From positions 1 through 64,000 of the forward strand of contig NZ_QOVA01000022.1 of assembly GCF_003332275.1 (NCBI RefSeq): a stretch of 64,000 bases of DNA, given 5' to 3'. The stretch is from Edaphovirga cremea. GTDB lineage: Bacteria > Pseudomonadota > Gammaproteobacteria > Enterobacterales > Enterobacteriaceae. Both the position numbers and the translations under genes were made by a program. Below the pieces are notes generated by a model. It was given only the letters and a program-made list of their open reading frames with translations, made no database searches and was not told where the DNA came from. How positions within the stretch are numbered: the stretch's first letter is position 1; the number at the start of each line of letters is the position of its first letter. Positions 1-64,000 of this stretch are shown here, piece by piece.

Positions 1-471
1 GCCTTCCTGGAGGGAGAACACTTTAGTACGGTGATCGCCGCCGATGGCACACTCAAGGGTTTTGCCAACATCTCGCTTGACCTGGTGGGAAAACCTTTAC
101 CGTCTCGTGAGCGCGCTGAGCAGATTGCGGCAGAGTTCCTGCGCAAGGCTGCACCCGACTTGCTGACCAGCCTGAGGGGAGCGTCTGTTACCCCCCATGA
201 TGAACCTATTCGCCTATCACACGCAGGCCGTAACGAGACCGTCCAACTCACCGGTTTAAAATTCAAGTCACGCAATCAGGCTGATGGGCGCTGGTTCTGG
301 GTCATCGTCGGTAGCGATGAGAAACCGATGCTGTTCGAGCGCGATCTGGAATGGGCATACCTGCTCGCTCGCCGCAAAACGGAACAATGGCTGCATGACA
401 GATGGATAAAGGTACAAGATGCCCAACAGATCGATAAACCAGGCCGTTGGAGTCTGCCATGGACTCATTGA
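1..471 (+). CDS. Hypothetical protein, 5' end outside window
   Basis: An open frame runs from the first base of the window to a TGA at 469-471, so the start most likely lies upstream; a GTG at 31 is possible but has no good ribosome site. The visible C-terminal part (about 156 residues) has a pattern like a PepSY-type or peptidase-propeptide fold: an ADGTLKG stretch followed by an amphipathic helix (residues about 35-52) and beta-rich segments ending in a Lys/Arg-rich tail. I do not recognise the family. It lies in the accessory region left of the integrase, and nothing recognisable follows for about 370 bases. Confidence 0.45.
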   Translation, partial: AFLEGEHFSTVIAADGTLKGFANISLDLVGKPLPSRERAEQIAAEFLRKAAPDLLTSLRGASVTPHDEPIRLSHAGRNETVQLTGLKFKSRNQADGRWFWVIVGSDEKPMLFERDLEWAYLLARRKTEQWLHDRWIKVQDAQQIDKPGRWSLPWTH

Positions 472-844
472 CCCAGATCGTTCTTGGTAGCAGTGTCGCT
501 GCACTTGTCGTCTTCCCGTATCATTGACGTAGAGCACAATACTGGAGGGCGGAGTACTCGGTACCCTTGCTGATAGGGGTTATTGCAGCCTGGCGGTTTT
601 CACCATACAAAGCCTCGCAGCAAACGAGTGGCTAAGGTCGAGACAGGGCGGCACACAACTGGCTAGCCGCAGGTTTGCTAGTGAGTTCGGTCTACCAGGC
701 TTGGAGTGTTGCCGCAAAATCTCGGGTCGACCGGGTAACTGGTGGGTTTACTCACCTCAAAACCCGTTAACCGCAAATGTCACTACGACAGTACTTTCCT
801 GTCCTATAGACTCAATATCCTAACAACCACTTGGAGCGATAAGC
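472..844. other. Intergenic stretch, no gene seen
   Basis: No open frame with a plausible start and ribosome site was found. The bases are fairly GC-rich and contain scattered short inverted repeats, so this may be decayed coding DNA. No transposase remnant or tRNA was recognised. Confidence 0.4.
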
Positions 845-1078
845 ATGACTGAAAAATTAACTGTGGGTGATTTAAAGCACCTGTTATCAGACATGTCTGA
901 TGATACAGAAATCAGTTTCTCAGGTGACCTCACCTTTTACCGATTCAGACGCTGGTCAGATAATGAATTTTTACTGGAGTTTAACGAAGCGCAGGCAGCA
1001 CCTAGTGAAAACTTTCGCCGCAGACACCCCTATATTCAAGTGAGCCTCGGTAAATCTGGTACCTTTAAAAATATCTGA
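845..1078 (+). CDS. Small conserved-looking hypothetical protein (77 aa)
   Basis: The ATG is preceded by TTGGAGCGATAAGC, a reasonable ribosome site. The product is acidic and soluble: a short helix (KLTVGDLKHLLSDMSDDTEI) followed by alternating beta-type residues and a basic C-terminus, with no membrane segment and no cysteine. The N-terminal pattern resembles small proteins carried on enterobacterial islands, but I cannot assign a family or function. A possible very small ORF follows 30 bases downstream on the same strand. Confidence 0.5.
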   Translation: MTEKLTVGDLKHLLSDMSDDTEISFSGDLTFYRFRRWSDNEFLLEFNEAQAAPSENFRRRHPYIQVSLGKSGTFKNI

Positions 1079-1108
1079 GATCAGTCTGTGTATTGTTGAG
1101 AGGTTATA

Positions 1109-1207
1109 ATGACAGTGAATTTCACGAAAAAGTCGCTGAGGAAAACAATTATACTTTGTGTTGTCATATTTGTTTTGTTCATGACTGTCCATGCTGAAAA
1201 ACAATAA
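1109..1207 (+). CDS. Possible small membrane or leader peptide (32 aa)
   Basis: An ATG preceded by GAGAGG encodes a basic N-terminus (NFTKKSLRKT), a hydrophobic stretch of about 15 residues (ILCVVIFVLFMTVHA) and a short EKQ tail before TAA. The pattern is that of a single-pass membrane peptide; cleavage as a signal peptide would leave only about three residues. It follows the 77-residue gene by 30 bases and precedes the hairpin at 1282-1315, so the two could share a transcript. Its size means chance occurrence cannot be excluded. Confidence 0.25.
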   Translation: MTVNFTKKSLRKTIILCVVIFVLFMTVHAEKQ

Positions 1208-1281
1208 CAGTTAAGTATCAACAGAAAAGGGCTATACTACGTTTGCACTTGTGATAACGAGCATAATTTAAGCTTTGCCTT

Positions 1282-1315
1282 GCGTAGTCACTCTGGACTG
1301 GCAGAGTGACTACGC
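1282..1315 (+). terminator. Perfect 14-bp stem hairpin
   Basis: GCGTAGTCACTCTG at 1282-1295 pairs perfectly with CAGAGTGACTACGC at 1302-1315 around a 6-base loop. The downstream T tract is weak (AACTTTAAAATAGG), so this is a terminator or a stable 3' end for the small genes at 845-1207. Nothing else is recognisable between 1208 and 1630 except a loose inverted GGGAACC/GGTTCCC pair near 1571 and 1615. Confidence 0.5.
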
Positions 1316-1630
1316 TAACTTTAAAATAGGTTTATTTATTGTTTCGGCGTCCTTATAATATTATTTACTTCTGAATATGGCGACATTTGTTATATCCAGA
1401 TATACATAGAATAAAGTGCAATAATTAAGAGAATGTATTTCCAGTCCATAGTATTTATTTACTTATTATTTTTCCCACACAAGGCTTGCCATATGCTCAG
1501 TAACTATCGCCACAAAGGCGATAGCCTTAATACATTGCATTGCAACGGGACAATGTCTGTAAATCCCAAGGGAACCTGTTGTGGGGAGGAAGAAGGTTAC
1601 GTCATATTATCTCCGGTTCCCTACAACTTA

Positions 1631-2851
1631 TTAAAGTCGTTTCGGATTCAGGGCGACATAGACCGCATCCCGTACCTCCTGTGGAAACGCCCCCGACATC
1701 CCTTCGATGGCCGTGTTCGTCAGAGCGACGACCGCGATGTCATGTACAGGATCGTAGAACCAGCTATGCCCGTAGGCACCGCCCCACTGGATGGTACCTT
1801 TCCCTTGCGGGGTTCTGGCAAGCTCCGGGTTGGTAAGGATTGCCCAGCCATAACCAAACCCCCATCCAGGCCCCAGGGTTTGCACTTGTGGCTCGGTATG
1901 GTTTCGCATCATGAGGGCAACCGTTTCAGGCTTCAGAACTCGATGTGTACTGTCAGGACGCAGGCTCAGCAGTAATTTCATAAAATCACCCGCTGTCCCG
2001 ACCATGCCCGCTCCACCGGAGGGGTAAGCATGAGTATCCCACACCCTGTCCGGGTTAAAACGGATACTCCCTTCACCGATCGCGACTTCGGCGTCCGACG
2101 TCATTCTTAGCGGTCTTGTTCCACCATCCTGATAAGGGGTCACCAGACGGGCGCTATCCACGACACTAAAGCCAGTATCCGCCATACCCAGCGGGCCTGT
2201 GACTTGCTTACGCACCAGTTCTGGCAGGCTCGATTCCGTAGCGGCGCTGATCGCAGCCCCCAGGACATCCATTGCCACAGAATAACGCCAGCCGGTTCCC
2301 GGTGAATAGGTCAGCGGCACGCTGGAAATGCGGCGCAGGTTTTCTTGCATCGGGATACCCATATCCAGCCCGTCGGATACGCCCGCGCGGCGATAAGGGC
2401 CATTCAACGGCTCCAGGAATCCATAGCTTAGACCCGCAGTGTGCGTCAGCAACTGGTGGATGCTGATCGTTGGCGTGCTACCATCAAGCTCGCGGGGTTT
2501 GAACTCAGGCAACCATCGTGTGACAGGGGTCTGAAGATCCAGCTTTCCCTGCTCAATCGACTTCATTACAGCCACTGAAACGATAGGTTTGGTGACAGAA
2601 GCTAGGCGAAAGATATCATCTTCGCGCATAAGCCGGCTTCGTTCACGGTCGGATTTACCCGCCGCACGGTGGTAGACGATCTCACCCTTGTGTGCGACGA
2701 GCACGACAGTACCAACTATTTGCTGCCCCTCGGTGGCTTTAGCGATCGCGTCATCAAGGGATGTAAACAATAACGATTGCGCATTGGCAAAGGGTATCGC
2801 GACGGTAAGTGCAGCGCTCAACAGGCAGGGTTTTAGCATGATTTTGTCCAT
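1631..2851 (-). CDS. Exported serine hydrolase, beta-lactamase/esterase family
   Basis: A class C beta-lactamase-related protein of 406 residues (Pfam Beta-lactamase fold; family VIII carboxylesterases and PBP-like hydrolases). Residues 1-24 form a signal peptide ending FANA. The catalytic SxxK is S85-V-T-K88, the Tyr motif is Y190-S-V (YSx, as in family VIII esterases, rather than the YAN of AmpC), and the third motif is GHSW at 361-364 in place of KTG. This motif set favours an ester or small-amide hydrolase over a true beta-lactamase; the substrate is unknown. It is divergent from a TetR-type regulator starting at 2958, which probably controls it from the roughly 105-bp gap. Confidence 0.92.
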   Translation of the reverse strand: MDKIMLKPCLLSAALTVAIPFANAQSLLFTSLDDAIAKATEGQQIVGTVVLVAHKGEIVYHRAAGKSDRERSRLMREDDIFRLASVTKPIVSVAVMKSIEQGKLDLQTPVTRWLPEFKPRELDGSTPTISIHQLLTHTAGLSYGFLEPLNGPYRRAGVSDGLDMGIPMQENLRRISSVPLTYSPGTGWRYSVAMDVLGAAISAATESSLPELVRKQVTGPLGMADTGFSVVDSARLVTPYQDGGTRPLRMTSDAEVAIGEGSIRFNPDRVWDTHAYPSGGAGMVGTAGDFMKLLLSLRPDSTHRVLKPETVALMMRNHTEPQVQTLGPGWGFGYGWAILTNPELARTPQGKGTIQWGGAYGHSWFYDPVHDIAVVALTNTAIEGMSGAFPQEVRDAVYVALNPKRL

Positions 2852-2957
2852 ATAGACGGATAAGATTACCGGGTTGCTTGTAAGGATTGGGGCAACGCCG
2901 TACTATAATCACAGTGATCGTTCCGTAATTTACACTTGGTTTAATTTATTTACAACA

Positions 2958-3599
2958 ATGACCGTTATGATAAATGAAAATAACAAGCCACGACGCCGTG
3001 GACGTCCCCCGAGTTTTAATAGAGAAACTGTGCTGAACCTGGCCATGTTGACCTTCTGGAAGCTGGGCTATGAAGGCACGTCTATCGTCGATCTCACGGT
3101 GGCCATGGGCATCACCCCACAGAGCCTGTATGCGGCCTTCGGCTCCAAGTCTGCGCTATACCATGAAGTGCTGAGTCACTATCAAAAAACCGTCGGTGCC
3201 TTCTCTACACGTGCTCTTAATGAGGAAAGTTCCGCTGTGATGGGATTGGAGCGATTGCTGAGGGAATCGGCAACAGAGTGGTGCAAGCCGGGACGACCAC
3301 GTGGTTGCATGATTTCGACGGGAGTTCTTGGGTGCGCCGTCGAAAATAAAGACGAGGTCAGCTACGTCGCACAGTTGCGCATGGCAGCAATTGTGGCATT
3401 CAAGAGTCGAATAGACCGCGCCATTGAAGCGAGAGAGTTTAAGCCTGGGACAGACAGCTCGACACTGGCGCGTTACCTCGGAGCCATCATTCAGGGCATG
3501 TCCATTCAGGCTCGGGATGGCGCAACGGAGGAGGAACTGCTGGAAGTTGCAAATCTCGCCATCCAGACTTTGCGTCAATCAGCATTTCTTGGCAGGTAA
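2958..3599 (+). CDS. TetR/AcrR family transcriptional regulator
   Basis: The N-terminal region GRPPSFNRETVLNLAMLTFW...GYEGTSIVDLTVAMGITPQSLYAAFGSKSALY is a classic TetR helix-turn-helix, followed by an all-helical ligand domain with a PRGCM segment typical of the AcrR-like group. The frame is open further upstream to 2874, but those residues are not TetR-like; I chose the ATG at 2958, with another in-frame ATG at 2967 almost as good and neither with a strong ribosome site. It faces away from the serine hydrolase at 1631-2851 and most likely represses that gene and itself. Confidence 0.9.
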   Translation: MTVMINENNKPRRRGRPPSFNRETVLNLAMLTFWKLGYEGTSIVDLTVAMGITPQSLYAAFGSKSALYHEVLSHYQKTVGAFSTRALNEESSAVMGLERLLRESATEWCKPGRPRGCMISTGVLGCAVENKDEVSYVAQLRMAAIVAFKSRIDRAIEAREFKPGTDSSTLARYLGAIIQGMSIQARDGATEEELLEVANLAIQTLRQSAFLGR

Positions 3600-3602
3600 C
3601 AT

Positions 3603-3758
3603 TTAAGTAGGGGTCGCCTCAGAAAACGGGTAGAGTCGAGATGTGGCACGGTAATTTTGCAGGTCAAGCATCACGTAAACAACATGGTCTGACCGCTGCC
3701 TGAACCAAGAGTGATCGGGGTTGAGTTGGTCCCCTAAAATGGGCCTGAGTTCCGTCAT
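3603..3758 (-). pseudogene. Truncated photolyase-related (DPRP/cryptochrome-like) gene
   Basis: The ATG at 3756-3758 follows a good ribosome site (AGGGGAGAT). The first about 30 residues (MTELRPILGDQLNPDHSWFR, then VVYVMLDL) match the N-terminus of the deoxyribodipyrimidine photolyase-related family, which is normally about 500 residues. Similarity stops after VMLDL and the frame ends at 3603. It lies directly downstream of a decayed tspO gene on the same strand, so both seem to be remnants of one light/stress operon. The break sits close to GGGGTCGCCTCAGAAAACGG at 3610-3629, which resembles the outer end of Tn3-family terminal repeats and may mark the truncating event. Confidence 0.6.
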
Positions 3759-3832
3759 ATCTCCCCTGACAACATACGGTAAACCTTTTGCGGCTGCATT
3801 GGTGACCTCGCGATCTCGATGCGGAAACGCGT

Positions 3833-4263
3833 TTAGTTGGGCCAGAAAATGGATGCATTCAAGATCGTGGCAAATCCAAACCATAGCGCGTAGGGAATAA
3901 GCAGCCATGAAGCCATTTTGTCGTGCTTTTGCGCCTGGATAATAAAAGCAGCACCGTAATCAGCAGCAGCGTGATAATAATCAGCGCCTTATCCGGTTGA
4001 TGCTCCAAGAAGAATACCGGGGACCACAGCCAGTTCAGTGCCATTTGTATCACCCATAAAAGCATGGCAAGACTCCTGAATGCAGGCCGCCAGATCCGCC
4101 AGCCCGCCACGCAGTCATGAAATAGAGTAACGTCCAGACGGGCGAAAATACGGCATTGCACGGACTAAAGGAGGGTTTCACCAGATTGCCGTACCAAGCA
4201 TCGGGGCCACTTAAAACGCCAAGTCCCCCATCCCACGCCGATCATCCCAAACAAGAAAATAAA
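3833..4263 (-). pseudogene. tspO: Decayed tspO (TspO/MBR tryptophan-rich sensory protein)
   Basis: Read on the minus strand, pieces of TspO appear in order but in different frames: FLLFGMIGVGW near 4263-4220, LSGPDAWYGNLVKPSFSP...FSPVWTLLYFM near 4215-4110, then VAGWRIW...MALNWLWSPVFF near 4110-4010, and finally KMASWLLIPYALWFGFATILNASIFWPN ending at a stop at 3833-3835. At least three frameshifts separate them. TspO is a five-helix membrane protein that binds tetrapyrroles; WSPVFF and ALWFGFATILN are its hallmarks. The gene cannot be functional as it stands. It is followed on the same strand by the truncated photolyase-related gene. Confidence 0.78.
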
Positions 4264-4360
4264 TCAGTACGAAAAAATCGGTCGAACGTTTTCTCGTGTC
4301 TTTTACTGCAGGCGTCATATCATCAATCCCTATTAAATGTAGCGCACTTACAAAAAGCTA

Positions 4361-4374
4361 CGTGATATATCACG
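4361..4374. promoter_or_regulatory. 14-bp perfect palindrome
   Basis: CGTGATATATCACG is a perfect palindrome lying 17 bases beyond the stop of the minus-strand LysR gene (stop at 4391), with a related GATATATCA at 4401-4409. It could be an operator of the lost tspO promoter or a simple hairpin; no U tract follows it. Confidence 0.35.
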
Positions 4375-4390
4375 GTGTTGCGGGATGAGT

Positions 4391-5338
4391 TCAATGGCTC
4401 GATATATCAAGCATAGTCCGGCTTGCAGCCAGAGCCTGAGCATGCTGGTAAATTTTTAAACGCAACCAGCGGCGTAACCGATCGCTATGTGTCCGCTCAT
4501 GCCAGATCTGCATCATGTCGATACGCGGCAGTGCCAAAGGTAACGGGTAAAGACACAATTCAGGATCGCGGGCAACGGCCTCTTCCCCCACCGAACGCAG
4601 GCAGGTGAGTAATAAGTCACTACCTCTGATTAAACGGCTTGGCGCAAGAAAACTGGACAACCCGGCAACGACTTTACGAGCCAGTCCCTGACGTTGAAGG
4701 TCACGATCAACCAGCCCGTTCAGATCGCCGGTCAAGGTTGTCAGGACATGCTCGCAAGCCAGATAGCTGTTCAGATCCAGCCCCTGTAACAGCAGAGGAT
4801 GATCTGCCGCTGCCAGCACGACAAAATCCTCGCTCAGCAAACGCTGCTGATGAAAAGTCTCTGGAAGCTGCTCGTAAAAACCGGCAATAGCCAGGTCACA
4901 GGTGCCTTTTTCAAGCTCGTCACGCGGTAGCATCCCACGCGTGTTATGGGTTATCAACACCAGATTGGGAGCCTCCTGCCGCAAGATGGGCAACAAACCC
5001 GGCAGCAGGATCTGCTCCATGTAGTCAGTCGTATAGATATGTATCCGCTCATCCCGTGCAAGAAAATCGCGCCCTTCACATTGATCGTAAAACGTCTCGA
5101 TATCTTCAACCAGTTTTTGAACCTGAGTCGCAAGCTGATGGGCACGTGGCGTGGGGGCCAGGCCTCGCGGTGCCCTGACAAACAGCGGATCGCCAAATTC
5201 ATGCCGTAACTTGTTGAGCTTATGACTCATTGCGGGCTGGCTGAGTGACATCCTAACCGCAGCCTGAGAAGCGTTACGCTCCTGATACAGTACGTGAAAG
5301 AACAGCAGCAGGTTGAGGTCTTTGTTGGCTATATTCAT
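4391..5338 (-). CDS. LysR family regulator (315 aa)
   Basis: The N-terminal winged helix has the LysR pattern: DLNLLLFFHVLYQERNASQA followed by a recognition helix at residues 30-44 (MSLSQPAMSHKLNKL) and FVRAPRGLAPT. The C-terminal part is a two-lobed effector-binding domain (about residues 90-300). The gene is downstream of, and on the same strand as, two DJ-1/PfpI genes (7041-6364 and 6319-5474) with a gap of about 135 bases, so it may be co-transcribed with them or regulate them. It resembles the NodD/PcpR-like group, which begins with DLNLL and lacks strict divergent placement. Confidence 0.92.
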   Translation of the reverse strand: MNIANKDLNLLLFFHVLYQERNASQAAVRMSLSQPAMSHKLNKLRHEFGDPLFVRAPRGLAPTPRAHQLATQVQKLVEDIETFYDQCEGRDFLARDERIHIYTTDYMEQILLPGLLPILRQEAPNLVLITHNTRGMLPRDELEKGTCDLAIAGFYEQLPETFHQQRLLSEDFVVLAAADHPLLLQGLDLNSYLACEHVLTTLTGDLNGLVDRDLQRQGLARKVVAGLSSFLAPSRLIRGSDLLLTCLRSVGEEAVARDPELCLYPLPLALPRIDMMQIWHERTHSDRLRRWLRLKIYQHAQALAASRTMLDISSH

Positions 5339-5473
5339 TTTTTGAATACCTGAAATGATCGCTTTTTATTTTTAGAATTATAGCGAGCCATCTATGCTGA
5401 TATCCAGTTCGCTGATTCACGCGCTGTGAGGGGGGATACTTATTGGCGGCAACCTGATCAGCGCAAGCAGGGA

Positions 5474-6319
5474 TTAATGCCCGTTTTGCAACTGTGCTAA
5501 CAACGCTTTGGTGAGAGCATGGTCAGAGAATGGGTTTTGACCGGTGATCAACTCACGATCAACAACTACATTCGGGGTCCAGGCTTTTGCCTGTGTCAAC
5601 TCGCCGCCTGCTGTCGCCATGGCTTTGGCCGGGTAATACCGGATCTTATCCCCCTTCAGTGAACCTTCAAAAACCTGTTCTTCTTCGCCCGCAAAAATAG
5701 TCATGCGATATCCCTGATATATCCAGTTCTTTGCCTGTGACGTTTTACCTTGGATCAGTCCTGCTTCAAAATCCTGCGGATCGTCTTGTGCTGACAGTAG
5801 GGTAATCGGACCATGGCAGATGGCGGCGGTAGGCTTGCCTGCAGAGTGGAAATGCTTCAGCAACTCCCCCACCTGTGGGTTATTGGCAAGGTCAATCAGC
5901 GGCGCATGGCCACCTGGGATCAACAGACCGGCATATTGAGAGAGATCACCAGCCAGTACTTCTGCCAGTTTGTGCGGCTTATTAATCCCTGGCATATTTG
6001 CTACCACCGATTGAATACGCAGCATTTCCGTACTGTTACCGCCAAAATAGAGCGGATCAACCGAACGCTGGTCAACGCTCGGTGCCTGGCCGTTTGGTGT
6101 AACCAGCACCAGTTCATATCCCGCTTTTTGCAGGCCATCTGCAGGCACGCCGAATTCATTGAGATAATACCCGGTCGGATAGGTTTTTCCCTCTTTAAGC
6201 GGTAACTGGTTTTGACCGGAAAGCAGTACCAGTATCCGTCCATGGGTTTCCGCTGCCAAGGCAGTGGCACTCATACCCAGGCAAAGCAGCAGGGCAGTCA
6301 CATATTTAGTTAATCGCAT
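5474..6319 (-). CDS. Exported DJ-1/PfpI family protein
   Basis: A class I glutamine-amidotransferase-like protein of the DJ-1/PfpI superfamily with an N-terminal signal peptide (RLTKYVTALLLCLGMSATALAA). The nucleophile elbow AAICHGP lies about two thirds along (Cys-His dyad), preceded by LLIPGGHAP, and the C-terminus has the TGQNPFSDHA motif shared by all three DJ-1 genes in this island. Length fits the Hsp31/glyoxalase III-like group rather than the short PfpI group. I chose the ATG at 6319 because GGATG lies at a sensible distance and it gives the cleaner signal peptide; an ATG three codons upstream is also possible. A periplasmic location is inferred. Confidence 0.88.
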   Translation of the reverse strand: MRLTKYVTALLLCLGMSATALAAETHGRILVLLSGQNQLPLKEGKTYPTGYYLNEFGVPADGLQKAGYELVLVTPNGQAPSVDQRSVDPLYFGGNSTEMLRIQSVVANMPGINKPHKLAEVLAGDLSQYAGLLIPGGHAPLIDLANNPQVGELLKHFHSAGKPTAAICHGPITLLSAQDDPQDFEAGLIQGKTSQAKNWIYQGYRMTIFAGEEEQVFEGSLKGDKIRYYPAKAMATAGGELTQAKAWTPNVVVDRELITGQNPFSDHALTKALLAQLQNGH

Positions 6320-6363
6320 AAAAAACATCCATTTTATTAAGGTGTTATATTAGTAAACGTGAT

Positions 6364-7041
6364 TTACAACAGTTTTAGCAACGCTTCAGCAGTAGCATCT
6401 GAAGACGCCGGGTTTTGTCCGGTAATCAACAAACCATCCACCGCAACGTGGCTTTGCCAGTTTTCGCCACGGCTGTAGTGCCCACCGTTGGCCTTGAGCA
6501 TTTCTTCAACCAGGAACGGCACTGCCTGAGTCAGTTCTACGGCGTCTTCCTCACTATTGCTAAAGCCCGTGACTTGTTTCCCCATCACCAACGGTTTGCC
6601 TGCCGTATTTTTGGCATGGCGCAGCACCGCAGGCGCGTGGCACACCGCAGCCACCGGTTTGCTCTGCGCCTGGAATTGCTCTATTAGGGTGATAGAATAG
6701 GGGTCTTCCGCCAAATCCCATAGCGGGCCGTGGCCACCGGGGTAAAACAGCGCATCAAAATCATTGGCGCTAACCTCCTGCAGTCTCAGAGTTTTTGCCA
6801 GCGCTTGCTGCGCAGTGTTGTCCAATGCGAACCGATGGGTGGACGCAGTTTGGGCATCCGGCTGGCTGCTTTTCGGGTCAAGCGGTGGTTGGCCACCTTT
6901 GGGGGAAGCCAGGGTGATCTCTGCTCCGGCATCGCGGAAAACGTAATAAGGTGATGCAAATTCCTCCAGCCAAAAGCCAGTTTTATGGCCCGTACTACCC
7001 AGCTTGTCATGAGAGGTTAATACCATCAGGATTTTCATCAT
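6364..7041 (-). CDS. DJ-1/PfpI family protein, cytosolic
   Basis: A 225-residue DJ-1/PfpI protein. It starts MMKILMVLTSHDKLGSTGHKTGFWLEE, has FYPGGHGPLWDL at about 99-110, the nucleophile elbow AAVCHAP with C134-H135, and the TGQNPASSDA tail motif. This is the type annotated as type 1 glutamine amidotransferase domain protein, related to glyoxalase III/Hsp31; activity on methylglyoxal or a similar electrophile is inferred from family only. GGAG lies just upstream of tandem ATGs at 7041 and 7038, and the second has the better spacing. The stop is 44 bases from the exported paralogue, so the two are probably one operon. Confidence 0.9.
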   Translation of the reverse strand: MMKILMVLTSHDKLGSTGHKTGFWLEEFASPYYVFRDAGAEITLASPKGGQPPLDPKSSQPDAQTASTHRFALDNTAQQALAKTLRLQEVSANDFDALFYPGGHGPLWDLAEDPYSITLIEQFQAQSKPVAAVCHAPAVLRHAKNTAGKPLVMGKQVTGFSNSEEDAVELTQAVPFLVEEMLKANGGHYSRGENWQSHVAVDGLLITGQNPASSDATAEALLKLL

Positions 7042-7131
7042 TTTCTCCGTTGAGCGCCGCAGCGTATGAATCATGAACTGGATGTCAGCTTAGGCGACTC
7101 GCTATAATTCTAAAAAACAAAACTGTTCATT

Positions 7132-7536
7132 TCAGGCATTCAAAAAATGAATATATCCAACAAAGGGAATAACCAGGGGCAATTTATCGTTGCCGGCTTT
7201 GAGGTGTCGCTGCATGGCGGCAATAGCATATCGCATCATGCGCAGGCCAATATGCCTGTCTGGGGTGCTTTGATGTTCGATCAACGCGTATATGTAACCG
7301 TCACCCTGCCCTGCTTTAAGGGAATACAGTACATCAGAGTAGTAGGCGCGTAGATTTTCTTCGATGAAGGAGCCAGACTCCAGTCGCAGGGTATTCAGGT
7401 CGCACGCCTGACGTAGTTCTGGCTGCAGGTGTATGTCCAGAAAGTCGCGAGCCATCTCTGAGTGCGTCAAAAACGGTTCTGTCGCATTAGCGTAGAAAAA
7501 GTTGGTGTTGTGCTGTACCTGAAGATTTGTTTTCAA
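7132..7536 (-). pseudogene. Truncated Rpn-type recombination-promoting nuclease
   Basis: The residues LTHSEMARDFLDIHLQPELRQACDLNTLRLESGSFIEENLRAYYSDVLY...GYIYALIEHQSTPD...RYAIAAMQRHL...KLPLVIP match the N-terminal PD-(D/E)XK nuclease core of the Rpn/YhgA family (formerly Transposase_31), with the SDVLY aspartate and the IEHQS acid visible. Family members are about 290-330 residues; this one stops at 134, just after the core, and its first 20 residues also depart from the family, suggesting damage at both ends. Rpn genes are often in variable regions, which fits here. Confidence 0.8.
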
Positions 7537-7674
7537 TATATTGATTTTAAAGTAATAAATAATTTTTGCGATTTTTATGTACTAATACATGTACTGCTCA
7601 TAAAAGAATGGAGGGAAATTTGGCTGTGTCCCTTAACTGCCCGTGGTGCTGTCACAGCCTCAAAAAACCATCAC

Positions 7675-8478
7675 TTAGGGCCGAATGCTATAGACATTTC
7701 CTGTTACCCAGGTCCCCACCAATAAATCAGCGTTACGTCCCCGACCCAGCGCGACCGCACTCCCAGATAAATCACTGACTACGATAGTCGAGTGACCATC
7801 AAACGTTACCCTCCGAACTGCGTTAGCACCGTTGTCAATAACGAACACAGCATCTTTGCCATCAGACAAAATACCTACGCCTGGACGATTGAAACTGGCC
7901 CCCATTTCCTGATGTTTCCCATCAGACGAGATCCGAGTCACTCGCCCGCCATACTGAGACGCCACCAGGCTACCATCTTCCATTTCCACGACGCCGACTG
8001 GCAGCGAAAGTGACCGAGCCACGATCTCAGCTTGTCCGGTTGAGACATCGATAGAGAGTATTTCCCCAGAACCACGGTTCGCGACAAGCAACCGCCCGTT
8101 GCGTCCAAAAGCGATCCCAGTAGGTGTAGCCAAATTCTCGGCAATTCGACGACTCTTCCCATCGGCAGCGATGTGTAGGATGTAATGGCCTGAATACGAG
8201 CTCACATAGAGTCCTCCTGCGCTATCCAGCGCCAAGCCGGAGGCCGCAGGAATGTTGCGCGCTAAGATGGTACGTCTTCCATCTGCACTGATGCGCGTTA
8301 CAGTATCGGCACTCCAGTCCGATACGTAGGTCATACCGTCTTGTGCGGTTACGATAGCAGTGGGTGACTGGAACCCTGTGAATAGGGGTTCTCCGGCATG
8401 CACTGGGTTCATCAATAAACACAGGAGTGAAGCAGCCATGGTTCTGTTAGTAAGTATTGATTTTGTGAATTTATGCAT
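7675..8478 (-). CDS. Exported beta-propeller (NHL/SMP-30-like) protein
   Basis: From the ATG at 8476-8478 the protein is 267 residues: a signal peptide (MHKFTKSILTNRTMAASLLCLLMNPVHA) and then about five repeats of the form FxxPTGIAxxxxGxLLVANxxxGxIxxI, the blade signature of NHL/SMP-30-type propellers (for example SGLALDSAGGLYVSS and TGIAFGRNGRLLVAN). The frame stays open upstream to 8763 but overlaps the preceding gene and lacks propeller features. Ligand or enzymatic activity cannot be told. It lies 130 bases downstream of the carboxymuconolactone decarboxylase-like gene on the same strand and is probably co-transcribed. Confidence 0.82.
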   Translation of the reverse strand: MHKFTKSILTNRTMAASLLCLLMNPVHAGEPLFTGFQSPTAIVTAQDGMTYVSDWSADTVTRISADGRRTILARNIPAASGLALDSAGGLYVSSYSGHYILHIAADGKSRRIAENLATPTGIAFGRNGRLLVANRGSGEILSIDVSTGQAEIVARSLSLPVGVVEMEDGSLVASQYGGRVTRISSDGKHQEMGASFNRPGVGILSDGKDAVFVIDNGANAVRRVTFDGHSTIVVSDLSGSAVALGRGRNADLLVGTWVTGNVYSIRP

Positions 8479-8608
8479 TTGTAATTTTACGCCGCAATGA
8501 GTGAATCTAAAACGTGGTGTCTGCACACTACGCTGTCCAACATCAATATATCTTTTGATCACTTTTGGGGTGCTGTAGACCAACTCGGTGAAGCTGCCAT
8601 AATGAGTA

Positions 8609-9004
8609 TCAGCCGCATAGAGCAGAAGAGCTTCTTTCCTGCAAGAAGACTTCTTTAGCGGCAAGCAGGCCGTTGATTGCAGCAGGAAAGCCAGCATAAA
8701 CCGCCATCTGCATGATAACTTCGATGATCTCTTGCCGAGAGCAGCCAACATTGCGAGCGCCATAGATATGCACCTTGAGTTGTGGAGATGCGTTCCCCAT
8801 CGCTGTGAGGGATGCTACAACGGCAAGTTCTCGAGTTTTGAGGTCGAGTCCCGGTCTTGAATAGATGTCACCAAACGGAAACTCAATGAGTAGCCGAGCA
8901 AAGTCGGGGGCGATATCTTCCAGACTTTCTATGACGTTCTCACCCGCTTTTCCATCAATCTCTTTGAGCTTCTCCCAGCCTCTGACATAGCGTTCGTTGT
9001 TCAT
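8609..9004 (-). CDS. Carboxymuconolactone decarboxylase family protein
   Basis: A 131-residue all-helical protein of the CMD/AhpD-like family: [44 protein letters not shown]...[38 protein letters not shown]. It carries the conserved His and Cys positions but not the CxxC of AhpD, so it is closer to gamma-carboxymuconolactone decarboxylase (PcaC-like) or uncharacterised stress homologues. AGGAG lies five bases before the ATG at 9004; two codons further upstream (9007 ATG, 9010 GTG) are alternatives. It is divergent from a LysR gene at 9090, the usual layout for a regulated target. Confidence 0.9.
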
Positions 9005-9049
9005 CATCACTCCTTAATTAACTGATGTGTGCACTTTACATTTCGCCCA

Positions 9050-9103
9050 ATAGGTTCATCCAATACCATTTTTGTGATACCTTTTAGGTATGAATGAACC
9101 TAT
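9050..9103. promoter_or_regulatory. Operator-like inverted repeats at a divergent LysR promoter
   Basis: Between the CMD gene and the divergent LysR gene, ATAGGTTCAT (9050-9059) is perfectly inverted as ATGAACCTAT (9094-9103), and nested inside is ATACCT-TTT-AGGTAT (9077-9091). The second overlaps the LysR start codon. Binding by the LysR protein, with autorepression and control of the CMD gene, is inferred. Confidence 0.55.
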
Positions 9104-9998
9104 AGATCTACGACAATTTCGATACTTCCTTGCTGTCAGCGAGGAGCTTAATTTCGGGCGGGCTGCGGCGCGACTACACATATCCCAACCCCCATTGAGC
9201 AGGCAGATCCAGCAGCTCGAAGCGGTGTTGGGCGTTGAGCTGTTCGTGCGAACCCGGAGTGGGGTGACACTGACAAAAGCAGGTGCCGCATTTTTACCCG
9301 AGGTCAGGCGGACATTAGTGCAAGCAAATAAGGCTATAGCTGCCGCTAGAGCGGCACGCGTTATCGTTGCAGGTAAGTTCGTCGTGGGTTACACAACCGT
9401 GTTTGACCGAAGCGTTATTCCTGATGTATTTGAGCCTTTACGTCAGCGTTTCCCTAACTGGCAGATTGTTACTCAAGGCAAGCATTCGATCAGTCTTGTG
9501 CGGGATATCAAAAACGGAATAATGGATGTAGCCTTTATCGGCTTGCATACCGAGGCTAAAGGTCTGAAGGTCGAGATGCTATTTGAGGATCCACTCATAG
9601 TCGCATTGCCCGCCATTCATCCTCTTGCCCGTAAGCGCAGTCTAGGCTTTGATGACCTTCGCGGTGAGTCAATATTTCGCTTTGAACGGCGACTGAACCC
9701 AGGTTTTTATGATCACTGCCAGTCGTTCTTCGAACAGATTGACTTCAAACCCAACATGATCCCTGAACCCGATGATCACCATATCTTGCTCGGCCTTATT
9801 GCCGAGGGGCAAGGGATCGCATTCATCTTTTCATCACTACAGAAGGTCAAGCGGCAGGGCGTTGTCTTTCGACGACTAAAAGCAGAGGTTAAAAGTTTGT
9901 CCAGTGGTATCGCTGTTGTATATTCCCCAGACAACTCGTCAGAGATCTTAAAGCAATACCTGGAACTTACCAAGGCTGCGACTTTTGGCGCTACGTGA
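9090..9998 (+). CDS. LysR family regulator (302 aa), CatM/BenM-like
   Basis: It starts MNEPIDLRQFRYFLAVSEELNFGRAAARLHISQPPLSRQIQQLE, a textbook LysR winged helix of the aromatic-degradation (CatR/BenM/CbbR-like) type, followed by FVRTRSGVTLTKAG and an effector domain. The target is most likely the divergent CMD family gene and its propeller partner at 8609-7675. Inverted repeats sit across its start. The downstream gene, on the opposite strand, is the broken MFS transporter. Confidence 0.93.
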   Translation: MNEPIDLRQFRYFLAVSEELNFGRAAARLHISQPPLSRQIQQLEAVLGVELFVRTRSGVTLTKAGAAFLPEVRRTLVQANKAIAAARAARVIVAGKFVVGYTTVFDRSVIPDVFEPLRQRFPNWQIVTQGKHSISLVRDIKNGIMDVAFIGLHTEAKGLKVEMLFEDPLIVALPAIHPLARKRSLGFDDLRGESIFRFERRLNPGFYDHCQSFFEQIDFKPNMIPEPDDHHILLGLIAEGQGIAFIFSSLQKVKRQGVVFRRLKAEVKSLSSGIAVVYSPDNSSEILKQYLELTKAATFGAT

Positions 9999-10123
9999 GG
10001 TGCGCTTAGCACCATTCTCAAATCAGAGTAGAGTCTTATTTTACCCATCAGTCAGCAGTAAGTTGCTCTGTTACTTGGCAGGGTGAGCACCACATTTATA
10101 AGCGAATCAGTTGAAGGCCTACA

Positions 10124-11318
10124 CTATCCTTTAACTCTTGTATCCAGGAACGCGGGACGGCGGATCTGCCAGAGCATCCAAATAATGCCCAGGCAAACAG
10201 TGAACGCACCGACCCAGCCAGTGCTGGCCAACCCTATCGTCTCCAGACTTACCCCGCCCAGCAGAGAACCCAGTGCAATGCCGCCATTGAAGCCTGCGAT
10301 ATTCAACCCGGCAGCTACCGCAGGTGCTTGTGGTGCATGGATGTGCGATAGTCCGATCAAACGAGCCTGTAAGGCGGGCACTGCGGCGTAGGTCAGCGCA
10401 CCCAACAGGCCGACCAGTGGCACCATGAGCGTTAGCGATGGAGCAAATATCCAGATTGCAATTAACACCACGACCAAACCGATCAGTACTGTCATCACTG
10501 CCGCATCAGCATCTCTGCGGTCGGCTAGGCGCCCCCCCCCAGACATTACCGATGGCAGCCATCACGCCATAGCCCAGCATCAGCAGGCTGGCAGTGCTTT
10601 CGCTGACTTTGGTTACCACCAGCAGGATAGGCGAAATGTAGGTATAGAGCGTGAACGAGCCAGCATAAGCCAGTACAGTGATGCCAGCACCTGCCAGGAG
10701 GCGCGGATTGAATATAGCCTTGAGGCCATCCATCGCGTTGGCCTGCGCCGAAGTATCATTGTGGTCGGTCGGCATCAGGATCAGTAGGCCCACGAAGCCG
10801 ATTGTGCCACAGGCGGCCACAGCCATGAAGATCACCTGCCAGCTCAAGATACTACCCAGGTAAGTCCCTAGCGGTACGCCCAAAGCCAAGGCAAGCGTCA
10901 GACCTGCGAAGACAACTGCAACCGCAGCACCGGCGCGGTTACGCCCAACCAGTTGTGTGGCAACGCTGGAGGCCACAGCGAGAAACACACCATGACCAAG
11001 TCCGGAAGCAAAGCGAGCCACCAACATAGGCGTCAGGGCGTCCGACAAACCCACCACCGTATTTCCCAGCGTGAACAACCCCATGGCCGCTAACAGGAGA
11101 CGCTTTCGCGGCCAGCGGGTGGCGAGCGCTGTCAGTCCCGGGGCGCCAATGACCGCACCCAGCGCATAAACCGTCACTGCCGTTCCCACCTGACTGACGC
11201 TGGAGTGCAGATCAGCGGAAATGTTGGACACCAGACCGATGGTGACAAACTCGGTGAATCCCAATGCGAAGGCACAGAGCGCGAAGACGTAGATAACGAA
11301 GGGCATGCGCTCGTTCAT
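10124..11318 (-). pseudogene. MFS drug/sugar exporter, frameshifted in a G tract
   Basis: Two overlapping frames (11318-10506 and 10546-10124) together give one complete 12-helix major facilitator of about 397 residues, like the AraJ/YdhP/Bcr-type efflux group (MNERMPFVIYVFALCAFALGFTEFVTIGLV; GAVIGAPGLTALATRWPRK). They join at nine consecutive C on the plus strand (10532-10540). With eight bases the frame would read NVWGGRLADRRD, continuous with the second half; with nine it leaves frame. So this is a one-base insertion: a recent pseudogene, a phase-variable tract or an assembly error. The start lies 3 bases after the stop of the upstream DJ-1 gene, so they form an operon. Confidence 0.88.
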
Positions 11319-11321
11319 GGC

Positions 11322-12026
11322 TTATTCCCGCTCATAAGCGCTAGACACCAACAGAGGCAGCATCGCTTCAGCCACACCTTTAGCAGAGGCTGGGTTCTGG
11401 CCAGTCACCAGCCTCTCGCTCACCACGACCTGAACCTGAAAATCTGCTGCCGGTAGATGCCTGGCCCCTCGTTCCTGCAAGGCGTCGGCGAGCAAAAAAG
11501 GCACCGTCTCGTACAAACCAACCGCACGCTCCTCTTCGTTGGTGAATGCCGAAACTTCCTTGTCTGCGACCAGATAACGACCATCAGCGAGCTCGATATT
11601 CACCAGTCCTGCCGGTCCATGGCATACCGCAGAGACCACTCCTCCATGCTCATAAATACTCGCGGCAATAGCAGCCAGTTCTGTGTTATCTGGGAAGTCC
11701 CACATCGTCGCATGACCACCTGCATAGAAGATCGCCGCATAGGCATCGGGATCGACCTGTGACGGTGCCAGCGTGTTTTCGATGGCCTTACGAAGCACCG
11801 CATCATTCCAGAATGCAGCATTGACCGGATCCTCCAGATCCAATCCGTCGACATGGGTTTTGCCTCCCTGGGGGCTAACGAAATCAATGCTGAAACCGGC
11901 TTCGATGAGCACTTTATGTGGGTGTGTTACCTCAGACAGGTAGAAACCGCTCGGTGCGGCGTCCATTGCATCTGCAGGACCTTTTCGATCATGACTGGTC
12001 AATACGAACAGTATGCGCTGTGCCAT
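11322..12026 (-). CDS. DJ-1/PfpI family protein (third paralogue)
   Basis: A 234-residue cytosolic DJ-1/PfpI protein with MAQRILFVLTSHDRKG at the N-terminus, FYAGGHATMWDF at about 100-111, the nucleophile elbow SAVCHGP with C135-H136, and the TGQNPASAKG motif near the end. AAAGGAG lies seven bases before the ATG. It is followed at 3 bases by the MFS gene and is divergent from a LysR gene at 12142, forming a compact regulator/enzyme/exporter cassette. A role in detoxifying reactive carbonyls is inferred from the family. Confidence 0.92.
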   Translation of the reverse strand: MAQRILFVLTSHDRKGPADAMDAAPSGFYLSEVTHPHKVLIEAGFSIDFVSPQGGKTHVDGLDLEDPVNAAFWNDAVLRKAIENTLAPSQVDPDAYAAIFYAGGHATMWDFPDNTELAAIAASIYEHGGVVSAVCHGPAGLVNIELADGRYLVADKEVSAFTNEEERAVGLYETVPFLLADALQERGARHLPAADFQVQVVVSERLVTGQNPASAKGVAEAMLPLLVSSAYERE

Positions 12027-12141
12027 TTGTTAGCTCCTTTAAACGTAAAGAGGGGGAGGGCATCCGTCCACAGCTCAAAACTGCTTAGGTGGGATGAACA
12101 TCATCAGAGGTTATTCTGGATGATTTGCTTTAAGTATTGAA

Positions 12142-13086
12142 GTGACTAAAATAGACAAACACTTTCCCTTAAATGGCCCAAATAAGTTGCGCAACGATGA
12201 TCTCGCCGTCTTTCTGCATGTTGTTGACTGTCTGAGCTTTTCAGCGGCGGCAAGGAACCTTCAGATTACCCCCAAAGCTGTCAGCAAGCAGATTGCCAGG
12301 CTGGAGGGGGCTCTTGGGACCACCTTGTTTGAAAGGAACACCCGTAACTTACGCATCACGGATGAGGGACGCGTCATTGCAGAAAGAGTACGTGTTGCCC
12401 TTTCAGTTCTGGATGAAGTGAAAGGGCTTGCTCAAGGCGGAAGTCAGGAACTGACCGGACACATACGCTTAACCGCGCCAGCCCCCTTTGGGCGAAAATT
12501 TGTTGCCCCAGCGATAACTGATTTTTGTCGGTTACACCCAAGAGTTGGATTTGACCTGCGTCTTTCCGATCAGATCCAGGATTTGTACAGAGGCGATCTG
12601 GATCTGGCGATTCGAATGGGTGAGTTGGCAGACTCAAGACTTCTTGCTCGTCGGGTAGCCGATAACCGACGCATTCTGGTGGCTTCGCCGACGTTTATTG
12701 CGGCACATGGAAATCCCGCACGACCGGAAGAGTTAGAGCACTACAATTGCCTGGTGTTTGCCTATCCTGGATTACTGCAAAACACATGGCCGCTGCAAAA
12801 AGGCCGATGCGAGAAGTCCATCGCCATCGACGGCACGCTCTGCAGCGACAATGGCGAAGTTTTACATGAATGGTGTCTTGCTGGCTTGGGAATTTCTTTG
12901 CGTGAAGTTTGGGACGTCCACGAGGAATTGCACAATGGCCAACTGGTGCGTGTCTTGCCTGACTGGGAAGGCGTGGCATCCAAAATCAGCCTCGTGCGAG
13001 CACGCAGAGAACCCGTGCCGCACCGACTGACCGTCTTCAGCGACTTCTTACTTGAACGATGGCAGCAGACGCCATGGGAGCACTGA
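12142..13086 (+). CDS. LysR family regulator (314 aa), CrgA/AaeR-like
   Basis: The N-terminal helix-turn-helix is NDDLAVFLHVVDCLSFSAAARNLQITPKAVSKQIARLEGALGTTLFERNTRNLRITDEG, and the effector domain starts LTGHIRLTAPAPFGRKFVAPAI, typical of the CrgA/DsdC-type LysR branch. The start used is GTG at 12142; no strong ribosome site is visible, so the exact start is uncertain. It is divergent from the DJ-1/MFS pair and is the obvious candidate regulator of it. Confidence 0.9.
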   Translation: MTKIDKHFPLNGPNKLRNDDLAVFLHVVDCLSFSAAARNLQITPKAVSKQIARLEGALGTTLFERNTRNLRITDEGRVIAERVRVALSVLDEVKGLAQGGSQELTGHIRLTAPAPFGRKFVAPAITDFCRLHPRVGFDLRLSDQIQDLYRGDLDLAIRMGELADSRLLARRVADNRRILVASPTFIAAHGNPARPEELEHYNCLVFAYPGLLQNTWPLQKGRCEKSIAIDGTLCSDNGEVLHEWCLAGLGISLREVWDVHEELHNGQLVRVLPDWEGVASKISLVRARREPVPHRLTVFSDFLLERWQQTPWEH

Positions 13087-13564
13087 TGCAGTTTGCGGCC
13101 ACCAATGATAGAGATGTCGAAAAATAGTCTGCCATAACTTCAGTATTCAGCGCGTTTTATAAAGCCGTATATCTCTTTTATTGTATTGATATCAGGCTGA
13201 GGCATGGGCCGCCTTCCCCGGATAAAAACGGGAATGCATTTGTGCCCATTTTTCAAAGGAGCATAATAAGGATCATCTTTTCCTGCCTGTGGGTGTCGGA
13301 CGTATAAGGCATTTGAGCTCCTCCCTGGCACTGACAGAAAGCGACACTAATTTCCTCTTAAACAATGTAACAGTGCAACTTCTACAATGCTTGACATTAG
13401 ATAGGAATATCTCCCAATCCTATTGGTACGCCTGTACAAATATTTTTTGGGTCGATATCGGGATGAAGAGGATTATGGGGCGCAATCAATGCCAGGACGT
13501 AACACAAAGACATGATGACGAGAGCAGGGTGTTCACGAGCGAGCGGCTCTGTCCTGTTACGGAG
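13087..13564. other. Intergenic stretch with only doubtful ORFs
   Basis: The only frame of note is a 63-codon minus-strand ORF (13331-13140) with no recognisable family. A GGGAGGAG ribosome-like site on that strand points instead at an 18-codon frame within it, so it may be a broken small gene. No mobile-element end was recognised here. Confidence 0.35.
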
Positions 13565-13912
13565 TCAGCGTTGCGGCAGATTCTTCGCTGTTACCTCTTG
13601 CGTTAATGCATCACATTGCACGGCGCTCAGCAAGGCATCGAGCAATCTTGGGAAGCGTGAGTCCAGATCTTCCCGACGCAGTGACAGCAGGTTCTCCCGA
13701 CCGTAGGGCCGCTGCCAGATGACACCGCTGTGACGCAGCACACGCCAGTGATGGGTCAGGGTCGATTTGGGAATGCCCTGGAGCACGGCGCTGCATGCAT
13801 GCTCCCCGCCATCGGCCAGCACACGCACTACTGTTAGGCGTAGCGGATTGCCAAGCGCGGTTAGCACGTTCTCTAGGCGGATCTGGTTACGATCAGGATG
13901 GTTGGGCGTCAT
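13565..13912 (-). CDS. ArsR family winged-helix repressor (115 aa)
   Basis: The sequence LENVLTALGNPLRLTVVRVLADGGEHACSAVLQGIPKSTLTHHWRVLRHSGVIWQRPYGRENLLSLRREDLDSRFPRLLDALL is a typical ArsR winged helix (helices at about 15-30, 42-50 and recognition helix 50-64) with the LRRED dimerisation tail. The classic metal-binding ELCVCDL motif is absent, so it is more like the group sensing organic signals or redox. It is divergent from the MFS pump that starts at 14057 and is expected to repress it. Confidence 0.9.
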   Translation of the reverse strand: MTPNHPDRNQIRLENVLTALGNPLRLTVVRVLADGGEHACSAVLQGIPKSTLTHHWRVLRHSGVIWQRPYGRENLLSLRREDLDSRFPRLLDALLSAVQCDALTQEVTAKNLPQR

Positions 13913-13996
13913 TCAGACAGTTTATTCCATAGTATGAGTACTTACAAACCATTTATCGAGGCAGCCCGTTTTTCGAGACTATTGTTCGATTATACC

Positions 13997-14013
13997 CGTA
14001 CTGTTATAGTACG
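13997..14013. promoter_or_regulatory. Inverted repeat upstream of the MFS pump
   Basis: CGTACT-GTTAT-AGTACG is a 6/6 inverted repeat 44 bases before the MFS start, flanked by a looser TTCGA...TCGAA pair at about 13985 and 14021. It is a good candidate operator for the divergent ArsR repressor. Confidence 0.45.
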
Positions 14014-14056
14014 CATTTACTCGAACTATTTAACCTTGCTATCTGGAGATCCGTTT

Positions 14057-15481
14057 ATGCCTTCCCTCTTGTCCGCCACCATGGCACATCGTTCCCTGGG
14101 ATGGAGTCTGGCGCTACTTGCCTTCGCTCAGCTCATTTACTCACTCGACATCAACATTGTGTTCGTGGCTCTGCCGGAGATTGGCGCTGACCTGGGTTTT
14201 TCCGGACAGACCCTGCAGTGGGTGGTCAGCGCTTACACCGTATTCTGCGGCGGTTTCCTGCTGTTGGGGGGGCGTGCCGCCGATCTGCTAGGACAACGGC
14301 GTATGTTTATCTTCGCGCTGTGGCTGTATGCCCTGTCATCCCTAGCCGGTGGGTTGGCCTGGAGCCCTGTGGTTATCGTGATCTCGCGTGCAGTGCAGGG
14401 TATGGGGGCGGCGCTGCTGTTTCCGTCCACACTGTCGTTGATCAACCGACTATTCGAGGAAGGTCCGCCGCGCAACCGCGCACTGGCGATCTGGGGAGGC
14501 GCTGGAGCCAGTGGCCTGACATTGGGTTCGCTGGCTGGTGGCGTACTGACCAGCGCCTACGGTTGGCCGTCGGTATTTTTCGTCAACGTCCTGCTGGCCG
14601 GTATCGCCATTGTGGCAGCGTTCTTCGTGATACCCAAGGATCTACCCAGGATTGAGCGCCGCAGCTTCGACCTGCCGGGTGCTCTGACAGTGACAGCCGG
14701 TGTCACGCTGCTGGTCTATGCGCTGGTACAGGGGCCTGAAGATGGATGGCGCACCACTCCTATTGTCGCCGCCCTGGTACTGGCTGGCGTATTCCTGTTG
14801 GTCTTCGCGCTGATTGAAGTGCGCAGCCGCGATCCGCTTATATCGGTGCGGCTGTTCAGCAACCACAGTATGGTGACAGGCATGGTGATCACCTTCATCT
14901 ATATGGGCACGTTCGGCGCGTTGCCGTATTTCCTGACGGTGCTGTTTCAGAGTGTGCAGGGTTACAGCGCCTTGCAGACAGGGTTGGCCTTTATCATACC
15001 GTCGCTGGCGATCTTCTCCGGCACGCAGTTGGGGGCGCGCCTGGCGAATCGCCTGCCTATACGTACGACGTTGCTGATGGGCTTTGCAGTCGGTATTGTC
15101 GGCACACTGGCATTGGCTCCGGCTGCCTTTGTTGGTGCGCCCTATGCGAACATCGTGCCAGGGTTGGTGGTATCGGGTCTCGGCCAGGGTATAGTCTGGA
15201 CAGCCATGTGGATCGCTGCGGCTTCAGGCGTGGCACATCATGAGCAGGGCATCGCTTCGGGTATGGCTTCGACCACATTGAATATCGGTAATGCGATTGG
15301 AATTGCCGTACTGGTGGTCTTCGCCAATCGCGGGATCGATGACTTGCAAGGAGATGCCTTGCATGAGGGGTTGGCGAGCGGCACGCAGCATGCCTTCTAT
15401 TTGGCAACGGCAGGTCTGGTGCTGGGTTTGTTGGTGTCCTTGGCATTACCACGCAAGGAGACCGATAGCTTTAAGGTCTGA
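14057..15481 (+). CDS. MFS multidrug pump, DHA2 (14-helix) type
   Basis: A 474-residue major facilitator with about 14 hydrophobic segments. Motifs of the QacA/EmrB group are visible: LDINIVFVALPEIGADLGFSGQTLQWVVSAY (motif D1), GRAADLLGQRRMF (motif A), SRAVQGMGAALLFPSTLSLI (motif B) and GGAGASGLTLGSLAGG (motif C). The ATG at 14057 follows TGGAGAT at good distance; the frame is open upstream but crosses the promoter and the ArsR gene. Expected role: proton-driven export of a cationic or lipophilic toxicant, repressed by the divergent ArsR. Confidence 0.93.
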   Translation: MPSLLSATMAHRSLGWSLALLAFAQLIYSLDINIVFVALPEIGADLGFSGQTLQWVVSAYTVFCGGFLLLGGRAADLLGQRRMFIFALWLYALSSLAGGLAWSPVVIVISRAVQGMGAALLFPSTLSLINRLFEEGPPRNRALAIWGGAGASGLTLGSLAGGVLTSAYGWPSVFFVNVLLAGIAIVAAFFVIPKDLPRIERRSFDLPGALTVTAGVTLLVYALVQGPEDGWRTTPIVAALVLAGVFLLVFALIEVRSRDPLISVRLFSNHSMVTGMVITFIYMGTFGALPYFLTVLFQSVQGYSALQTGLAFIIPSLAIFSGTQLGARLANRLPIRTTLLMGFAVGIVGTLALAPAAFVGAPYANIVPGLVVSGLGQGIVWTAMWIAAASGVAHHEQGIASGMASTTLNIGNAIGIAVLVVFANRGIDDLQGDALHEGLASGTQHAFYLATAGLVLGLLVSLALPRKETDSFKV

Positions 15482-15507
15482 AGTTAAACTTTTATCTATA
15501 TCGTCAC

Positions 15508-16803
15508 TCAATCCCTAACACGGGAGGAGCTGTTTGATGTTTTTTTACTTCGCTGCTTTTGAAAGAAATGGTAAGGGGCAACATAATTTGACTGATTCGC
15601 ATCAAGATAATCAGCCCACCACTGCATCATGTGATATCTGACCTCAAGGTACTCAGCCAGATGGCTGTAGGCTGCTCTGACGGAGTTTCTTTCCTGATGG
15701 CTCATCTGTTGCTCCACCGCATCCCGCGACCAGAGTTCAGATTCTACCAGTGCGCTACAGGCCATCGCCCGGAATCCATGACCACAGACATCGGCTTTGG
15801 TGTCATAACCCATTAAACGTAGCGCCCGGTTAATGGTGTTTTCACTCATCGGCTTATACGGGTTATGGTCGCCGGGGAAAACTAAATCCAGATGGCCGGA
15901 GATTTCCTTTATCTGTTTCAGGATGGCGATAGCCTGCCGGGAAAGTGGCACAATATGCGGGGTACGCATTTTTGCGCCACGTCCGGAGTAACGTACTTTG
16001 TCGATTGCTTCGCGGGTAGCGGGGATGGTCCAGATTTTGTTTCTGAAATCAATCTCGCTCCAGCGGGCAAAGCGCAGTTCGCTGGAACGGATAAACAGAT
16101 GAAGAGTCAGCGAGACTGCCAGTCTTGTTAGTTGCCGTCCCTGCTGATAGTCATCTGTTCGGTTAAGCAGTTCGGGCAACCGCTCTAGCGGAAGTGCAGG
16201 GTAGTGATTTTTAACCGGAGGAGCGGTTACACCTTCCAGATGCAGAGCCGGATTGTTTTCAGTCAGTCCCTGCTGTAAGGCGTAGCGCATAATGTTGCAA
16301 AGCTGCTGCCGGGTACGGGACGCAACTTCCAGAAAGCCTTTATTCTCGATAACTTTCAGCAGCACCGTGAAATGCTGCGTTTTCAGCATCATGACAGGAA
16401 GGTGACCAATCGCCGGAAAGATATGGTTTTTCATGCTGGCAAGAATGCGGTCTGCATAGTCTGCCGACCATTTTTTGTTGGTTTTATGCCAGTTCAGCGC
16501 GACGACCTCAAAGCATTTCTCCGGTGAAGCGGCGGCTTTCTCAAACATACGTTGCTGTGCTGGGTTGATATTCTGCGCCAGCAGCTTGCGAATGCCATCG
16601 CGCTGTTGACGGGCGTTGGAAAGCGAAACCTGCGGATATGCGCCTAATGCAAGGCGGGATTCTTTTCGGTTGAAGCGATATTTGAGATACCAACGGCGGG
16701 AGCCACCGGGATTGACAAGCAGATACAAACCCTGCGCATCAGTCAGTTTGAAAGTTTTATCAGAAGGTTTGGTACTACGGATTTTTGCATCGCTTAAAGA
16801 CAT
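15508..16803 (-). CDS. P4-type tyrosine integrase of a tRNA-Asn island
   Basis: 431 residues starting MSLSDAKIRSTKPSDKTFKLTDAQGLYLLV, the DUF4102 N-terminal arm-binding domain of P4-like integrases. The catalytic region has IRSSELRFARW (first Arg), HGFRAMACSAL (His-x-x-Arg) and the AEYLEVRYHMMQWWADYL C-terminus with the Tyr. GGAGTGA lies before the ATG at 16803; the frame upstream of it is not integrase-like. The gene starts 163 bases beyond the 3' end of tRNA-Asn on the same strand, the usual arrangement of an island whose attachment core is the tRNA 3' end. The element therefore extends to the left. Confidence 0.95.
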   Translation of the reverse strand: MSLSDAKIRSTKPSDKTFKLTDAQGLYLLVNPGGSRRWYLKYRFNRKESRLALGAYPQVSLSNARQQRDGIRKLLAQNINPAQQRMFEKAAASPEKCFEVVALNWHKTNKKWSADYADRILASMKNHIFPAIGHLPVMMLKTQHFTVLLKVIENKGFLEVASRTRQQLCNIMRYALQQGLTENNPALHLEGVTAPPVKNHYPALPLERLPELLNRTDDYQQGRQLTRLAVSLTLHLFIRSSELRFARWSEIDFRNKIWTIPATREAIDKVRYSGRGAKMRTPHIVPLSRQAIAILKQIKEISGHLDLVFPGDHNPYKPMSENTINRALRLMGYDTKADVCGHGFRAMACSALVESELWSRDAVEQQMSHQERNSVRAAYSHLAEYLEVRYHMMQWWADYLDANQSNYVAPYHFFQKQRSKKTSNSSSRVRD

Positions 16804-16965
16804 GGTGGGGGTCACTCCATCATCGAACTGAACAGACCCCAGATCTGACCACCAATTTCTTCCGATGCATGCGGATAAATGAATACACATCGGGAAGGAT
16901 TTTCATGCTAACTCATTGAATCAAAATTAAATAAGGATTCGCGAAGAGGCATGAAAACAAGAAAG

Positions 16966-17041
16966 TGGCTCCTCTGACTGGACTCGAACCAGTGACATAC
17001 GGATTAACAGTCCGCCGTTCTACCGACTGAACTACAGAGGA
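16966..17041 (-). tRNA. tRNA-Asn (GTT)
   Basis: The minus strand reads TCCTCTGTAGTTCAGTCGGT at its 5' end, the anticodon loop CTGTTAATC gives GTT, the T loop is GGTTCGAGTCC, and the gene ends AGAGGAGCCA with encoded CCA. It is 76 bases and essentially identical to the enteric asn tRNA. Its 3' end serves as attachment site for the adjacent P4-type integrase. Confidence 0.98.
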
Positions 17042-17139
17042 ATCGTGTGAACGGGGCGCATCATATCCAGCCCCCCGCAGCAAGTCAACGCTAAATTTCC
17101 TGCTCTGTGTTAACTGCTCAGCAACTGAGCAGGGAAGGG

Positions 17140-17916
17140 TTAGGGATGCTCGTTTTCCCAGCGTTTTAGCCGCAATAACGGATCCTGACGGTAAAACTGG
17201 CTGAAGTGCTGATAAAGCGCAGGAAAGCGGTTAGCCAGTAATTCCGGCGCGCTGAAGAAATATTCCGACAATACCGCAAAACACTCTGCTGGATCGGCGG
17301 CGGCATAGGCTTCAATGCTGGTTGCGTCTTCGCCCAACATATCGATTTCATCCTGTATATTATCCATAGCCGCATGCAGGTGGAGTTCCCAACCCGCCAC
17401 GTCCCGCAATGCTATGGACGGAACACCATTTGCGTGCCCGCCATTGCGCATATCCAGTTTATGGCTGGCTTCATGAATCACCAGATTAAACCCTGACATA
17501 TCAAACGAATCGTGCACATCCTGCCAATTGAGAACAATCGGGCCCTGCTCCCAGCTTTGTCCTGAGTGAACCATTTGACCGGAATGCACCAAACCGTTGT
17601 CATCCTGCCAGACATCATCGACCAGGAACGGCGTGGGGTAGAGCAGAATTTCATGGAACCCATCCAGCCATTCGACGCCCAGTTCCATCACCGGCAAGGC
17701 GAACAAGAGCGCAATCCGCGCCTCCATCAGGGGAGTCAACTCCATCCCTTGTAAAGGCACAATGCGTTTATGCTGTATTATTTGGCTGGCAATGCGAACA
17801 ATCCGCTGTTTTTCTTCAACGGAAAGAGGCGCTAACAAAGGGATAGACAAAGCTTCCTGCCATTCTGCAAGCCTGTCTGCCTGAGATTCACTTGCTTTCC
17901 ACGGCCACTTAATCAT
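17140..17916 (-). CDS. mtfA: MtfA, zinc peptidase titrating the Mlc repressor
   Basis: 258 residues starting [12 protein letters not shown] as in E. coli MtfA (YeeI). The metallopeptidase motif is H148-EAS-H152 followed by KLDMRNG, with conserved VEWLDGFHE and [18 protein letters not shown] segments. MtfA binds the glucose-phosphotransferase repressor Mlc and has aminopeptidase activity. The ATG at 17916 was chosen because the protein then aligns end to end with the family; upstream residues in the frame are not conserved. The neighbourhood mtfA beside tRNA-Asn is the same in E. coli. Confidence 0.96.
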
Positions 17917-18010
17917 CATCTTGCTCGTAAAGTGATCACTCGAACCAATCGGCGGGTGTAAGTGCTGTAAAAATGCCGCAAAACAGGGCATTATAGCAAC
18001 TCTTAAATGC

Positions 18011-18100
18011 GGAGAGATGCCGGAGCGGCTGAACGGGATAGTCTCGAAAACTATTGAAGGGGTAACCCTTCCGAGGGTTCAAATCCCTCTCTCTCCGCCA
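18011..18100 (+). tRNA. tRNA-Ser (CGA)
   Basis: A 90-base class II tRNA: GGAGAGATGCCGGAGCGG at the 5' end, anticodon loop CTCGAAA giving CGA, a long variable arm (GAAGGGGTAACCCTTC), T loop GGTTCAAATCC and CTCTCTCCGCCA at the 3' end. It closely matches E. coli serU. AT-rich foreign-looking DNA starts immediately downstream, so it may also have been an integration target, but no integrase is next to it. Confidence 0.97.
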
Positions 18101-18760
18101 CTATTCAAGCACTTACACAGTTTTAATTCAACGACCCCCGTCACACGTAGAATATGGGCTAACCTCCAGACTACCATTTTTTTGAGTAGAGGGACTTCAA
18201 CGGATGGTGTAACTTTCATTTTTCTATCGTACGCCAAAACTTTGTACACGATCTTACACCCACCAAATTGTTGTATACCTTAGTTACTCATATTGCCCGC
18301 TTTGCGGTCGGTTTACTCATATCTAAAACAAGTTATTTTCAGAATTCAATGAGCAAGGTGAAATGCCTGAAGAGACGGATAAAACTCACTATGTTAAAAA
18401 TGTTAAATCAGGAGAATCCTGTTTTAGCCCTAATAACTTATTATCAGAAGCATCTAATTAAAAGTACAAAGTTGGATGTAGTTATCATATTAAAAACAAT
18501 AACTGTTATTTTTACCCATGATGGTGCTTACTAAATGAGTAATGTGTTTTTGTTAGGTTAATAGTAAATGTGCAACTCGCGATTAGAATTTGACTTCAAA
18601 ATTAATTTTTCTCGGATTAATATTATCGATTAATTCTGCAGCCGATTACAAAATTTAATGCCCCATCATAAAATAAGTACCCTCCATGAGTGAAGATCTG
18701 GCTGATAATCTGAGCTGTAAATAGCCACATCATTTCAACTGCCTTGCTGCTTAAAGTAAT
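18101..18760. other. AT-rich stretch after tRNA-Ser, no clear gene
   Basis: No coding frame with a family signal or convincing ribosome site was found; a 61-codon frame from 18348 begins at an ATG with a weak site and encodes a basic peptide of no known type. Base composition drops sharply compared with mtfA, consistent with acquired DNA downstream of the tRNA. Confidence 0.4.
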
Positions 18761-19831
18761 TTATGCACGACCTCCGGTTATAAAGCCAGTAAATGTGGGT
18801 AATATTTTCCTTGACGCAGCATAAAATATTAAACACATCAAAATAGTTGCGATGATTGAAAGGAAATAAATAGATGTCACGGCCATACTTGTTTCTGGTC
18901 GTGATAATTTATACATTATTTTCCTTGTTATTGTCATTATTGGTTCATGGCTTGCGTACACAAAGAAACTTGCACCAGAAAGCCATGTAAGTAGTGATTT
19001 CAATTTTTTAATTTTTATTAAATAGCATGTTGAATGTATCAGAAAGACACAGCCTGTCAATATCGTTACTTTGTGGATTAGAAGATTATATTTTTCACTC
19101 TCAGTAAGCGCATCCAAAACTGAAAAAACAGGAAAGGAAAATAGTACTAAAAAATTATGGTTATCAATGATTGATATCCAATTTTTTTGTTTTGACAATA
19201 AGAATCCTGCATAAAAGAAGAATAAACCTTCAATAATTATCTGCTGTATATTAAAAGCCCATAAAACTAAAAGAACAACAAATAAAGAAACCATGCTTTT
19301 CTTGCTTTTCAATAATAAAAAAAATGGAGAAATTAAGCATAGGAGAAATAGATTCCTTATAAACCAGAGTTGATAGGCAACGGGATATTCAGTTAGTCCT
19401 GTAATAACTTTAAGGCAATAGCCTATACCTTTCTCTGTAATCCTGGCTTTGTCGGGACTTAGAAATACTGAAAGACTAGGCGTTGTTTCAATTATTATAT
19501 AAAATATAAAAACCAAGAGATTCCAGAAAAAATAAGGAATTAAAAGACTTTTTGATCTTTTGGTTATTTGTGTTTTGTACGAATCAATCGTGGATTTAAG
19601 CTTCAAAAATAGAAAAAATGAAGCTGTCAAAAAGAATAAAGGTACACTGATTCTTCCGAGCGAGTGTGAGAAATAGTTTATCAATAGTTCTGATAAGAGA
19701 GATGAGTTTGCCACGCCAATATTGTGCCCATTTATTTGGACGTCAAAAACAGCTGCATGTATAAAAATAACACCTAATATTAATGGAAATCTTAAAATAT
19801 GTAATCTTTCAGATTGTTCCTTAGTTAGCAT
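18761..19831 (-). CDS. Acyltransferase 3 family membrane protein
   Basis: An AT-rich gene for about 356 residues with roughly ten hydrophobic segments. The N-terminal region RLHILRFPLILGVIFIHAA carries the conserved R/H of the acyltransferase_3 (OafA/NolL) family, with RISVPLFFLTASFFLF, YFFWNLLVFIF and YQLWFIRNLFLLCL following in the usual order. Such proteins O-acetylate surface polysaccharides in the inner membrane. AAAGGA lies six bases before the ATG at 19831; another ATG two codons upstream is too close to it. Composition is unlike its neighbours, suggesting recent transfer; no other polysaccharide gene is adjacent. Confidence 0.88.
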   Translation of the reverse strand: MLTKEQSERLHILRFPLILGVIFIHAAVFDVQINGHNIGVANSSLLSELLINYFSHSLGRISVPLFFLTASFFLFLKLKSTIDSYKTQITKRSKSLLIPYFFWNLLVFIFYIIIETTPSLSVFLSPDKARITEKGIGYCLKVITGLTEYPVAYQLWFIRNLFLLCLISPFFLLLKSKKSMVSLFVVLLVLWAFNIQQIIIEGLFFFYAGFLLSKQKNWISIIDNHNFLVLFSFPVFSVLDALTESEKYNLLIHKVTILTGCVFLIHSTCYLIKIKKLKSLLTWLSGASFFVYASHEPIMTITRKIMYKLSRPETSMAVTSIYFLSIIATILMCLIFYAASRKILPTFTGFITGGRA

Positions 19832-20929
19832 ATGCATTCCTTTGACTGTATGCTATGTCAAACTTGATTGTTTTTTTATAGCAATCATAGTTTTTGAAAA
19901 TCCAATTGTTAAAATGTCCATCTTGGAACCGCAGCAAGTGATAGTGTTGTGTTTTCAGGCGTCATTACGTAACTGAGAACTGTTAGTGAAAACCACACTA
20001 CTCTAATTTTATTATAAGACTGAGCAAACTTTAGCACAACTCATAGTAATTATTAAGTATATCTTTTAAAAAAACTTCTTGCCAAGAATGATTTTAGGTG
20101 ATATGGAAATTGGGGAATCGTTGTGAAGTGGTTGTGATCTCGCAGGTACTACCCAAAAATACTCCTGTAGAAGGCGCATAGAGTTTAGTTATTTTGACTG
20201 CTTAGGTGCTAATACTTGAAATATTTCATGCATGTTACAAATACACATGACTAGGAATATTCCATATTTCGGGGCAACTCCTAACAAATGCAATTTCAGT
20301 TAGAATCACTTTGGAAGCAGCTACCGAGATAATGGTTAGAAATACTTAACGGAATGTTGATCGTTTGGAGCTTATCCCTTGCAAAACCCTACGCCTAAAG
20401 AAATATTACTCTCTTTTAAAAACACGCACTCAGTGTCTCCATCTTGATAACCCGATTGCGATGAAATCAAAGACCTCATTGCGATGAAAATCATGGCATT
20501 TCTTGAGGCTACAGATTCTTTTTCCAAGTCTATAGAAACATGCAAAAGCAAGGTGGCACCTGAAGAAGTCCTCAATCATGGAACGATACTGTTTTTCGCT
20601 TGATGCAGGTGAATTCACCATGGACTGGTCATGCAATGAGTAGTTCAGCCCTGAGCTCCTCGTGCCAGGGTGGCTCATATCACCCGCAAAGAAGGCAATT
20701 GCCTTTGAACGTCGTTCTTTTTCATGATGTCCTGGTACAAATCGGTATCTCTCGCTATCTGAATTCCTGTGCATTCGCAAAGTGAATCAATAGCGGCTCT
20801 CTTTCAATCGATTATCAGGTGAAAATTCCATGGAAAACAGCGAGGTTTATTATTTATGTCTACTCACGAGTATCTAGAAATCAGGTGTGTTAATTTGCGA
20901 CAAAACTGGCGTTGCCAGCAGGGGATATT
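19832..20929. other. Long AT-rich gap, no supported gene
   Basis: About 1.1 kb without a recognisable gene. Minus-strand frames at 20780-20430 and 20575-20372 overlap in different phases and look like fragments of one decayed gene, but I cannot assign a family. The position next to a stray phage holin suggests prophage or island debris. Confidence 0.4.
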
Positions 20930-21265
20930 ATGAACGAAAAGGATCCAAATCTTTGGTCTGCGGCACTGGACTTCCTATCACAAAATAGATTGATGATGTT
21001 TACTGGCGTATCCGCTTTTATCATCTCACTTTGGAGCAGTCTGAATGATGGAAAGAGTTGGGCTCGCTCCATTTTTGGTGGAATTATTTGTGTAATCATC
21101 GCCTTTGCAGTGTTGGAGGTGATGAAGTCCAGCGGGATCCAGGGAAATTGGTTGCCTGTCGTTGGCATCTTCGTGGGATTTATCGGCGCAGAGCGATTCA
21201 GGGATGGTGTATTGAACGCCTGGGAAACCCGAAAGCAAAATGTGTTGAAGAGTAAGAAACCATAA
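20930..21265 (+). CDS. Phage holin, lambda-type (phage holin family 3)
   Basis: 111 residues: MNEKDPNLWSAALDFLSQNRLMMFTGVSAFIISLWSSLNDGKSW..., then two hydrophobic segments (IFGGIICVIIAFAVLEVM and WLPVVGIFVGFIGAERF) and a charged tail. The N-terminal EKDPNLW and the GAERFRDGVLNAWETRK end are hallmarks of the lambda-family/HP1-type phage holins (S-like, inner-membrane pore formers). GGGGATATT gives a ribosome site. No endolysin or spanin follows, so it is an orphan, left from a prophage or domesticated. Confidence 0.82.
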   Translation: MNEKDPNLWSAALDFLSQNRLMMFTGVSAFIISLWSSLNDGKSWARSIFGGIICVIIAFAVLEVMKSSGIQGNWLPVVGIFVGFIGAERFRDGVLNAWETRKQNVLKSKKP

Positions 21266-21456
21266 ACTGATTGTTCCCCCATCAAGGTCAGTGTTATTCA
21301 CATTGGCCTTTCTTATTGGCCGTATTCGCCAACTTCCAATCCGATTTGTTGCTGAAGGGTGTTCTTAATGCCATGGAGTCAGAATATTCCTCGCTGACCT
21401 TACATTTTGGCGATAAAATGAATCAGGTTTCTTCTTGAAATGAAGGCAGTCCAGAA

Positions 21457-21798
21457 ATGGTTTTTATCCCGAAAAATTATGCAAAACTCGAAGTCGGATA
21501 TCGCGAAAAGGCACTCAAACTGTTCCCTTGGGTCTGTGGTCGTTGCTCGCGAGAGTTCGTCTATTCCAATTTGCGTGAACTGACCGTCCATCACGTTGAC
21601 CACGATCACAGCAATAATCCAGAGGATGGCAGTAATTGGGAGATGCTGTGCCTGTATTGTCACGACCACGAGCATTCAAAATATACCGAGGCAGATCAAT
21701 ACGGTTCAACCGTGGTCGCGGGTGAAGATGCGCAGAAAGATATCGCAGCGGCGACGCACAACCCTTTTGCCAATTTGAAAGCAATGATGAAAAAATAG
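21457..21798 (+). CDS. yajD: YajD family HNH nuclease
   Basis: 113 residues nearly colinear with E. coli YajD: FIPKNYAKLEVGYREKALKLFPWVCGRCSREFVYSNLRELTVHHVDHDHSNNPEDGSNWEMLCLYCHDHEH. Zinc-binding CGRC and CLYC pairs frame the HNH motif (VHHVDHDH...N...CHDHEH). The biological role of YajD is not established. The start ATG lacks a strong ribosome site but aligns with the family. It is followed by pphA 45 bases downstream on the same strand. Confidence 0.96.
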   Translation: MVFIPKNYAKLEVGYREKALKLFPWVCGRCSREFVYSNLRELTVHHVDHDHSNNPEDGSNWEMLCLYCHDHEHSKYTEADQYGSTVVAGEDAQKDIAAATHNPFANLKAMMKK

Positions 21799-21843
21799 TC
21801 ATTTGAGGTAGTGTTGGGCTTTGTCACCCTGACGGGAGAGCCT

Positions 21844-22488
21844 ATGTACCAGAAAATTGAAGGTGGGAATTATCGCCAGATTTTTGTGGTTGGCGATCTG
21901 CATGGTTGTTTCAAGATGTTGTTGGCGACGCTTGAAGAGCATGATTTTGATCGCGAGAATGACCTGCTCATCTCCGTTGGCGATCTGATAGATCGTGGTG
22001 AAAACAGCCTTGAATGTCTGGCATTGCTTGAACAACCCTGGTTTTGCGCGGTGCTGGGTAACCATGAACAGATGGCGATTGAAGCACTCTTTGAGGGGCA
22101 AATCGAGAATTGGTTGATTAACGGGGGAGACTGGTATCTGGCATTGGAAGATGAACCTCAAATTGAAGCCGCCAGACTGATTTCACACTGCCGAACTTTG
22201 CCACTCATCATCGAGTTGATCGTGGACGATAAACGTACAATTATTGCCCATGCCGATTATCCTGCGGATCGCTATCATTTCAACAAACCAGTTAACCGCG
22301 AAGACGTCGTCTGGAATAGAAGACGCGTTCATCTCGCGCTGCACGGAAAGAGCAAACCCATCGCAGGTGCCGACCTGTTCATTTTTGGTCACACACCGCT
22401 GCAAACCCCTTTTCGCGTGAGCAATCAATTATATCTCGATACAGGCGCTGTCTTTGGCGGTTACCTCACCCTACACCGTTTGAAATAA
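21844..22488 (+). CDS. pphA: Serine/threonine protein phosphatase PphA/PrpA type
   Basis: 214 residues of the lambda-type PP2A-like metallophosphatases. All signature blocks are present: VVGDLHGC, SVGDLIDRGENS, VLGNHEQM, IAHADYP and FGHTP, giving the two-metal (Mn) site. Length fits PphA/PphB. The ATG at 21844 follows GGGAGAG; the frame extends upstream without conservation. In E. coli PphA responds to misfolded proteins and can act on CpxR; here the target is unknown. Confidence 0.93.
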   Translation: MYQKIEGGNYRQIFVVGDLHGCFKMLLATLEEHDFDRENDLLISVGDLIDRGENSLECLALLEQPWFCAVLGNHEQMAIEALFEGQIENWLINGGDWYLALEDEPQIEAARLISHCRTLPLIIELIVDDKRTIIAHADYPADRYHFNKPVNREDVVWNRRRVHLALHGKSKPIAGADLFIFGHTPLQTPFRVSNQLYLDTGAVFGGYLTLHRLK

Positions 22489-22510
22489 ACCCCATCTCAA
22501 TCTCCGGGGA

Positions 22511-22555
22511 CGGCTTTTCTTTTGCCCGGAGTTTGCCGCGGCAAAAGAAAAAGCC
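22511..22555. terminator. Long hairpin between convergent genes
   Basis: CGGCTTTTCTTTTGCC (from 22511) pairs with GGCAAAAGAAAAAGCCG (to about 22556), a 16-bp stem with one bulged A. A- and T-rich arms make it usable in both directions, ending pphA on the plus strand and the yjbE-like gene on the minus strand. Confidence 0.75.
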
Positions 22556-22611
22556 GGGCAAGCCCGGCCATTATTACTTTCTACTAATACTACACAGCAA
22601 CAACGTACTAA

Positions 22612-22842
22612 TTAACGAACGGTCGTTGTAGTAGTACTGGTGCTTGTAGAAGAGCCGTCACTGTCGTCCTCGGCAATCAGAGCAATAGCTGCCAATGCAG
22701 CGACAGCACCAACACCAACAGCGGTCGCTTTGCCTGCGCTCAGACCTGAAGCTACGCTACCAGCTGCGCCTGCCGCTAAAGCAAAAGTAGAACCCATCAG
22801 GTAGAGGGAGAGAGTCCCTGCAATCAGTAAAGCTTTATTCAT
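22612..22842 (-). CDS. YjbE-like exported Ala/Gly/Thr-rich small protein
   Basis: 76 residues: signal peptide NKALLIAGTLSLYLMGSTFALA, an Ala/Gly/Ser-rich region with a second hydrophobic stretch (AVGVGAVAALAAIALIAEDD), and a Ser/Thr tail (SDGSSTSTSTTTTTVR). This architecture matches YjbE, first protein of the exopolysaccharide-associated yjbEFGH operon of E. coli. No yjbFGH follows; the gene is alone and ends at the long hairpin. GGAGGT lies before the ATG. The upstream 750 bases are very AT-rich. Confidence 0.7.
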   Translation of the reverse strand: MNKALLIAGTLSLYLMGSTFALAAGAAGSVASGLSAGKATAVGVGAVAALAAIALIAEDDSDGSSTSTSTTTTTVR

Positions 22843-23646
22843 AAAACCTCCACGAGAAACACGATAAGGGTCACTATTCGACCAAGCAATAGAGTAATCT
22901 AATTTTAATCAATTAAAAACAATTTGTGAATTATTATTACTGTTTTGGAATTGTCAAGTGGTTGAGAAGTGTGGTGAAATAAAAAAATAAGAAATTAAAA
23001 TAGAATTAATCTATTTATATACAATGAGTTATATTTTACTTACGTTTGCAACGATTTCGGGGTACATTTCTTTTTGTAAGTTTTTTCTTAATAAAAATCA
23101 TGCATTGGATGGGAATTCTCTTATAGGCATCGTCCTGGCGTGGGTAAGAATAGCTATAAAAATACATTTGCAAAATTAATCAATTCAGGGTGCTTATCTA
23201 TATTTTAGATGTTTCGCCTTATCATCATATGGTTTAGTTATATTTGAGTTATATCAAATGGTTATGTTCTTTTTGGTGAGGGTTTTGATGTGGCCTACAT
23301 CAGCAATATTTCTATCTGACATATCGGCAAAGCGAACGGGTTAGCGCTTTGTGCTGAATTAAGTGAAATATCACCAGATAAGTCTATATAAATCAGGTGA
23401 TTAAGATTATTCTCGAAAGCGGGCGCTATTCTGAGTTGCTCATGTCTTTCTAGACGGGCAAATATCATTACGCCATAATTTTCGAGAAGCGTCATCGAGC
23501 ACCATAAATCAGTATCAATGAGCAACGGGTTTTTCTGTTATGAGATGATTAAGAACCAAAAGCCTGCTCCTTACCCATCTTTTTCAGTGCTAATATAGCG
23601 GTTTGATGTAACGTTGTCGTTTGGTGACACACTAAGGGAACTGTCG
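22843..23646. other. AT-rich intergenic region
   Basis: Very AT-rich, probably the promoter region of the yjbE-like gene on one side and of the permease at 23647 on the other. A 76-codon minus-strand frame (23525-23295) starts at TTG without a ribosome site and has no family resemblance, so I do not call it. Confidence 0.4.
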
Positions 23647-24657
23647 ATGCAGATCATGAGTTTGAATCAAATACGCTGGTTAAGCCTGATTATCGTGATG
23701 GGCGGGTTATTGATGATTCTTCCTCTTCACCTTCTGGCGTGTTTTATCGCGGGTTTTACGGTGTATGAACTGGTAAATGCGCTGACTCCTCATTTCCAGA
23801 AAATCATCAGCGGACATCGAGCCCGCTGGTTGGTGGTGGCTCTCATCAGTACGATAGTGGTCACCGGGTTGATTCTGGCAGTAACCGGTATTATCAGCTT
23901 TTTGATGGAAGATTTAAAAAACACGGCAGTTTTCAATGCCAAAGTGGCCATCTTGCTGGAAGATGCGCAATCACGAGTGTCGCCATTTATGTCCCATTAT
24001 CTGCCCAGCAATATTGAGGAGTTGCAGCGTGAGTTTTTGCAATGGTTGCGTGAGCACATTGTCGTGCTGCAAAACGTTGGAAAGAATGCGGCACATGCTT
24101 TTGTAACCATGCTGATTGGTATGGTGCTGGGAGCCATTGTCTCCTTGCAGGTTTATGATCGCTCCAAGCCGCAGCCGCCGCTGAAGAGTGAGTTGTTTAT
24201 GCGGGTGAGGCTGCTGGCAGGGGCTTTCAGGAACATTGTGTTCGCTCAGTTCAAGATTTCATTGATCAACACGATTCTTTCTGCGGGTTTCTTGTTTGGT
24301 GTGCTGCCGATGTTTGGTATCCATCTGCCGTTTGCCAAAACGCTGGTGATCTTTACGTTTGTTTGCGGCCTGCTTCCTGTGATTGGTAATCTCATCTCCA
24401 ATACCGTCATTTTTATTGTTGGCCTGTCATTGTCACTCTGGGTAGCGATACTGGTTCTGGGGTATTTGGTGATCATTCATAAAATAGAATATTTCCTGAA
24501 TGCCCGAATCGTAGGTACGCGCATCAATGCAAAATCCTGGGAAATACTCTTGGCAATGCTGGTATTTGAATCTGCGTTTGGACTACCAGGTGTTATTGCC
24601 GCGCCTATTTATTATGCTTATCTCAAGAGCGAATTGCAGCACGCCTCGTTAATCTGA
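23647..24657 (+). CDS. AI-2E transporter superfamily permease
   Basis: 336 residues with about eight membrane segments in the pattern of the AI-2E exporter/PerM superfamily (YdiK/YhhT/TqsA): an N-terminal helix pair, a soluble stretch of about 80 residues (VSPFMSHYLPSNIEELQREFLQWLRE), and a C-terminal block with FGVLPMFGIHLPFAKTLVIFTFVCGLLPVIGNLISN and GYLVIIHKIEYFLNARIVG. Substrate is unknown. AGGGAA lies eight bases before the ATG at 23647; an ATG 11 codons upstream lacks one. Confidence 0.9.
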   Translation: MQIMSLNQIRWLSLIIVMGGLLMILPLHLLACFIAGFTVYELVNALTPHFQKIISGHRARWLVVALISTIVVTGLILAVTGIISFLMEDLKNTAVFNAKVAILLEDAQSRVSPFMSHYLPSNIEELQREFLQWLREHIVVLQNVGKNAAHAFVTMLIGMVLGAIVSLQVYDRSKPQPPLKSELFMRVRLLAGAFRNIVFAQFKISLINTILSAGFLFGVLPMFGIHLPFAKTLVIFTFVCGLLPVIGNLISNTVIFIVGLSLSLWVAILVLGYLVIIHKIEYFLNARIVGTRINAKSWEILLAMLVFESAFGLPGVIAAPIYYAYLKSELQHASLI

Positions 24658-24756
24658 GTATCAACTGGCCGAAAACTGAGCATACCGCTGACGTCATCTT
24701 TTCCCCCTCTGACGTGAGTGGTATTCTGCTCACTTTCGCCTGGCGAAGGAAAAAAA

Positions 24757-25104
24757 GTGCCAAAAGATTTTGATGAGTTAATCAGAGATATCGATCTGAT
24801 TATTGAGAACGTGGACAGCCTGAAAATGGCGGCTCCTCGCGGTAAAAACACACAGCTAGAAAATGCACATCCTCACGCTTACGACTCTTTTTGTGAAATT
24901 TTTGCCTTGAAGGCAGTACTTAAAGCATTTATTTCGTCGGTGGATACGATTGTAAAGGTACAAATCGCCAATAAGGTCGAGCAGGATATTGATGAACAGT
25001 TGGAGCATACCGTCCGCAAGGTCAGCGGGGGCAGTGTAGATCCGGATGATTTGGCCCAGATCACTGCGTATGTCCGCCACACGGCCTCTGAATTGTTAGA
25101 ATGA
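24757..25104 (+). CDS. Conserved-looking hypothetical protein (115 aa)
   Basis: The frame from a GTG at 24757, preceded by GAAGGA at 7-8 bases, encodes an acidic helical protein (PKDFDELIRDIDLIIENVDSLKM; LKAVLKAFISSVDTIVKVQIANKVEQDIDEQLEHTVRKVSGG). No membrane segment and no catalytic motif is visible. The 13 codons upstream of the GTG are also open, but without a better start. A strong terminator follows at 25124-25160. I do not recognise the family. Confidence 0.65.
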   Translation: MPKDFDELIRDIDLIIENVDSLKMAAPRGKNTQLENAHPHAYDSFCEIFALKAVLKAFISSVDTIVKVQIANKVEQDIDEQLEHTVRKVSGGSVDPDDLAQITAYVRHTASELLE

Positions 25105-25123
25105 ACGATTCTGGATGATGAAG

Positions 25124-25160
25124 GCGCTAGCAAAAATCCAGTTGCTAGCGCTTTTTTTTT
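25124..25160 (+). terminator. Rho-independent terminator
   Basis: GCGCTAGC (25124-25131) pairs with GCTAGCGC (25144-25151) around a 12-base loop and is followed by nine T. It ends the 24757-25104 gene. Confidence 0.93.
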
Positions 25161-25220
25161 CAACGGTTGATTAGGGTATCTGGTGCTAAACGACACATTA
25201 AAAAGGAGGCTCTGACATTT

Positions 25221-26114
25221 ATGACAAGTAAAGCGTCGTCTTATCACACTCTTCGACAGCAAGGCTTCCGGTTATTATTTGACCATAATACGGCAGTCGG
25301 ACGCAGGGCCGAAACCGTCTGGATCCTTGTGGCAATGGTCAGCGTACTGATGCTGTTCTTCGAGTCGGGCGAGTACACCGTATTTTCTGGCATACCCGAC
25401 GCCTCGAATTTTTTTCTATGGTGTGAGATTACCTTCACGGTGATTTTTACGCTGGAATACCTTCTACGCCTGATTTGCACGCCAACCTCTGAACGCTACC
25501 CTACCAGTTTTTTTGGTGTTATCGATCTTGTCACCATTCTGCCTTTATATATCGTCATGATTTTGCCGGGCATCACCAGCACCACTGAATTGGTGGTGCT
25601 GCTAAGGCTGTTGCGTGTACTGCGCGTGTTGCGGGTATTAAAGTTGTTGCGCTACATGAATGAAGCTGGTGCATTGTGGCGCAGTTTGCTGCGTGCGCGG
25701 CATAAGCTGACGCTTTTTTTCGGTTTTGTCGGCATTTTACTGTGCGTCTTCGGTGGACTGATGTACGCCGTAGAAGGCGGGAAGGACGGTTTCACCACAT
25801 TGGCCGCCTCGGTATATTGGGCCGTTGTGACGCTGACAACGGTGGGGTATGGCGATATTACCCCGCATACGGCGCTTGGGCGGATTCTGGCATCAATACT
25901 GATATTGGTGGGCTACTCGATTATTGCGGTACCTACGGGAATATTGACGGCCTATATGTCTGAGGAATTACAGCGAAATCGCCAGCGCAGATCCTGCTCG
26001 CTCTGTCACCGTATAGGACATGAAGAAAGCGCAAATTTTTGCGTAGAGTGCGGGGATGCCTTGCCTGCCATCCCTGGGATGTCACTCAAAGGCAAAAGAT
26101 CCGCACAAGAGTAA
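25221..26114 (+). CDS. Voltage-gated K+ channel-type ion transporter with zinc-ribbon tail
   Basis: 297 residues with six membrane helices of the Kv type. The S4 segment LLRLLRVLRVLRVLKLLRY (about 128-145) carries an Arg every third residue, and the pore filter is TTVGYGD at 206-212. After S6 (ILVGYSIIAVPTGILTAYM) comes a cytosolic tail with C259-x2-C262 and C274-x2-C277 (CSLCHRIGHEESANFCVECG), a small zinc-ribbon-like module. K+ selectivity follows from the filter; the metal site is inferred. AAGGAGG sits 11 bases before the ATG at 25221. A weak hairpin with T tract follows near 26129-26147. Confidence 0.93.
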   Translation: MTSKASSYHTLRQQGFRLLFDHNTAVGRRAETVWILVAMVSVLMLFFESGEYTVFSGIPDASNFFLWCEITFTVIFTLEYLLRLICTPTSERYPTSFFGVIDLVTILPLYIVMILPGITSTTELVVLLRLLRVLRVLRVLKLLRYMNEAGALWRSLLRARHKLTLFFGFVGILLCVFGGLMYAVEGGKDGFTTLAASVYWAVVTLTTVGYGDITPHTALGRILASILILVGYSIIAVPTGILTAYMSEELQRNRQRRSCSLCHRIGHEESANFCVECGDALPAIPGMSLKGKRSAQE

Positions 26115-26403
26115 TTGATGCATAAAACGCCAGAAAGGTGGCTTTTTATACATCGGTTCTTAAAATGAGGGAGTGGCTGCTAAAAAGAGTTGCTATTATT
26201 CCGCTGTCATGAGTAAATGCTTACCGGCCTGTGGTACAGACCTATTTATGCACGACATCCTGAGTAAAGTAGTTCAAATTTAAGCGTTATCGTTGATAGC
26301 CCTTCTCTGACGAATTTCCTTCTTAGTGCCTTCATAAGTAACGACTGAAAGCCGGCTATATATCGCCCACTAGCGGCTCATTTTTTTTATTAAGGAAGTT
26401 ATC

Positions 26404-26613
26404 ATGACTATGATGAAAGGTCAGGTTAAGTGGTTTAACGAGTCTAAAGGCTTTGGTTTCATTACTCCAGCTGACGGCAGCAAAGATGTGTTCGTACACT
26501 TCTCTGCAATCCAGGACAACGGTTTCAAGACCCTGGCTGAAGGCCAGAATGTACAGTTCTCTATCGAGAACGGTGCTAAAGGTCCATCAGCGGCTAACGT
26601 TACCGCTATCTAA
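26404..26613 (+). CDS. Cold-shock protein, CspC/CspE type
   Basis: 69 residues with the full cold-shock domain: [33 protein letters not shown] contains RNP1 (KGFGFI) and RNP2 (VFVHF). It is closest to E. coli CspC/CspE, which act as RNA chaperones and transcription antiterminators. AAGGA lies seven bases before the ATG. About 240 bases upstream are gene-free and may contain a long 5' leader as in csp genes; a strong terminator follows. Confidence 0.95.
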
Positions 26614-26658
26614 TCTGCATGTTCCGCTGCGTCTAACCAGCGAAACCCACAGATAATA

Positions 26659-26681
26659 AAACCCGCTCCGGCGGGTTTTTG
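26659..26681 (+). terminator. Terminator of the cold-shock gene
   Basis: AACCCGC-TCCG-GCGGGTT followed by a T run, 45 bases after the stop. Confidence 0.93.
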
Positions 26682-26737
26682 CTTTGTGCAATTCAAGTGA
26701 AAATTAACCCTTCACCCGCTGCTGGCGGCGCGCCAAC

Positions 26738-26762
26738 GAAAAAGGCCCGCTCGGGAGCGGGC
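26738..26762 (-). terminator. Minus-strand terminator without an assigned gene
   Basis: GCCCGCTC-GG-GAGCGGGC (26745-26762) is a perfect 8-bp stem. The run AAAAAGG at 26738-26744 becomes a U tract only when read on the minus strand, so it ends a minus-strand transcript starting somewhere in 26763-26965. See findings. Confidence 0.7.
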
Positions 26763-26965
26763 AAAGTTCCTTGTTACATCTTGCTTTAAAGTACTGTTTT
26801 TGGGTTTGCAGTACGTGAGCAGTGTAGATCAACCCATAAGCAGGATTCTCGCTACAGAATGTTAAGGAATTGAAAATTCCGCAATGATGCTGAGAAGCAT
26901 TTTCATATCCTTTCTGCAGAATTGTGCGCTACACTGTTTTCATAGAGAAATAGTGAGGTAACGTT

Positions 26966-27163
26966 ATGAAAGTAAACGATCTGGTGACGGTAAAAACCGA
27001 CGGTGGACCACGCAGGGAAGGGGTCGTTCTGGAAGTTGAGCAATTCAGTGAAGGGATTATGTATTTGGTATCCCTCGAAGACTACCCTGCGGGAATATGG
27101 TTCTTCAATGAGATAGATAGCCACGATGGAACGTTTGTAGAACCGCGTGACGACACCGAGTAA
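26966..27163 (+). CDS. dsrB: DsrB family protein
   Basis: 65 residues, nearly identical in pattern to E. coli Dsr[50 protein letters not shown]. DsrB is a small beta-rich protein of unknown function, in E. coli found beside rcsA. AGTGAGGTAACGTT gives the ribosome site. Here a chemoreceptor gene lies between dsrB and rcsA. A -10-like TACACT sits about 35 bases upstream. Confidence 0.96.
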
Positions 27164-27185
27164 CTGCTAACCGAATTACAAGAAT

Positions 27186-27206
27186 CGGGGGCAGATTCTG
27201 CCCCCG
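27186..27206. terminator. Hairpin between dsrB and the chemoreceptor gene
   Basis: CGGGGGCAG-ATT-CTGCCCCCG is a perfect 9-bp stem between two convergent genes; there is little T tract. Confidence 0.65.
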
Positions 27207-27233
27207 ACTACATTCACTGATATTCCAAATGGC

Positions 27234-28955
27234 TTAAAAGGTTTCCCAATTCTGCGAGTCATTCAGGGATTTATTATGAGAACCCGCGAGTGCCAACGCC
27301 GGAGTAAAAGGGGGGACGTTAGCGGAATTGATGGATGCGGAAGGGCGGTTTGCCAGTTGGAAAACGGCAACGGCCTGGGTAAGACGCGCAGCCTGCTCTT
27401 CAAGCGATGCCGCCGCCGCTGAAGCCTGTTGAACGAGCGAGGCATTTTGTTGCGTTACGCTGTCCATTTCTGACACCGCCTGACTCACCTGACTGATGCC
27501 ACGGCTTTGCTCATCAGACGCTGAAGCGATTTCGCCCATGATATCCGTGACATTAGTAACTGCCGTCACTATTTCTCGCATGGTTTTCCCGGCGTCAGCG
27601 ACGAGTAACGAGCCTTCGCCCACCAAATCCACGGATTCTTCGATGAGTGATTCAATCTCTTTCGCGGCCTGTGCACTGCGCTGCGCAAGGTTACGAACTT
27701 CGCTGGCGACCACGGCAAAACCTCGGCCCTGTTCACCGGCTCGCGCTGCTTCAACCGCCGCATTGAGGGCGAGGATGTTGGTCTGAAAGGCGATGCTGTT
27801 GATCACATTGGTGATCTCTGCAATTTTGGTCGAGCTTTTAGAAATACTGTCCATGGTGTTGACTACGTCAGCCACGATTTCACCGCCTTTTTTGGCTTTA
27901 TCGGACGCATTGGCAGCAAGCTGACTGGCGTGGTGGGCGTTTTCGGAGTTCTGTTTTACCGTTGCCGTTATCTGCTCCATGCTGGCTGCCGTTTGTTCAA
28001 GTGAGGCCGCTTGCTTTTCGGTACGGGCGGAAAGGTCGGTGTTACCTGACGCAATTTCACTGGAACCCTGATAGATGGATTCAGCGCCTTCGCGAACGAT
28101 CTCCACCGTGCTGGCGAGTGAACGTTGCATCAATTCAATATTGCTGCCCAGTATGCCAATTTCATTGCGTCCATGGTGCTGTGCTGGCAAAGTCAGATCG
28201 CCTGCAGCAATGCTCTTGATACGGCTGACCAATTGATCTATGGGGTTGATAACCGCTTTACGCAGAATAATGTAGGTCAAAAGAGTCAGCGCCAGTGAGG
28301 CCAGGAAAGCAGCCCCCATCAGAATGTAGCCCAGACGGGACTCTTCATGGGCCTGCATGTTGATTTGCGTTGCCTGCTCTGTGCGATATTGAACGGCTTT
28401 CAACAGTGGAATGTTGAATGTCTCATCAAGTTTGCGCAGCGTGTCGGACTCTTCCTCAATGACCTCTTCAAAATGTCCCTGACGGGCTGACGCTAACATC
28501 GGCAGCATACCTTGATTCAGATACGCCTCATACGCCTTGATTAAATCCACATCGATCGCCTGGTCAGCCTCGGTTTTTGATGGACGATTAAGGTAGAAGG
28601 TAAAGAGGGACTGGGATTGCTCAATACGCGCTTGTGCTGATTTGATATTGGTTTTAAATATATCAATTTCACCAATTCGTGCGGCTGACGATGCCTGAAT
28701 CAACATCAGGCGCGCCGTACGGAAATGGTTTGAACTATTTGACAAGGCAAGCCGGATCTCCAGCTCTTTCGTCGCATCAGCCAAAGAATCATTACTCTGT
28801 TTGAGAAAGTAACTGGACGCGCCAATTGAGAGCGCGAAGAGAACCATTATTCCAGTCAGCATCGCAATAAATAATGAGACCAGCCGAATATTACCGATCA
28901 TTGGGGTTTTGTCTTTTCCTTCAGGTGTTGCGCTCATCTTCATATCCATTCGCAT
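27234..28955 (-). CDS. Methyl-accepting chemotaxis protein (Tsr/Tar type)
   Basis: About 573 residues from the ATG at 28955: membrane helix 1 ([22 protein letters not shown]), a four-helix-bundle ligand domain of about 160 residues, helix 2 ([23 protein letters not shown]), HAMP, and the signalling hairpin with the tip [38 protein letters not shown]. It ends in NWETF, the tether for CheR and CheB, so it is a high-abundance-type receptor. Several ATGs cluster at 28955-28937 and GGA lies eight bases before the one at 28949. The frame stays open for 61 more codons upstream. The ligand is unknown. Confidence 0.94.
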
Positions 28956-29281
28956 ATTCCAACTTCTTATCGGCGTACTGCCCGTCAGCCATGACGGCAC
29001 GTTACGTAGGAGGGTAAAGTTACCGTTATGCTGGCACAGCAGCGGAATTTTCCGCGGGTACTGCGACAGCCATGCAGAAAGCATCGGCATCTGGCGAAGA
29101 ATGTTTAGTCGACGAATGAGATCCTGATCCCAATTCAATCATTACGTGCAGTACTCTTCTGCTTACTTGGCGTCAGAAGCCGATTTATTGGAAAGAGTAA
29201 TTCTGTTGATGGGTTTTGCCATCGCTATGCGCTTAAAAAATAGGCTGAAAAAGAGGTCGGGGGACTGTGTAGATAAAAAAC

Positions 29282-29318
29282 AAAGACTCTTGTCGATATA
29301 TTATCGGCAAGAGTCTTT
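29282..29318 (-). terminator. Terminator of rcsA
   Basis: AAAGACTCTTG (29282-29292) pairs with CAAGAGTCTTT (29308-29318), and the inner TCGATA/TATCGG extends the stem to 17 bp with one G-U pair. On the minus strand it is followed by TTTGTTTTTT. Confidence 0.85.
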
Positions 29319-29398
29319 AAAAATTAGCGGAGGGTAAACCATTTTAATTATCAAGATAATTAAAATTCAAATAGAGAGGCTGAGAAATTTTAAAATAT

Positions 29399-30028
29399 TT
29401 AACGGGTATTAACGTAAATTCCAGTGGTCAATGTATCGGTCAGGCGTACGACATGATAAATAACCTGTTTATTGTGTGTTTTTATCTTTCTTTTAATATT
29501 TCCTTTATGAGAGGAAACTGTTTTTGCTTTAATTTGCATTTTGTCAGATATCTGAATAGTACCTTCACCGGACATCCACATACGTAACATGTTCGATTCT
29601 GTCTGGCTCAACGTAACTGGTGTCAGATCAAGAGAAGATTTCTCTGATGTGTGCAGAGCCTTCTCCAGATAGCCTTTGAGCAGTTCATTCAGCGTAGAGG
29701 GTTTGATTGCTTTCGACGAAATAATCACATTCTTACGCACAAAAAGAAACTCTTCAAAATGGATATTGGTAATGGCCATAAAAATAAAGAAAAGCGTGTC
29801 CGGGTTCTGAGTAATTACGTTCTTAATGCGATCCGTTGCGTTTACTTCATGGATGAAACAGTCTTCATTAATAAAAACAACATTAGGACTCAGTTTACTG
29901 CATTTTTCCTGCAAACTATCAATGTCGCCAATTGCGGTAATGTGCTTCTTTTTTACCCCATTGCATGTCAAGTAATCAGTAAGACCCAATCTGGTATAGC
30001 TACATGAATCCATAATGATCGTCGGCAT
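29399..30028 (-). CDS. rcsA: RcsA, LuxR-type activator of capsule synthesis
   Basis: 209 residues colinear with E. coli RcsA. The N-terminus [18 protein letters not shown] begins a pseudo-receiver lacking the phosphorylation Asp set. The C-terminal LuxR helix-turn-helix is almost identical to E. coli: [38 protein letters not shown]. RcsA forms a heterodimer with RcsB on RcsAB boxes to activate colanic-acid-type capsule and its own gene, and is degraded by Lon. A box-like motif lies at 30078-30092. Confidence 0.97.
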
Positions 30029-30077
30029 AAAGAACCTCTCAATTATTTAAATCTGTTTTAGCTGCGAAAAAACACGC

Positions 30078-30092
30078 TCGGAATAATCCCAA
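30078..30092 (-). promoter_or_regulatory. RcsAB box upstream of rcsA
   Basis: On the minus strand TTGGGATTATTCCGA lies about 50 bases before the rcsA start and resembles the RcsAB box (consensus about TAAGAATATTCCTA, with a TAAGGATTATCCGA-type version at E. coli rcsA). RcsA autoregulation is inferred. Confidence 0.6.
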
Positions 30093-30811
30093 GGACGAAA
30101 ATAGAGCAAAACATCATGTTTGGTTATGTTCTACCAACAAACATAACCCAAATTCAAAGGGATTTTCTTTATATCTTTACCCATAAGGGAGAATTATAAA
30201 TTTGTTTTAAGTCAATATTCAGTGAGCCTTTAGGGTAAATCCATGGAGAGGGCGACAGGTAACTCGTTAAGGGTAGGGCAAAGGCAGGCAGTGAGCGGCA
30301 CTCAGGGGATTACACGCATTTGTGTCTATCTCTCATAGTGATCTTAACCCTGCTAATTGGTAAAAATTATTCATCATTTATCGTAAAGTTGTCTTTAGAT
30401 GTGTCATTTCCGACTATTTTTTGATCGTCACAACGGCAACTCATAGGATTTTTCTTAACAAACAGTCTGTTATGTTAAAAATGTCACTAATGTTGTGTCA
30501 CATTTCTTCGCAAAAAGATAAAAAACAACAATAAAAGAACATAAATGAAACATCATTAACCTTATATTTGTTATTTTGTGACGTATTTAACGTTAAATGC
30601 GTTGTTTTTTTGTGCGTTTATGCGAGGTGTATGGGTTTTTAATCGGCAATTTATTTGTTTTTCTGAACTATTCAACTGTCTATCTATACAGAAGGCAGCA
30701 TTTACAATTTCAAGCAGAGAGTGTGTAACGTGGGTAGAGTGTGCGAAAGGGGAGACAAGATTTCGGGCAACCGTTACAGTGAATAATTAGTGATAATTGA
30801 AAGGAAGAATC
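30093..30811. other. AT-rich promoter region between rcsA and a GNAT gene
   Basis: About 700 bases of very AT-rich DNA between divergent genes. No RNA gene was recognised; the DsrA small RNA, found beside rcsA in E. coli, is not visible. The composition would suit silencing by H-NS, as known for rcsA. Confidence 0.5.
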
Positions 30812-31519
30812 ATGCCAGCAATCAATCATTTTGGTCAGCCGATTGGCGAATCACTCACAGAATGGACGCCGCGCGCCAAGCCTGCCCGCCAAGCGATTAA
30901 TGGGCAATACTGCCGTCTGGAACCGGTGGATCCACTCAAACATCTGGATGCACTGTATTCTGCGTATCACCGTGTAGATAATGACGAGGACTGGACTTAC
31001 CTCTTCGCAGAGCGTCCTGCCGATCTGCACAGTTTCCGTCTTTATCTGCAACAGCTTTCAGCGAGTGAAGATCCGTTGCAGTTTGCCGTTATCGATCTGG
31101 CTACGGAACAGGCAGTGGGTACCTGTGCCTTTATGCGTATCGATGGATATAACGGTGTGCTTGAACTTGGTGCTATTAACTGGTCGCCGCTGATGAAGCA
31201 GCAGCGCAGTGGAACTGAAGCCATCTTCCTGATGTTGCAACATACCTTTGATGTCCTGGGTTATCGTCGTTGCGAGTGGAAATGCGACAGTTGCAACGCA
31301 CCTTCCAAATCGGCAGCCGCGCGTTATGGTTTTAGCTATGAAGGCAGATTCCGCCAGGCTATCGTGACTAAAGGGCGTAATCGGGATACAGACTGGTTTT
31401 CAATCATTGATAAAGAGTGGCCGACGCTCAAGCAGGCATTCAACGGTTGGTTGAGCGCCGATAATTTCGATCCGCGAGGTATTCAACGCCAGCGTTTGCA
31501 GGCTTTTTTACCGGACTGA
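30812..31519 (+). CDS. GNAT family N-acetyltransferase
   Basis: 235 residues of the RimJ/RimL-like branch (Acetyltransf_3). Visible are the N-terminal GQYCRLEPVDPLKHLDAL, the core strands around EQAVGTCAFMRIDGYNGVLELGAINWSPLMKQQRSGTEAIFLML (acetyl-CoA loop QQRSGT) and the C-terminal RYGFSYEGRFRQAIVTKGRNRDTDWFSI. Substrate unknown; these act on small molecules or N-termini. AAAGGAAG lies before the ATG at 30812. The next gene starts about 155 bases downstream on the same strand. Confidence 0.93.
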   Translation: MPAINHFGQPIGESLTEWTPRAKPARQAINGQYCRLEPVDPLKHLDALYSAYHRVDNDEDWTYLFAERPADLHSFRLYLQQLSASEDPLQFAVIDLATEQAVGTCAFMRIDGYNGVLELGAINWSPLMKQQRSGTEAIFLMLQHTFDVLGYRRCEWKCDSCNAPSKSAAARYGFSYEGRFRQAIVTKGRNRDTDWFSIIDKEWPTLKQAFNGWLSADNFDPRGIQRQRLQAFLPD

Positions 31520-31674
31520 TGAGCGGCCTGCCTGCGGGCAGCGCCTCGCGCTTCTCATTCATAAAAATTCTGCGCCGCACTTGCCTAAGCATGTGCCATG
31601 CTGATAATCAATGTCCGTGTCGCGCGTGGCCTATCGTTGTCAGGGGCGGCCAAATGCCACAGCAGGAGAAGATT

Positions 31675-32391
31675 ATGCCAGCGATAAAGGCGGAAGAAAT
31701 ACGTCATGAATGCATCAAGCCCGGGGTGTTATCTGTGGCGATCAATCTGGGAAATCCGGTATTGGCGCGTCAGGACGCTCATGGGGAATTGCAGGGGCTG
31801 AGCGTGGTTTTGGCGAAAAAGCTGACCAGCGCTTTGGGTTGTTCCTTGGAGATGCATACCTACTCCACCGCCGGTAAAGTGGTGGAAGACAGTACTCGAC
31901 GCTGCTGGGATATCGCTTTTTTGGCGATCGATCCCAAGCGGGCGCAACAACTGAGTTTCACCCGGCCATATATTACGATCGAAGGCACCTATCTGGTGGC
32001 CGAATCATCCCCGTGGCAAAACGTTGATCAGTTGGATCAGGCGGCTATTACCATTAATGTCGGAAAAGGTGCGGCATACGATCTCTTTTTGACCCGTCAT
32101 CTGAATCATGCTTCCTTGAACCGGTTGGAGACGTCACACTCTGCCATTGAACGTTTTCTGGCAGGGGAAGGGGATGTCGTGGCCGGTGTCCGTCAACCGT
32201 TGCAACAGGCGGCGTCGGTGCATGCGGGTTATCGCGTGCTGGCAGACAGTTTCACCGAAATCCAGCAGGCTATTTGCACCCCGCGTGGCAACGAACGGCT
32301 GTTTGCCTTTATCAGCGGGCAGATTACCGAGTGGCTTGATTCCGGCGAAGTGGCGCGAATGAAAGCCGCAGAAGAGAACCCGGCGTTTTGA
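31675..32391 (+). CDS. Leaderless solute-binding-fold protein (SBP_bac_3)
   Basis: 238 residues with the family-3 amino-acid binding fold: GVLSVAINLGNPVLARQDAHGELQGLSVVLAKKLTSALGC, then CWDIAFLAIDPKRAQQLSFTRPYITIEGTYLV and a second lobe. AGGAG lies eight bases before the ATG at 31675. The striking point is the absence of a signal peptide or lipobox, and no permease or ATPase gene is near, so it is unlikely to serve an ABC transporter; a cytosolic binding or enzymatic role (as in cyclohexadienyl-dehydratase-like relatives) is possible. It follows the GNAT gene and precedes hemB. Confidence 0.85.
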   Translation: MPAIKAEEIRHECIKPGVLSVAINLGNPVLARQDAHGELQGLSVVLAKKLTSALGCSLEMHTYSTAGKVVEDSTRRCWDIAFLAIDPKRAQQLSFTRPYITIEGTYLVAESSPWQNVDQLDQAAITINVGKGAAYDLFLTRHLNHASLNRLETSHSAIERFLAGEGDVVAGVRQPLQQAASVHAGYRVLADSFTEIQQAICTPRGNERLFAFISGQITEWLDSGEVARMKAAEENPAF

Positions 32392-32500
32392 CCAGGCGGT
32401 ACTCGATGAAATATCTGTTTATGGTCAAATAAGAACTCAAGGTTGACCCCTGGGGGGATAGGCTTCAAAATTGGCGCGACGGTATTTTTCAGGAGTTCCC

Positions 32501-33475
32501 ATGTCTAATCAGTTTCCAGTTTCACGCCCGCGCCGCCTGCGGAGTTCTGACGCGATCCGTTCACTTTTCCAGGAGGTTGAGTTTAATCTCGGCGACCTGG
32601 TTCTGCCGATTTTTGTTGAGGAAGAGGTCAGTGAATATACCGCGATCGCGGCAATGCCGGGTGTGCGCCGAATTCCTGAGTCCAAATTGGCTTACGAAAT
32701 TGAGCGTTATGCTCGTGCTGGTATTAAATCGGTGATGACGTTTGGTGTCTCGCACCATTTGGATCACGTTGGCAGTGATACCTGGAATGAAAACGGTTTG
32801 GTGGCCCGCATGACCCGCATCTGCAAAGACACGGTGCCGGAAATGGTGGTGATGTCCGATACCTGTTTCTGCGAATACACCTCGCATGGTCACTGCGGTG
32901 TGCTGCACGATCACGGTGTGGATAACGATGCAACCTTGCGCAATCTCGGTAAGCAGGCGGTCATTGCCGCGCAGGCCGGTGCCGATTTCATTGCACCTTC
33001 AGCCGCGATGGATGGGCAAGTACAGGCCATTCGCCGCGCTCTGGATGAAGCGGGTTTCATTGATACCTCAATCATGGCGTATTCCACCAAATTTGCCTCT
33101 TCATTGTATGGTCCGTTCCGCGAAGCCGGTGGCAGCGTGCTGAAAGGCAATCGTCGCAGCTATCAGATGAACCCGATGAATCGCCGTGAAGCGATCCGTG
33201 AGTCGCTGCTGGATGAGCAGGAGGGGGCGGATGCGTTGATGGTGAAGCCTGCGGGCGCGTACCTTGATATTATCCGTGATATCCGTGAGGCGTCGCGTCT
33301 GCCGTTGGCGGCATATCAGGTCAGCGGTGAATATGCGATGATCAAATTTGCGGCGGCGGCGGGTGCCATCGATGAACGTCAGGTGGTGCGCGAAAGCCTG
33401 GGGGCGATCAAGCGCGCAGGTGCAGATATTATTCTCAGCTATTTTGCGATGGATATTGCCGAACAGGGTTTGTAA
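32501..33475 (+). CDS. hemB: Porphobilinogen synthase (delta-aminolevulinate dehydratase)
   Basis: 324 residues, full length. The enzyme condenses two 5-aminolevulinate molecules to porphobilinogen in heme biosynthesis. The catalytic zinc cysteines C122, C124 and C132 are in [16 protein letters not shown], and the two active-site lysines are K197 (MAYSTKFAS) and K249 ([12 protein letters not shown]). AGGAG lies before the ATG at 32501. It stands alone and ends in a strong terminator, as expected for hemB. Confidence 0.97.
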
Positions 33476-33511
33476 ATCACCATTGTTTTCCTGGCATCGC
33501 TCCTCTGCGAA

Positions 33512-33553
33512 CAAAGCCACCCGTCTCCCTCGCGTGACGGGTGGCTTTGTCTT
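33512..33553 (+). terminator. Terminator of hemB
   Basis: CAAAGCCACCCGTC (33512-33525) pairs perfectly with GACGGGTGGCTTTG (33536-33549), followed by TCTTTT. Confidence 0.92.
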
Positions 33554-33826
33554 TTATTGCCATCCAGAATAACCGCCGCGTTAACACAGTCTCATTTCAC
33601 TATTAAAGACGGGAACCAAGCCCGGTCAGATGTTACTATTTGATAATTATACGCTTATTTTGAAAATCGGCCAATTCTGGGTCTTGATGCGGTATCTGTT
33701 TTTGTGATGTATTTGTGATAATTTTAGTGTTATTATGTTAACAATTATTTTGGCAGAATGATGTAATCTTCATCGCTAAAGCTATCTTCCTTGCGGAAAC
33801 AACCTGAGTAATTGCAGTATTTTGAT

Positions 33827-34747
33827 ATGAAAATAAAAGAAATCACGATGAGGGTTATCAACTCAGACGTTCTGCTGGAGGGAATCATTCTATTTGTTGT
33901 TACTTTTTATCTGTCACATGTAGGGGCTCTATCGCGTTCCTACGAAAGCCTTTCCCTGTTCTGGCCAGTAAACGCCGTTCTTGCGGGTCTCATGGTGAGA
34001 TACACCATTCTGGATAGAAAGACTCACCTCATTTTCATATTCCTGGCAATGGTGTGCATGGATACACTCAGCGGTAACGGGCTGTGGGATGCAATGAATA
34101 TAAATTTGGCTAATATTATTTTCATTTCATTGGCGTGTTACCTGATTAAAAGTGACGTATTGTTTTCGTGGTATAAAAATTACATGCGCCATAGCATCCT
34201 GTCGCGAAGGCTGATAAATACGCTTCCTGCCTGTTTTATTGCCTGCGCATTGTCTGCATTATGGGGTGCCATCGCCAGTGATGGCATGGTCAATAAGACT
34301 TTCGCTGTAGGCTGGTGTGACTGGTTTACTGAGCAATTTGCGACGGGTATGCTTTTTTTACCGTTGATGGTCACTCTGCCGCATATCAATAAAATCCGTC
34401 TACCGCGTTTTTCAATTATTCGGATATTTTCCCTGCTGGCGCTGATGTTATCGCTGGTGGTTTCATCTAAAATCGATGGGATAATCGGCCTTATTCTTCC
34501 GTTACCCGCATTACTGGTTTGTGCCTGGCAATATTCTTTTTTTCCTACCGCACTATTAACGCTGCTGACGGGTATTACCCAAATTGTGATGGTTGCCAAT
34601 CACAAACTGGCTATTCCAGGTCTCAATACCTTGGTATCCATCGATCCCTTGACGTTGGGGCGACTGATCATTGCAGTGATGGCGATTTGTCCGTTGCTGG
34701 TCGCCATCAACCTGTCATCGCCTAGAAATATACCTTGCGTTCAATAA
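33827..34747 (+). CDS. Stand-alone MASE1 membrane protein
   Basis: About 306 residues with eight or so membrane helices, matching the MASE1 sensor domain: YESLSLFWPVNAVLAGLMVRY near the N-terminus and GWCDWFTEQFATGMLFLPLMVTLP in the middle. MASE1 normally precedes GGDEF, EAL or histidine-kinase domains; here the protein ends after the last helix at SSPRNIPCVQ and no catalytic remnant follows in the next 200 bases. It is either a truncated diguanylate cyclase or one of the known MASE1-only proteins. ATGs at 33827 and 33848 are both possible; neither has a strong ribosome site. Confidence 0.8.
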   Translation: MKIKEITMRVINSDVLLEGIILFVVTFYLSHVGALSRSYESLSLFWPVNAVLAGLMVRYTILDRKTHLIFIFLAMVCMDTLSGNGLWDAMNINLANIIFISLACYLIKSDVLFSWYKNYMRHSILSRRLINTLPACFIACALSALWGAIASDGMVNKTFAVGWCDWFTEQFATGMLFLPLMVTLPHINKIRLPRFSIIRIFSLLALMLSLVVSSKIDGIIGLILPLPALLVCAWQYSFFPTALLTLLTGITQIVMVANHKLAIPGLNTLVSIDPLTLGRLIIAVMAICPLLVAINLSSPRNIPCVQ

Positions 34748-34873
34748 CCTATGAGAAAGAGTATGCGTCATTTGCGCTTTATCGCGCTCCATATGCTGCA
34801 CCGGATCCTTCTGCGTTACGCGGGTTGACGTTTCAGCAGACCCAGCACTCAGTAGCCATTTTATCTTGTGCAT

Positions 34874-34898
34874 AAAAAAACTAGCGCCGAAGCGCTAG
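34874..34898 (-). terminator. Terminator of the MFS gene
   Basis: CTAGCGC-CGAA-GCGCTAG (34881-34898) with seven A to its left, which form a U tract on the minus strand. It ends the MFS gene 34962-36149. Confidence 0.8.
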
Positions 34899-34961
34899 CT
34901 GGTAAAATTACCATACTCAGTTACACACAAATTAATGTTATTGCCCGATGCAGAGTTCAGA

Positions 34962-36149
34962 TTATTCTTTACTGTATTTCAATTTGAATGAACCCAGCGT
35001 AATAACCAAAAAGAGGGACGACACCAGCGCAAATGCAATATATAGGTTTGTTAAGTGGGCAACCAATCCGATTAACGCCGGCCCCCCTAACACGCCGAAA
35101 TAGCCCAGCGTTGCGACCAACGCGATGGACATATTGACAGGCATAACTTTTTCCTGGCCCGCGAGGGTAATGAGTACCGGCACAATATTTGCCGCGCCGA
35201 CCCCGACCAGCACAAAGCCCAGCAGTGTGAACGCCCAACCAGCACACAGAATCGCCATGGCGTAACCGGCCATGGCGCACAGGCTGCCATAAATGAGCAC
35301 CTGCTTGCGTCCCAGTAAACTGACGACTTTATCTCCGGTCAGGCGCATTACGGACATCGCTCCGCCAAAGAGGGCAAATCCCCAACCGGCATGGGCCAAA
35401 TCCATATTGCGTTCATTGGTCAGGAATACCCCACCCCAATCAAGAACTGCGCCCTCGGCCATAAAACAGATCATGCACATCACCGCCATCAACATGAGTC
35501 TGAAGTTGGGACGCGGTTTAGTGGCTACATTCTCTTTCGCCTCCTGATGGTCGCCAAAAGGCAGCAATTGATTGAACGCCGCGAAAGACATCACCACGAT
35601 GCTGGCGACAGCAAGAAATGCCACAGTCAACGGTGCTAACCCTACACTGAATAACACCGCACCGCCGCCTGCACCAACGATGCATCCGACGCTATAAAGG
35701 CAGTGAAAGCCGGACATCAGCGGTTTTTCCGAGGACTGCTCTACCAGGGAACCCTGGACATTTATCGCCACGTCCGCCAGACCGATACCCGCACCAAAGA
35801 AAAACAGGCACATCGCCATAACGGACGTTTGGCTGACGAAAGCCAATGTGGGCAGAAACAGGCACGCCAGCGTGACACCCAGAACAATGATCTTTCTGCA
35901 ACCGAAGTGGCCAATCAATTTTCCGGAAAAAAGCATTGCAAGGATCGATCCGCTGCCCAGACACAGCAGCAGCATACCCAACGCACCCGCTGCAAACCCC
36001 ATTCGGTCTTGCGCATAGGGTACCAGTGCGGCCCACAATCCCATGGCAAAACCTGCAATGAAAAACACGGTTCGGGTGGCGGCACGTTTACCCCGTGTAT
36101 TGATGGGAAGAGCGGTATTGATTGGTAGAGCAATGGCTTGTGTAGACAT
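34962..36149 (-). CDS. MFS permease, YbjJ/FucP-like
   Basis: 395 residues, 12 helices. The N-terminal ATRTVFFIAGFAMGLWAALVPYAQDRMGFAAGALGMLLLCLGSGSI is typical of the YbjJ-type branch related to sugar symporters, with GADVAINVQGSLVEQ-like residues (GIGLADVAINVQG) in helix 4-5 and FMAEGAVLDWGGVFL in helix 7. It is followed on the same strand, upstream in transcription, by a ROK regulator, and a broken fucosidase is divergent from that, so uptake of a fucose-like or related glycan sugar is a reasonable inference. Confidence 0.88.
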   Translation of the reverse strand: MSTQAIALPINTALPINTRGKRAATRTVFFIAGFAMGLWAALVPYAQDRMGFAAGALGMLLLCLGSGSILAMLFSGKLIGHFGCRKIIVLGVTLACLFLPTLAFVSQTSVMAMCLFFFGAGIGLADVAINVQGSLVEQSSEKPLMSGFHCLYSVGCIVGAGGGAVLFSVGLAPLTVAFLAVASIVVMSFAAFNQLLPFGDHQEAKENVATKPRPNFRLMLMAVMCMICFMAEGAVLDWGGVFLTNERNMDLAHAGWGFALFGGAMSVMRLTGDKVVSLLGRKQVLIYGSLCAMAGYAMAILCAGWAFTLLGFVLVGVGAANIVPVLITLAGQEKVMPVNMSIALVATLGYFGVLGGPALIGLVAHLTNLYIAFALVSSLFLVITLGSFKLKYSKE

Positions 36150-36335
36150 CTGACGATTACCTTGTCCAAATTGAGATGCTGAGCTTATTTTGTAAAATCA
36201 CTTAATAAAAGACTTTTAGTAAATGATGAAAGTATAGAGCTATTGCCTCGATCAAGTCAATCTGTTGTTTCCAATTTCTTGTTTCCTAAAACGCAGGATT
36301 TACCCAAAAGTGATGTGATGAGGTATCACTTTTGA

Positions 36336-36380
36336 GTCTAAGAGCCTATCCCAATAGGACTCTTGGGAAGGCTCTTAGAC
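36336..36380. repeat. Hairpin repeat containing GAGCCTATCCCA
   Basis: GTCTAAGAGCC (36336-36346) pairs with GGCTCTTAGAC (36370-36380), and CCCAA/TTGGG pair inside. The GAGCCTATCCCAATAGG core recurs on the other strand at about 41708-41725 (CCTAATGGGATAGGCTC), so this is an intergenic repeat family; it lies between the ROK gene and the MFS gene. Confidence 0.6.
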
Positions 36381-36386
36381 AGGGGG

Positions 36387-37421
36387 TTACTGGACTACGT
36401 GACCAAAAATTCGATATTTATTGAACGCATCCAGGGTGTATTCAGTGATGCCGTAATGGTAATCGGCGTTGATATTATCCCGTAACACAAATGTTGGCAG
36501 ATGATCTTGATGAAAATTTTGCTGGAGATAACTTTTCACTGCGGCAAACGTTTCCTTTTTAATCGCATCCCCGGAGAGGGCAATGGTAACCGGATTAATA
36601 ACGGCAATCAGCGATGCAATCACATTGTTCAGTTTATTGATGACATCTGTTTCAGGATCGATCTCGCGGGTACTTTCATCAATGCCTTTATAAAAAGGCA
36701 GCTTGGACACTTCACCCGCAAATTGCGTGGCTCCACGTAACATTTTCCCTGCAATAACAAGACCGCACCCCGCACAATGTCCTTCCGGCATATAAATATA
36801 GGCGACGGGAGCTTGCTCATTACGACAGTTATTACGATAAAAACCAAAAGCGGTATAGTTCATGTCGTTCCCGGCCTGCACGAAAACGCCAAATTTTTCC
36901 CGGAGTTGCTCCGTAATGGATACGCCCTCAAAAACGCTAAGGTCACATGAAAAAACATGCCCATTAACGACCACGCCGGGTAAACCAACACCAATGACCT
37001 GAATATTAGGATAGGTGTTAATACGTTGTTGAATATAATCAACGAAATTTTCGACGGTTATCGCTTGAAAAGAATCGCTACCTTCTTCAATCATTTTGCC
37101 CGTAGCCGATCTCACTGAATAGGCGATCACTGCACATTCTTTGCTTCCCTCGGCATAAATACTCAGGACGTTAAAATAATCCTGATTATACGTGTAACGC
37201 TGCGCCGGACGGCCACCACGCGACTCCTCCAGTGACTCTTCAAGCACTTCTTCTTGTGCGCAAAGGTCATTGAGGATGGTTCCGCACGTCGGCAGGCTTA
37301 ATCCAGTATGGGCGGCAATCTCTGCTTTCGTCGCTGAAACCAGTGACTTGAGCGTTTCAGTAACCAATACGATATTTTTCTGTTTCATTTGCTTCGTCGT
37401 ATTAGTCAGGGGAGTGTTCAT
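36387..37421 (-). CDS. ROK family transcriptional regulator
   Basis: 344 residues: an N-terminal winged helix (ETLKSLVSATKAEIAAHTGLSLPTCGTILNDL) and a C-terminal ROK domain with IGVGLPGVVVNGHVF, the AGNDMNYTAFGFY segment, the zinc-type motif EGHCAGCGLV and FAGEVSKLP. ROK repressors such as NagC and Mlc bind DNA and release it on binding a sugar or sugar phosphate. It sits upstream of the MFS gene on the same strand and is divergent from the fucosidase locus, the layout of a sugar-specific repressor. Confidence 0.9.
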   Translation of the reverse strand: MNTPLTNTTKQMKQKNIVLVTETLKSLVSATKAEIAAHTGLSLPTCGTILNDLCAQEEVLEESLEESRGGRPAQRYTYNQDYFNVLSIYAEGSKECAVIAYSVRSATGKMIEEGSDSFQAITVENFVDYIQQRINTYPNIQVIGVGLPGVVVNGHVFSCDLSVFEGVSITEQLREKFGVFVQAGNDMNYTAFGFYRNNCRNEQAPVAYIYMPEGHCAGCGLVIAGKMLRGATQFAGEVSKLPFYKGIDESTREIDPETDVINKLNNVIASLIAVINPVTIALSGDAIKKETFAAVKSYLQQNFHQDHLPTFVLRDNINADYHYGITEYTLDAFNKYRIFGHVVQ

Positions 37422-37821
37422 ATTGCCTCAGGGAATTTTTCATTATAGAGGATAAAGATACCATAGCTTCCAACGGGATAAAATCAGAATTGTTTGAGGC
37501 CGTGATGATTAAATTAAAATGATGAATTTTATATTTTCGATTTATTATATTTTATTTTATGTTTTTCTTTGTTGTTATTCGGGGTCTGGGGTTTATTAAT
37601 TGAGAAATATCTATATGTCTACTTAATGCGCGTTTGGTGTGTTTTTTTTCGCCCGCCTTAAATTTATTCGTCTGTTAGTCTCTATCACATATGAATGGGA
37701 TTTTTATTATTTTAAACGCTAGAGGGTTTTCTGATCTCTTTTGTCCTCATGATCTCAATATGAAATAGCGACACTGCGTAGTACCAACAGGGTTCTCTGT
37801 GCAATCCGAATAGGAGCCAAA
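37422..37821. other. AT-rich divergent promoter region
   Basis: About 400 bases between the ROK gene and the fucosidase pseudogene, very AT-rich with long T runs. No coding frame. It must hold the promoters of both; no operator could be fixed by eye. Confidence 0.5.
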
Positions 37822-39666
37822 ATGGCTAACTCAATTATTTACTTTCAAGACTACACCGAAGCATCTGACGCGATAACCCTGACATCCACCGATAATTACA
37901 GCCTCACCAATTATGACTGTACGCCGCGAACACACCCTGGTCAGTCCGTCTCTCAGTTGCCCTCGGGTTCATGGTTACGTTTTAAAAGTACTATTCCTCA
38001 AGGCCAGTTTGCGGAGTGTATGATCTACGCCTCCACATTGAATTCTGCCCAGGCAATTCAGGTATGGATCGGTGAGCCCGTTGATGGTGGATCACCTTTA
38101 TGGACAATCTACGTGACACCGGTATCAGTAGAGAACTATTTTACCGATTCTGTCAGCAGCTATGTCAGTTTTACTGATCAGGAAGAACAAGACATCTATT
38201 TCTATTTTCCTGATGGTTTTGACGGTTATCTTAATTGGTTCGTTTTTAGCCAATACTCAGGACATGAAACACCGGAAGATAAACTGCACCGCATGCAGTG
38301 GTTTACCGACAGCCGTTTTGGTCACATGATGCAGTGGGGCGCGTACTCAGTATTAGGTCATGATGCGTGGTATATGAATACTGCCAATATTCCTAAAGAC
38401 ACTTATATTACGGACGGCTGCATTCCGTTTGATCCACAAAATTACGATCCGGAATACTGGAGTGAGGTGATAGTCAATACCGGGCAAAAATACCTGACCA
38501 TTACCACTAAACATCATGACGGTTTTGCGATGTTTGAAACGAATATCGATGAATTTGCGCCCTATGATATACACTGGAGATCAGCAATGGTCAGGCGATC
38601 GTGACCTTTGCCAATACGTTAGCGTCAGCACCGACGCAGGATAATTTCCGATCATGGATAAAAATAAATGACGAAATCCGGGTTGGGTTGCCTATTACTT
38701 CGTACAGTTATGATCAGCAAACCCAAAAGGTAACACTTGGTTTCACGGCCATTCCCGCGACTGCCGTAGCGCAGGATATCACTATCACCATTCAGTGATC
38801 CCGCGTCATTTGCTGAGAGTGGCAGTCAGTATGAGTGGTGGGTTGGAGACACATCTGACGGTACTTTTACCCAGATTGAAGGCGTTAATACGCAAAGTCT
38901 GATGCTATTGCCTGAACATCTTGGGAAATACATTAAAGTGGTTGTCACACCACGCAATGAACGCTTTGCTTACGGTACCCCCGTTTCTTTCGTTACCCCG
39001 CAAATCATCGGTCAGCAAGTGGGCAATCCGCGTACTGATTGGTTTATGAATGCGAAATACGGCATATCGTGTCATTTCTTACCGAACTATCAGAATTTGT
39101 CCCCAGTAATTCCTGATGATGAAAAATGGCAACCCGGTGAAACATGGGACGACTTCCTGAGTACTTTTGATGTTGATGCCTATGCTCAGGCCGTGGCTGA
39201 TTTAGGGGCTGGATTTGTTCTGCTTACTATCGATCAACATTCGGGCTATAACCTGGCGCCGTCTGCTATTTATGACAGTATTCTGGATATTGCGCCGGGC
39301 GTTCGCTCGCCGTCCCAACGGGATCTCCCTATGGAGATCGCGCAGGCATTGGCAAAATATGACATTAAATTGATGTTTTACTTCATGGGTTTTCTACCGG
39401 CGAAAGCCAGCCTGACCTACTATGACGACGATGCAAATCCGCATTCGCCTGACCGCTGGGGTGTTCCAGGTAACAGTAAGGATGGGCACCACTATGATGT
39501 GGATGGCCTGACCGCATGGGTCAAGAACGCCACTGATTTACAAGGGGTCATCTCTATGGATATCAGGGTGAATAGATTTGGCGAACTTGACAGCTTTGTC
39601 TCTGGACAAATCAAGGCTGTAAAATCTGTGGTTTACCCCGATGGAGTGGTAAAAAAACGCGGCTGA
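37822..39666 (+). pseudogene. Broken multidomain alpha-L-fucosidase (GH29-like)
   Basis: Three frame segments make up one damaged gene. Segment one (37822-38604) has an N-terminal beta-rich domain (about 140 residues) and then a GH29 start: MQWFTDSRFGHMMQWGAYSVLGHDAWYM...YLTITTKHHDGFAMFE. It leaves frame near 38567-38580, just after this conserved block, where most of the catalytic barrel is missing. Segment two (about 38571-38798) is part of a beta-sandwich (SNGQAIVTFANTL...ITITIQ). A further shift leads into segment three (to 39666) with an Ig-like piece (GSQYEWWVGDTSDGT) and a second GH29-like region (TDWFMNAKYGISCHFLPNYQN). No signal peptide is seen. An internal deletion plus a frameshift is the simplest reading. 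Confidence 0.75.
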
Positions 39667-39698
39667 CTCAATAAGACACATATCTAATCTTTTGGGGC

Positions 39699-39729
39699 AA
39701 AGCCTCCTCTGTGATGCAGAGGAGGCTTT
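39699..39729. terminator. Hairpin after the fucosidase locus
   Basis: AAAGCCTCCTCTG-TGATG-CAGAGGAGGCTTT, a 13-bp perfect stem with A/T flanks usable from both sides, between the fucosidase pseudogene and umuC. Confidence 0.88.
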
Positions 39730-39816
39730 ATTACATAGAGGCTTGATTAACTGCCGGGCTCGCGTTTGCGGTTCATTTTGTGACGGTTTTCAGCAGGAAT
39801 GGGCCGCAAGAGAGTG

Positions 39817-41085
39817 TTATTTGATGTAAGCAACAACGACGTCACTCAGCCTGGTGGTATACGCCGGGGACAGCATCTCCCTTTTCATGGCCCAGCCGCG
39901 TTGAATCCCCTGGCCGGCAAACCAGATCTTTCCTTTGCCCGACTTATTGATGACATCCAGCGTTTGCATCAGTTGTTCACTGTTACGCTTTGGCTGATAG
40001 TCATCGAACAAATTCAGTTGTGCGACGCCCTGACTGAAGAAATCCCCCAGCATGACGCCGCCTTTCTGATAGTGATAACCGGGTTTCCAGATTTGCGCAA
40101 GGCAACGCACGGCAGCATTGAGGATGTCACGGCTGTCCTGAGTGGGGGTAAGCAGTGTGATACCGGCAGAATTACCGTAATAGGGGACGTTGGCATCGTG
40201 CGGGCTGGTTTTGATAAAGGCTGAAATATAGCGGCAGTACTGGTGTTCACCCCGCAGTTTCTCTGCCGCCCGCACGGCATAGGTACAGATCGCTTCACGC
40301 ATATCCTGATAGTCGGTGATGCGCTCGCCAAATGAGCGAGAGCAGAGGATCTGCTGTTTGGTGGGGACGAACTCTTCGGCCTGTAGACAAGACTCACCGC
40401 GCAACTCGCGTACTGTGCGCTCAACCACCACGCTGAAATGTTTGCGGATCAGCGCTGTCGGGCAATCGGCGAGTTGCAACGCCATCTTGATTCCCATCTG
40501 ATTCAGCGTTTTGCTCAGGCGGTGGCCAATTCCCCAGACCTCCTCGACCGGGATCAGGTTCATCAGTTTTCGTTGCCGTTCTGCCGAGGAGAGGTCCACC
40601 ACACCCCCCGTCCCCGGCCATTTTTTTGCTGCATGATTGGCGAGTTTGGCCAGAGTTTTGGTCGGGGCAATGCCAACAGCCACGGTTAGGTGCGTATCCT
40701 GATGGACTTTTTTTCGGATATCGCGGCCAAATTGCGCCAATAAAGGCGAATCACTGAAATCAGAGAGATCCAGGAAAGCCTCATCGATCGAATAGACCTC
40801 AACGGAGGTGACGAGCGATTCGAGCGTAGTCATCACTCTTAACGACATATCGGCGTAGAGCGCGTAATTGGATGAAAAAACCACCACGTTATGTCTGCGC
40901 AGTTCATCGCGCAGTTTAAAATAGGGCGCACCCATTTTCAGCCCGAGCTTCTTTGCTTCCGCGTTTACCGAGATCACACAGCCATCGTTATTGGACAACA
41001 CAATGATGGGCCTCCCTCGCAAATCAGGCCGAAAGATACGCTCGCAGGAGGCGTAAAACGTGTTCACGTCCGCAAGGGCAAACAT
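39817..41085 (-). CDS. umuC: UmuC, catalytic subunit of DNA polymerase V
   Basis: 422 residues, the same length as E. coli UmuC. Y-family polymerase motifs are clear: FALADVNTFYASCE (first metal Asp), SNNDGCVISVNAEAKKLG, YSIDEAFLDLSDF (second Asp-Glu) and VAVGIAPTKTLAKLANHAAKK. Near the C-terminus the AQLNLFDD segment is the beta-clamp binding motif. It carries out error-prone translesion synthesis with UmuD' and RecA. The ATG at 41085 follows directly after the umuD stop (41087-41089), so the two are coupled. Confidence 0.97.
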   Translation of the reverse strand: MFALADVNTFYASCERIFRPDLRGRPIIVLSNNDGCVISVNAEAKKLGLKMGAPYFKLRDELRRHNVVVFSSNYALYADMSLRVMTTLESLVTSVEVYSIDEAFLDLSDFSDSPLLAQFGRDIRKKVHQDTHLTVAVGIAPTKTLAKLANHAAKKWPGTGGVVDLSSAERQRKLMNLIPVEEVWGIGHRLSKTLNQMGIKMALQLADCPTALIRKHFSVVVERTVRELRGESCLQAEEFVPTKQQILCSRSFGERITDYQDMREAICTYAVRAAEKLRGEHQYCRYISAFIKTSPHDANVPYYGNSAGITLLTPTQDSRDILNAAVRCLAQIWKPGYHYQKGGVMLGDFFSQGVAQLNLFDDYQPKRNSEQLMQTLDVINKSGKGKIWFAGQGIQRGWAMKREMLSPAYTTRLSDVVVAYIK

Positions 41086-41086
41086 T

Positions 41087-41506
41087 TTAGCGCGCGGCAT
41101 GGAGAATCCATGTCACGACGCCGAAGATCTCCAGATCCTCTTCATGGTGCAGCAGAATCGGCGCAAAAGCCGGGTTCATCGGGAGGAGTTGCAGGGTGGG
41201 GTGCAATTGCAATTTTTTCACCGTAAATTCTCCCTCAACGGAGGCCACAACAATACTCCCCTGTTTTGCCGTGAGTGAACTGTCGACCACGAGCATGTCG
41301 CCGTCGTTAATATTGGCGTCAATCATGGAGTCACCTGACACCCGTACAAAGTAGGTCGCGCTGGGGTGCGAGATCAGGAGCTCATTCATGTCGAGACGCC
41401 GTTCAACATAATCCTGGGCAGGGGAGGGGAAACCGGCGGAAACGCTATCTTGAAAAAGGGGGATTTTGACAATTTCCGCAAGCGTTGTGGCACGTTGAAT
41501 AAGCAT
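41087..41506 (-). CDS. umuD: UmuD, LexA-like self-cleaving subunit of Pol V
   Basis: 139 residues, the standard length. RecA-stimulated self-cleavage gives UmuD'. The active residues match E. coli numbering: S60 in VSGDSMID and K97 in FTVKKLQ. The cleavage site is A24-G25 ([10 protein letters not shown]) rather than the C24-G25 of E. coli, as in LexA. I chose the ATG at 41506 because it gives the family length; the frame upstream crosses the LexA box. Confidence 0.97.
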
Positions 41507-41523
41507 AATGGAAATCCTAAATA

Positions 41524-41543
41524 TACTGTGTTTATGTACAGTA
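41524..41543 (-). promoter_or_regulatory. LexA (SOS) box of umuDC
   Basis: TACTGT-GTTTATGT-ACAGTA fits the LexA consensus at all outer positions and lies 17 bases before the umuD start, so LexA would block the umuDC promoter. Confidence 0.95.
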
Positions 41544-41609
41544 TACACAGAGGATTCCTATCTTGAAAAGGTACTGTTTCGGGTTTCTTTCTATCAGGAC
41601 AACGGCGGG

Positions 41610-41727
41610 AGGAACTTTACTAACTTTTTGAGGGCCAAGCCCAGTAGGCGTTATTGTTGCAGACAGTCTGAGCACTGCGCAGGTTCAAAATGGCCAATAA
41701 AATAGCCCTAATGGGATAGGCTCTAAA
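41610..41727. repeat. Intergenic repeat ending CCTAATGGGATAGGCTCT
   Basis: This segment runs from ACTAACTTTTTGAGGGCCAA through TGAGCACTGCGCAGG to GGATAGGCTCTAA. Its end matches, on the opposite strand, the hairpin repeat at 36336-36380. I also recall similar roughly 110-bp intergenic sequences in Serratia/Yersinia-like genomes, which needs a search. The rest of 41728-42100 is AT-rich with no gene. Confidence 0.55.
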
Positions 41728-42100
41728 TAATTACAATGAGACGCTCGAGAACGTCATGGTTATTTACCGTGCAGAATATTCAGTGTTCGCAAATAAAAAT
41801 ACAAATGATATTTTTCTTAAAAATAATGATTTCATGCTCATACTCATGTTTATAAATTAAATAATAAAAATATCACACAGGAAAGTGTTTATTTTCCACT
41901 CACCAAGAGTGCGTTTTTTGCCCATCTTAACCGGATGAAGTCTATTACTCTGAATGAATAAGGAATGGAGATTTTATTTAGATAATTAGTTGGTAAGTAT
42001 TATCTTTAGAAAATATCTGTAAGAAAAACCTGTTTAAAAATCTTATGGATTCCAATCACTAAGATTTTTATTGCTGACTTTCATCATACTAGGACATTCT

Positions 42101-43534
42101 ATGAACAGAAAAATAGCTTTGGGTTATCTTGGAGGGGTGCTTTTTATCCTCACGACTTCATGCTGGGCGGCACCTCAGGCGCAGGTTCAATGCGATTATG
42201 ACCATACATTGGCTGATGATCCTATCTTAATGCCAGGCGAACCGGGTATGGCCATGCTGCATGATTTTTTTGGTAATAAACATACCAACGCCAATTCGAC
42301 CAATGCGAGCCTTAAAGCGCACCAAAACGCAAGCTGCAATAACGCGGCCGATGCCAGTGCTTATTGGGCACCCGCGTTGAAATTACCCGACGGAAGAATA
42401 ATCAAACCCGCATATCAGAAGACTTATTACCAGGCCAACGGTAGTTCACTTCCCAATTTGCAACCATTCCCAGAGGGAATTCAGATCCTTGCAGGGAATC
42501 ATGAAGGGACTTCGAGCAATGATGGTGTTATTTCATTTCTTTGCAGTAATAGCAGTTATTCTTCTGTAGCAACCACTAATTGTGGCCCGGCGGCAGGGGC
42601 AGATCATGTTCAGTTGGACATCGGAATCATGTTCCCTAATTGTTGGGATGGTAAGACGTTGATTCCTAAAACCTACGATGACCCTACGCTGGTCTATACG
42701 ACGGGTCCTAATACCTGCCCGGCAGATCATCCGGTTCAACTGCCCCAAGTCAATATGAATGTGGCATACATTATTCCAGGTACAACGCCGTTTGATTTGA
42801 GTAAAACGTTGTTGTCGCTGGATCCTGTAATGGTTGATGGAAAAATGCAAGCACAATGGGGTTCCATCTATACCGCGCATGGCGATTTCATGCATGCCTG
42901 GACCACCCAGGGAGCGGAATTCATGGCGGTTCTCTGTATGAATGTGGGTATGGACTGTGGCACAAATATTCCCTACGCCTATTCAGTAGCGCAGGATACT
43001 TATGTCTCAAATCTCGCAGATAGTGATAAAAACTTCAGTACCGAAACCATCGTCAAGGCTCAGGATACCTGGAATGATTCTGGGCCAGATAATACGCAGC
43101 CACAGTCTATTGGTTTGATCAAGGTTGATATCCCCCCTCTGCCAGATGCGTCCACAGGGTATCCATCCGATCCAAACGTTATGCTAAATTATGCGCTGCG
43201 TATCTACGGTGCCAATGTCAGTACATCAGACTCCGAGGCAGTTTTCTTTCATGTCGTTGATAACAATTGGAACGCCAGTACGGTGACCTGGAATACACAA
43301 CCGACGTGCGACCAATACAGCGCCTCCGTTAATCCGGTGCTGTCATCTACGATGGGCTGGCTCTATGTTGATGTGACGGACATGGTCAAGACGGCTATGG
43401 ATGCTGGAAAAACACAGATATCCTTCTGTTTAACCGGAGCGCGGGAAGGTCAGGTATTTAATATCACCTCAAGTGAAGACCTTCATTCACTGGTATTGAT
43501 GCAAAGGCTCACCCGCAAAATTACCAGCGAATAG
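42101..43534 (+). CDS. Secreted DUF1996 protein with C-terminal DNRLRE-like domain
   Basis: 477 residues: a signal peptide (NRKIALGYLGGVLFILTTSCWA), then a DUF1996 domain at about 25-290, recognised by GMAMLHDFFGNKHTNANSTNASL, SAYWAPALKLPDGR, YYQANG and QLDIGIMFPNCWDGK. The C-terminal about 160 residues (DTYVSNLADSDKNFSTETIVKAQ...LRIYGANV...WNASTVTWNTQPT...DVTDMVKTAM) match the CBM96/DNRLRE-type extracellular beta-sandwich. DUF1996 is best known from fungi and actinobacteria, is suspected to act on polysaccharide, and has no confirmed activity that I can state. Start ATG at 42101; the frame upstream is not conserved. Probably acquired. Confidence 0.85.
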   Translation: MNRKIALGYLGGVLFILTTSCWAAPQAQVQCDYDHTLADDPILMPGEPGMAMLHDFFGNKHTNANSTNASLKAHQNASCNNAADASAYWAPALKLPDGRIIKPAYQKTYYQANGSSLPNLQPFPEGIQILAGNHEGTSSNDGVISFLCSNSSYSSVATTNCGPAAGADHVQLDIGIMFPNCWDGKTLIPKTYDDPTLVYTTGPNTCPADHPVQLPQVNMNVAYIIPGTTPFDLSKTLLSLDPVMVDGKMQAQWGSIYTAHGDFMHAWTTQGAEFMAVLCMNVGMDCGTNIPYAYSVAQDTYVSNLADSDKNFSTETIVKAQDTWNDSGPDNTQPQSIGLIKVDIPPLPDASTGYPSDPNVMLNYALRIYGANVSTSDSEAVFFHVVDNNWNASTVTWNTQPTCDQYSASVNPVLSSTMGWLYVDVTDMVKTAMDAGKTQISFCLTGAREGQVFNITSSEDLHSLVLMQRLTRKITSE

Positions 43535-43570
43535 TTTTTAGCAAATGTCTTTATCTGGTGTGCCGTAAAA

Positions 43571-43594
43571 CCTCGGCCTTCATTCAGGCCGGGG
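43571..43594. terminator. Hairpin between convergent genes
   Basis: CTCGGCCT-TCATTC-AGGCCGGG forms a stable stem between the DUF1996 gene and the convergent VOC gene; the T tract is poor. Confidence 0.5.
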
Positions 43595-43615
43595 ATATAA
43601 GGCACGTTTTTCCAC

Positions 43616-44092
43616 CTAACCACCGCGCGCTGCTGCTTCAAGCCCGGCGATATCCAGCTTGATCATCTGGAGCATAGCCTGCGTGACACGTTTGGTTTTC
43701 TCCGTATCGGGACCGCTAATCAACTCGTCCAGACATTTTGGTACGATCTGCCAACACAAACCCCAACGATCGCGCAACCAGCCGCACTGCTCGATAGATC
43801 CCCCTTCACCCAGTGCGTCCCACAACCGGTCGATTTCAGCCTGATCATCACACTCAAGGATAATAGAGAAACTGTGGTTAAAGGGGTCAAGCGGTCCAGC
43901 TTCAATGGCCCTGTAACGTTGACCACCCAGTGTGAATGCGGCCAACTTGACACTGCCTTCTGGCCCGGATGGCGTATCCGCGGCCAGCACCGATTGCCAT
44001 TCCAGTTCCGAGCCTGGGATCAGTGAGGTATAGCAGCGCAGTGCATCCTCCATGTCTCTTTCAAACCAAAGATGTTGTATAACCTGAGTCAT
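43616..44092 (-). CDS. VOC family protein (PhnB-like)
   Basis: 158 residues of the glyoxalase/bleomycin-resistance fold in the PhnB (3-demethylubiquinone methyltransferase-like) branch: MTQVIQHLWFERDMEDALRCYTSLIPGSE, then PEGSVKLAAFTLGGQRYRAIEAGP and WGLCWQIVPKCLDELI. Family members are mostly metal-binding proteins of unknown substrate. It is a single gene; a tandem repeat lies just upstream of its start. Confidence 0.9.
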   Translation of the reverse strand: MTQVIQHLWFERDMEDALRCYTSLIPGSELEWQSVLAADTPSGPEGSVKLAAFTLGGQRYRAIEAGPLDPFNHSFSIILECDDQAEIDRLWDALGEGGSIEQCGWLRDRWGLCWQIVPKCLDELISGPDTEKTKRVTQAMLQMIKLDIAGLEAAARGG

Positions 44093-44178
44093 TTCGGTGT
44101 CCTCATCAATGTCTACCCTGATCTAGTGTAGACCTCATAACGTCAGGATGTAGACAACGTGGCCGCTATTTCAAGATT

Positions 44179-44235
44179 GGGGCGCAACTACAAGCTCGGG
44201 GGGCAACTACAAGCTCGGGGCGCAACTACAGGCTC
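44179..44235. repeat. Three tandem 19-bp repeats
   Basis: GGGGCGCAACTACAAGCTC occurs three times head to tail (44179-44197, 44198-44216, 44217-44235) with one change in copies two and three. It lies between the VOC gene and the LysE gene, which point away from each other, so it may affect their promoters. Copy number is likely to vary between strains. Confidence 0.85.
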
Positions 44236-44367
44236 GACTTTTGATACTGCTTAACGAAAATTTTCCTGCCCGTGGCCCTCCTATCCCACTTAAGACAATT
44301 TCGTTCAATACTCACTCTTCGCAACACGGCACGCTGGCACCTGTAACTTTCTTTACAGGTGCTGACT

Positions 44368-44961
44368 ATGACGCTTTACCTTTCCATGGCCGCTTTTGCG
44401 TTGGCCTCCTCCATTACTCCCGGTCCAGTGAATATCGTTGCGCTCAGCAGCGGGGCACAGTTTGGTTTTAACGCCAGTCTGCGGCACGTCACTGGCGCGA
44501 CACTGGGTTTCACACTATTGCTGATGTTGGTTGGCCTGGGAGTACATGAAATCCTTTCCCTATGGCCTGGGCTGACAACCGCAATCCTCTGGGCAGGCGT
44601 GGTCTTTCTGCTCTACATGGCCTACCAGCTTGCCACCGATAATGGGCAATTGGGGCAGGGAGGGCAGCAAAATGAGCCCTCTTATTGGTATGGCGCTTTG
44701 TTGCAGTGGCTGAATCCAAAGGCCTGGCTGGCTTCGATCGCCAGTATGGGGGCCTTTGTTGGCGACGGGGAGATACTGTTGTTGTGGCAGTTTGCTGTGA
44801 TCTATTTTGTGATTTGCTACGCCTCTGTGGCCAGTTGGGCCTACGCCGGGGCGATGCTCAGTCGTCTATTGCAGAGTCCGCGCAACGTGCGGCGTTTTAA
44901 CCGCCTGATGGCATTGCTGTTGGTGTTGAGCGCCTATTATTTGTTGCTCGAAGGGGTTTGA
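44368..44961 (+). CDS. LysE family translocator
   Basis: 197 residues with six helices. The N-terminus TLYLSMAAFALASSITPGPVNIVALSSGAQFGFNASLRHVTGATLGF holds the TPGP(V/N) and G-rich motifs of the LysE/RhtB amino-acid exporter superfamily, and the middle has WLNPKAWLASI. It probably exports an amino acid or derivative. The gene ends inside the 3' end of a convergent AraC gene (overlap 44937-44961). Confidence 0.92.
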   Translation: MTLYLSMAAFALASSITPGPVNIVALSSGAQFGFNASLRHVTGATLGFTLLLMLVGLGVHEILSLWPGLTTAILWAGVVFLLYMAYQLATDNGQLGQGGQQNEPSYWYGALLQWLNPKAWLASIASMGAFVGDGEILLLWQFAVIYFVICYASVASWAYAGAMLSRLLQSPRNVRRFNRLMALLLVLSAYYLLLEGV

Positions 44962-45767
44962 TACTGGCCGGGTGTGGCCGCCAGCAAATGCTTGAAGGTG
45001 CGTTGAAAGTGCGCCTGATCGGCAAATCCACTTTCGTTGGCGGCTGCGGCAATAGGGAAGCCGCGCCTCAACAACCGGTGACCATACTGGATACGCTGGT
45101 TAACCAGATAGGCATGCGGTGTCATGCCATAGCGTTTTTTGAATGAGCGGATCAGGTAGGAAGGTGAGAGTGCCGATACCTGGCAGATCGCCTCCAACGT
45201 CAATGACTCGGTGCAGTGGGCGCTGATAAACGCAGCGGCTCTTTCCAGTTTTGGATTGATCTCTAACGGGGGAGCCGATGCCATCCCCAAGCGTAATGGC
45301 AGGTTGCTAAAATAATCCACCAAGGCAATCTGCTTTTCCAGATGACAACAGACCGAACTGGTTAAAACCTGATAAAGCTGATTCAGGCCGGAAAATAGTT
45401 CGGTATCCTGGCTAATAACCTGGGCAAAGGGGATAAACGCACTGGTTTTTTTGCTGCCGGTATTTTCCTGCTGCAACATTGCCAGCCAGTTCGGGTCGAT
45501 ATAAAACATGATATAGGCCCAGCGCTGGTCGCCAATTGGGTTACAGCCATGAACCTGCTGCGGATTAATGATCACCACATCGCCGGTGTTAACCTGCAGG
45601 TGCTGGTCTCCGTTGATATAGGTACTGGTGCCGGCAGTGATAGCACCGATAGAAAAAAACTCATGGCTGTGAAGCGAATAGCACAGCTTGCGACCGTCTT
45701 CGATGGCCCGGGTTTCAACAAAAGGCAGGCGTTCGTCGCGCCAGAATTGCGGGGCATCATTGACCAT
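44937..45767 (-). CDS. AraC family regulator with cupin sensor
   Basis: 276 residues: an N-terminal cupin (LCYSLHSHEFFSIGAITAGTSTYINGDQHLQVNTGDVVIINPQQVHGCNP) and a C-terminal double helix-turn-helix (LTLEAICQVSALSPSYLIRSFKKRYGMTPHAYLVNQRIQYGHRLLRRGFPIAAAANESGFADQAHFQRTFKHLLAATPGQY). GGAG lies close before the ATG at 45767; the frame is open 89 codons further upstream but without family residues. AraC genes of this type often regulate a neighbouring LysE exporter, and here the two are convergent and overlapping. Confidence 0.92.
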   Translation of the reverse strand: MVNDAPQFWRDERLPFVETRAIEDGRKLCYSLHSHEFFSIGAITAGTSTYINGDQHLQVNTGDVVIINPQQVHGCNPIGDQRWAYIMFYIDPNWLAMLQQENTGSKKTSAFIPFAQVISQDTELFSGLNQLYQVLTSSVCCHLEKQIALVDYFSNLPLRLGMASAPPLEINPKLERAAAFISAHCTESLTLEAICQVSALSPSYLIRSFKKRYGMTPHAYLVNQRIQYGHRLLRRGFPIAAAANESGFADQAHFQRTFKHLLAATPGQYQTPSSNK

Positions 45768-45927
45768 TGTTTTCTCCTCTGCTGTGCAATGAGTAGTTCT
45801 TGTTATAGCGTAAATTTCGTTGCAGGTCAGCTTTGTCGCCAGCCATTTTATTGATATTGCTGCCTTGAGTGGCGGTAATGATAATAAGATCTTATTCTCA
45901 GTGTAATAGCATCCTTGTGAGATGATT

Positions 45928-46641
45928 ATGGCCAAATCAACCACCATCCTGTTGGTAGAAGACGATACCCGTCTGGCGACCTTGACGGCGGATTTTTTAA
46001 CCCGGCAGATGTTTGATGTGACTATCGAAGGCAATGGTATTGCGGCGATAGCCTATATTGAAAAACATCAGCCGGATCTGGTTTTGCTGGACATTATGCT
46101 GCCCGGTGCCAGCGGTATGGATGTCTGCAAAGCCGTACGCCCCTTCTATAGCGGGCCGATTATTATGCTCACGGCCATGGGTGAAAGTCTGGATCAGGTT
46201 CTGGGTCTGGAACTCGGGGCGGATGATTACATTATCAAACCGATCGAGCCCAGGGTGTTACTGGCTCGCGTGCGCGCCCAGCTCCGTCGGGTTAATCAGC
46301 CTGCCCAGCCGAAAGACGATCGACAAAACAGTACGCTGACGTTCGGTCAACTCTCCATCAATCCCGATTCAAGAACCGTTACCCTCTACGATCAACAGAT
46401 TCCCATGACCACGGCGGAATTTGACGTGCTGTGGTTACTGGCCAGTGAGCCAGGAAAGGTGCTCACCCGCGATATGCTGCTATTGGCGTTGAAAGGGATA
46501 GATTTCGATGGGCTTGACCGAACTATCGATATCCATATATCACGACTGCGCAGAAAGCTGGACGATGATGTCGATTCACCCCAGAAAATAAAAACTGTCC
46601 GGGGCAAAGGGTATTTGCTGAACCGCGATGGCTGGAATTGA
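45928..46641 (+). CDS. OmpR-type response regulator, RstA-like
   Basis: 237 residues. The receiver has the acidic pair EDD near residue 13, the phosphorylation Asp in LVLLDIMLPGASGMDV and the Lys in DYIIKPIEP; the C-terminal winged helix ends SRLRRKLDDDVDSPQKIKTVRGKGYLLNRDGWN. The FDGLDRTIDIHISRLRRKL segment and the GWN end are close to RstA of enterics. Alternative ATG two codons upstream (45922). The kinase gene follows 23 bases downstream. The cognate stimulus is not known. Confidence 0.92.
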   Translation: MAKSTTILLVEDDTRLATLTADFLTRQMFDVTIEGNGIAAIAYIEKHQPDLVLLDIMLPGASGMDVCKAVRPFYSGPIIMLTAMGESLDQVLGLELGADDYIIKPIEPRVLLARVRAQLRRVNQPAQPKDDRQNSTLTFGQLSINPDSRTVTLYDQQIPMTTAEFDVLWLLASEPGKVLTRDMLLLALKGIDFDGLDRTIDIHISRLRRKLDDDVDSPQKIKTVRGKGYLLNRDGWN

Positions 46642-46664
46642 TATCCAACGTTGAGGCAGGAAAG

Positions 46665-47999
46665 ATGAAAAGCAGAATAGGCATAAGAACTCGGACTTTT
46701 ATTAGCTTTTATCTGTTCTGGCTCTGTTCTGCCCTGGTGATCTATCTGTCGATAGATTTTGTACAAGAGCGGATTCTGGAGAGACTGGTAGCGACAGCGC
46801 AATCCGAGTCAATGCGTGAGGCGGTGAAGCGGGTCGAGGCGCGGCTCCTCGCGCATCCCAACACCGACTGGGAAAAAGAAGTCGACAGCATGGGCGATTA
46901 TTTTATCTACCCCATGGCGATCAAGAAAATTGATGTGTTTTCCGCTCATATGGACGCAGAACAATACCAATCGCTGAAGGATGGCGTGATTATATTGACG
47001 TCTGACGGGTTCGTATTGAAGAAAATCAGAAGCACAAACGATGTGCTGAAGATTGGCCCGATAACACCGGAGTCGCCGTCAGTGGTCAGTGAGCTTTCCA
47101 CGATGCAACTCATCATCTACGTCTGGGGACTTACGGCGCTCATGATCGCCCTGTTTTCCTATTTATGGTTAAGACCGGTGTGGAAAGACATGATGAACGT
47201 GCGCAAAACCGCGCTGTTACTGAGCAGTGGTGATTTTAGTGCCCGTACCGAGTGGGCCTCGTCGGAGATTTTTATTCCTATCGCGACCGCCATGAACAGC
47301 ATGGCCGATCGAATCCAGCGGTTGGTGACATTCAGAAAAGAAATGACCCAGGCGATGGCGCATGAACTCCGCACGCCCGTTGCCCGCATCCGTTTTCTGC
47401 TGTTCGACTATTTTGAACAGAAGAAAGAAGAATCAGAGACATCCTCCATTAGCCGTATTTACCCCGAAATAGACGAAATAGAATCACTGATTACCATGGG
47501 ACTGAATTACGCCCGTATCGACAGTGACACAATAGAACTCGTTCCTTCCAAGCAATATGTCTTGACCTGGATTGAAGCTCAGGTCAGCGCGGCCAGCCTG
47601 GGAGCTTCACACCTTAAGTTTGAATCTCATTATGGTGAGGATTTGGGCTGGTTCGAAATCGACACGAAAATGATGCCCTATGTATTCCGTAATTTGCTGG
47701 GAAATGCCAAAAAGCATGCGAAATCCATGATAAAAATTTCTGCCGAGAGAAAAGGAAATCATCTGGTGTTTGCCGTGGAAGACGATGGTCGAGGCATTCA
47801 TCCTGACGAATACAGCAATATTTTCCAACCTTTTCATCGGGGTGCAGAGGATGAAGAGAAAGGCATCAGTGGCTTTGGCCTCGGTCTGGCTATCGCAGAG
47901 AAAGTGATTCTGCTGCATAAAGGCACGATCAGCGTCTCTGCATCTTCACTCGGTGGTGCCTGTTTTACCGTAGAGATCCCGTGTAAATACCCCTCCTGA
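46665..47999 (+). CDS. Sensor histidine kinase, RstB-like
   Basis: 444 residues: helix 1 (TFISFYLFWLCSALVIYLSI), a periplasmic domain of about 115 residues, helix 2 (LIIYVWGLTALMIALFSYLWL), HAMP, then the dimerisation H-box MAHELRTPVARIRFLLFDYFE and an ATPase domain with NLLGNAKKHA (N box), VEDDGRGI (G1) and GFGLGLAIAEK (G2). It partners the RstA-like regulator. CAGGAAAG lies before the ATG at 46665. Downstream of its stop begins the repeat array at 48.0-48.8 kb. Confidence 0.93.
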   Translation: MKSRIGIRTRTFISFYLFWLCSALVIYLSIDFVQERILERLVATAQSESMREAVKRVEARLLAHPNTDWEKEVDSMGDYFIYPMAIKKIDVFSAHMDAEQYQSLKDGVIILTSDGFVLKKIRSTNDVLKIGPITPESPSVVSELSTMQLIIYVWGLTALMIALFSYLWLRPVWKDMMNVRKTALLLSSGDFSARTEWASSEIFIPIATAMNSMADRIQRLVTFRKEMTQAMAHELRTPVARIRFLLFDYFEQKKEESETSSISRIYPEIDEIESLITMGLNYARIDSDTIELVPSKQYVLTWIEAQVSAASLGASHLKFESHYGEDLGWFEIDTKMMPYVFRNLLGNAKKHAKSMIKISAERKGNHLVFAVEDDGRGIHPDEYSNIFQPFHRGAEDEEKGISGFGLGLAIAEKVILLHKGTISVSASSLGGACFTVEIPCKYPS

Positions 48000-48016
48000 T
48001 TTACGCGTTGAAATAT

Positions 48017-48760
48017 GCACTACAAAATACAACACACCCGCGACAAAACCCCCGAACATCCGCCGAAATAAAGGGCTATTCTGGTTCCCATAGCATCAGG
48101 AACCAAACAAAGGGAATAAGTAATAAAGATTCGATGGCATATTTAACCCGGAGCCTGATTATCTTCCCTTAGACGGAAATTACAATTTGAAACACTCAGT
48201 ACAAAACACAACAGGGAAGCGACAAAAGTCCCGAACATAACAGGAAATAAGCCGTTAATATTATTTCACACCAAGGGAAAGGTAAGGGAAGAAGTAAAGA
48301 AAGGAATCGGCTAGGTAATTACTGTGACAAAGGAGAAAGGACCGAAGTAAAGAAGGGAGTCGACACAGTAATGTTCATAATAGGGAAGAAAGGAAGAAGG
48401 GACGCGACACGGTGATAACCGTGGCAAGGGAAAAGGAAGGCAGTACAGAAGGGAGTCTACGCAGTAATGAATGTAATAAAGAAAAAGGAAAGAAGTCACG
48501 AAAGGAATCGATACAATAATTATTGCAGCTAGGGAAAAGGAAAGCAGCAAAGAAAGGACGCTACGCGAAAAATATCGCGATAAAAAGGGACTAAAGTCAC
48601 GAAAGGAATCGGCCAGGTAATTACTATGATAAAGGAGAAAGGACCGAAGTAAAGAAGGGAGTCGACACAGTAATTACCATTACCACACCAAGGGAAGTAA
48701 AAAATAGAAAGGAATCGACGTACCATAGAAAATGCAAAGGAATATACCATTTTAAGAACA
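48017..48760. repeat. Array of about nine purine-rich repeats of about 50 bp
   Basis: From 48299 the plus strand shows head-to-tail units starting AAAGGAATCG or AAGGGAGTCG at about 48299, 48354, 48399, 48449, 48500, 48553, 48601, 48654 and 48706. Each has a short palindromic middle (for example CACGG-TGATA-CCGTG, CGCGA-AAAATA-TCGCG, CAATAATTATTG) and a purine linker like AAGGGAAAAGGAAAGAAGT. The 74-bp blocks 48299-48372 and 48601-48674 differ at three positions. Two copies of another motif (ACAAAACACAACA...GCGACAAAAGTCCCGAACAT) precede them at about 48017 and 48195. No gene is called in 48000-48921. Confidence 0.85.
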
Positions 48761-48921
48761 GGGATGTTCGTTACTTTAACTGAAAACATTCTGCCCCCGC
48801 CCAACACGGATGGTACTCAATACCACCAGCGACTTGTAATACCCTTTACCCGACCTGAAATAATAAGTACTTATCCAGCCCCTCGAAAGCCGGATAAGCG
48901 GCGGTTATCGGGCAATCACAC

Positions 48922-49551
48922 TCATTCTTTCCCAGGTGCAGTCAACGAAGCCAGATTGGCGGAGATCACTTTCGCATACCGCGCGATGCGTTCGCCCTGA
49001 TAGCGGGACGCCACCAATTTCTCATCCGGCAGATCTGCGCCCTGGGCATCGGTATAGCTGACGCCATAAGGGTTCCCGCCCGCCGCATACAGCAGCGGAT
49101 CGGTGTAACCAACGGGAACAATAATGGCACCCCAGTGATAGAACACATTCTGCAGAGCCAATAGGGTCGATTCTTGGCCGCCATGAATATTCCCTGCACC
49201 GCTGAACGCGCCTGCCACTTTATCCTGCAATTTTCCAGCAAACCATTTACCACCGCAAAGATCGATAAACTGTTTTAACTGGGCGGAAGGTAAACCAAAG
49301 CGGGTCGGGGTACCAAAAATATAGCCGTCAGCCCACTCCAGATCGTCCGGCGTGGCTTCAGGGATATCTTTGGTGGCGTCCAGATGCTTGCGCCAGGCGG
49401 GATTGCTGTCAATGGCGACAGCGGGTGCCAATTCTTTTGCCTTGCGCAGGCGGACTTCTGCGCCAACTGCTTCGGCACCCTCCTTGGCTGCCAGGGCGAG
49501 TTGATAGGTGTTACCGGTACTGCTGTAATATACGATGGTGATCTTGGCCAT
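48922..49551 (-). CDS. wrbA: WrbA-type NAD(P)H:quinone oxidoreductase
   Basis: 209 residues of the flavodoxin-like type IV quinone oxidoreductases. KITIVYYSSTGNTYQLA is the phosphate-binding loop for FMN; FGTPTRFGLPSAQLKQFID, AGAFSGAGNIHGGQESTLLALQN and HWGAIIVPVGYT follow in the family order. It reduces quinones by two electrons to limit redox stress. It is slightly longer than E. coli WrbA (198 residues) and could be a paralogue. GGAGACGCAG precedes the ATG. Confidence 0.92.
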   Translation of the reverse strand: MAKITIVYYSSTGNTYQLALAAKEGAEAVGAEVRLRKAKELAPAVAIDSNPAWRKHLDATKDIPEATPDDLEWADGYIFGTPTRFGLPSAQLKQFIDLCGGKWFAGKLQDKVAGAFSGAGNIHGGQESTLLALQNVFYHWGAIIVPVGYTDPLLYAAGGNPYGVSYTDAQGADLPDEKLVASRYQGERIARYAKVISANLASLTAPGKE

Positions 49552-49632
49552 CTGCGTCTCCTCATGTGAATGAAAATGAATCGCGTCCGGCTAAGTATAG
49601 TTTTACTTCAGCAGGGGTCGGGGTTTTCCGGA

Positions 49633-50310
49633 TTAAGACTGACGGATAGCCTGGTCAAACCATCCACAGATATGTTCAATACGGGTAATAGCAGACCCCA
49701 CCGTCACGGCATAGGCCCCGGCACGAATGGCTTCGGCGGCAAGGGCCGGGGTATTGTAACGGCCTTCGGCAATCGTCCGGCAACCGGCAGCCGTCAGGCT
49801 GGAAACCAGCACCAGATCCGGTTCGATCGGCACGTGATTGCCCGTATAGCCCGATAACGTGGTGCCAATGAAATCGATGCCGAGCTGGTGGGCAGCAACG
49901 CCGTCGCCATAAGTGGCGCAGTCCGCCATAGCCAACCGCTGGTGGGATTGAATACGTTGAAACAGCGCCTCAACGCTGACTGGCCGGGGGCGATCGGTGG
50001 CGTCAAAGGCAATGATATTGACACCGGCATCGCTGAGCCGATCGATATCTTCTAGCCAGGGCGTAATCCTGACTGCGGTATCCGTCAGATCGCGTTTTAT
50101 GATGCCAATGATCGGTGCATCCGTCAGTTGACGCACGGCAAGAATGTTATTGATCCCTTCAATTCTCAACCCTACGGCACCCCCTGCCAGCGCTGCCATT
50201 GCCATGGCGGCAACGAGTTCAGGTTTATCCATGGCGCTTCCCGGCACGGGTTGGCAGGAGACAATCAGCCCTTTATGAAACGAGGCGATGAGAGATTTAT
50301 GACTGCACAT
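49633..50310 (-). CDS. nanE: N-acetylmannosamine-6-phosphate 2-epimerase
   Basis: 225 residues: [70 protein letters not shown] and [16 protein letters not shown] end ([21 protein letters not shown]), all typical of the NanE TIM barrel, with the catalytic Lys in IKRD. It converts ManNAc-6-P to GlcNAc-6-P in sialic acid catabolism. It is divergent from nanK across an intergenic region with repeated RpiR-type motifs. No nanA or transporter is in the window. Confidence 0.95.
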
Positions 50311-50312
50311 GA

Positions 50313-50458
50313 TTTTTACTCCAATGTTAAATTATTAATGAAGTTTTACTCCAGTGAGGGTAATTCGTCCCATTTTTTGCCGCAATCCATTGCGAAGAGA
50401 ATTGTGATCGACCTCAATGAAGTTTAACTCCTTTTTAATTTATTTTTTGGAGTAAAAG
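50313..50458. promoter_or_regulatory. Four copies of a GAAGTTTTACTCC-type operator motif
   Basis: TTTTTACTCCAA (50313-50324), GAAGTTTTACTCCAG (50340-50354), TGAAGTTTAACTCC (50418-50431) and, inverted, TTTTTTGGAGTAAAAG (50443-50458) lie in the divergent nanE-nanK region. They are the likely binding sites of the RpiR regulator encoded after nanK, acting on both promoters. Confidence 0.65.
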
Positions 50459-50505
50459 CGTTATAACTAAGCCCAGTCGTCGCAACATTACTCAGGAACT
50501 GTCTG

Positions 50506-51387
50506 ATGGCACAGTGTTTGGCTTTGGATATTGGCGGCACCAAAATTGCTGCTGCATTGGTGGATGAACGCGGTGCGATCAGCGCCCGCCAACAAATTGC
50601 TACCCCGCGTGGCAACAAAACCCTGCTGGCTTCCGCGTTGGAATCGCTGGTTTTACCGCTGCGGGCCGAGGCCGATTTCATTGCTGTTGCCTCAACAGGT
50701 ATCATCCAGAATGGCAAACTGTCAGCGCTGAATCCTGCCAATCTGGGCGGACTGGCGGACTTTCCGTTGGCTGAATGCCTGGAGGCATGCAGCGCGCTGC
50801 CGGTGGTGTTACTGAATGATGGTCAGGCAGCCGCGTGGGCGGAATATTTGTCCCTCAATGGGCAGATCGACAATCTGCTGTTCGTCACGGTATCCACTGG
50901 TGTCGGCGGCGGCATCGTGCTGAACGGATCGTTGCAGATCGGTAAAACAGGATTGGCAGGGCACATCGGGCATACGCTGGCCGACCCGAATGGTCCACAC
51001 TGTGGCTGTGGAAGGCGCGGTTGCGTTGAAAGTATTGCCAGCGGGACAGCCATTGCAGCGGCGACCGCTGGCTGGGCAACGCCGCTCAATGCTCAGCAGG
51101 TTTTCAGCCTTGCCGCACAGGGTGAGGACGCCGCAAGAACAATTTTCAATCGCTCAGCAAATGCCATCGCCCAGATGATCGCCGACATGACGATGGCGCT
51201 GGATATCGAACATGTAGTGTTGGGTGGCAGCGTCGGGTTGGCGTCAGGATATGCAGAACAGGTGCGGATCGCCCAGCACTCGCTGCCTGCGCTTTACCGA
51301 CCACCGCTGACGCTGGCTCATCATCGTCAGGACAGTGGATTGTTGGGTGCCGCACGCTGGGCATCAACGGTACTCAAGTGTCGCTAG
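50506..51387 (+). CDS. nanK: N-acetylmannosamine kinase
   Basis: 293 residues, a ROK sugar kinase: [18 protein letters not shown] (ATP phosphate loop), [12 protein letters not shown] with the catalytic Asp, [15 protein letters not shown], and the zinc motif [16 protein letters not shown]. It phosphorylates ManNAc to ManNAc-6-P, substrate of NanE. It is divergent from nanE and followed 66 bases later by the RpiR regulator on the same strand. Confidence 0.94.
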
Positions 51388-51453
51388 TTGCCATTACTCT
51401 TCACCGGTACCGCTAACTGTGCGATCATGCCCTTGAGATAAACGAATCAACTC

Positions 51454-52347
51454 ATGAGGTTGTCCGCTGTGCAAGCCATTACTCCCCGACTGAAACCAGG
51501 CAAAATTCTGGACGCATTGGGTGCCATGCAAAATAGCCTGACGCGCACGGCGCAGCGGATTGCTGCTTATATTCTGCATGATCCGGCCAGCGTCACCCAA
51601 TTTTCGATTGCGGAGCTTTCCTCCGAAACCCAGACGGGCGAGGCGACTATCATTCGTTTTTGCCGCATGCTGGGGTACAAAGGCTTTCAGGATTTCAAGA
51701 TGGATCTCGCCATTGAGGTGGCCACCCGCGACAGCAGCAATGACGCCCTGCTTGATGCCGATGTGCAGGACGAGGATGATATGCAGGTCATTGGTGCCAA
51801 GTTGCAGGCGACGATCAATAACGTGATGTCTGAAACGCTAAACCTGCTTTCTGCCGAGGCGCTGGAACAGGTGGTAGCGCAATTGCGACAGGCGGATAAA
51901 GTGTGTCTGTTTGGCGTCGGGACGTCGGGCATCACCGCTGAAGATGCAAAGGCCAAGCTGATGCGGATCGGTTTGCGCGTGGATGCCGCGACCAATAACC
52001 ATTTCATGTATATGCAAGCCGCGCTGATGAAACCGGGTGATGTGGCTATTGGAATCAGCCATTCGGGTATTTCAGCCGAAACGGTAAAAGCATTGAAGCT
52101 GGCGCGCGAAGCGGGGGCGACGACCGTCGCGCTGACGCACAATATGGGATCGCACATCACCCAGTGCGCGGATGTGGTATTGATCAATGGCAATCGCCAG
52201 GGAGAACTGCAAGGGGATTCGATCGGCACCAAGATTGCCCAACTGTTCGTCCTGGATTTGATTTATGCTTTGCTGGTGAAGTTCGACCCTAAGGTAGCCC
52301 AATCAATCAAGCGTAAAACGGCCAACGCGGTCAATTCCGGCGAGTGA
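51454..52347 (+). CDS. RpiR/MurR family regulator of the nan genes
   Basis: 297 residues: an N-terminal helix-turn-helix (LTRTAQRIAAYILHDPASVTQFSIAELSSETQTGEATIIRFCRMLGYKGFQDFKMDL) and a C-terminal SIS sugar-isomerase domain (VCLFGVGTSGITAEDAKAKLMRIG; GDVAIGISHSGISAETVKALKLAREAGATTVALT). SIS domains bind phosphosugars, so the inducer is probably ManNAc-6-P or GlcNAc-6-P. The GTG or ATG near 51454 gives a short N-terminal tail; a GTG shortly downstream is an alternative start. Confidence 0.92.
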   Translation: MRLSAVQAITPRLKPGKILDALGAMQNSLTRTAQRIAAYILHDPASVTQFSIAELSSETQTGEATIIRFCRMLGYKGFQDFKMDLAIEVATRDSSNDALLDADVQDEDDMQVIGAKLQATINNVMSETLNLLSAEALEQVVAQLRQADKVCLFGVGTSGITAEDAKAKLMRIGLRVDAATNNHFMYMQAALMKPGDVAIGISHSGISAETVKALKLAREAGATTVALTHNMGSHITQCADVVLINGNRQGELQGDSIGTKIAQLFVLDLIYALLVKFDPKVAQSIKRKTANAVNSGE

Positions 52348-52392
52348 TAAAAAATGTGCCGACCGGGCCGTACCCACCCGATCGGCTGACGT

Positions 52393-53118
52393 CTATTTTT
52401 CGTTGATAGTCGCTGGTGTGCGAGGGGTGGAGGCGATGGTGAAACTGAACGTATTGATGCCTTCAATTCCTCCCGTTACGACATCACCTGGTTGCAGCGC
52501 ACCAACGCCCGCTGGGGTTCCGGTAAAGATTAAATCGCCCGGTTGTAACGCCACTGCCCGTGACAAATAACTGATGATATCTTTGACCGGCCAGATCTGG
52601 TCGGCGAGATCGCCACGCTGACGCGGTTCTCCATTCACATCCAGCCAGATGCTGCCGCTTTCAGGGTGGCCTATTTTGCTTACCGGCAGCAGTGGGCTGG
52701 CCGGGGCGGATTTATCAAAACCTTTGGCCCAATCCCAAGGGCGGCCAGATTTCTTGGCGTCAGCCTGCAGATCGCGACGGGTGAGATCGACGCCCACCGT
52801 GTAACCCCAGATGTGTGACTGCGCATCGGCAGGGGCGATATCGCAACCGCCGATCCCAATAGCGACCACCAGCTCAACTTCAAAATGAAAATCCCTGGTT
52901 AGGGAAGGGTAAGGGACTTCGCCCTCTGCGGGGATCAGTGCGTCATGAGGTTTGGAGAAAAAGAAAGGCGGTTCACGATCCGGATCGTGACCCATTTCAC
53001 GCGCATGATCGGCGTAGTTGCGCCCAACGCAGAAAATACGGCGAACCGGGAAACGGGCATCTTCACCGACAATTGCCAATGAGGGTTGGGCAGGTTGCGC
53101 AATAACATACTCAGTCAT
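52393..53118 (-). CDS. Fumarylacetoacetate hydrolase family protein
   Basis: 241 residues: RIFCVGRNYADHAREMGHDP, FFFSKPHDALIPAEGEVPYPSLTRDFHFEVELVVAIG (metal-binding E-x-E), WGYTVGVDLTRRDLQADAKKSGRPWDWAKGFD and GDLIFTGTPAGVGALQPGD. This matches the fumarylpyruvate/acylpyruvate hydrolase subgroup (YcgM, NagK), which cleaves C-C bonds of acylpyruvates with Mg. AGGAAGAG lies before the ATG at 53118. It is downstream of the AraC gene but separated by a terminator, so it is likely transcribed alone. Confidence 0.93.
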   Translation of the reverse strand: MTEYVIAQPAQPSLAIVGEDARFPVRRIFCVGRNYADHAREMGHDPDREPPFFFSKPHDALIPAEGEVPYPSLTRDFHFEVELVVAIGIGGCDIAPADAQSHIWGYTVGVDLTRRDLQADAKKSGRPWDWAKGFDKSAPASPLLPVSKIGHPESGSIWLDVNGEPRQRGDLADQIWPVKDIISYLSRAVALQPGDLIFTGTPAGVGALQPGDVVTGGIEGINTFSFTIASTPRTPATINEK

Positions 53119-53215
53119 GATTCTCTTCCTGTAGGGTTTCACTATGAAGTAACAGGAAAACAGTCTGGCAGAGAATGTCGCCCCAGACCTGGACAGAACC
53201 ACGCAGTTATTGGAG

Positions 53216-53241
53216 AAAACCCGCATTCTGTAGAATACGGG
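53216..53241 (-). terminator. Terminator of the AraC gene and rhamnose operon
   Basis: On the minus strand CCCGTATTCT-AC-AGAATGCGGG starts right after the AraC stop codon (53242) and is followed by TTTTCT. Confidence 0.85.
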
Positions 53242-54156
53242 TTATTTGATGAGGGAATGGCTGTGCATCTGGCGGTATTTACCCGGTGGCATACCGTGGA
53301 TTTGGCGGAAACGTCGGGAGAAATAGGCGTCGTCAATATATCCGCAGGACTGGGCTATGGTACCAATGCTGTCCAGACTGGTGAGCAAACGGATGCGCGC
53401 AAGGCGCATACGCCGTTCGTGTACCAGTTCAGAAAAGGTTTTGCCGACCGATTTTCGCAGCAGGTGGGTGAGATAATTGGGTGAGAGAAATGCGGCGGCG
53501 GCGACCTCGCCAAGATTGAGATCCGGATTGGCGATGTGTTGGCGGATGTAACGCAGCGTGCGGTTCAACGCCGCTTGTTGCCCGCGTTTCTCCGCATTGT
53601 TGGCTGACAGGGCCTGTAAATCCTGCTGGAAGTGTTCGCTGAACAGCCCAAGGAATTGCAGAAGATAGCCCCGCAGGCGCAGTGCTGTACCGAATTCACG
53701 TTGCCGATCGCAGATGCGCATCTGGTCAATCAGCGCGATAATCTGCGGGAAATCCTCCTCCGCCAGCACGAAATCGAGGTATTCCTGGAAACGGAACAGA
53801 GCCAATTCGGGGGCTTCGCCAAGGGGGACATCGTCAAGATCCAGCGAGTCATAGGGCAAATGTGGCAACAGAAAAGCAGGGGCGAAGTTAATCACCACAA
53901 AACGCCCCAGCGGTGGATGCGGTATGTAGTGCAAACGGTGTGGCTGGATAAAGGCGGCCATCCGCGTGGTGAAAGGGCGGATGGCACCACCAATATGCTG
54001 CACGGTATCACTACCGAGATTCAACTGAATCTGGAAGTAATCATGCCGATGTGGCTGCATCAACGCCGGGCGTTCTGACTGATCGCGGATATAGAAATCC
54101 GGTCGGTCGCTGCGCTGATGCATGCCATAGGTCACACTGTTCGCACGTGCTGTCAT
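53242..54156 (-). CDS. AraC family regulator, end of the rhamnose operon
   Basis: 304 residues. The N-terminal cupin-type sensor includes MQPHRHDYFQIQLNLGSDTVQHIGGAIRPFTTRMAAFIQPHRLHYIPHP; the C-terminal double helix-turn-helix is NPDLNLGEVAAAAFLSPNYLTHLLRKSVGKTFSELVHERRMRLARIRLLTSLDSIGTIAQSCGYIDDAYFSRRFRQIHGMPPGKYR. It starts 14 bases after the dehydrogenase gene and is therefore in the rha operon. With no rhaS or rhaR in the window, it is the best candidate local activator; a YqhC-like role for the adjacent dehydrogenase is the alternative. Confidence 0.9.
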   Translation of the reverse strand: MTARANSVTYGMHQRSDRPDFYIRDQSERPALMQPHRHDYFQIQLNLGSDTVQHIGGAIRPFTTRMAAFIQPHRLHYIPHPPLGRFVVINFAPAFLLPHLPYDSLDLDDVPLGEAPELALFRFQEYLDFVLAEEDFPQIIALIDQMRICDRQREFGTALRLRGYLLQFLGLFSEHFQQDLQALSANNAEKRGQQAALNRTLRYIRQHIANPDLNLGEVAAAAFLSPNYLTHLLRKSVGKTFSELVHERRMRLARIRLLTSLDSIGTIAQSCGYIDDAYFSRRFRQIHGMPPGKYRQMHSHSLIK

Positions 54157-54170
54157 ACGGTTTCCGCGTA

Positions 54171-55325
54171 TTAATAACTCAGGCTGAGAATCCGGCGTGC
54201 GGCCACTGCGTCAATATCTTGGTGCTCACCTTGCGGCAGCATATTGAAACGCTCCAGGTTATCCATCACTTCATCAATTGCGGACTCTGGCAGGCCATAG
54301 TCACTGAGCCGGGTTTTCACCCCCATGCTTTCGAAGAAATCGCGCGTCTTGTCGATGGCGGCGGTAATCCGGCTCTCTTCGCCACCCTCGCGCAGATTCC
54401 AAACCCGATCGGCGTACTGCAAGAGCTTGAGGTGTTTGGTATCACGCTGAACGTGCAGCAGCGCAGGCAGGAGAACCGCCAGCGTTTGCGCATGATCGAG
54501 ATTATACAGCGCAGTCAGTTGGTGTCCGATGCGGTGCGTTGCCCAGTCTTGCGGCACACCCACACCAATCAAACCATTCAGCGCCAGCGTCGCCGACCAG
54601 GTGATGGTAGCGCGGACGTTATAATTTTCACTTTTGATCAGTGCTTTCGGGCCTTCTTCGATCAATGTCAGCAGCAGTCCTTCGGCAAAACGATCCTGTA
54701 CTTTACCGTAAGCCGGATAGGTCAGATATTGCTCGATAACGTGCACGAAGGCATCCACCACGCCGTTTGCCACCTGTCGCGCGGGCAGCGTGTAGGATTT
54801 GCGCGGATCAAGAACGGCAAACTGCGGGAACAGTAATGGATGGCTGTATCCCACTTTTGCACCCAGTCCGGTGTGAGTCACTACAGCGGTACCATTCGAT
54901 TCAGAACCGGTTGCAGGCAGGGTCATGACGCACCCCAGCGGCATCACGCGTTTGATGGGTAATTTCTTCGACCACATTTCCCACACGTCGCCATGATAAA
55001 GCGCGGCTGCGGCGATAAACTTGGTGCCATCCACGACCGATCCGCCGCCAATGGCCAGCAGGAAAGTGATCTTTTTTTCTTTCACAAGATCAACGGCTTT
55101 CATCAGCGTATCGAAATGCGGATTGGCTTCAATCCCGGCAAATTCGTGGATCTTACGATTACCGAGTGCGGCACGCGCTTCATCGACGGTACCGAATTTT
55201 TTGGCACTGCCGCTGCCGTAGGTGATCAGCACTCTGGCGTCTGCTGGAATGTGTTTGCCAATATCCGCGATACGCTCGGTACCAAACAATATGCGTGTCG
55301 GGTTGTAATAATCGAAATTGAACAT
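54171..55325 (-). CDS. Iron-containing alcohol dehydrogenase, YqhD-like
   Basis: 384 residues, close to YqhD (387) in length and order: FNFDYYNPTRILFGTERIADIGKHIP, LLAIGGGSVVDGTKFIAAA (nucleotide-binding), CVMTLPATGSESNGTAVVTH, DAFVHVIEQYLTYP and THRIGHQLTALYNLDHAQTLAVLLP, which provide the metal Asp and His ligands. YqhD-type enzymes reduce aldehydes with NADPH. In the rhamnose operon it probably reduces L-lactaldehyde to 1,2-propanediol, taking the place of FucO. This is inferred from context. It follows rhaM after a 175-base gap with an inverted repeat. Confidence 0.93.
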   Translation of the reverse strand: MFNFDYYNPTRILFGTERIADIGKHIPADARVLITYGSGSAKKFGTVDEARAALGNRKIHEFAGIEANPHFDTLMKAVDLVKEKKITFLLAIGGGSVVDGTKFIAAAALYHGDVWEMWSKKLPIKRVMPLGCVMTLPATGSESNGTAVVTHTGLGAKVGYSHPLLFPQFAVLDPRKSYTLPARQVANGVVDAFVHVIEQYLTYPAYGKVQDRFAEGLLLTLIEEGPKALIKSENYNVRATITWSATLALNGLIGVGVPQDWATHRIGHQLTALYNLDHAQTLAVLLPALLHVQRDTKHLKLLQYADRVWNLREGGEESRITAAIDKTRDFFESMGVKTRLSDYGLPESAIDEVMDNLERFNMLPQGEHQDIDAVAARRILSLSY

Positions 55326-55441
55326 CTGTTGCCCCTTTATTATTTGTCACACTATGCCCGCTATTTTACGCTATAGGCCAAAAATGCCTAGCGTAAGTCG
55401 TGGCGTTATGTCACAGGAGTGAGAATGGCGACGCTGTCGTT

Positions 55442-55486
55442 GTGGCGCAAGAAATCGTTTTGACGTCATAACAATAGTTGCGCCAC
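55442..55486. promoter_or_regulatory. Inverted repeat between rhaM and the dehydrogenase gene
   Basis: GTGGCGCAA (55442-55450) is perfectly inverted as TTGCGCCAC (55478-55486), 27 bases apart. This spacing suits an activator or an mRNA hairpin; the dehydrogenase-AraC pair may have its own promoter here. Confidence 0.45.
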
Positions 55487-55500
55487 CATAAAGGGAAGGA

Positions 55501-55815
55501 TTAATCGAGATAGAAAACTTCGCGCAAATCGTCACTGACCGGGCTGTTATCGGGGTTGGACGGCATAACATCACCCATGTGTTGCCACCAGCGTTGGCAG
55601 ATTTCGGTCTGCGCCACCGCGTTCCAGCGTGCTTCTGACTCAATTTCAACAAACCCGAACAGCAGGTTGCGTTTTTCATCGAGAAAAATACTGTAGTGGT
55701 GCGCGCCATGCTGCTTCAACACCTCTTCCAGCTCAGGCCAGATCGGATTATGACGCCGCTGATATTCGGCGTGTGCATCCGGGTTCACCTGCATGACAAA
55801 TGCTTTGCGGATCAT
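55501..55815 (-). CDS. rhaM: L-rhamnose mutarotase
   Basis: 104 residues, the family length: [77 protein letters not shown]...[21 protein letters not shown]. It interconverts the alpha and beta anomers of L-rhamnose. The ATG at 55815 follows a GAGAGAAAG ribosome site; the frame upstream is not conserved. It lies 37 bases after rhaA. Confidence 0.97.
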
Positions 55816-55852
55816 CTTTCTCTCCTCATGACAACGCCGGGACATGTCGGGC

Positions 55853-57109
55853 TTATCTTTTACTCAATGTGGACTGTTCATAGTCACGGATGTTTTTCAG
55901 CCAATCCGCGCCAACCGGCACATGACTGCATTGACAGTAGGTGTCCCACACGGCTTGCCACGGCAGGGATTTTTGCTCTTCCAGCAGTGCGAGACGCGCC
56001 GTGTAATCACCAGCCAGTTCAAGCTGGCGCAGTTGGTCGGTTGGTTCGAGCAGGGCACGCAGCAGGGCTTTTTTCATGTTGCGGGTGCCGATAACCCAGG
56101 CCGCGACACGGTTGATGGAGGCATCAAAGAAATCCAGGCCGATATGGACGCGATCAAACAGATTATTGCGGATGATTTCACTGGCAATTGCCTGGGTTTC
56201 ATCGTCCAGCAAGACCACATGGTCGCTATCCCAACGTACCGGACGGCTAACGTGCAGCAGCAAATGTTCCACATACAGCATGGCGCTGGAGATTTTGTCG
56301 GAAATCACTTCGGTTGGGTGGAAGTGACCGGCATCCAGGCAGAGCGCAGTGCCACGACTCGCAGCGTAACCGAGGAAGAATTCGTTCGAACCGACGGTAA
56401 AGCTTTCCGCGCCAATACCGAAAAGTTTGCTCTCAACCGCATCAATGTGATGATTGATGTCCAGTTTTTCGCTGATGATCTGATCCAGTGAGTTCAGCAG
56501 GCGCTGGCGGTAAGCCAGACGATCGATAGTCAGATCTTTCATGCCATCGGGCACCCAGATGTTCATGACGGATGCCGTACCCAGTTCACGGCCAAAATAG
56601 GCCGAGATGTGGCGGCTGGCCTGGCAATGCTCGATCCAGAACTGACGGATTTTTTCATCCGGGTGCGACAGGGTAAATCCATCCGCGCTCAGCGCATGGG
56701 AGAAGCAGGTTGGGTTGAAATCCAGACCGAGTTTATTGTCGCGCGCCCAGGAGACCCAGTTGGCAAAATGTTTCGGTTCGATCTTGTTGCGCTCAACGGG
56801 CTCGTCAGATTCCAGATAAATGGCATGCAGATTAAGGCGCTTTGGTCCGGGGATCAGCGCCAGCGCCTGCTCCAGATCGGCACGTAATTCAGCGGCATTA
56901 CGCGCTTTGCCCGGATAGTTGCCGGTGGCCTGAATACCGCCCGTCAGTGCGCCACCCTGATTTTCAAAGCCAGCGACATCATCACCTTGCCAGCAGTGCA
57001 TGGAAACCGGCAGCGTATCCAGTTTTTTCAGCGCGTCCTCTACGTCAATATTCAGCGCGGCGAAGCGTTCTTTAGCCAGTTTCCAGGCCTGATCGATAGA
57101 TGCTGTCAT
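55853..57109 (-). CDS. rhaA: L-rhamnose isomerase
   Basis: 418 residues, full length. Typical segments are [108 protein letters not shown] and the metal-binding [11 protein letters not shown] and WDSDHVV. It converts L-rhamnose to L-rhamnulose. Its ATG overlaps the rhaB stop by four bases (57106-57109), so the pair is translationally coupled. Confidence 0.98.
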
Positions 57110-58578
57110 AGTAAAAACTCCTCATGGGCGTGGCTTAGCGCCTGAAAACGGCGGCAGTGAGTATCTAAATCGGGTTGATGGTTTGGTATGAAGCGGCGCA
57201 GTGGGAAATTCTCTGCCAGCAAATGGCGGAAGTCGCTGACGTTGGCAACGTCACCCAGCGCCATCAATTGGCAACCCATGTTACCTAAGGTTGACGCTTC
57301 TACCGGCCCTGCGGTGACCGTCATCTGGCAGGTATCGGCACAGAGCTGATTGAGAAATTCGTTTTGCGATCCGCCACCGACAATGTGCAGTTGCTCCAGC
57401 GGTTCGCCTTGCAGGGTCGCCAGTTCCTGCGCTACCTGACGGTAGAACATCGCCAGACTGTCAAAAATACAGCGTGCCAATTCCGCTGCACTTTCGGGTA
57501 TCGGCTGCCGATGTTCACGGCAGGATTGCTGGATTTCGGCGACCATCGATTCAGGATTGATGAACCGGTCATCGTTGGGATTAATCAGGCTGGTGAATGC
57601 TGGAACATCGGCTGCGTCCTTAATCAGGGTAGGAACCGATTTGATCTCCAGTTCCTTGCAGATCCGCTGCAACGGCCACATCCCCATAATATTTTTCAGC
57701 ACGCGGTAACGGCCATCAACACCACCCTCATTGGTGATGTTGGCCTGCCGCGCGCGGGCATCGGTAAAGGGTTTACTGCTATCAATTCCCATCAGTGACC
57801 AGGTTCCGGAACTCAGGTAAGCGGAACGTTCATTGGTGAGCGGTGCAGCCACTACTGCGCTGGCGGTGTCGTGGGTGGCGACGGACGTAACCGGCACTTT
57901 CCGTCCAGACGGGCTGACCCAGTGACCCAGCGAAGTTCCCGGCTGGCTCGGTTTACCCAGCCAGTGGCGCGGAATGCCCAGGTAGTCGAGCAGGGTTTGA
58001 TCCCAATCACCGCTGTCAATATTGAGCAGTTGCGTGGTACTGGCGTTGGTGTAGTCCCAGTTGTACGCACCGGTCAGGCGATGATAGAAGTAGTCCGGCA
58101 TTAACAGCATATGGGAAATCTGTTCAATCAGTTCCGGCTGTTGCTCGGTGAGCGCTTTCAATTGATAGAGCGTATTGAATGGCAGGAGTTGGATGCCGGT
58201 CAGGCTGTAGAGTTTCTCTGCCCCCAGATCTTTTATTACTTGCGCCATTACGCCATCGGTACGGCGATCGCGATAGGCAATCGGCAGCCCAACCCGTTCG
58301 TTTTCTTTATTCAGCAGAACAAAGTCCACACCCCAGGTATCGATACCAATGCTGTCGAGCTGGATACCGGATTGATCAATCTGTATCAGACCGGTCAGCA
58401 TCTGCTGCTCCAGATACTCGACATCCCAAATGTCATGTCCTTCAGCACGCGTCAGTTGGTTAGCAAAGCGGTGAATCTCTTTTAACGCGATACGGCGCGT
58501 GCCAGTGTGATAACTGGCGAGCATAACCCGGCCACTGGAGGCACCGAGATCGATAGCGGCGATGTTACGAACGGTCAT
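57106..58578 (-). CDS. rhaB: Rhamnulokinase
   Basis: 490 residues of the FGGY kinase family: [17 protein letters not shown] at the N-terminus, [57 protein letters not shown] and [17 protein letters not shown]. It phosphorylates L-rhamnulose. It is the first gene of the operon. GGAAAGGCC precedes the ATG. The upstream region has a -10-like TATACT and TTTGCC/TTGCCA half-site motifs as used by RhaS. Confidence 0.97.
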
Positions 58579-58589
58579 AATGGCCTTTC

Positions 58590-58710
58590 CTTATCAAACT
58601 ATGCATGCAGTATAAGTAAAGGGGGTATCGGTGACCTTCCGGTAGTTGCCACCCGGCAAAACGTATTGGCAAAATGGCAAAGATGAAAATGGGGGAGATC
58701 ACAGAATGAG
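58590..58710 (-). promoter_or_regulatory. Putative rhaB promoter region
   Basis: On the minus strand TATACT near 58605-58615 is a possible -10. Upstream are TTTGCCATTTTGCC, TTTTGCCGGGTGGCAA and, further up, TGTGATCT, which look like RhaS-type half sites and a CRP half site. The assignments are by eye only. Confidence 0.35.
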
Positions 58711-58748
58711 TTTTGTTTTCAACCTGACGCTTAGGCGCGAGCGTTAGC

Positions 58749-59573
58749 TAAAAGATAGCTTTGTTGGTTGGAGGCTTTGGCTTGGTTTTTTCTTCTGCTG
58801 TGACGCAGGCATCCAAGCATGGCCTTAAGCGCGGCCCTGCACCCGTTTTAAAAGCAAGCTCCTTTTTAAAAGCAAGCTCCTTTTTAAAAGCAAGCTCGGA
58901 GCGGGTTTCGGTTGATATGAGTGTGTTTTTCTACTGGAGCCTCGCAGCCTCAACCGACAAAGGGCCGCCAGTCGCCGCGGCCCTTTGAACCCGGGCTTTT
59001 TCGCGGCATTTCTCGCCGGCTGCGCCGGTGCCTTCACTCATCACTCCGGCGGACGGGTCGGCTTTAGCCCACATCCATGTGGGCGGACGCCTCTCACCGC
59101 CATCCTGGCGGTTCGCCCCTGCCTGCGTTCTTCGCTCAGCGAGTCATGACGCTCTGGGAAGGTCAACGTCAAAGGCTACTGATAAAAAATAATGATTAAT
59201 TGATAAAATCCTGAGGTTTTAATTCTGGTTTTATTTCTCTATTTCTTTTGTCTTTGTCTTTGACCTTCCCCCCGAGCATCATGAATTGCTGAGGGCGGAA
59301 TGGAGGCAGGGATGAGCCGCCAGGACGGCGGCGAAAGGCGTCCGGCTACAGGGACCTGTAGCCTAAAGCCGACCCGTCCGCCGGAATGACAACCGAGGGA
59401 ACCCGCAACGCGGGCAATTTATGCTGCGGAAAAGCGCGGGTGCAGGAGACACGCTTTTGTCCCCTGCTTGAACGCCAAACTTAATACTTAAAGAACAACA
59501 ACATAGCTTGAGCGTTCAACCAACAAAGCTATCTTTTGACGTTCATGTAAATTTAGATACAAGCCTCAAATAG
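58749..59573. repeat. Large imperfect palindrome of nested hairpins
   Basis: Arms 59041-59164 and 59262-59389 are inverted copies around a 97-base AT-rich centre. Inside each arm are small hairpins: GCCCACAT-CC-ATGTGGGC (59067-59084) faces GGCTACAGG-GA-CCTGTAGCC (59344-59363), and CCGCCATCCTGGCGG (59097-59111) faces CCGCCAGGACGGCGG (59317-59331). Outside, AAAAGATAGCTTTGTTGGTTG (58750-58770) is inverted at about 59522-59536 within a longer copy (59468-59573), which recurs at the window end. No gene is seen from 58579 to about 59756. Confidence 0.85.
58846..58899. repeat. Three tandem 18-bp repeats
   Basis: TTTTAAAAGCAAGCTCCT occurs at 58846-58863 and 58864-58881, with a third copy ending GG at 58882-58899. 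A related TTTTAAAACGGGAGC lies near 59604-59620 on the other side of the palindrome. Confidence 0.85.
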
Positions 59574-59756
59574 AAAGCAAAACTCATTTCAACAGAAACC
59601 TGCTTTTAAAACGGGAGCAAGAGGCTCGTTCTGCCTCCAACTACCCAAAAGCGCCCCGCCCCCGAACCTAAATCCCACCTCAACGGACCTACTTTAATGA
59701 TTTACTTCGGCAAAAACTGCCGTTATAGTCCAGCCAAATTTTCGTGGAGAGAAAAA

Positions 59757-59798
59757 TTGGAAAGTCAAAGTTGTAGCGAGACCCAATCGGCAAGCTAG
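59757..59798 (+). CDS. Possible leader peptide of mgtC
   Basis: After TGGAGAGAAAAA, a TTG at 59757 opens a 13-codon frame (ESQSCSETQSAS) that stops at 59796-59798. Its bases AGCGAGACCCAATCGG resemble AGCGAGACCCGATTGCG inside the second leader ORF (60803-60871). The stop lies inside the left arm of the hairpin CGGCAAGC/GCTTGCCG (59788-59824), so translation would change the fold. A -10-like TATAGT is at 59724-59729. Very short, with a non-ATG start. Confidence 0.3.
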   Translation: MESQSCSETQSAS

Positions 59799-60081
59799 CC
59801 TATCTCACGATACCTCGCTTGCCGTTAAACACGGCGGGCAATGTCACCACCTCCTTTCTGAGCTGTTGCATACCCGTTATAACCCAAAAGTTGTTCCAGA
59901 CAAGAGCTCTGGATCGGGATGCATTATGCGTATCATTTTTACTTCAACTGTCGGCCATAGCCTGTTTCCTCCTGGTTATTCCGTCTGATTCAACGCTGAT
60001 TATTCAGCGTGCTTTCGTGCGCTTGTCGCACATCAGATGAATAACCGCGCCTCAGTGTGCGTGAAAAAGAGAGAAATAATC

Positions 60082-60780
60082 ATGGCATGGACTCCATTTA
60101 TCCTGCATTTGTCGCTGGCCGTTCTGCTTGGCTCCCTGATCGGTGCCGAACGCCAGTGGCGCCAACGTATGGCTGGCCTGCGCACCAACGCGTTAGTCGC
60201 CACCGGTGCAGCAATTTTTATCCTTAGTTCCGCCAGTACATCACCTGACAGCCCAGGTCGTATCGCCGCGCAAATTGTCTCCGGCATCGGTTTCCTGGGG
60301 GCTGGTGTGATCATGCGACAAGGTCTCAATATCAGCGGGCTGAATACTGCCGCCACGTTGTGGTGTTCCGCCGCGGTAGGGGTTTTGTGTGGGCTCGGGC
60401 AATTTGCCAACGCCATCGTTGCCACGCTGGTATTGCTCTGCGCGAACATTCTTTTGCGTGAAGCGGCACAGCGCATCAACTTACAGCCCAAATCTGTCGA
60501 GGTCGATACCGAACAGTGTTACCGCATCCAGATTACCTGCGGTGCGCAAGATGAGATCCTGGTAAGAACCCTGATTTTACAGGCTTTAAACGGCATGGCG
60601 CTGCGCCTGCAATCACTGTGTAGCGCCGATATCGCCCGGCCGGGTCAACTTGAAGTATGTGCCGATATTCTTGCTTTCCCGGCCGCACAGCGCGATCTCG
60701 AAAATATTGTTTGCCGCATCAGTCTTGAAAAAAGTGTCAGTGCAGTTCACTGGCGTGTTACCAACAATTTAACCAATTAA
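60082..60780 (+). CDS. mgtC: MgtC family protein
   Basis: 232 residues: an N-terminal MgtC/SapB domain with about five helices (LAVLLGSLIGAERQWRQRMAGLRTNALVATGAAIFILSS...GRIAAQIVSGIGFLGAGVIMRQGLNISGLNTAATLWCSAAVGVLCGLG) and a C-terminal ACT-like domain (about 155-228). It matches Salmonella MgtC (231 residues), which acts under low magnesium and inside macrophages and inhibits the F-type ATP synthase there. The ATG at 60082 gives the family N-terminus. A 380-base untranslated region upstream is likely a regulatory leader. Confidence 0.95.
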   Translation: MAWTPFILHLSLAVLLGSLIGAERQWRQRMAGLRTNALVATGAAIFILSSASTSPDSPGRIAAQIVSGIGFLGAGVIMRQGLNISGLNTAATLWCSAAVGVLCGLGQFANAIVATLVLLCANILLREAAQRINLQPKSVEVDTEQCYRIQITCGAQDEILVRTLILQALNGMALRLQSLCSADIARPGQLEVCADILAFPAAQRDLENIVCRISLEKSVSAVHWRVTNNLTN

Positions 60781-60802
60781 AGACGAAAAATAAGGAGCCG
60801 TT

Positions 60803-60871
60803 ATGACAGAACCTCCGTCGAGCGAGACCCGATTGCGTTGCCACGACGCAAGGAGGAGCAGGAAGTTTTAA
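60803..60871 (+). CDS. Leader peptide between mgtC and mgtB (MgtL-like)
   Basis: AAGGAG lies six bases before an ATG that encodes 22 residues, MTEPPSSETRLRCHDARRSRKF. Acidic and proline codons near the start (EPP) and a basic, aromatic end resemble the MgtL leader of mgtA in Salmonella and E. coli, where ribosome behaviour at low Mg or low proline controls Rho and terminator decisions. An internal hairpin TTGCGT/ACGCAA spans 60833-60851. A terminator-like hairpin follows at 60935-60957. Confidence 0.6.
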   Translation: MTEPPSSETRLRCHDARRSRKF

Positions 60872-60934
60872 GCTCCACGCCCCTCCTTTCACCTGCCGCA
60901 ACGCTTTCCCTGTATTGATCTGTGCATAAAAACT

Positions 60935-60957
60935 CCGCATCTTGCGGCGGCTTTTTT
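60935..60957 (+). terminator. Attenuator-like hairpin before mgtB
   Basis: CCGCA-TCT-TGCGG followed by CGGCTTTTTT lies 38 bases before the mgtB start and 64 bases after the leader peptide, an intra-operon attenuator arrangement. Confidence 0.55.
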
Positions 60958-60994
60958 GCGCGCAAAAAAAGCATTAAATCCAGAGAATAGTGTT

Positions 60995-63697
60995 ATGAAT
61001 CAGAAATGTAAAAACATCAAAGTGAATAAAAATCGGCAGTCCGGTGATGTCGATTTTGATATCGCACGAGAGGCGCAAAATAGTCTCGACACGACGCTAG
61101 CCCATTTAACCACCCACTTGAACGGGTTAACCGATGAAGATGTAGTCGATCGTCTGCAAATTTATGGCCCAAACCAGGTAGCCCACGACAAGGCGCCTCC
61201 CGCGCTGGTTCAATTGTTTCAAGCCTTCAATAATCCATTTATCTGGGTATTGATGGTGTTGGCTGCCATCAGTTTTTTCACCGACTACTGGCTACCGCTG
61301 GGAAAAGGGGAAGAGACGGATTTGGTTGGGGTGATCATCATTGTGGTGATGGTCGCGCTCAGCGGTTTGCTGCGGTTCTGGCAAGAGTTTCGTACCAATA
61401 AAGCGGCTGAAGCGCTGAAGTCCATGGTGCGCACTACGGCCACCGTCCTGCGCCGACCCCACTTCAGCGCGCCTTCGCAACTGCAGGAAATTCCTCTGCG
61501 CGACCTGGTCCCCGGCGACATCATCCATCTTTCTGCCGGTGATATGGTACCAGCAGATGTTCGGCTGATCGGCTCGCGGGATCTTTTTGTCAGTCAGGCA
61601 GTACTGTCTGGGGAATCTTTGCCGGTAGAGAAATATGACACTCTCGGTGACGTTTGTGCCAAGTCGTGTCAGGCGATTGAGCAAAAAGGGGATCTGCTCA
61701 GTTTGTCCAATATCTGCCTGATGGGAACCAATATCGCCAGCGGCAAGGCCACGGCGGTTGTCGTAGCAACGGGAGGGCAGACTTACTTCGGCTCGCTGGC
61801 TAAATCCATCGTGGGAACCGGAAGTGCCAAAACCGCATTTGACCGCGGGGTCAACAGCGTCAGTTGGTTGCTCATTCGCTTCATGTTGATCATGGTTCCG
61901 GTCGTACTGCTGATTAACGGCTTTACCAAAGGTGACTGGGGTGAAGCGGCGCTGTTCGCACTGGCTGTCGCCGTTGGCCTGACGCCCGAAATGTTACCGA
62001 TGATCGTCAGTTCCAACCTTGCGAAAGGGGCGATTGCGATGGCTAAGCGTAAAGTCGTAGTTAAACGTCTGAATGCTATCCAGAATTTCGGCGCAATGGA
62101 TGTACTTTGTACGGACAAGACCGGTACGCTGACTCAGGATCGGATCATTCTCGCGGGGCATTTGAATGTGCGAGGGGAAACGGATTGCGGGGTATTTCAG
62201 CTTGCCTGGCTTAATAGCAGCCAGCAAAGTGGTCTGAAAAATTTGATGGATCAGGCGGTACTGCATTTTGGCCGAGGTAAAGCAGAAACTGAAGGACTGA
62301 ACCGTTATCGGAAAATAGATGAACTGCCTTTTGATTTTGTCCGTCGTCGCTTGTCGGTGGTTGTGGCCGATGAACAAAAGCAGACGCTAATCTGCAAAGG
62401 CGCGCTGGAAGAGATGCTGCACGTTGCCAGTTCTGTTCAGGAGAAGGGACAGATTCACCCGCTGGATGATGCGCGTCGTCAGGCGTTGACTGCGTTGGTT
62501 GAGGACTACAATCTGCAAGGATTCCGCGTTCTGTTGATTGGCGTGCGTGAGTTGCATGATCCTTTGATAGGCCCGCTGTGTGAAGCCGATGAACGCGATC
62601 TGGTGATTCATGGCTTGCTGACTTTCCTCGATCCACCAAAGGAGAGCGCAGCACAAGCCATTGGTGCCCTGCGTGAAAATGGCGTTACGGTAAAAGTATT
62701 GACCGGAGACAACGCGATTATTACCAGCAAAATTTGTCGTGATGTCGGGCTGGAACCCGGTGAACCCTTGATTGGCAGTGTGATTGATGCCCTGCATGAT
62801 GATCAGTTGGCGAAGTTGGTTGAACAGCGCACGATATTTTGCCGGTTAACCCCGCTACAGAAATCACGGGTTTTGCAGATGCTGCAAAAAAACGGCCATA
62901 CCGTGGGTTTCCTTGGGGATGGTATTAATGATGCACCGGCTTTGCGCGATGCGGATATCGGTATCTCTGTTGATACCGCCACGGATATTGCCAAGGAGTC
63001 GGCTGATATTATTCTGCTTGAGAAAAATCTGATGGTGTTGGAAGAGGGGGTGATTAAAGGGCGTGAAACCTTCGGTAATATCATTAAATATCTGAACATG
63101 ACGGCCAGCTCTAATTTCGGCAATGTTTTTTCCGTATTGGTTGCCAGTGCATTTATTCCGTTCCTGCCGATGCTGGCAATTCATCTGTTGATTCAAAACC
63201 TGATGTACGATATTTCCCAGCTTTCTTTGCCTTGGGACAAAATGGACAAAGAGTTTTTACGCAAACCGCGCAAATGGGATGCAAAGAATATTGGCCGTTT
63301 TATGGTATGGATGGGACCAACGTCGTCAGTGTTTGATATCACGACCTATTTGTTGATGTGGTATGTGTTTGCGGCAAACAGCGTTGAATATCAGGCGTTG
63401 TTCCAGTCCGGTTGGTTTATCGAGGGATTGCTGTCACAAACGTTGGTTGTGCATATGTTGCGTACGCAGAAAATTCCTTTCATCCAGAGTACGGCGGCAC
63501 TGCCGGTATTACTGATGACAGGGCTGGTGATGACATTGGGTATTTATATTCCGTTCTCGCCATTGGGTAGTTTGGTCGGGCTGCAACCCTTGCCGTGGCA
63601 GTATTTCCCATGGCTGGCAGCTACGTTGATTGGTTATTGCGCTTTGGCGCAGGGAGTGAAGACTATTTATATTCGCCGCTTCGGACAATGGTTCTGA
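60995..63697 (+). CDS. mgtB: Magnesium-importing P-type ATPase (MgtB/MgtA)
   Basis: 900 residues, a type IIIB P-ATPase. The phosphorylation motif CTDKTGTLTQ has D374; TGES occurs as SGESLPVEKYD in the actuator domain; the nucleotide domain has CKGALEEM; the hinge is VKVLTGDN and GFLGDGINDAPALRDADIGISVD. About ten membrane helices. It imports Mg2+ under starvation. The ATG at 60995 gives the family N-terminus. I use mgtB because it follows mgtC and precedes an MgtR-sized peptide, although mgtA and mgtB are hard to tell apart by sequence. Confidence 0.94.
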   Translation: MNQKCKNIKVNKNRQSGDVDFDIAREAQNSLDTTLAHLTTHLNGLTDEDVVDRLQIYGPNQVAHDKAPPALVQLFQAFNNPFIWVLMVLAAISFFTDYWLPLGKGEETDLVGVIIIVVMVALSGLLRFWQEFRTNKAAEALKSMVRTTATVLRRPHFSAPSQLQEIPLRDLVPGDIIHLSAGDMVPADVRLIGSRDLFVSQAVLSGESLPVEKYDTLGDVCAKSCQAIEQKGDLLSLSNICLMGTNIASGKATAVVVATGGQTYFGSLAKSIVGTGSAKTAFDRGVNSVSWLLIRFMLIMVPVVLLINGFTKGDWGEAALFALAVAVGLTPEMLPMIVSSNLAKGAIAMAKRKVVVKRLNAIQNFGAMDVLCTDKTGTLTQDRIILAGHLNVRGETDCGVFQLAWLNSSQQSGLKNLMDQAVLHFGRGKAETEGLNRYRKIDELPFDFVRRRLSVVVADEQKQTLICKGALEEMLHVASSVQEKGQIHPLDDARRQALTALVEDYNLQGFRVLLIGVRELHDPLIGPLCEADERDLVIHGLLTFLDPPKESAAQAIGALRENGVTVKVLTGDNAIITSKICRDVGLEPGEPLIGSVIDALHDDQLAKLVEQRTIFCRLTPLQKSRVLQMLQKNGHTVGFLGDGINDAPALRDADIGISVDTATDIAKESADIILLEKNLMVLEEGVIKGRETFGNIIKYLNMTASSNFGNVFSVLVASAFIPFLPMLAIHLLIQNLMYDISQLSLPWDKMDKEFLRKPRKWDAKNIGRFMVWMGPTSSVFDITTYLLMWYVFAANSVEYQALFQSGWFIEGLLSQTLVVHMLRTQKIPFIQSTAALPVLLMTGLVMTLGIYIPFSPLGSLVGLQPLPWQYFPWLAATLIGYCALAQGVKTIYIRRFGQWF

Positions 63698-63735
63698 TGA
63701 ATGGATTTCATTCGGAGGTAATAAGGAGAATGGAG

Positions 63736-63828
63736 ATGCAAAAGCATGACATTTATATTGTGATTGTTATCTTTTTTATCGGATTGGTTATTTTGTCTGG
63801 TGGGGTTAAGATGATTTTTTCATATTGA
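63736..63828 (+). CDS. MgtR-like 30-residue membrane peptide
   Basis: AAGGAG (63723-63728) sits seven bases before an ATG that encodes MQKHDIYIVIVIFFIGLVIL followed by SGGVKMIFSY, exactly 30 residues: a short polar head, one membrane helix and a short tail. Salmonella MgtR, also 30 residues and third in mgtCBR, binds MgtC and promotes its FtsH-dependent degradation. Position, length and topology fit, but sequence identity is low, so function is inferred. An ATG two codons upstream is too close to the ribosome site. Confidence 0.7.
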   Translation: MQKHDIYIVIVIFFIGLVILSGGVKMIFSY

Positions 63829-63870
63829 AACTGTTGCTGCCGGGGGCGCCTTTTATTGAGGCCGCTCAAC

Positions 63871-63889
63871 GGCGGTTTTGATATAATAT
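63871..63889 (+). terminator. Possible terminator of the mgt operon
   Basis: GGCCGCTCAACGGCGGTTTTG can form a short GCCG/CGGC stem followed by a T-rich stretch. Weak. Confidence 0.4.
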
Positions 63890-63894
63890 GTTTT

Positions 63895-64000
63895 CTACTT
63901 GAGGCTTGTATTTCAATGTTTGTTAACGTCAAAAGATAGCTTTGTTGGTTGAACGCTTTGGCTATGTTGTTGTTCTTTAAGTATTATATTTGGCGTTCAA
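63895..64000. repeat. Copy of the 59468-59573 repeat, opposite orientation
   Basis: From CTACTTGAGGCTTGTAT through AACGTCAAAAGATAGCTTTG and GTTGAACGC to TTTGGCGTTCAA this stretch matches the reverse complement of 59468-59573 nearly base for base, with a few differences. It runs off the end of the window. The two copies enclose the mgt locus as an inverted pair. Confidence 0.85.

Follow-up and report, generated by a model that had tools for sequence, protein, structure and literature searches.

What does a run of structured, purine-rich repeats do between a two-component operon and the gene that converges on it? The stretch of Edaphovirga cremea DNA analysed here (64,000 nucleotides, hereafter the window) raises this question at positions 48300‒48759 of the + strand, where nine tandem units of 44‒53 nt follow each other without spacers. 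The best-known sponges of the RNA-binding protein CsrA are compact sRNAs that present GGA in hairpin loops, and the repeats carry GGA in number, so the comparison with CsrA sites runs through the analysis below.

The repeat array, its neighbours, and its relatives

The units, u1 to u9, start at 48300, 48353, 48397, 48449, 48501, 48553, 48602, 48655, and 48708, with unit-to-unit spacings of 53, 44, 52, 52, 52, 49, 53, and 53 nt. An independent TRF call (48284‒48677, period 52, score 164, the top of seven rows in the window) agrees with the roughly nine spacer-free units that a sequence-only reading of the window had claimed. Each unit consists of a block AARGGANBCK, looser at the four positions after AARGGA, a 16-bp dyad (columns 12‒27 of the unit, consensus CACAGTAATTACTGTG), and a purine linker. 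Between unit pairs, identity is highest in the block (79%), lower in the dyad (52%) and linker (51%), and falls to 36% at the linker end. The purine content is 72%, and the description of the array as purine-rich is borne out by the window's purine-richest 400 nt, which it holds (start 48273, 74.8%; window mean 50.2, sd 3.4). The reported 74-bp duplication with three changes was recovered as the last 74 nt of an 81-nt pair (48292‒48372 and 48594‒48674) with 94% identity.

A protein-coding array was ruled out by 5 to 15 stops in each of the six frames, and a 92-aa minus-strand ORF overlapping the array was taken as spurious. Since the array is a single locus in its own genome, a dispersed repeat of the REP/BIME type was also ruled out, and no Rfam family matches it. 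Two short tandem repeats lie elsewhere in the window, one of 19 bp (44179‒44236, 3.1 copies, 92% matches) and a perfect one of 18 bp (58846‒58897, 2.9 copies).

The array is located 3′ of a response regulator with Response_reg and Trans_reg_C domains (45922‒46641, + strand) and a sensor histidine kinase assigned by domains and homology search (46638‒47999, + strand), on the same strand as both. From the other side, the gene of a WrbA-like flavoprotein (48922‒49551, − strand; domains, blastn) converges on it. The label RstAB-like, given to the system by the sequence-only reading, holds only distantly. The best match of the kinase in other family genomes is 32% (246 searched, own included), and another match in its own genome, at contig C7 (30%), is the better RstB candidate; judged by homology, the array-side kinase is divergent from RstB and is not RstB itself. 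In a search of the order (394 genomes), no genome but its own passes E 1e-56. Its close homologues (98, 83, 49, and 47%) come only from assembled contigs, and a search of genome contigs gave two distant kinases of 26% and 22%. Further upstream, the protein encoded at 42071‒43534 combines DUF1996 and CBM96 domains, to our knowledge an unusual pair in such a setting.

Before the array, a segment of about 130 bp comprising a leader and the start of a unit is present twice, as an older copy at 48001‒48133 (+ strand), which has lost the block GGA, and as a second copy at 48180‒48309 (+ strand), which runs into u1 (alignment score 84, against a maximum of 46 in 300 shuffles). The start of the duplicated leader, from 47987 on, is C-rich and G-poor and is a possible Rho site. 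This Rho-like + strand tract, which starts at the kinase stop, could terminate transcription of the operon ahead of the array.

The unit was searched as a covariance model, as the sequence-only reading had proposed, in 392 family genomes that include its own and no second species of the genus. It gave nine matches in the own genome and no match in the 391 others; as no more than 15 first-look candidates were scored for each genome, weak relatives may have escaped it. Presence in one strain only, which that reading had held against a selected element, may apply, with 0 copies in the 391 other family genomes, none of them a second species of the genus. A pattern of three successive blocks gave five overlapping matches in the own genome and one in one of the 391 others (genome G281, contig C7, 236766‒236884); the latter is a different tandem repeat with GAAAGGATACC units and was rejected as a relative. 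By blastn, 47990‒48800 had no match in E. coli genomes and 48240‒48780 had none in phages, while 46000‒50500 matched 36 plasmid records at 60‒80% identity, the 20 listed of which match nanE, wrbA, or parts of the response regulator and none the array. A search of sixty genomes, own included, returned besides the array itself one 26-nt match, outside the array. One pattern matched twice in viral contigs, each time singly and outside any array, and these matches were taken as chance, as were the 87 stretches found with a looser pattern, each of the 80 listed having one match. Among the titles listed from the open-access literature searched, none describes an array of this kind.

ANGGA sites in blocks and linkers

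The segment 48259‒48760 holds 25 GGAs and no TCC. All 25 GGAs stand in ANGGA (14 AAGGA and 11 AGGGA), nine in blocks and 16 in linkers, two of the latter before u1; each unit has one block ANGGA and one or two in its linker. Outside the array, ANGGA makes up about 25% of the GGAs in the window (202/823 on the + strand and 207/815 on the − strand), and in the three CsrBs of the same genome 9/25, 9/25, and 10/21. ARGGA occurs 25 times compared with 6.2 in shuffles; the best 502-nt window has 26, and the next best on either strand of the 64 kb has 4. Among 147 loci excluding the array's own, the densest 498-nt stretch, both strands considered, has 18 and belongs to a repetitive viral contig, and CsrB stretches have 12. 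In Campylobacter, ANGGA is present in 324 of 328 CsrA targets (PMC4894983).

The spacing of these sites is regular. Successive block GGAs lie 16, 17, 8, 17, 17, 17, 17, 17, and 18 nt downstream of the last linker GGA before them, so that 16‒18 nt is kept in eight of nine junctions though unit lengths vary, the exception being the shortened u2. A shuffle gives P = 5e-5 for this spacing but ignores the shared ancestry of the units, and such shuffle P values overstate the surprise. CsrA dimers bridge sites at distances of 10‒63 nt, for which the printed optimum is >18 nt (PMC7652899), or of about 10‒55 nt (PMC6028588). The mean unpaired probability of the GGAs is 0.64 in the array against 0.52 (sd 0.06) in shuffles, and 0.56 against 0.37 for CsrB1, which weakly favours a decoy.

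When the base preceding each unit is included, the block reads G-A-[A-R-G-G-A-N]-U-C, and nine such sites lie between 48299 and 48717 on the + strand, with loops starting at 48301, 48354, 48398, 48450, 48502, 48554, 48603, 48656, and 48709. The outer G-C pair is present in all nine units and the inner A-U pair in seven, u3 and u6 having A.G instead. At the third position the bases are usually A and G, which do not pair, while all four units that differ do pair (A-U in u4 and u6, C-G in u5 and u7). Seven of the nine units consequently show an ANGGAX hexaloop on a stem of 2‒3 bp. A stem of at least 2 bp is found at 7/9 block GGAs compared with 0/16 of the other array GGAs, and the count of hexaloop stems in 1000 shuffles has a mean of 0.66 and a maximum of 5. 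Columns 1‒6 of the block are the most conserved six-column window of the unit (0.91; permutation P = 0.005) and contain five of the seven invariant columns; A-N-GGA is kept in all nine blocks while about half of the dyad and linker positions vary between units.

The high-affinity CsrA/RsmE site is an ANGGAX hexaloop placed directly on a stem, and stemless sites bind 10- to 1000-fold more weakly (PMC4005645). The array blocks share this register in 7/9 units, but on stems of only 2‒3 bp. RNAfold forms none of these stems, which are too short for it, and the likeness is thus a match of register, with no stable fold predicted. The impression of the sequence-only reading that GGA is not clearly in the loops gives way, once the block is re-phased, to this geometry on a very short stem.

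A diverged tenth copy spans 48756‒48780, just past the end given for the array. It comprises the site GAAC-AGGGAT-GTTC (48756‒48769, + strand), an ANGGAX hexaloop on a 4-bp stem, and a small hairpin, GTTA-CTT-TAAC (48770‒48780, + strand), at the dyad's place in the unit. Its loop follows that of u9 by 51 nt, which is one period, and the spacing to it is 23 nt; with this site counted, 16‒18 nt is found in 8/10 junctions. From the loop outward the stem reads C-G, A-T, A-T, G-C, whereas in most units the pairs are A-T and G-C with mismatches beyond; both letters of each of the two inner pairs are therefore changed, from A-T to C-G and from G-C to A-T. Within the site stands ACARGGATGT, which is the core of RUACARGGAUGU, the SELEX consensus of CsrA (PMC7652899). 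This core occurs once in the window and nine times on both strands of the 5.19-Mb genome, and a reversed control pattern occurs three times. Since the window has nine ANGGAN hexaloops with stems of at least 4 bp, the stem alone is not rare; a SELEX core in register at the array end is.

Pairing, folding, and transcription signals

The sequence-only reading had also held that the palindromes differ in sequence and keep pairing. This pairing is real but uneven. At the registered 8-pair dyad, u1 to u9 have 5, 2, 7, 4, 7, 6, 5, 5, and 3 Watson-Crick pairs, where the window background gives P(≥6) = 0.005 and P(≥7) = 0.0006. The dyads of u3 (CACGGTGATAACCGTG, 48408‒48423, 7/8 pairs), u5 (TACAATAATTATTGCA, 48512‒48527, 7/8), and u6 (CGCGAAAAATATCGCG, 48564‒48579, 6/8) are strong and use different letters, and those of u2, u4, and u9 are poor. 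Eight dyad changes are compensated on both sides, while 2.6 are expected (P = 0.0013); a column shuffle gives 4.2 (P = 0.014), and P is 0.021 when whole half-sites are permuted. In a pair counter with five measures, the observed values were reached by 50, 39, 21, 159, and 24 of 500 shuffles, and the dyad structure exceeded its six slid versions on all five. RNAalifold predicted no consensus pair from the units. Dyad pairing is thus kept above the drift expectation, though modestly, and the proposed selection for hairpins gains modest support from the pair counts, compensated changes, and pair counter, and none from RNAalifold. Template switching could keep the pairing as well as selection could.

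The array's + strand folds about as shuffled sequence does (z −1.57, and −0.03 at span 40), while the − strand folds better (z −3.95 and −2.46). Hairpins with stems of at least 3 bp hold five of the 25 array GGAs in their loops, and those with 4 bp none; the corresponding numbers for the three CsrBs are 17/25, 17/25, and 13/21 at 3 bp, with 11/25 at 4 bp for csrB1. These CsrBs lie in tandem on one strand (contig C70, 46739‒48645; 183‒240 bits; csrB1 and csrB2 98% identical) in a genome with one CsrA gene. More than two CsrBs were found in none of 59 other family genomes (in a sample of 99, at E 1e-8). The RF00018 covariance model of CsrB, which matches them, has no match in the window at gathering score, and an Rfam search of 47900‒48950 with E up to 5 gave no RF00018; its single match, to rdlD in the leader, has 16.9 bits and falls well short of the family's cut-off. 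A simple consensus scan found no + strand terminator-like site in 47500‒49200 and promoter-like sites at chance. On the − strand, a terminator-like hairpin (48869‒48899) follows the converging gene but is weak, with two such hairpins found compared with 1.9 in shuffles.

A proposed CsrA decoy among other explanations

We consider that the array, if transcribed, would probably serve as a decoy for CsrA, and we give this predicted function a probability of about 0.48. Under this reading, a predicted non-coding tract 3′ of the two-component operon would take up many CsrA dimers. Transcribed with the operon or from a promoter not seen in the scan, its RNA would carry about nine dimer-sized CsrA site pairs between hairpins, and each ANGGA pair, 16‒18 nt apart, would be bridged by one dimer. 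The dyads may serve as spacers or protect the RNA, the array may have grown by duplication of units, and its RNA would titrate CsrA by drawing dimers off mRNA targets. The sequence-only reading had itself suggested a CsrA-type decoy, and this suggestion now appears stronger on sequence grounds, given ANGGA at 25/25 GGAs, the hexaloop register in 7/9 units, the 16‒18 nt spacing, the SELEX-type tenth site, and the CsrA gene. The tenth site raised our estimate from 0.38 to the present value and lowered that for a neutral repeat from about one in three to little over one in four. Against a decoy are the missing + strand terminator and chance-level promoters, block stems of 2‒3 bp and GGA hairpins much weaker than those of the CsrBs, folding that is at chance on the + strand and better on the − strand, the three CsrBs that the genome already has, the Rho-like tract ahead of the array, and the older leader copy without the block GGA. 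The main weakness of the decoy reading is that no relative outside the own genome offers a comparative test of conservation. Its fuller form, a sponge that grows by tandem duplication and is read with the two-component operon, the unit being a dimer-sized ANGGA pair and unit number setting how much CsrA is drawn off, is more tentative, at perhaps one chance in three.

The main rival is a neutral, purine-rich minisatellite in a convergent intergenic gap, its palindromes mended by template switching from arm to arm and its ANGGA pattern descended from a single founder unit. A recent 74-bp duplication among the tandem copies, a location between converging genes, and confinement to one genome all fit this account, as do the several poor dyads, the lack of an RNAalifold pair, and the chance-level + strand folding; in yeast, template switching extends arm identity in imperfect palindromes (PMC3820800). 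Neutrality accounts less readily for a block that keeps A-N-GGA in 9/9 units though about half of the dyad and linker positions differ, for a spacing that stays constant while unit length varies, and for a SELEX-type site with a changed stem one period further on, and we regard it as unlikely. The − strand suggests another function, namely a Rho-loading tract. RNA entering from the side of wrbA would be rich in C and YC and poor in G, and Rho would block antisense transcription before it enters the two-component genes. On this strand the array has 99 YC in 502 nt, a value that none of 2540 windows sampled on either strand reaches (mean 59.7, sd 11.3), and its excess of C over G in 78 nt is at most 22 (z 3.2). 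However, such richness follows from purine richness alone, a Rho tract predicts neither the ANGGA register nor the 16‒18 nt spacing nor the dyads, and a terminator-like hairpin already lies 3′ of wrbA. Rho sites are C>G and unstructured (PMC9160355); the − strand has the C>G, YC-rich feature of such a utilisation site but is structured (z −3.95), and this explanation seems improbable to us.

Two further possibilities are each very improbable. As a Shine-Dalgarno or Hfq decoy, the purine tracts would bind either 30S subunits or Hfq, the latter on its distal face; the 14 AAGGA agree with this, but four ARN triplets in a row occur less often than by chance (2 vs 4.9) and GGAG is at chance (5 vs 4.7), which also tells against the Shine-Dalgarno mimicry offered by the sequence-only reading as a driver. 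As an array of DNA sites, for example a centromere-like cluster of operator palindromes, the locus would be explained by its nine dyads, about one per 52 bp. The dyad letters vary while pairing is kept, which a sequence-specific binder would not allow, and the eight neighbours scanned (42071‒50310) have no ParA-type (partition) domain.

If the decoy reading is true, the modular array would show a sponge arising quickly from one short duplicated unit, and CsrA titration would be tied to a single signalling operon. As the units differ in site number and spacing, they would also form a natural series for how both set CsrA capacity.

The array resembles several known systems in part. The sopC of plasmid F consists of 43-bp repeats, each with a dyad, and such centromeres share with the array tandem units that each carry a 16-bp dyad, but in the array the dyad sequence is not conserved and the neighbours scanned lack a partition domain. 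The RNA of type III toxin-antitoxin systems is a repeat array adjoining a ToxN-type gene, and no ToxN-type toxin domain was found in the eight neighbours at 42071‒50310. Like the sponges CsrB/CsrC and RsmX/Y/Z, the array would carry many GGAs on one RNA, its 25 equalling the 25 each of csrB1 and csrB2, with hairpins between the sites and CsrA encoded in the genome. It differs from CsrB in having short-stem hexaloops and open linkers (5/25 vs 17/25 stable), in its tandem 52-nt repeats, and in showing neither a promoter of its own nor an intrinsic terminator. The flaA leader of Campylobacter is an mRNA-borne CsrA sponge (PMC4894983) in which ANGGA sites on an operon transcript, and not on a dedicated sRNA, take up CsrA, as the array's may; flaA has few sites in a 5′ leader, and the array 25 in a possible 3′ region. 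With bacterial minisatellites the array shares tandem growth by duplication and presence in one genome only, and it is set apart from them by a conserved core resembling a protein site, a fixed spacing, and variable dyads that remain paired.
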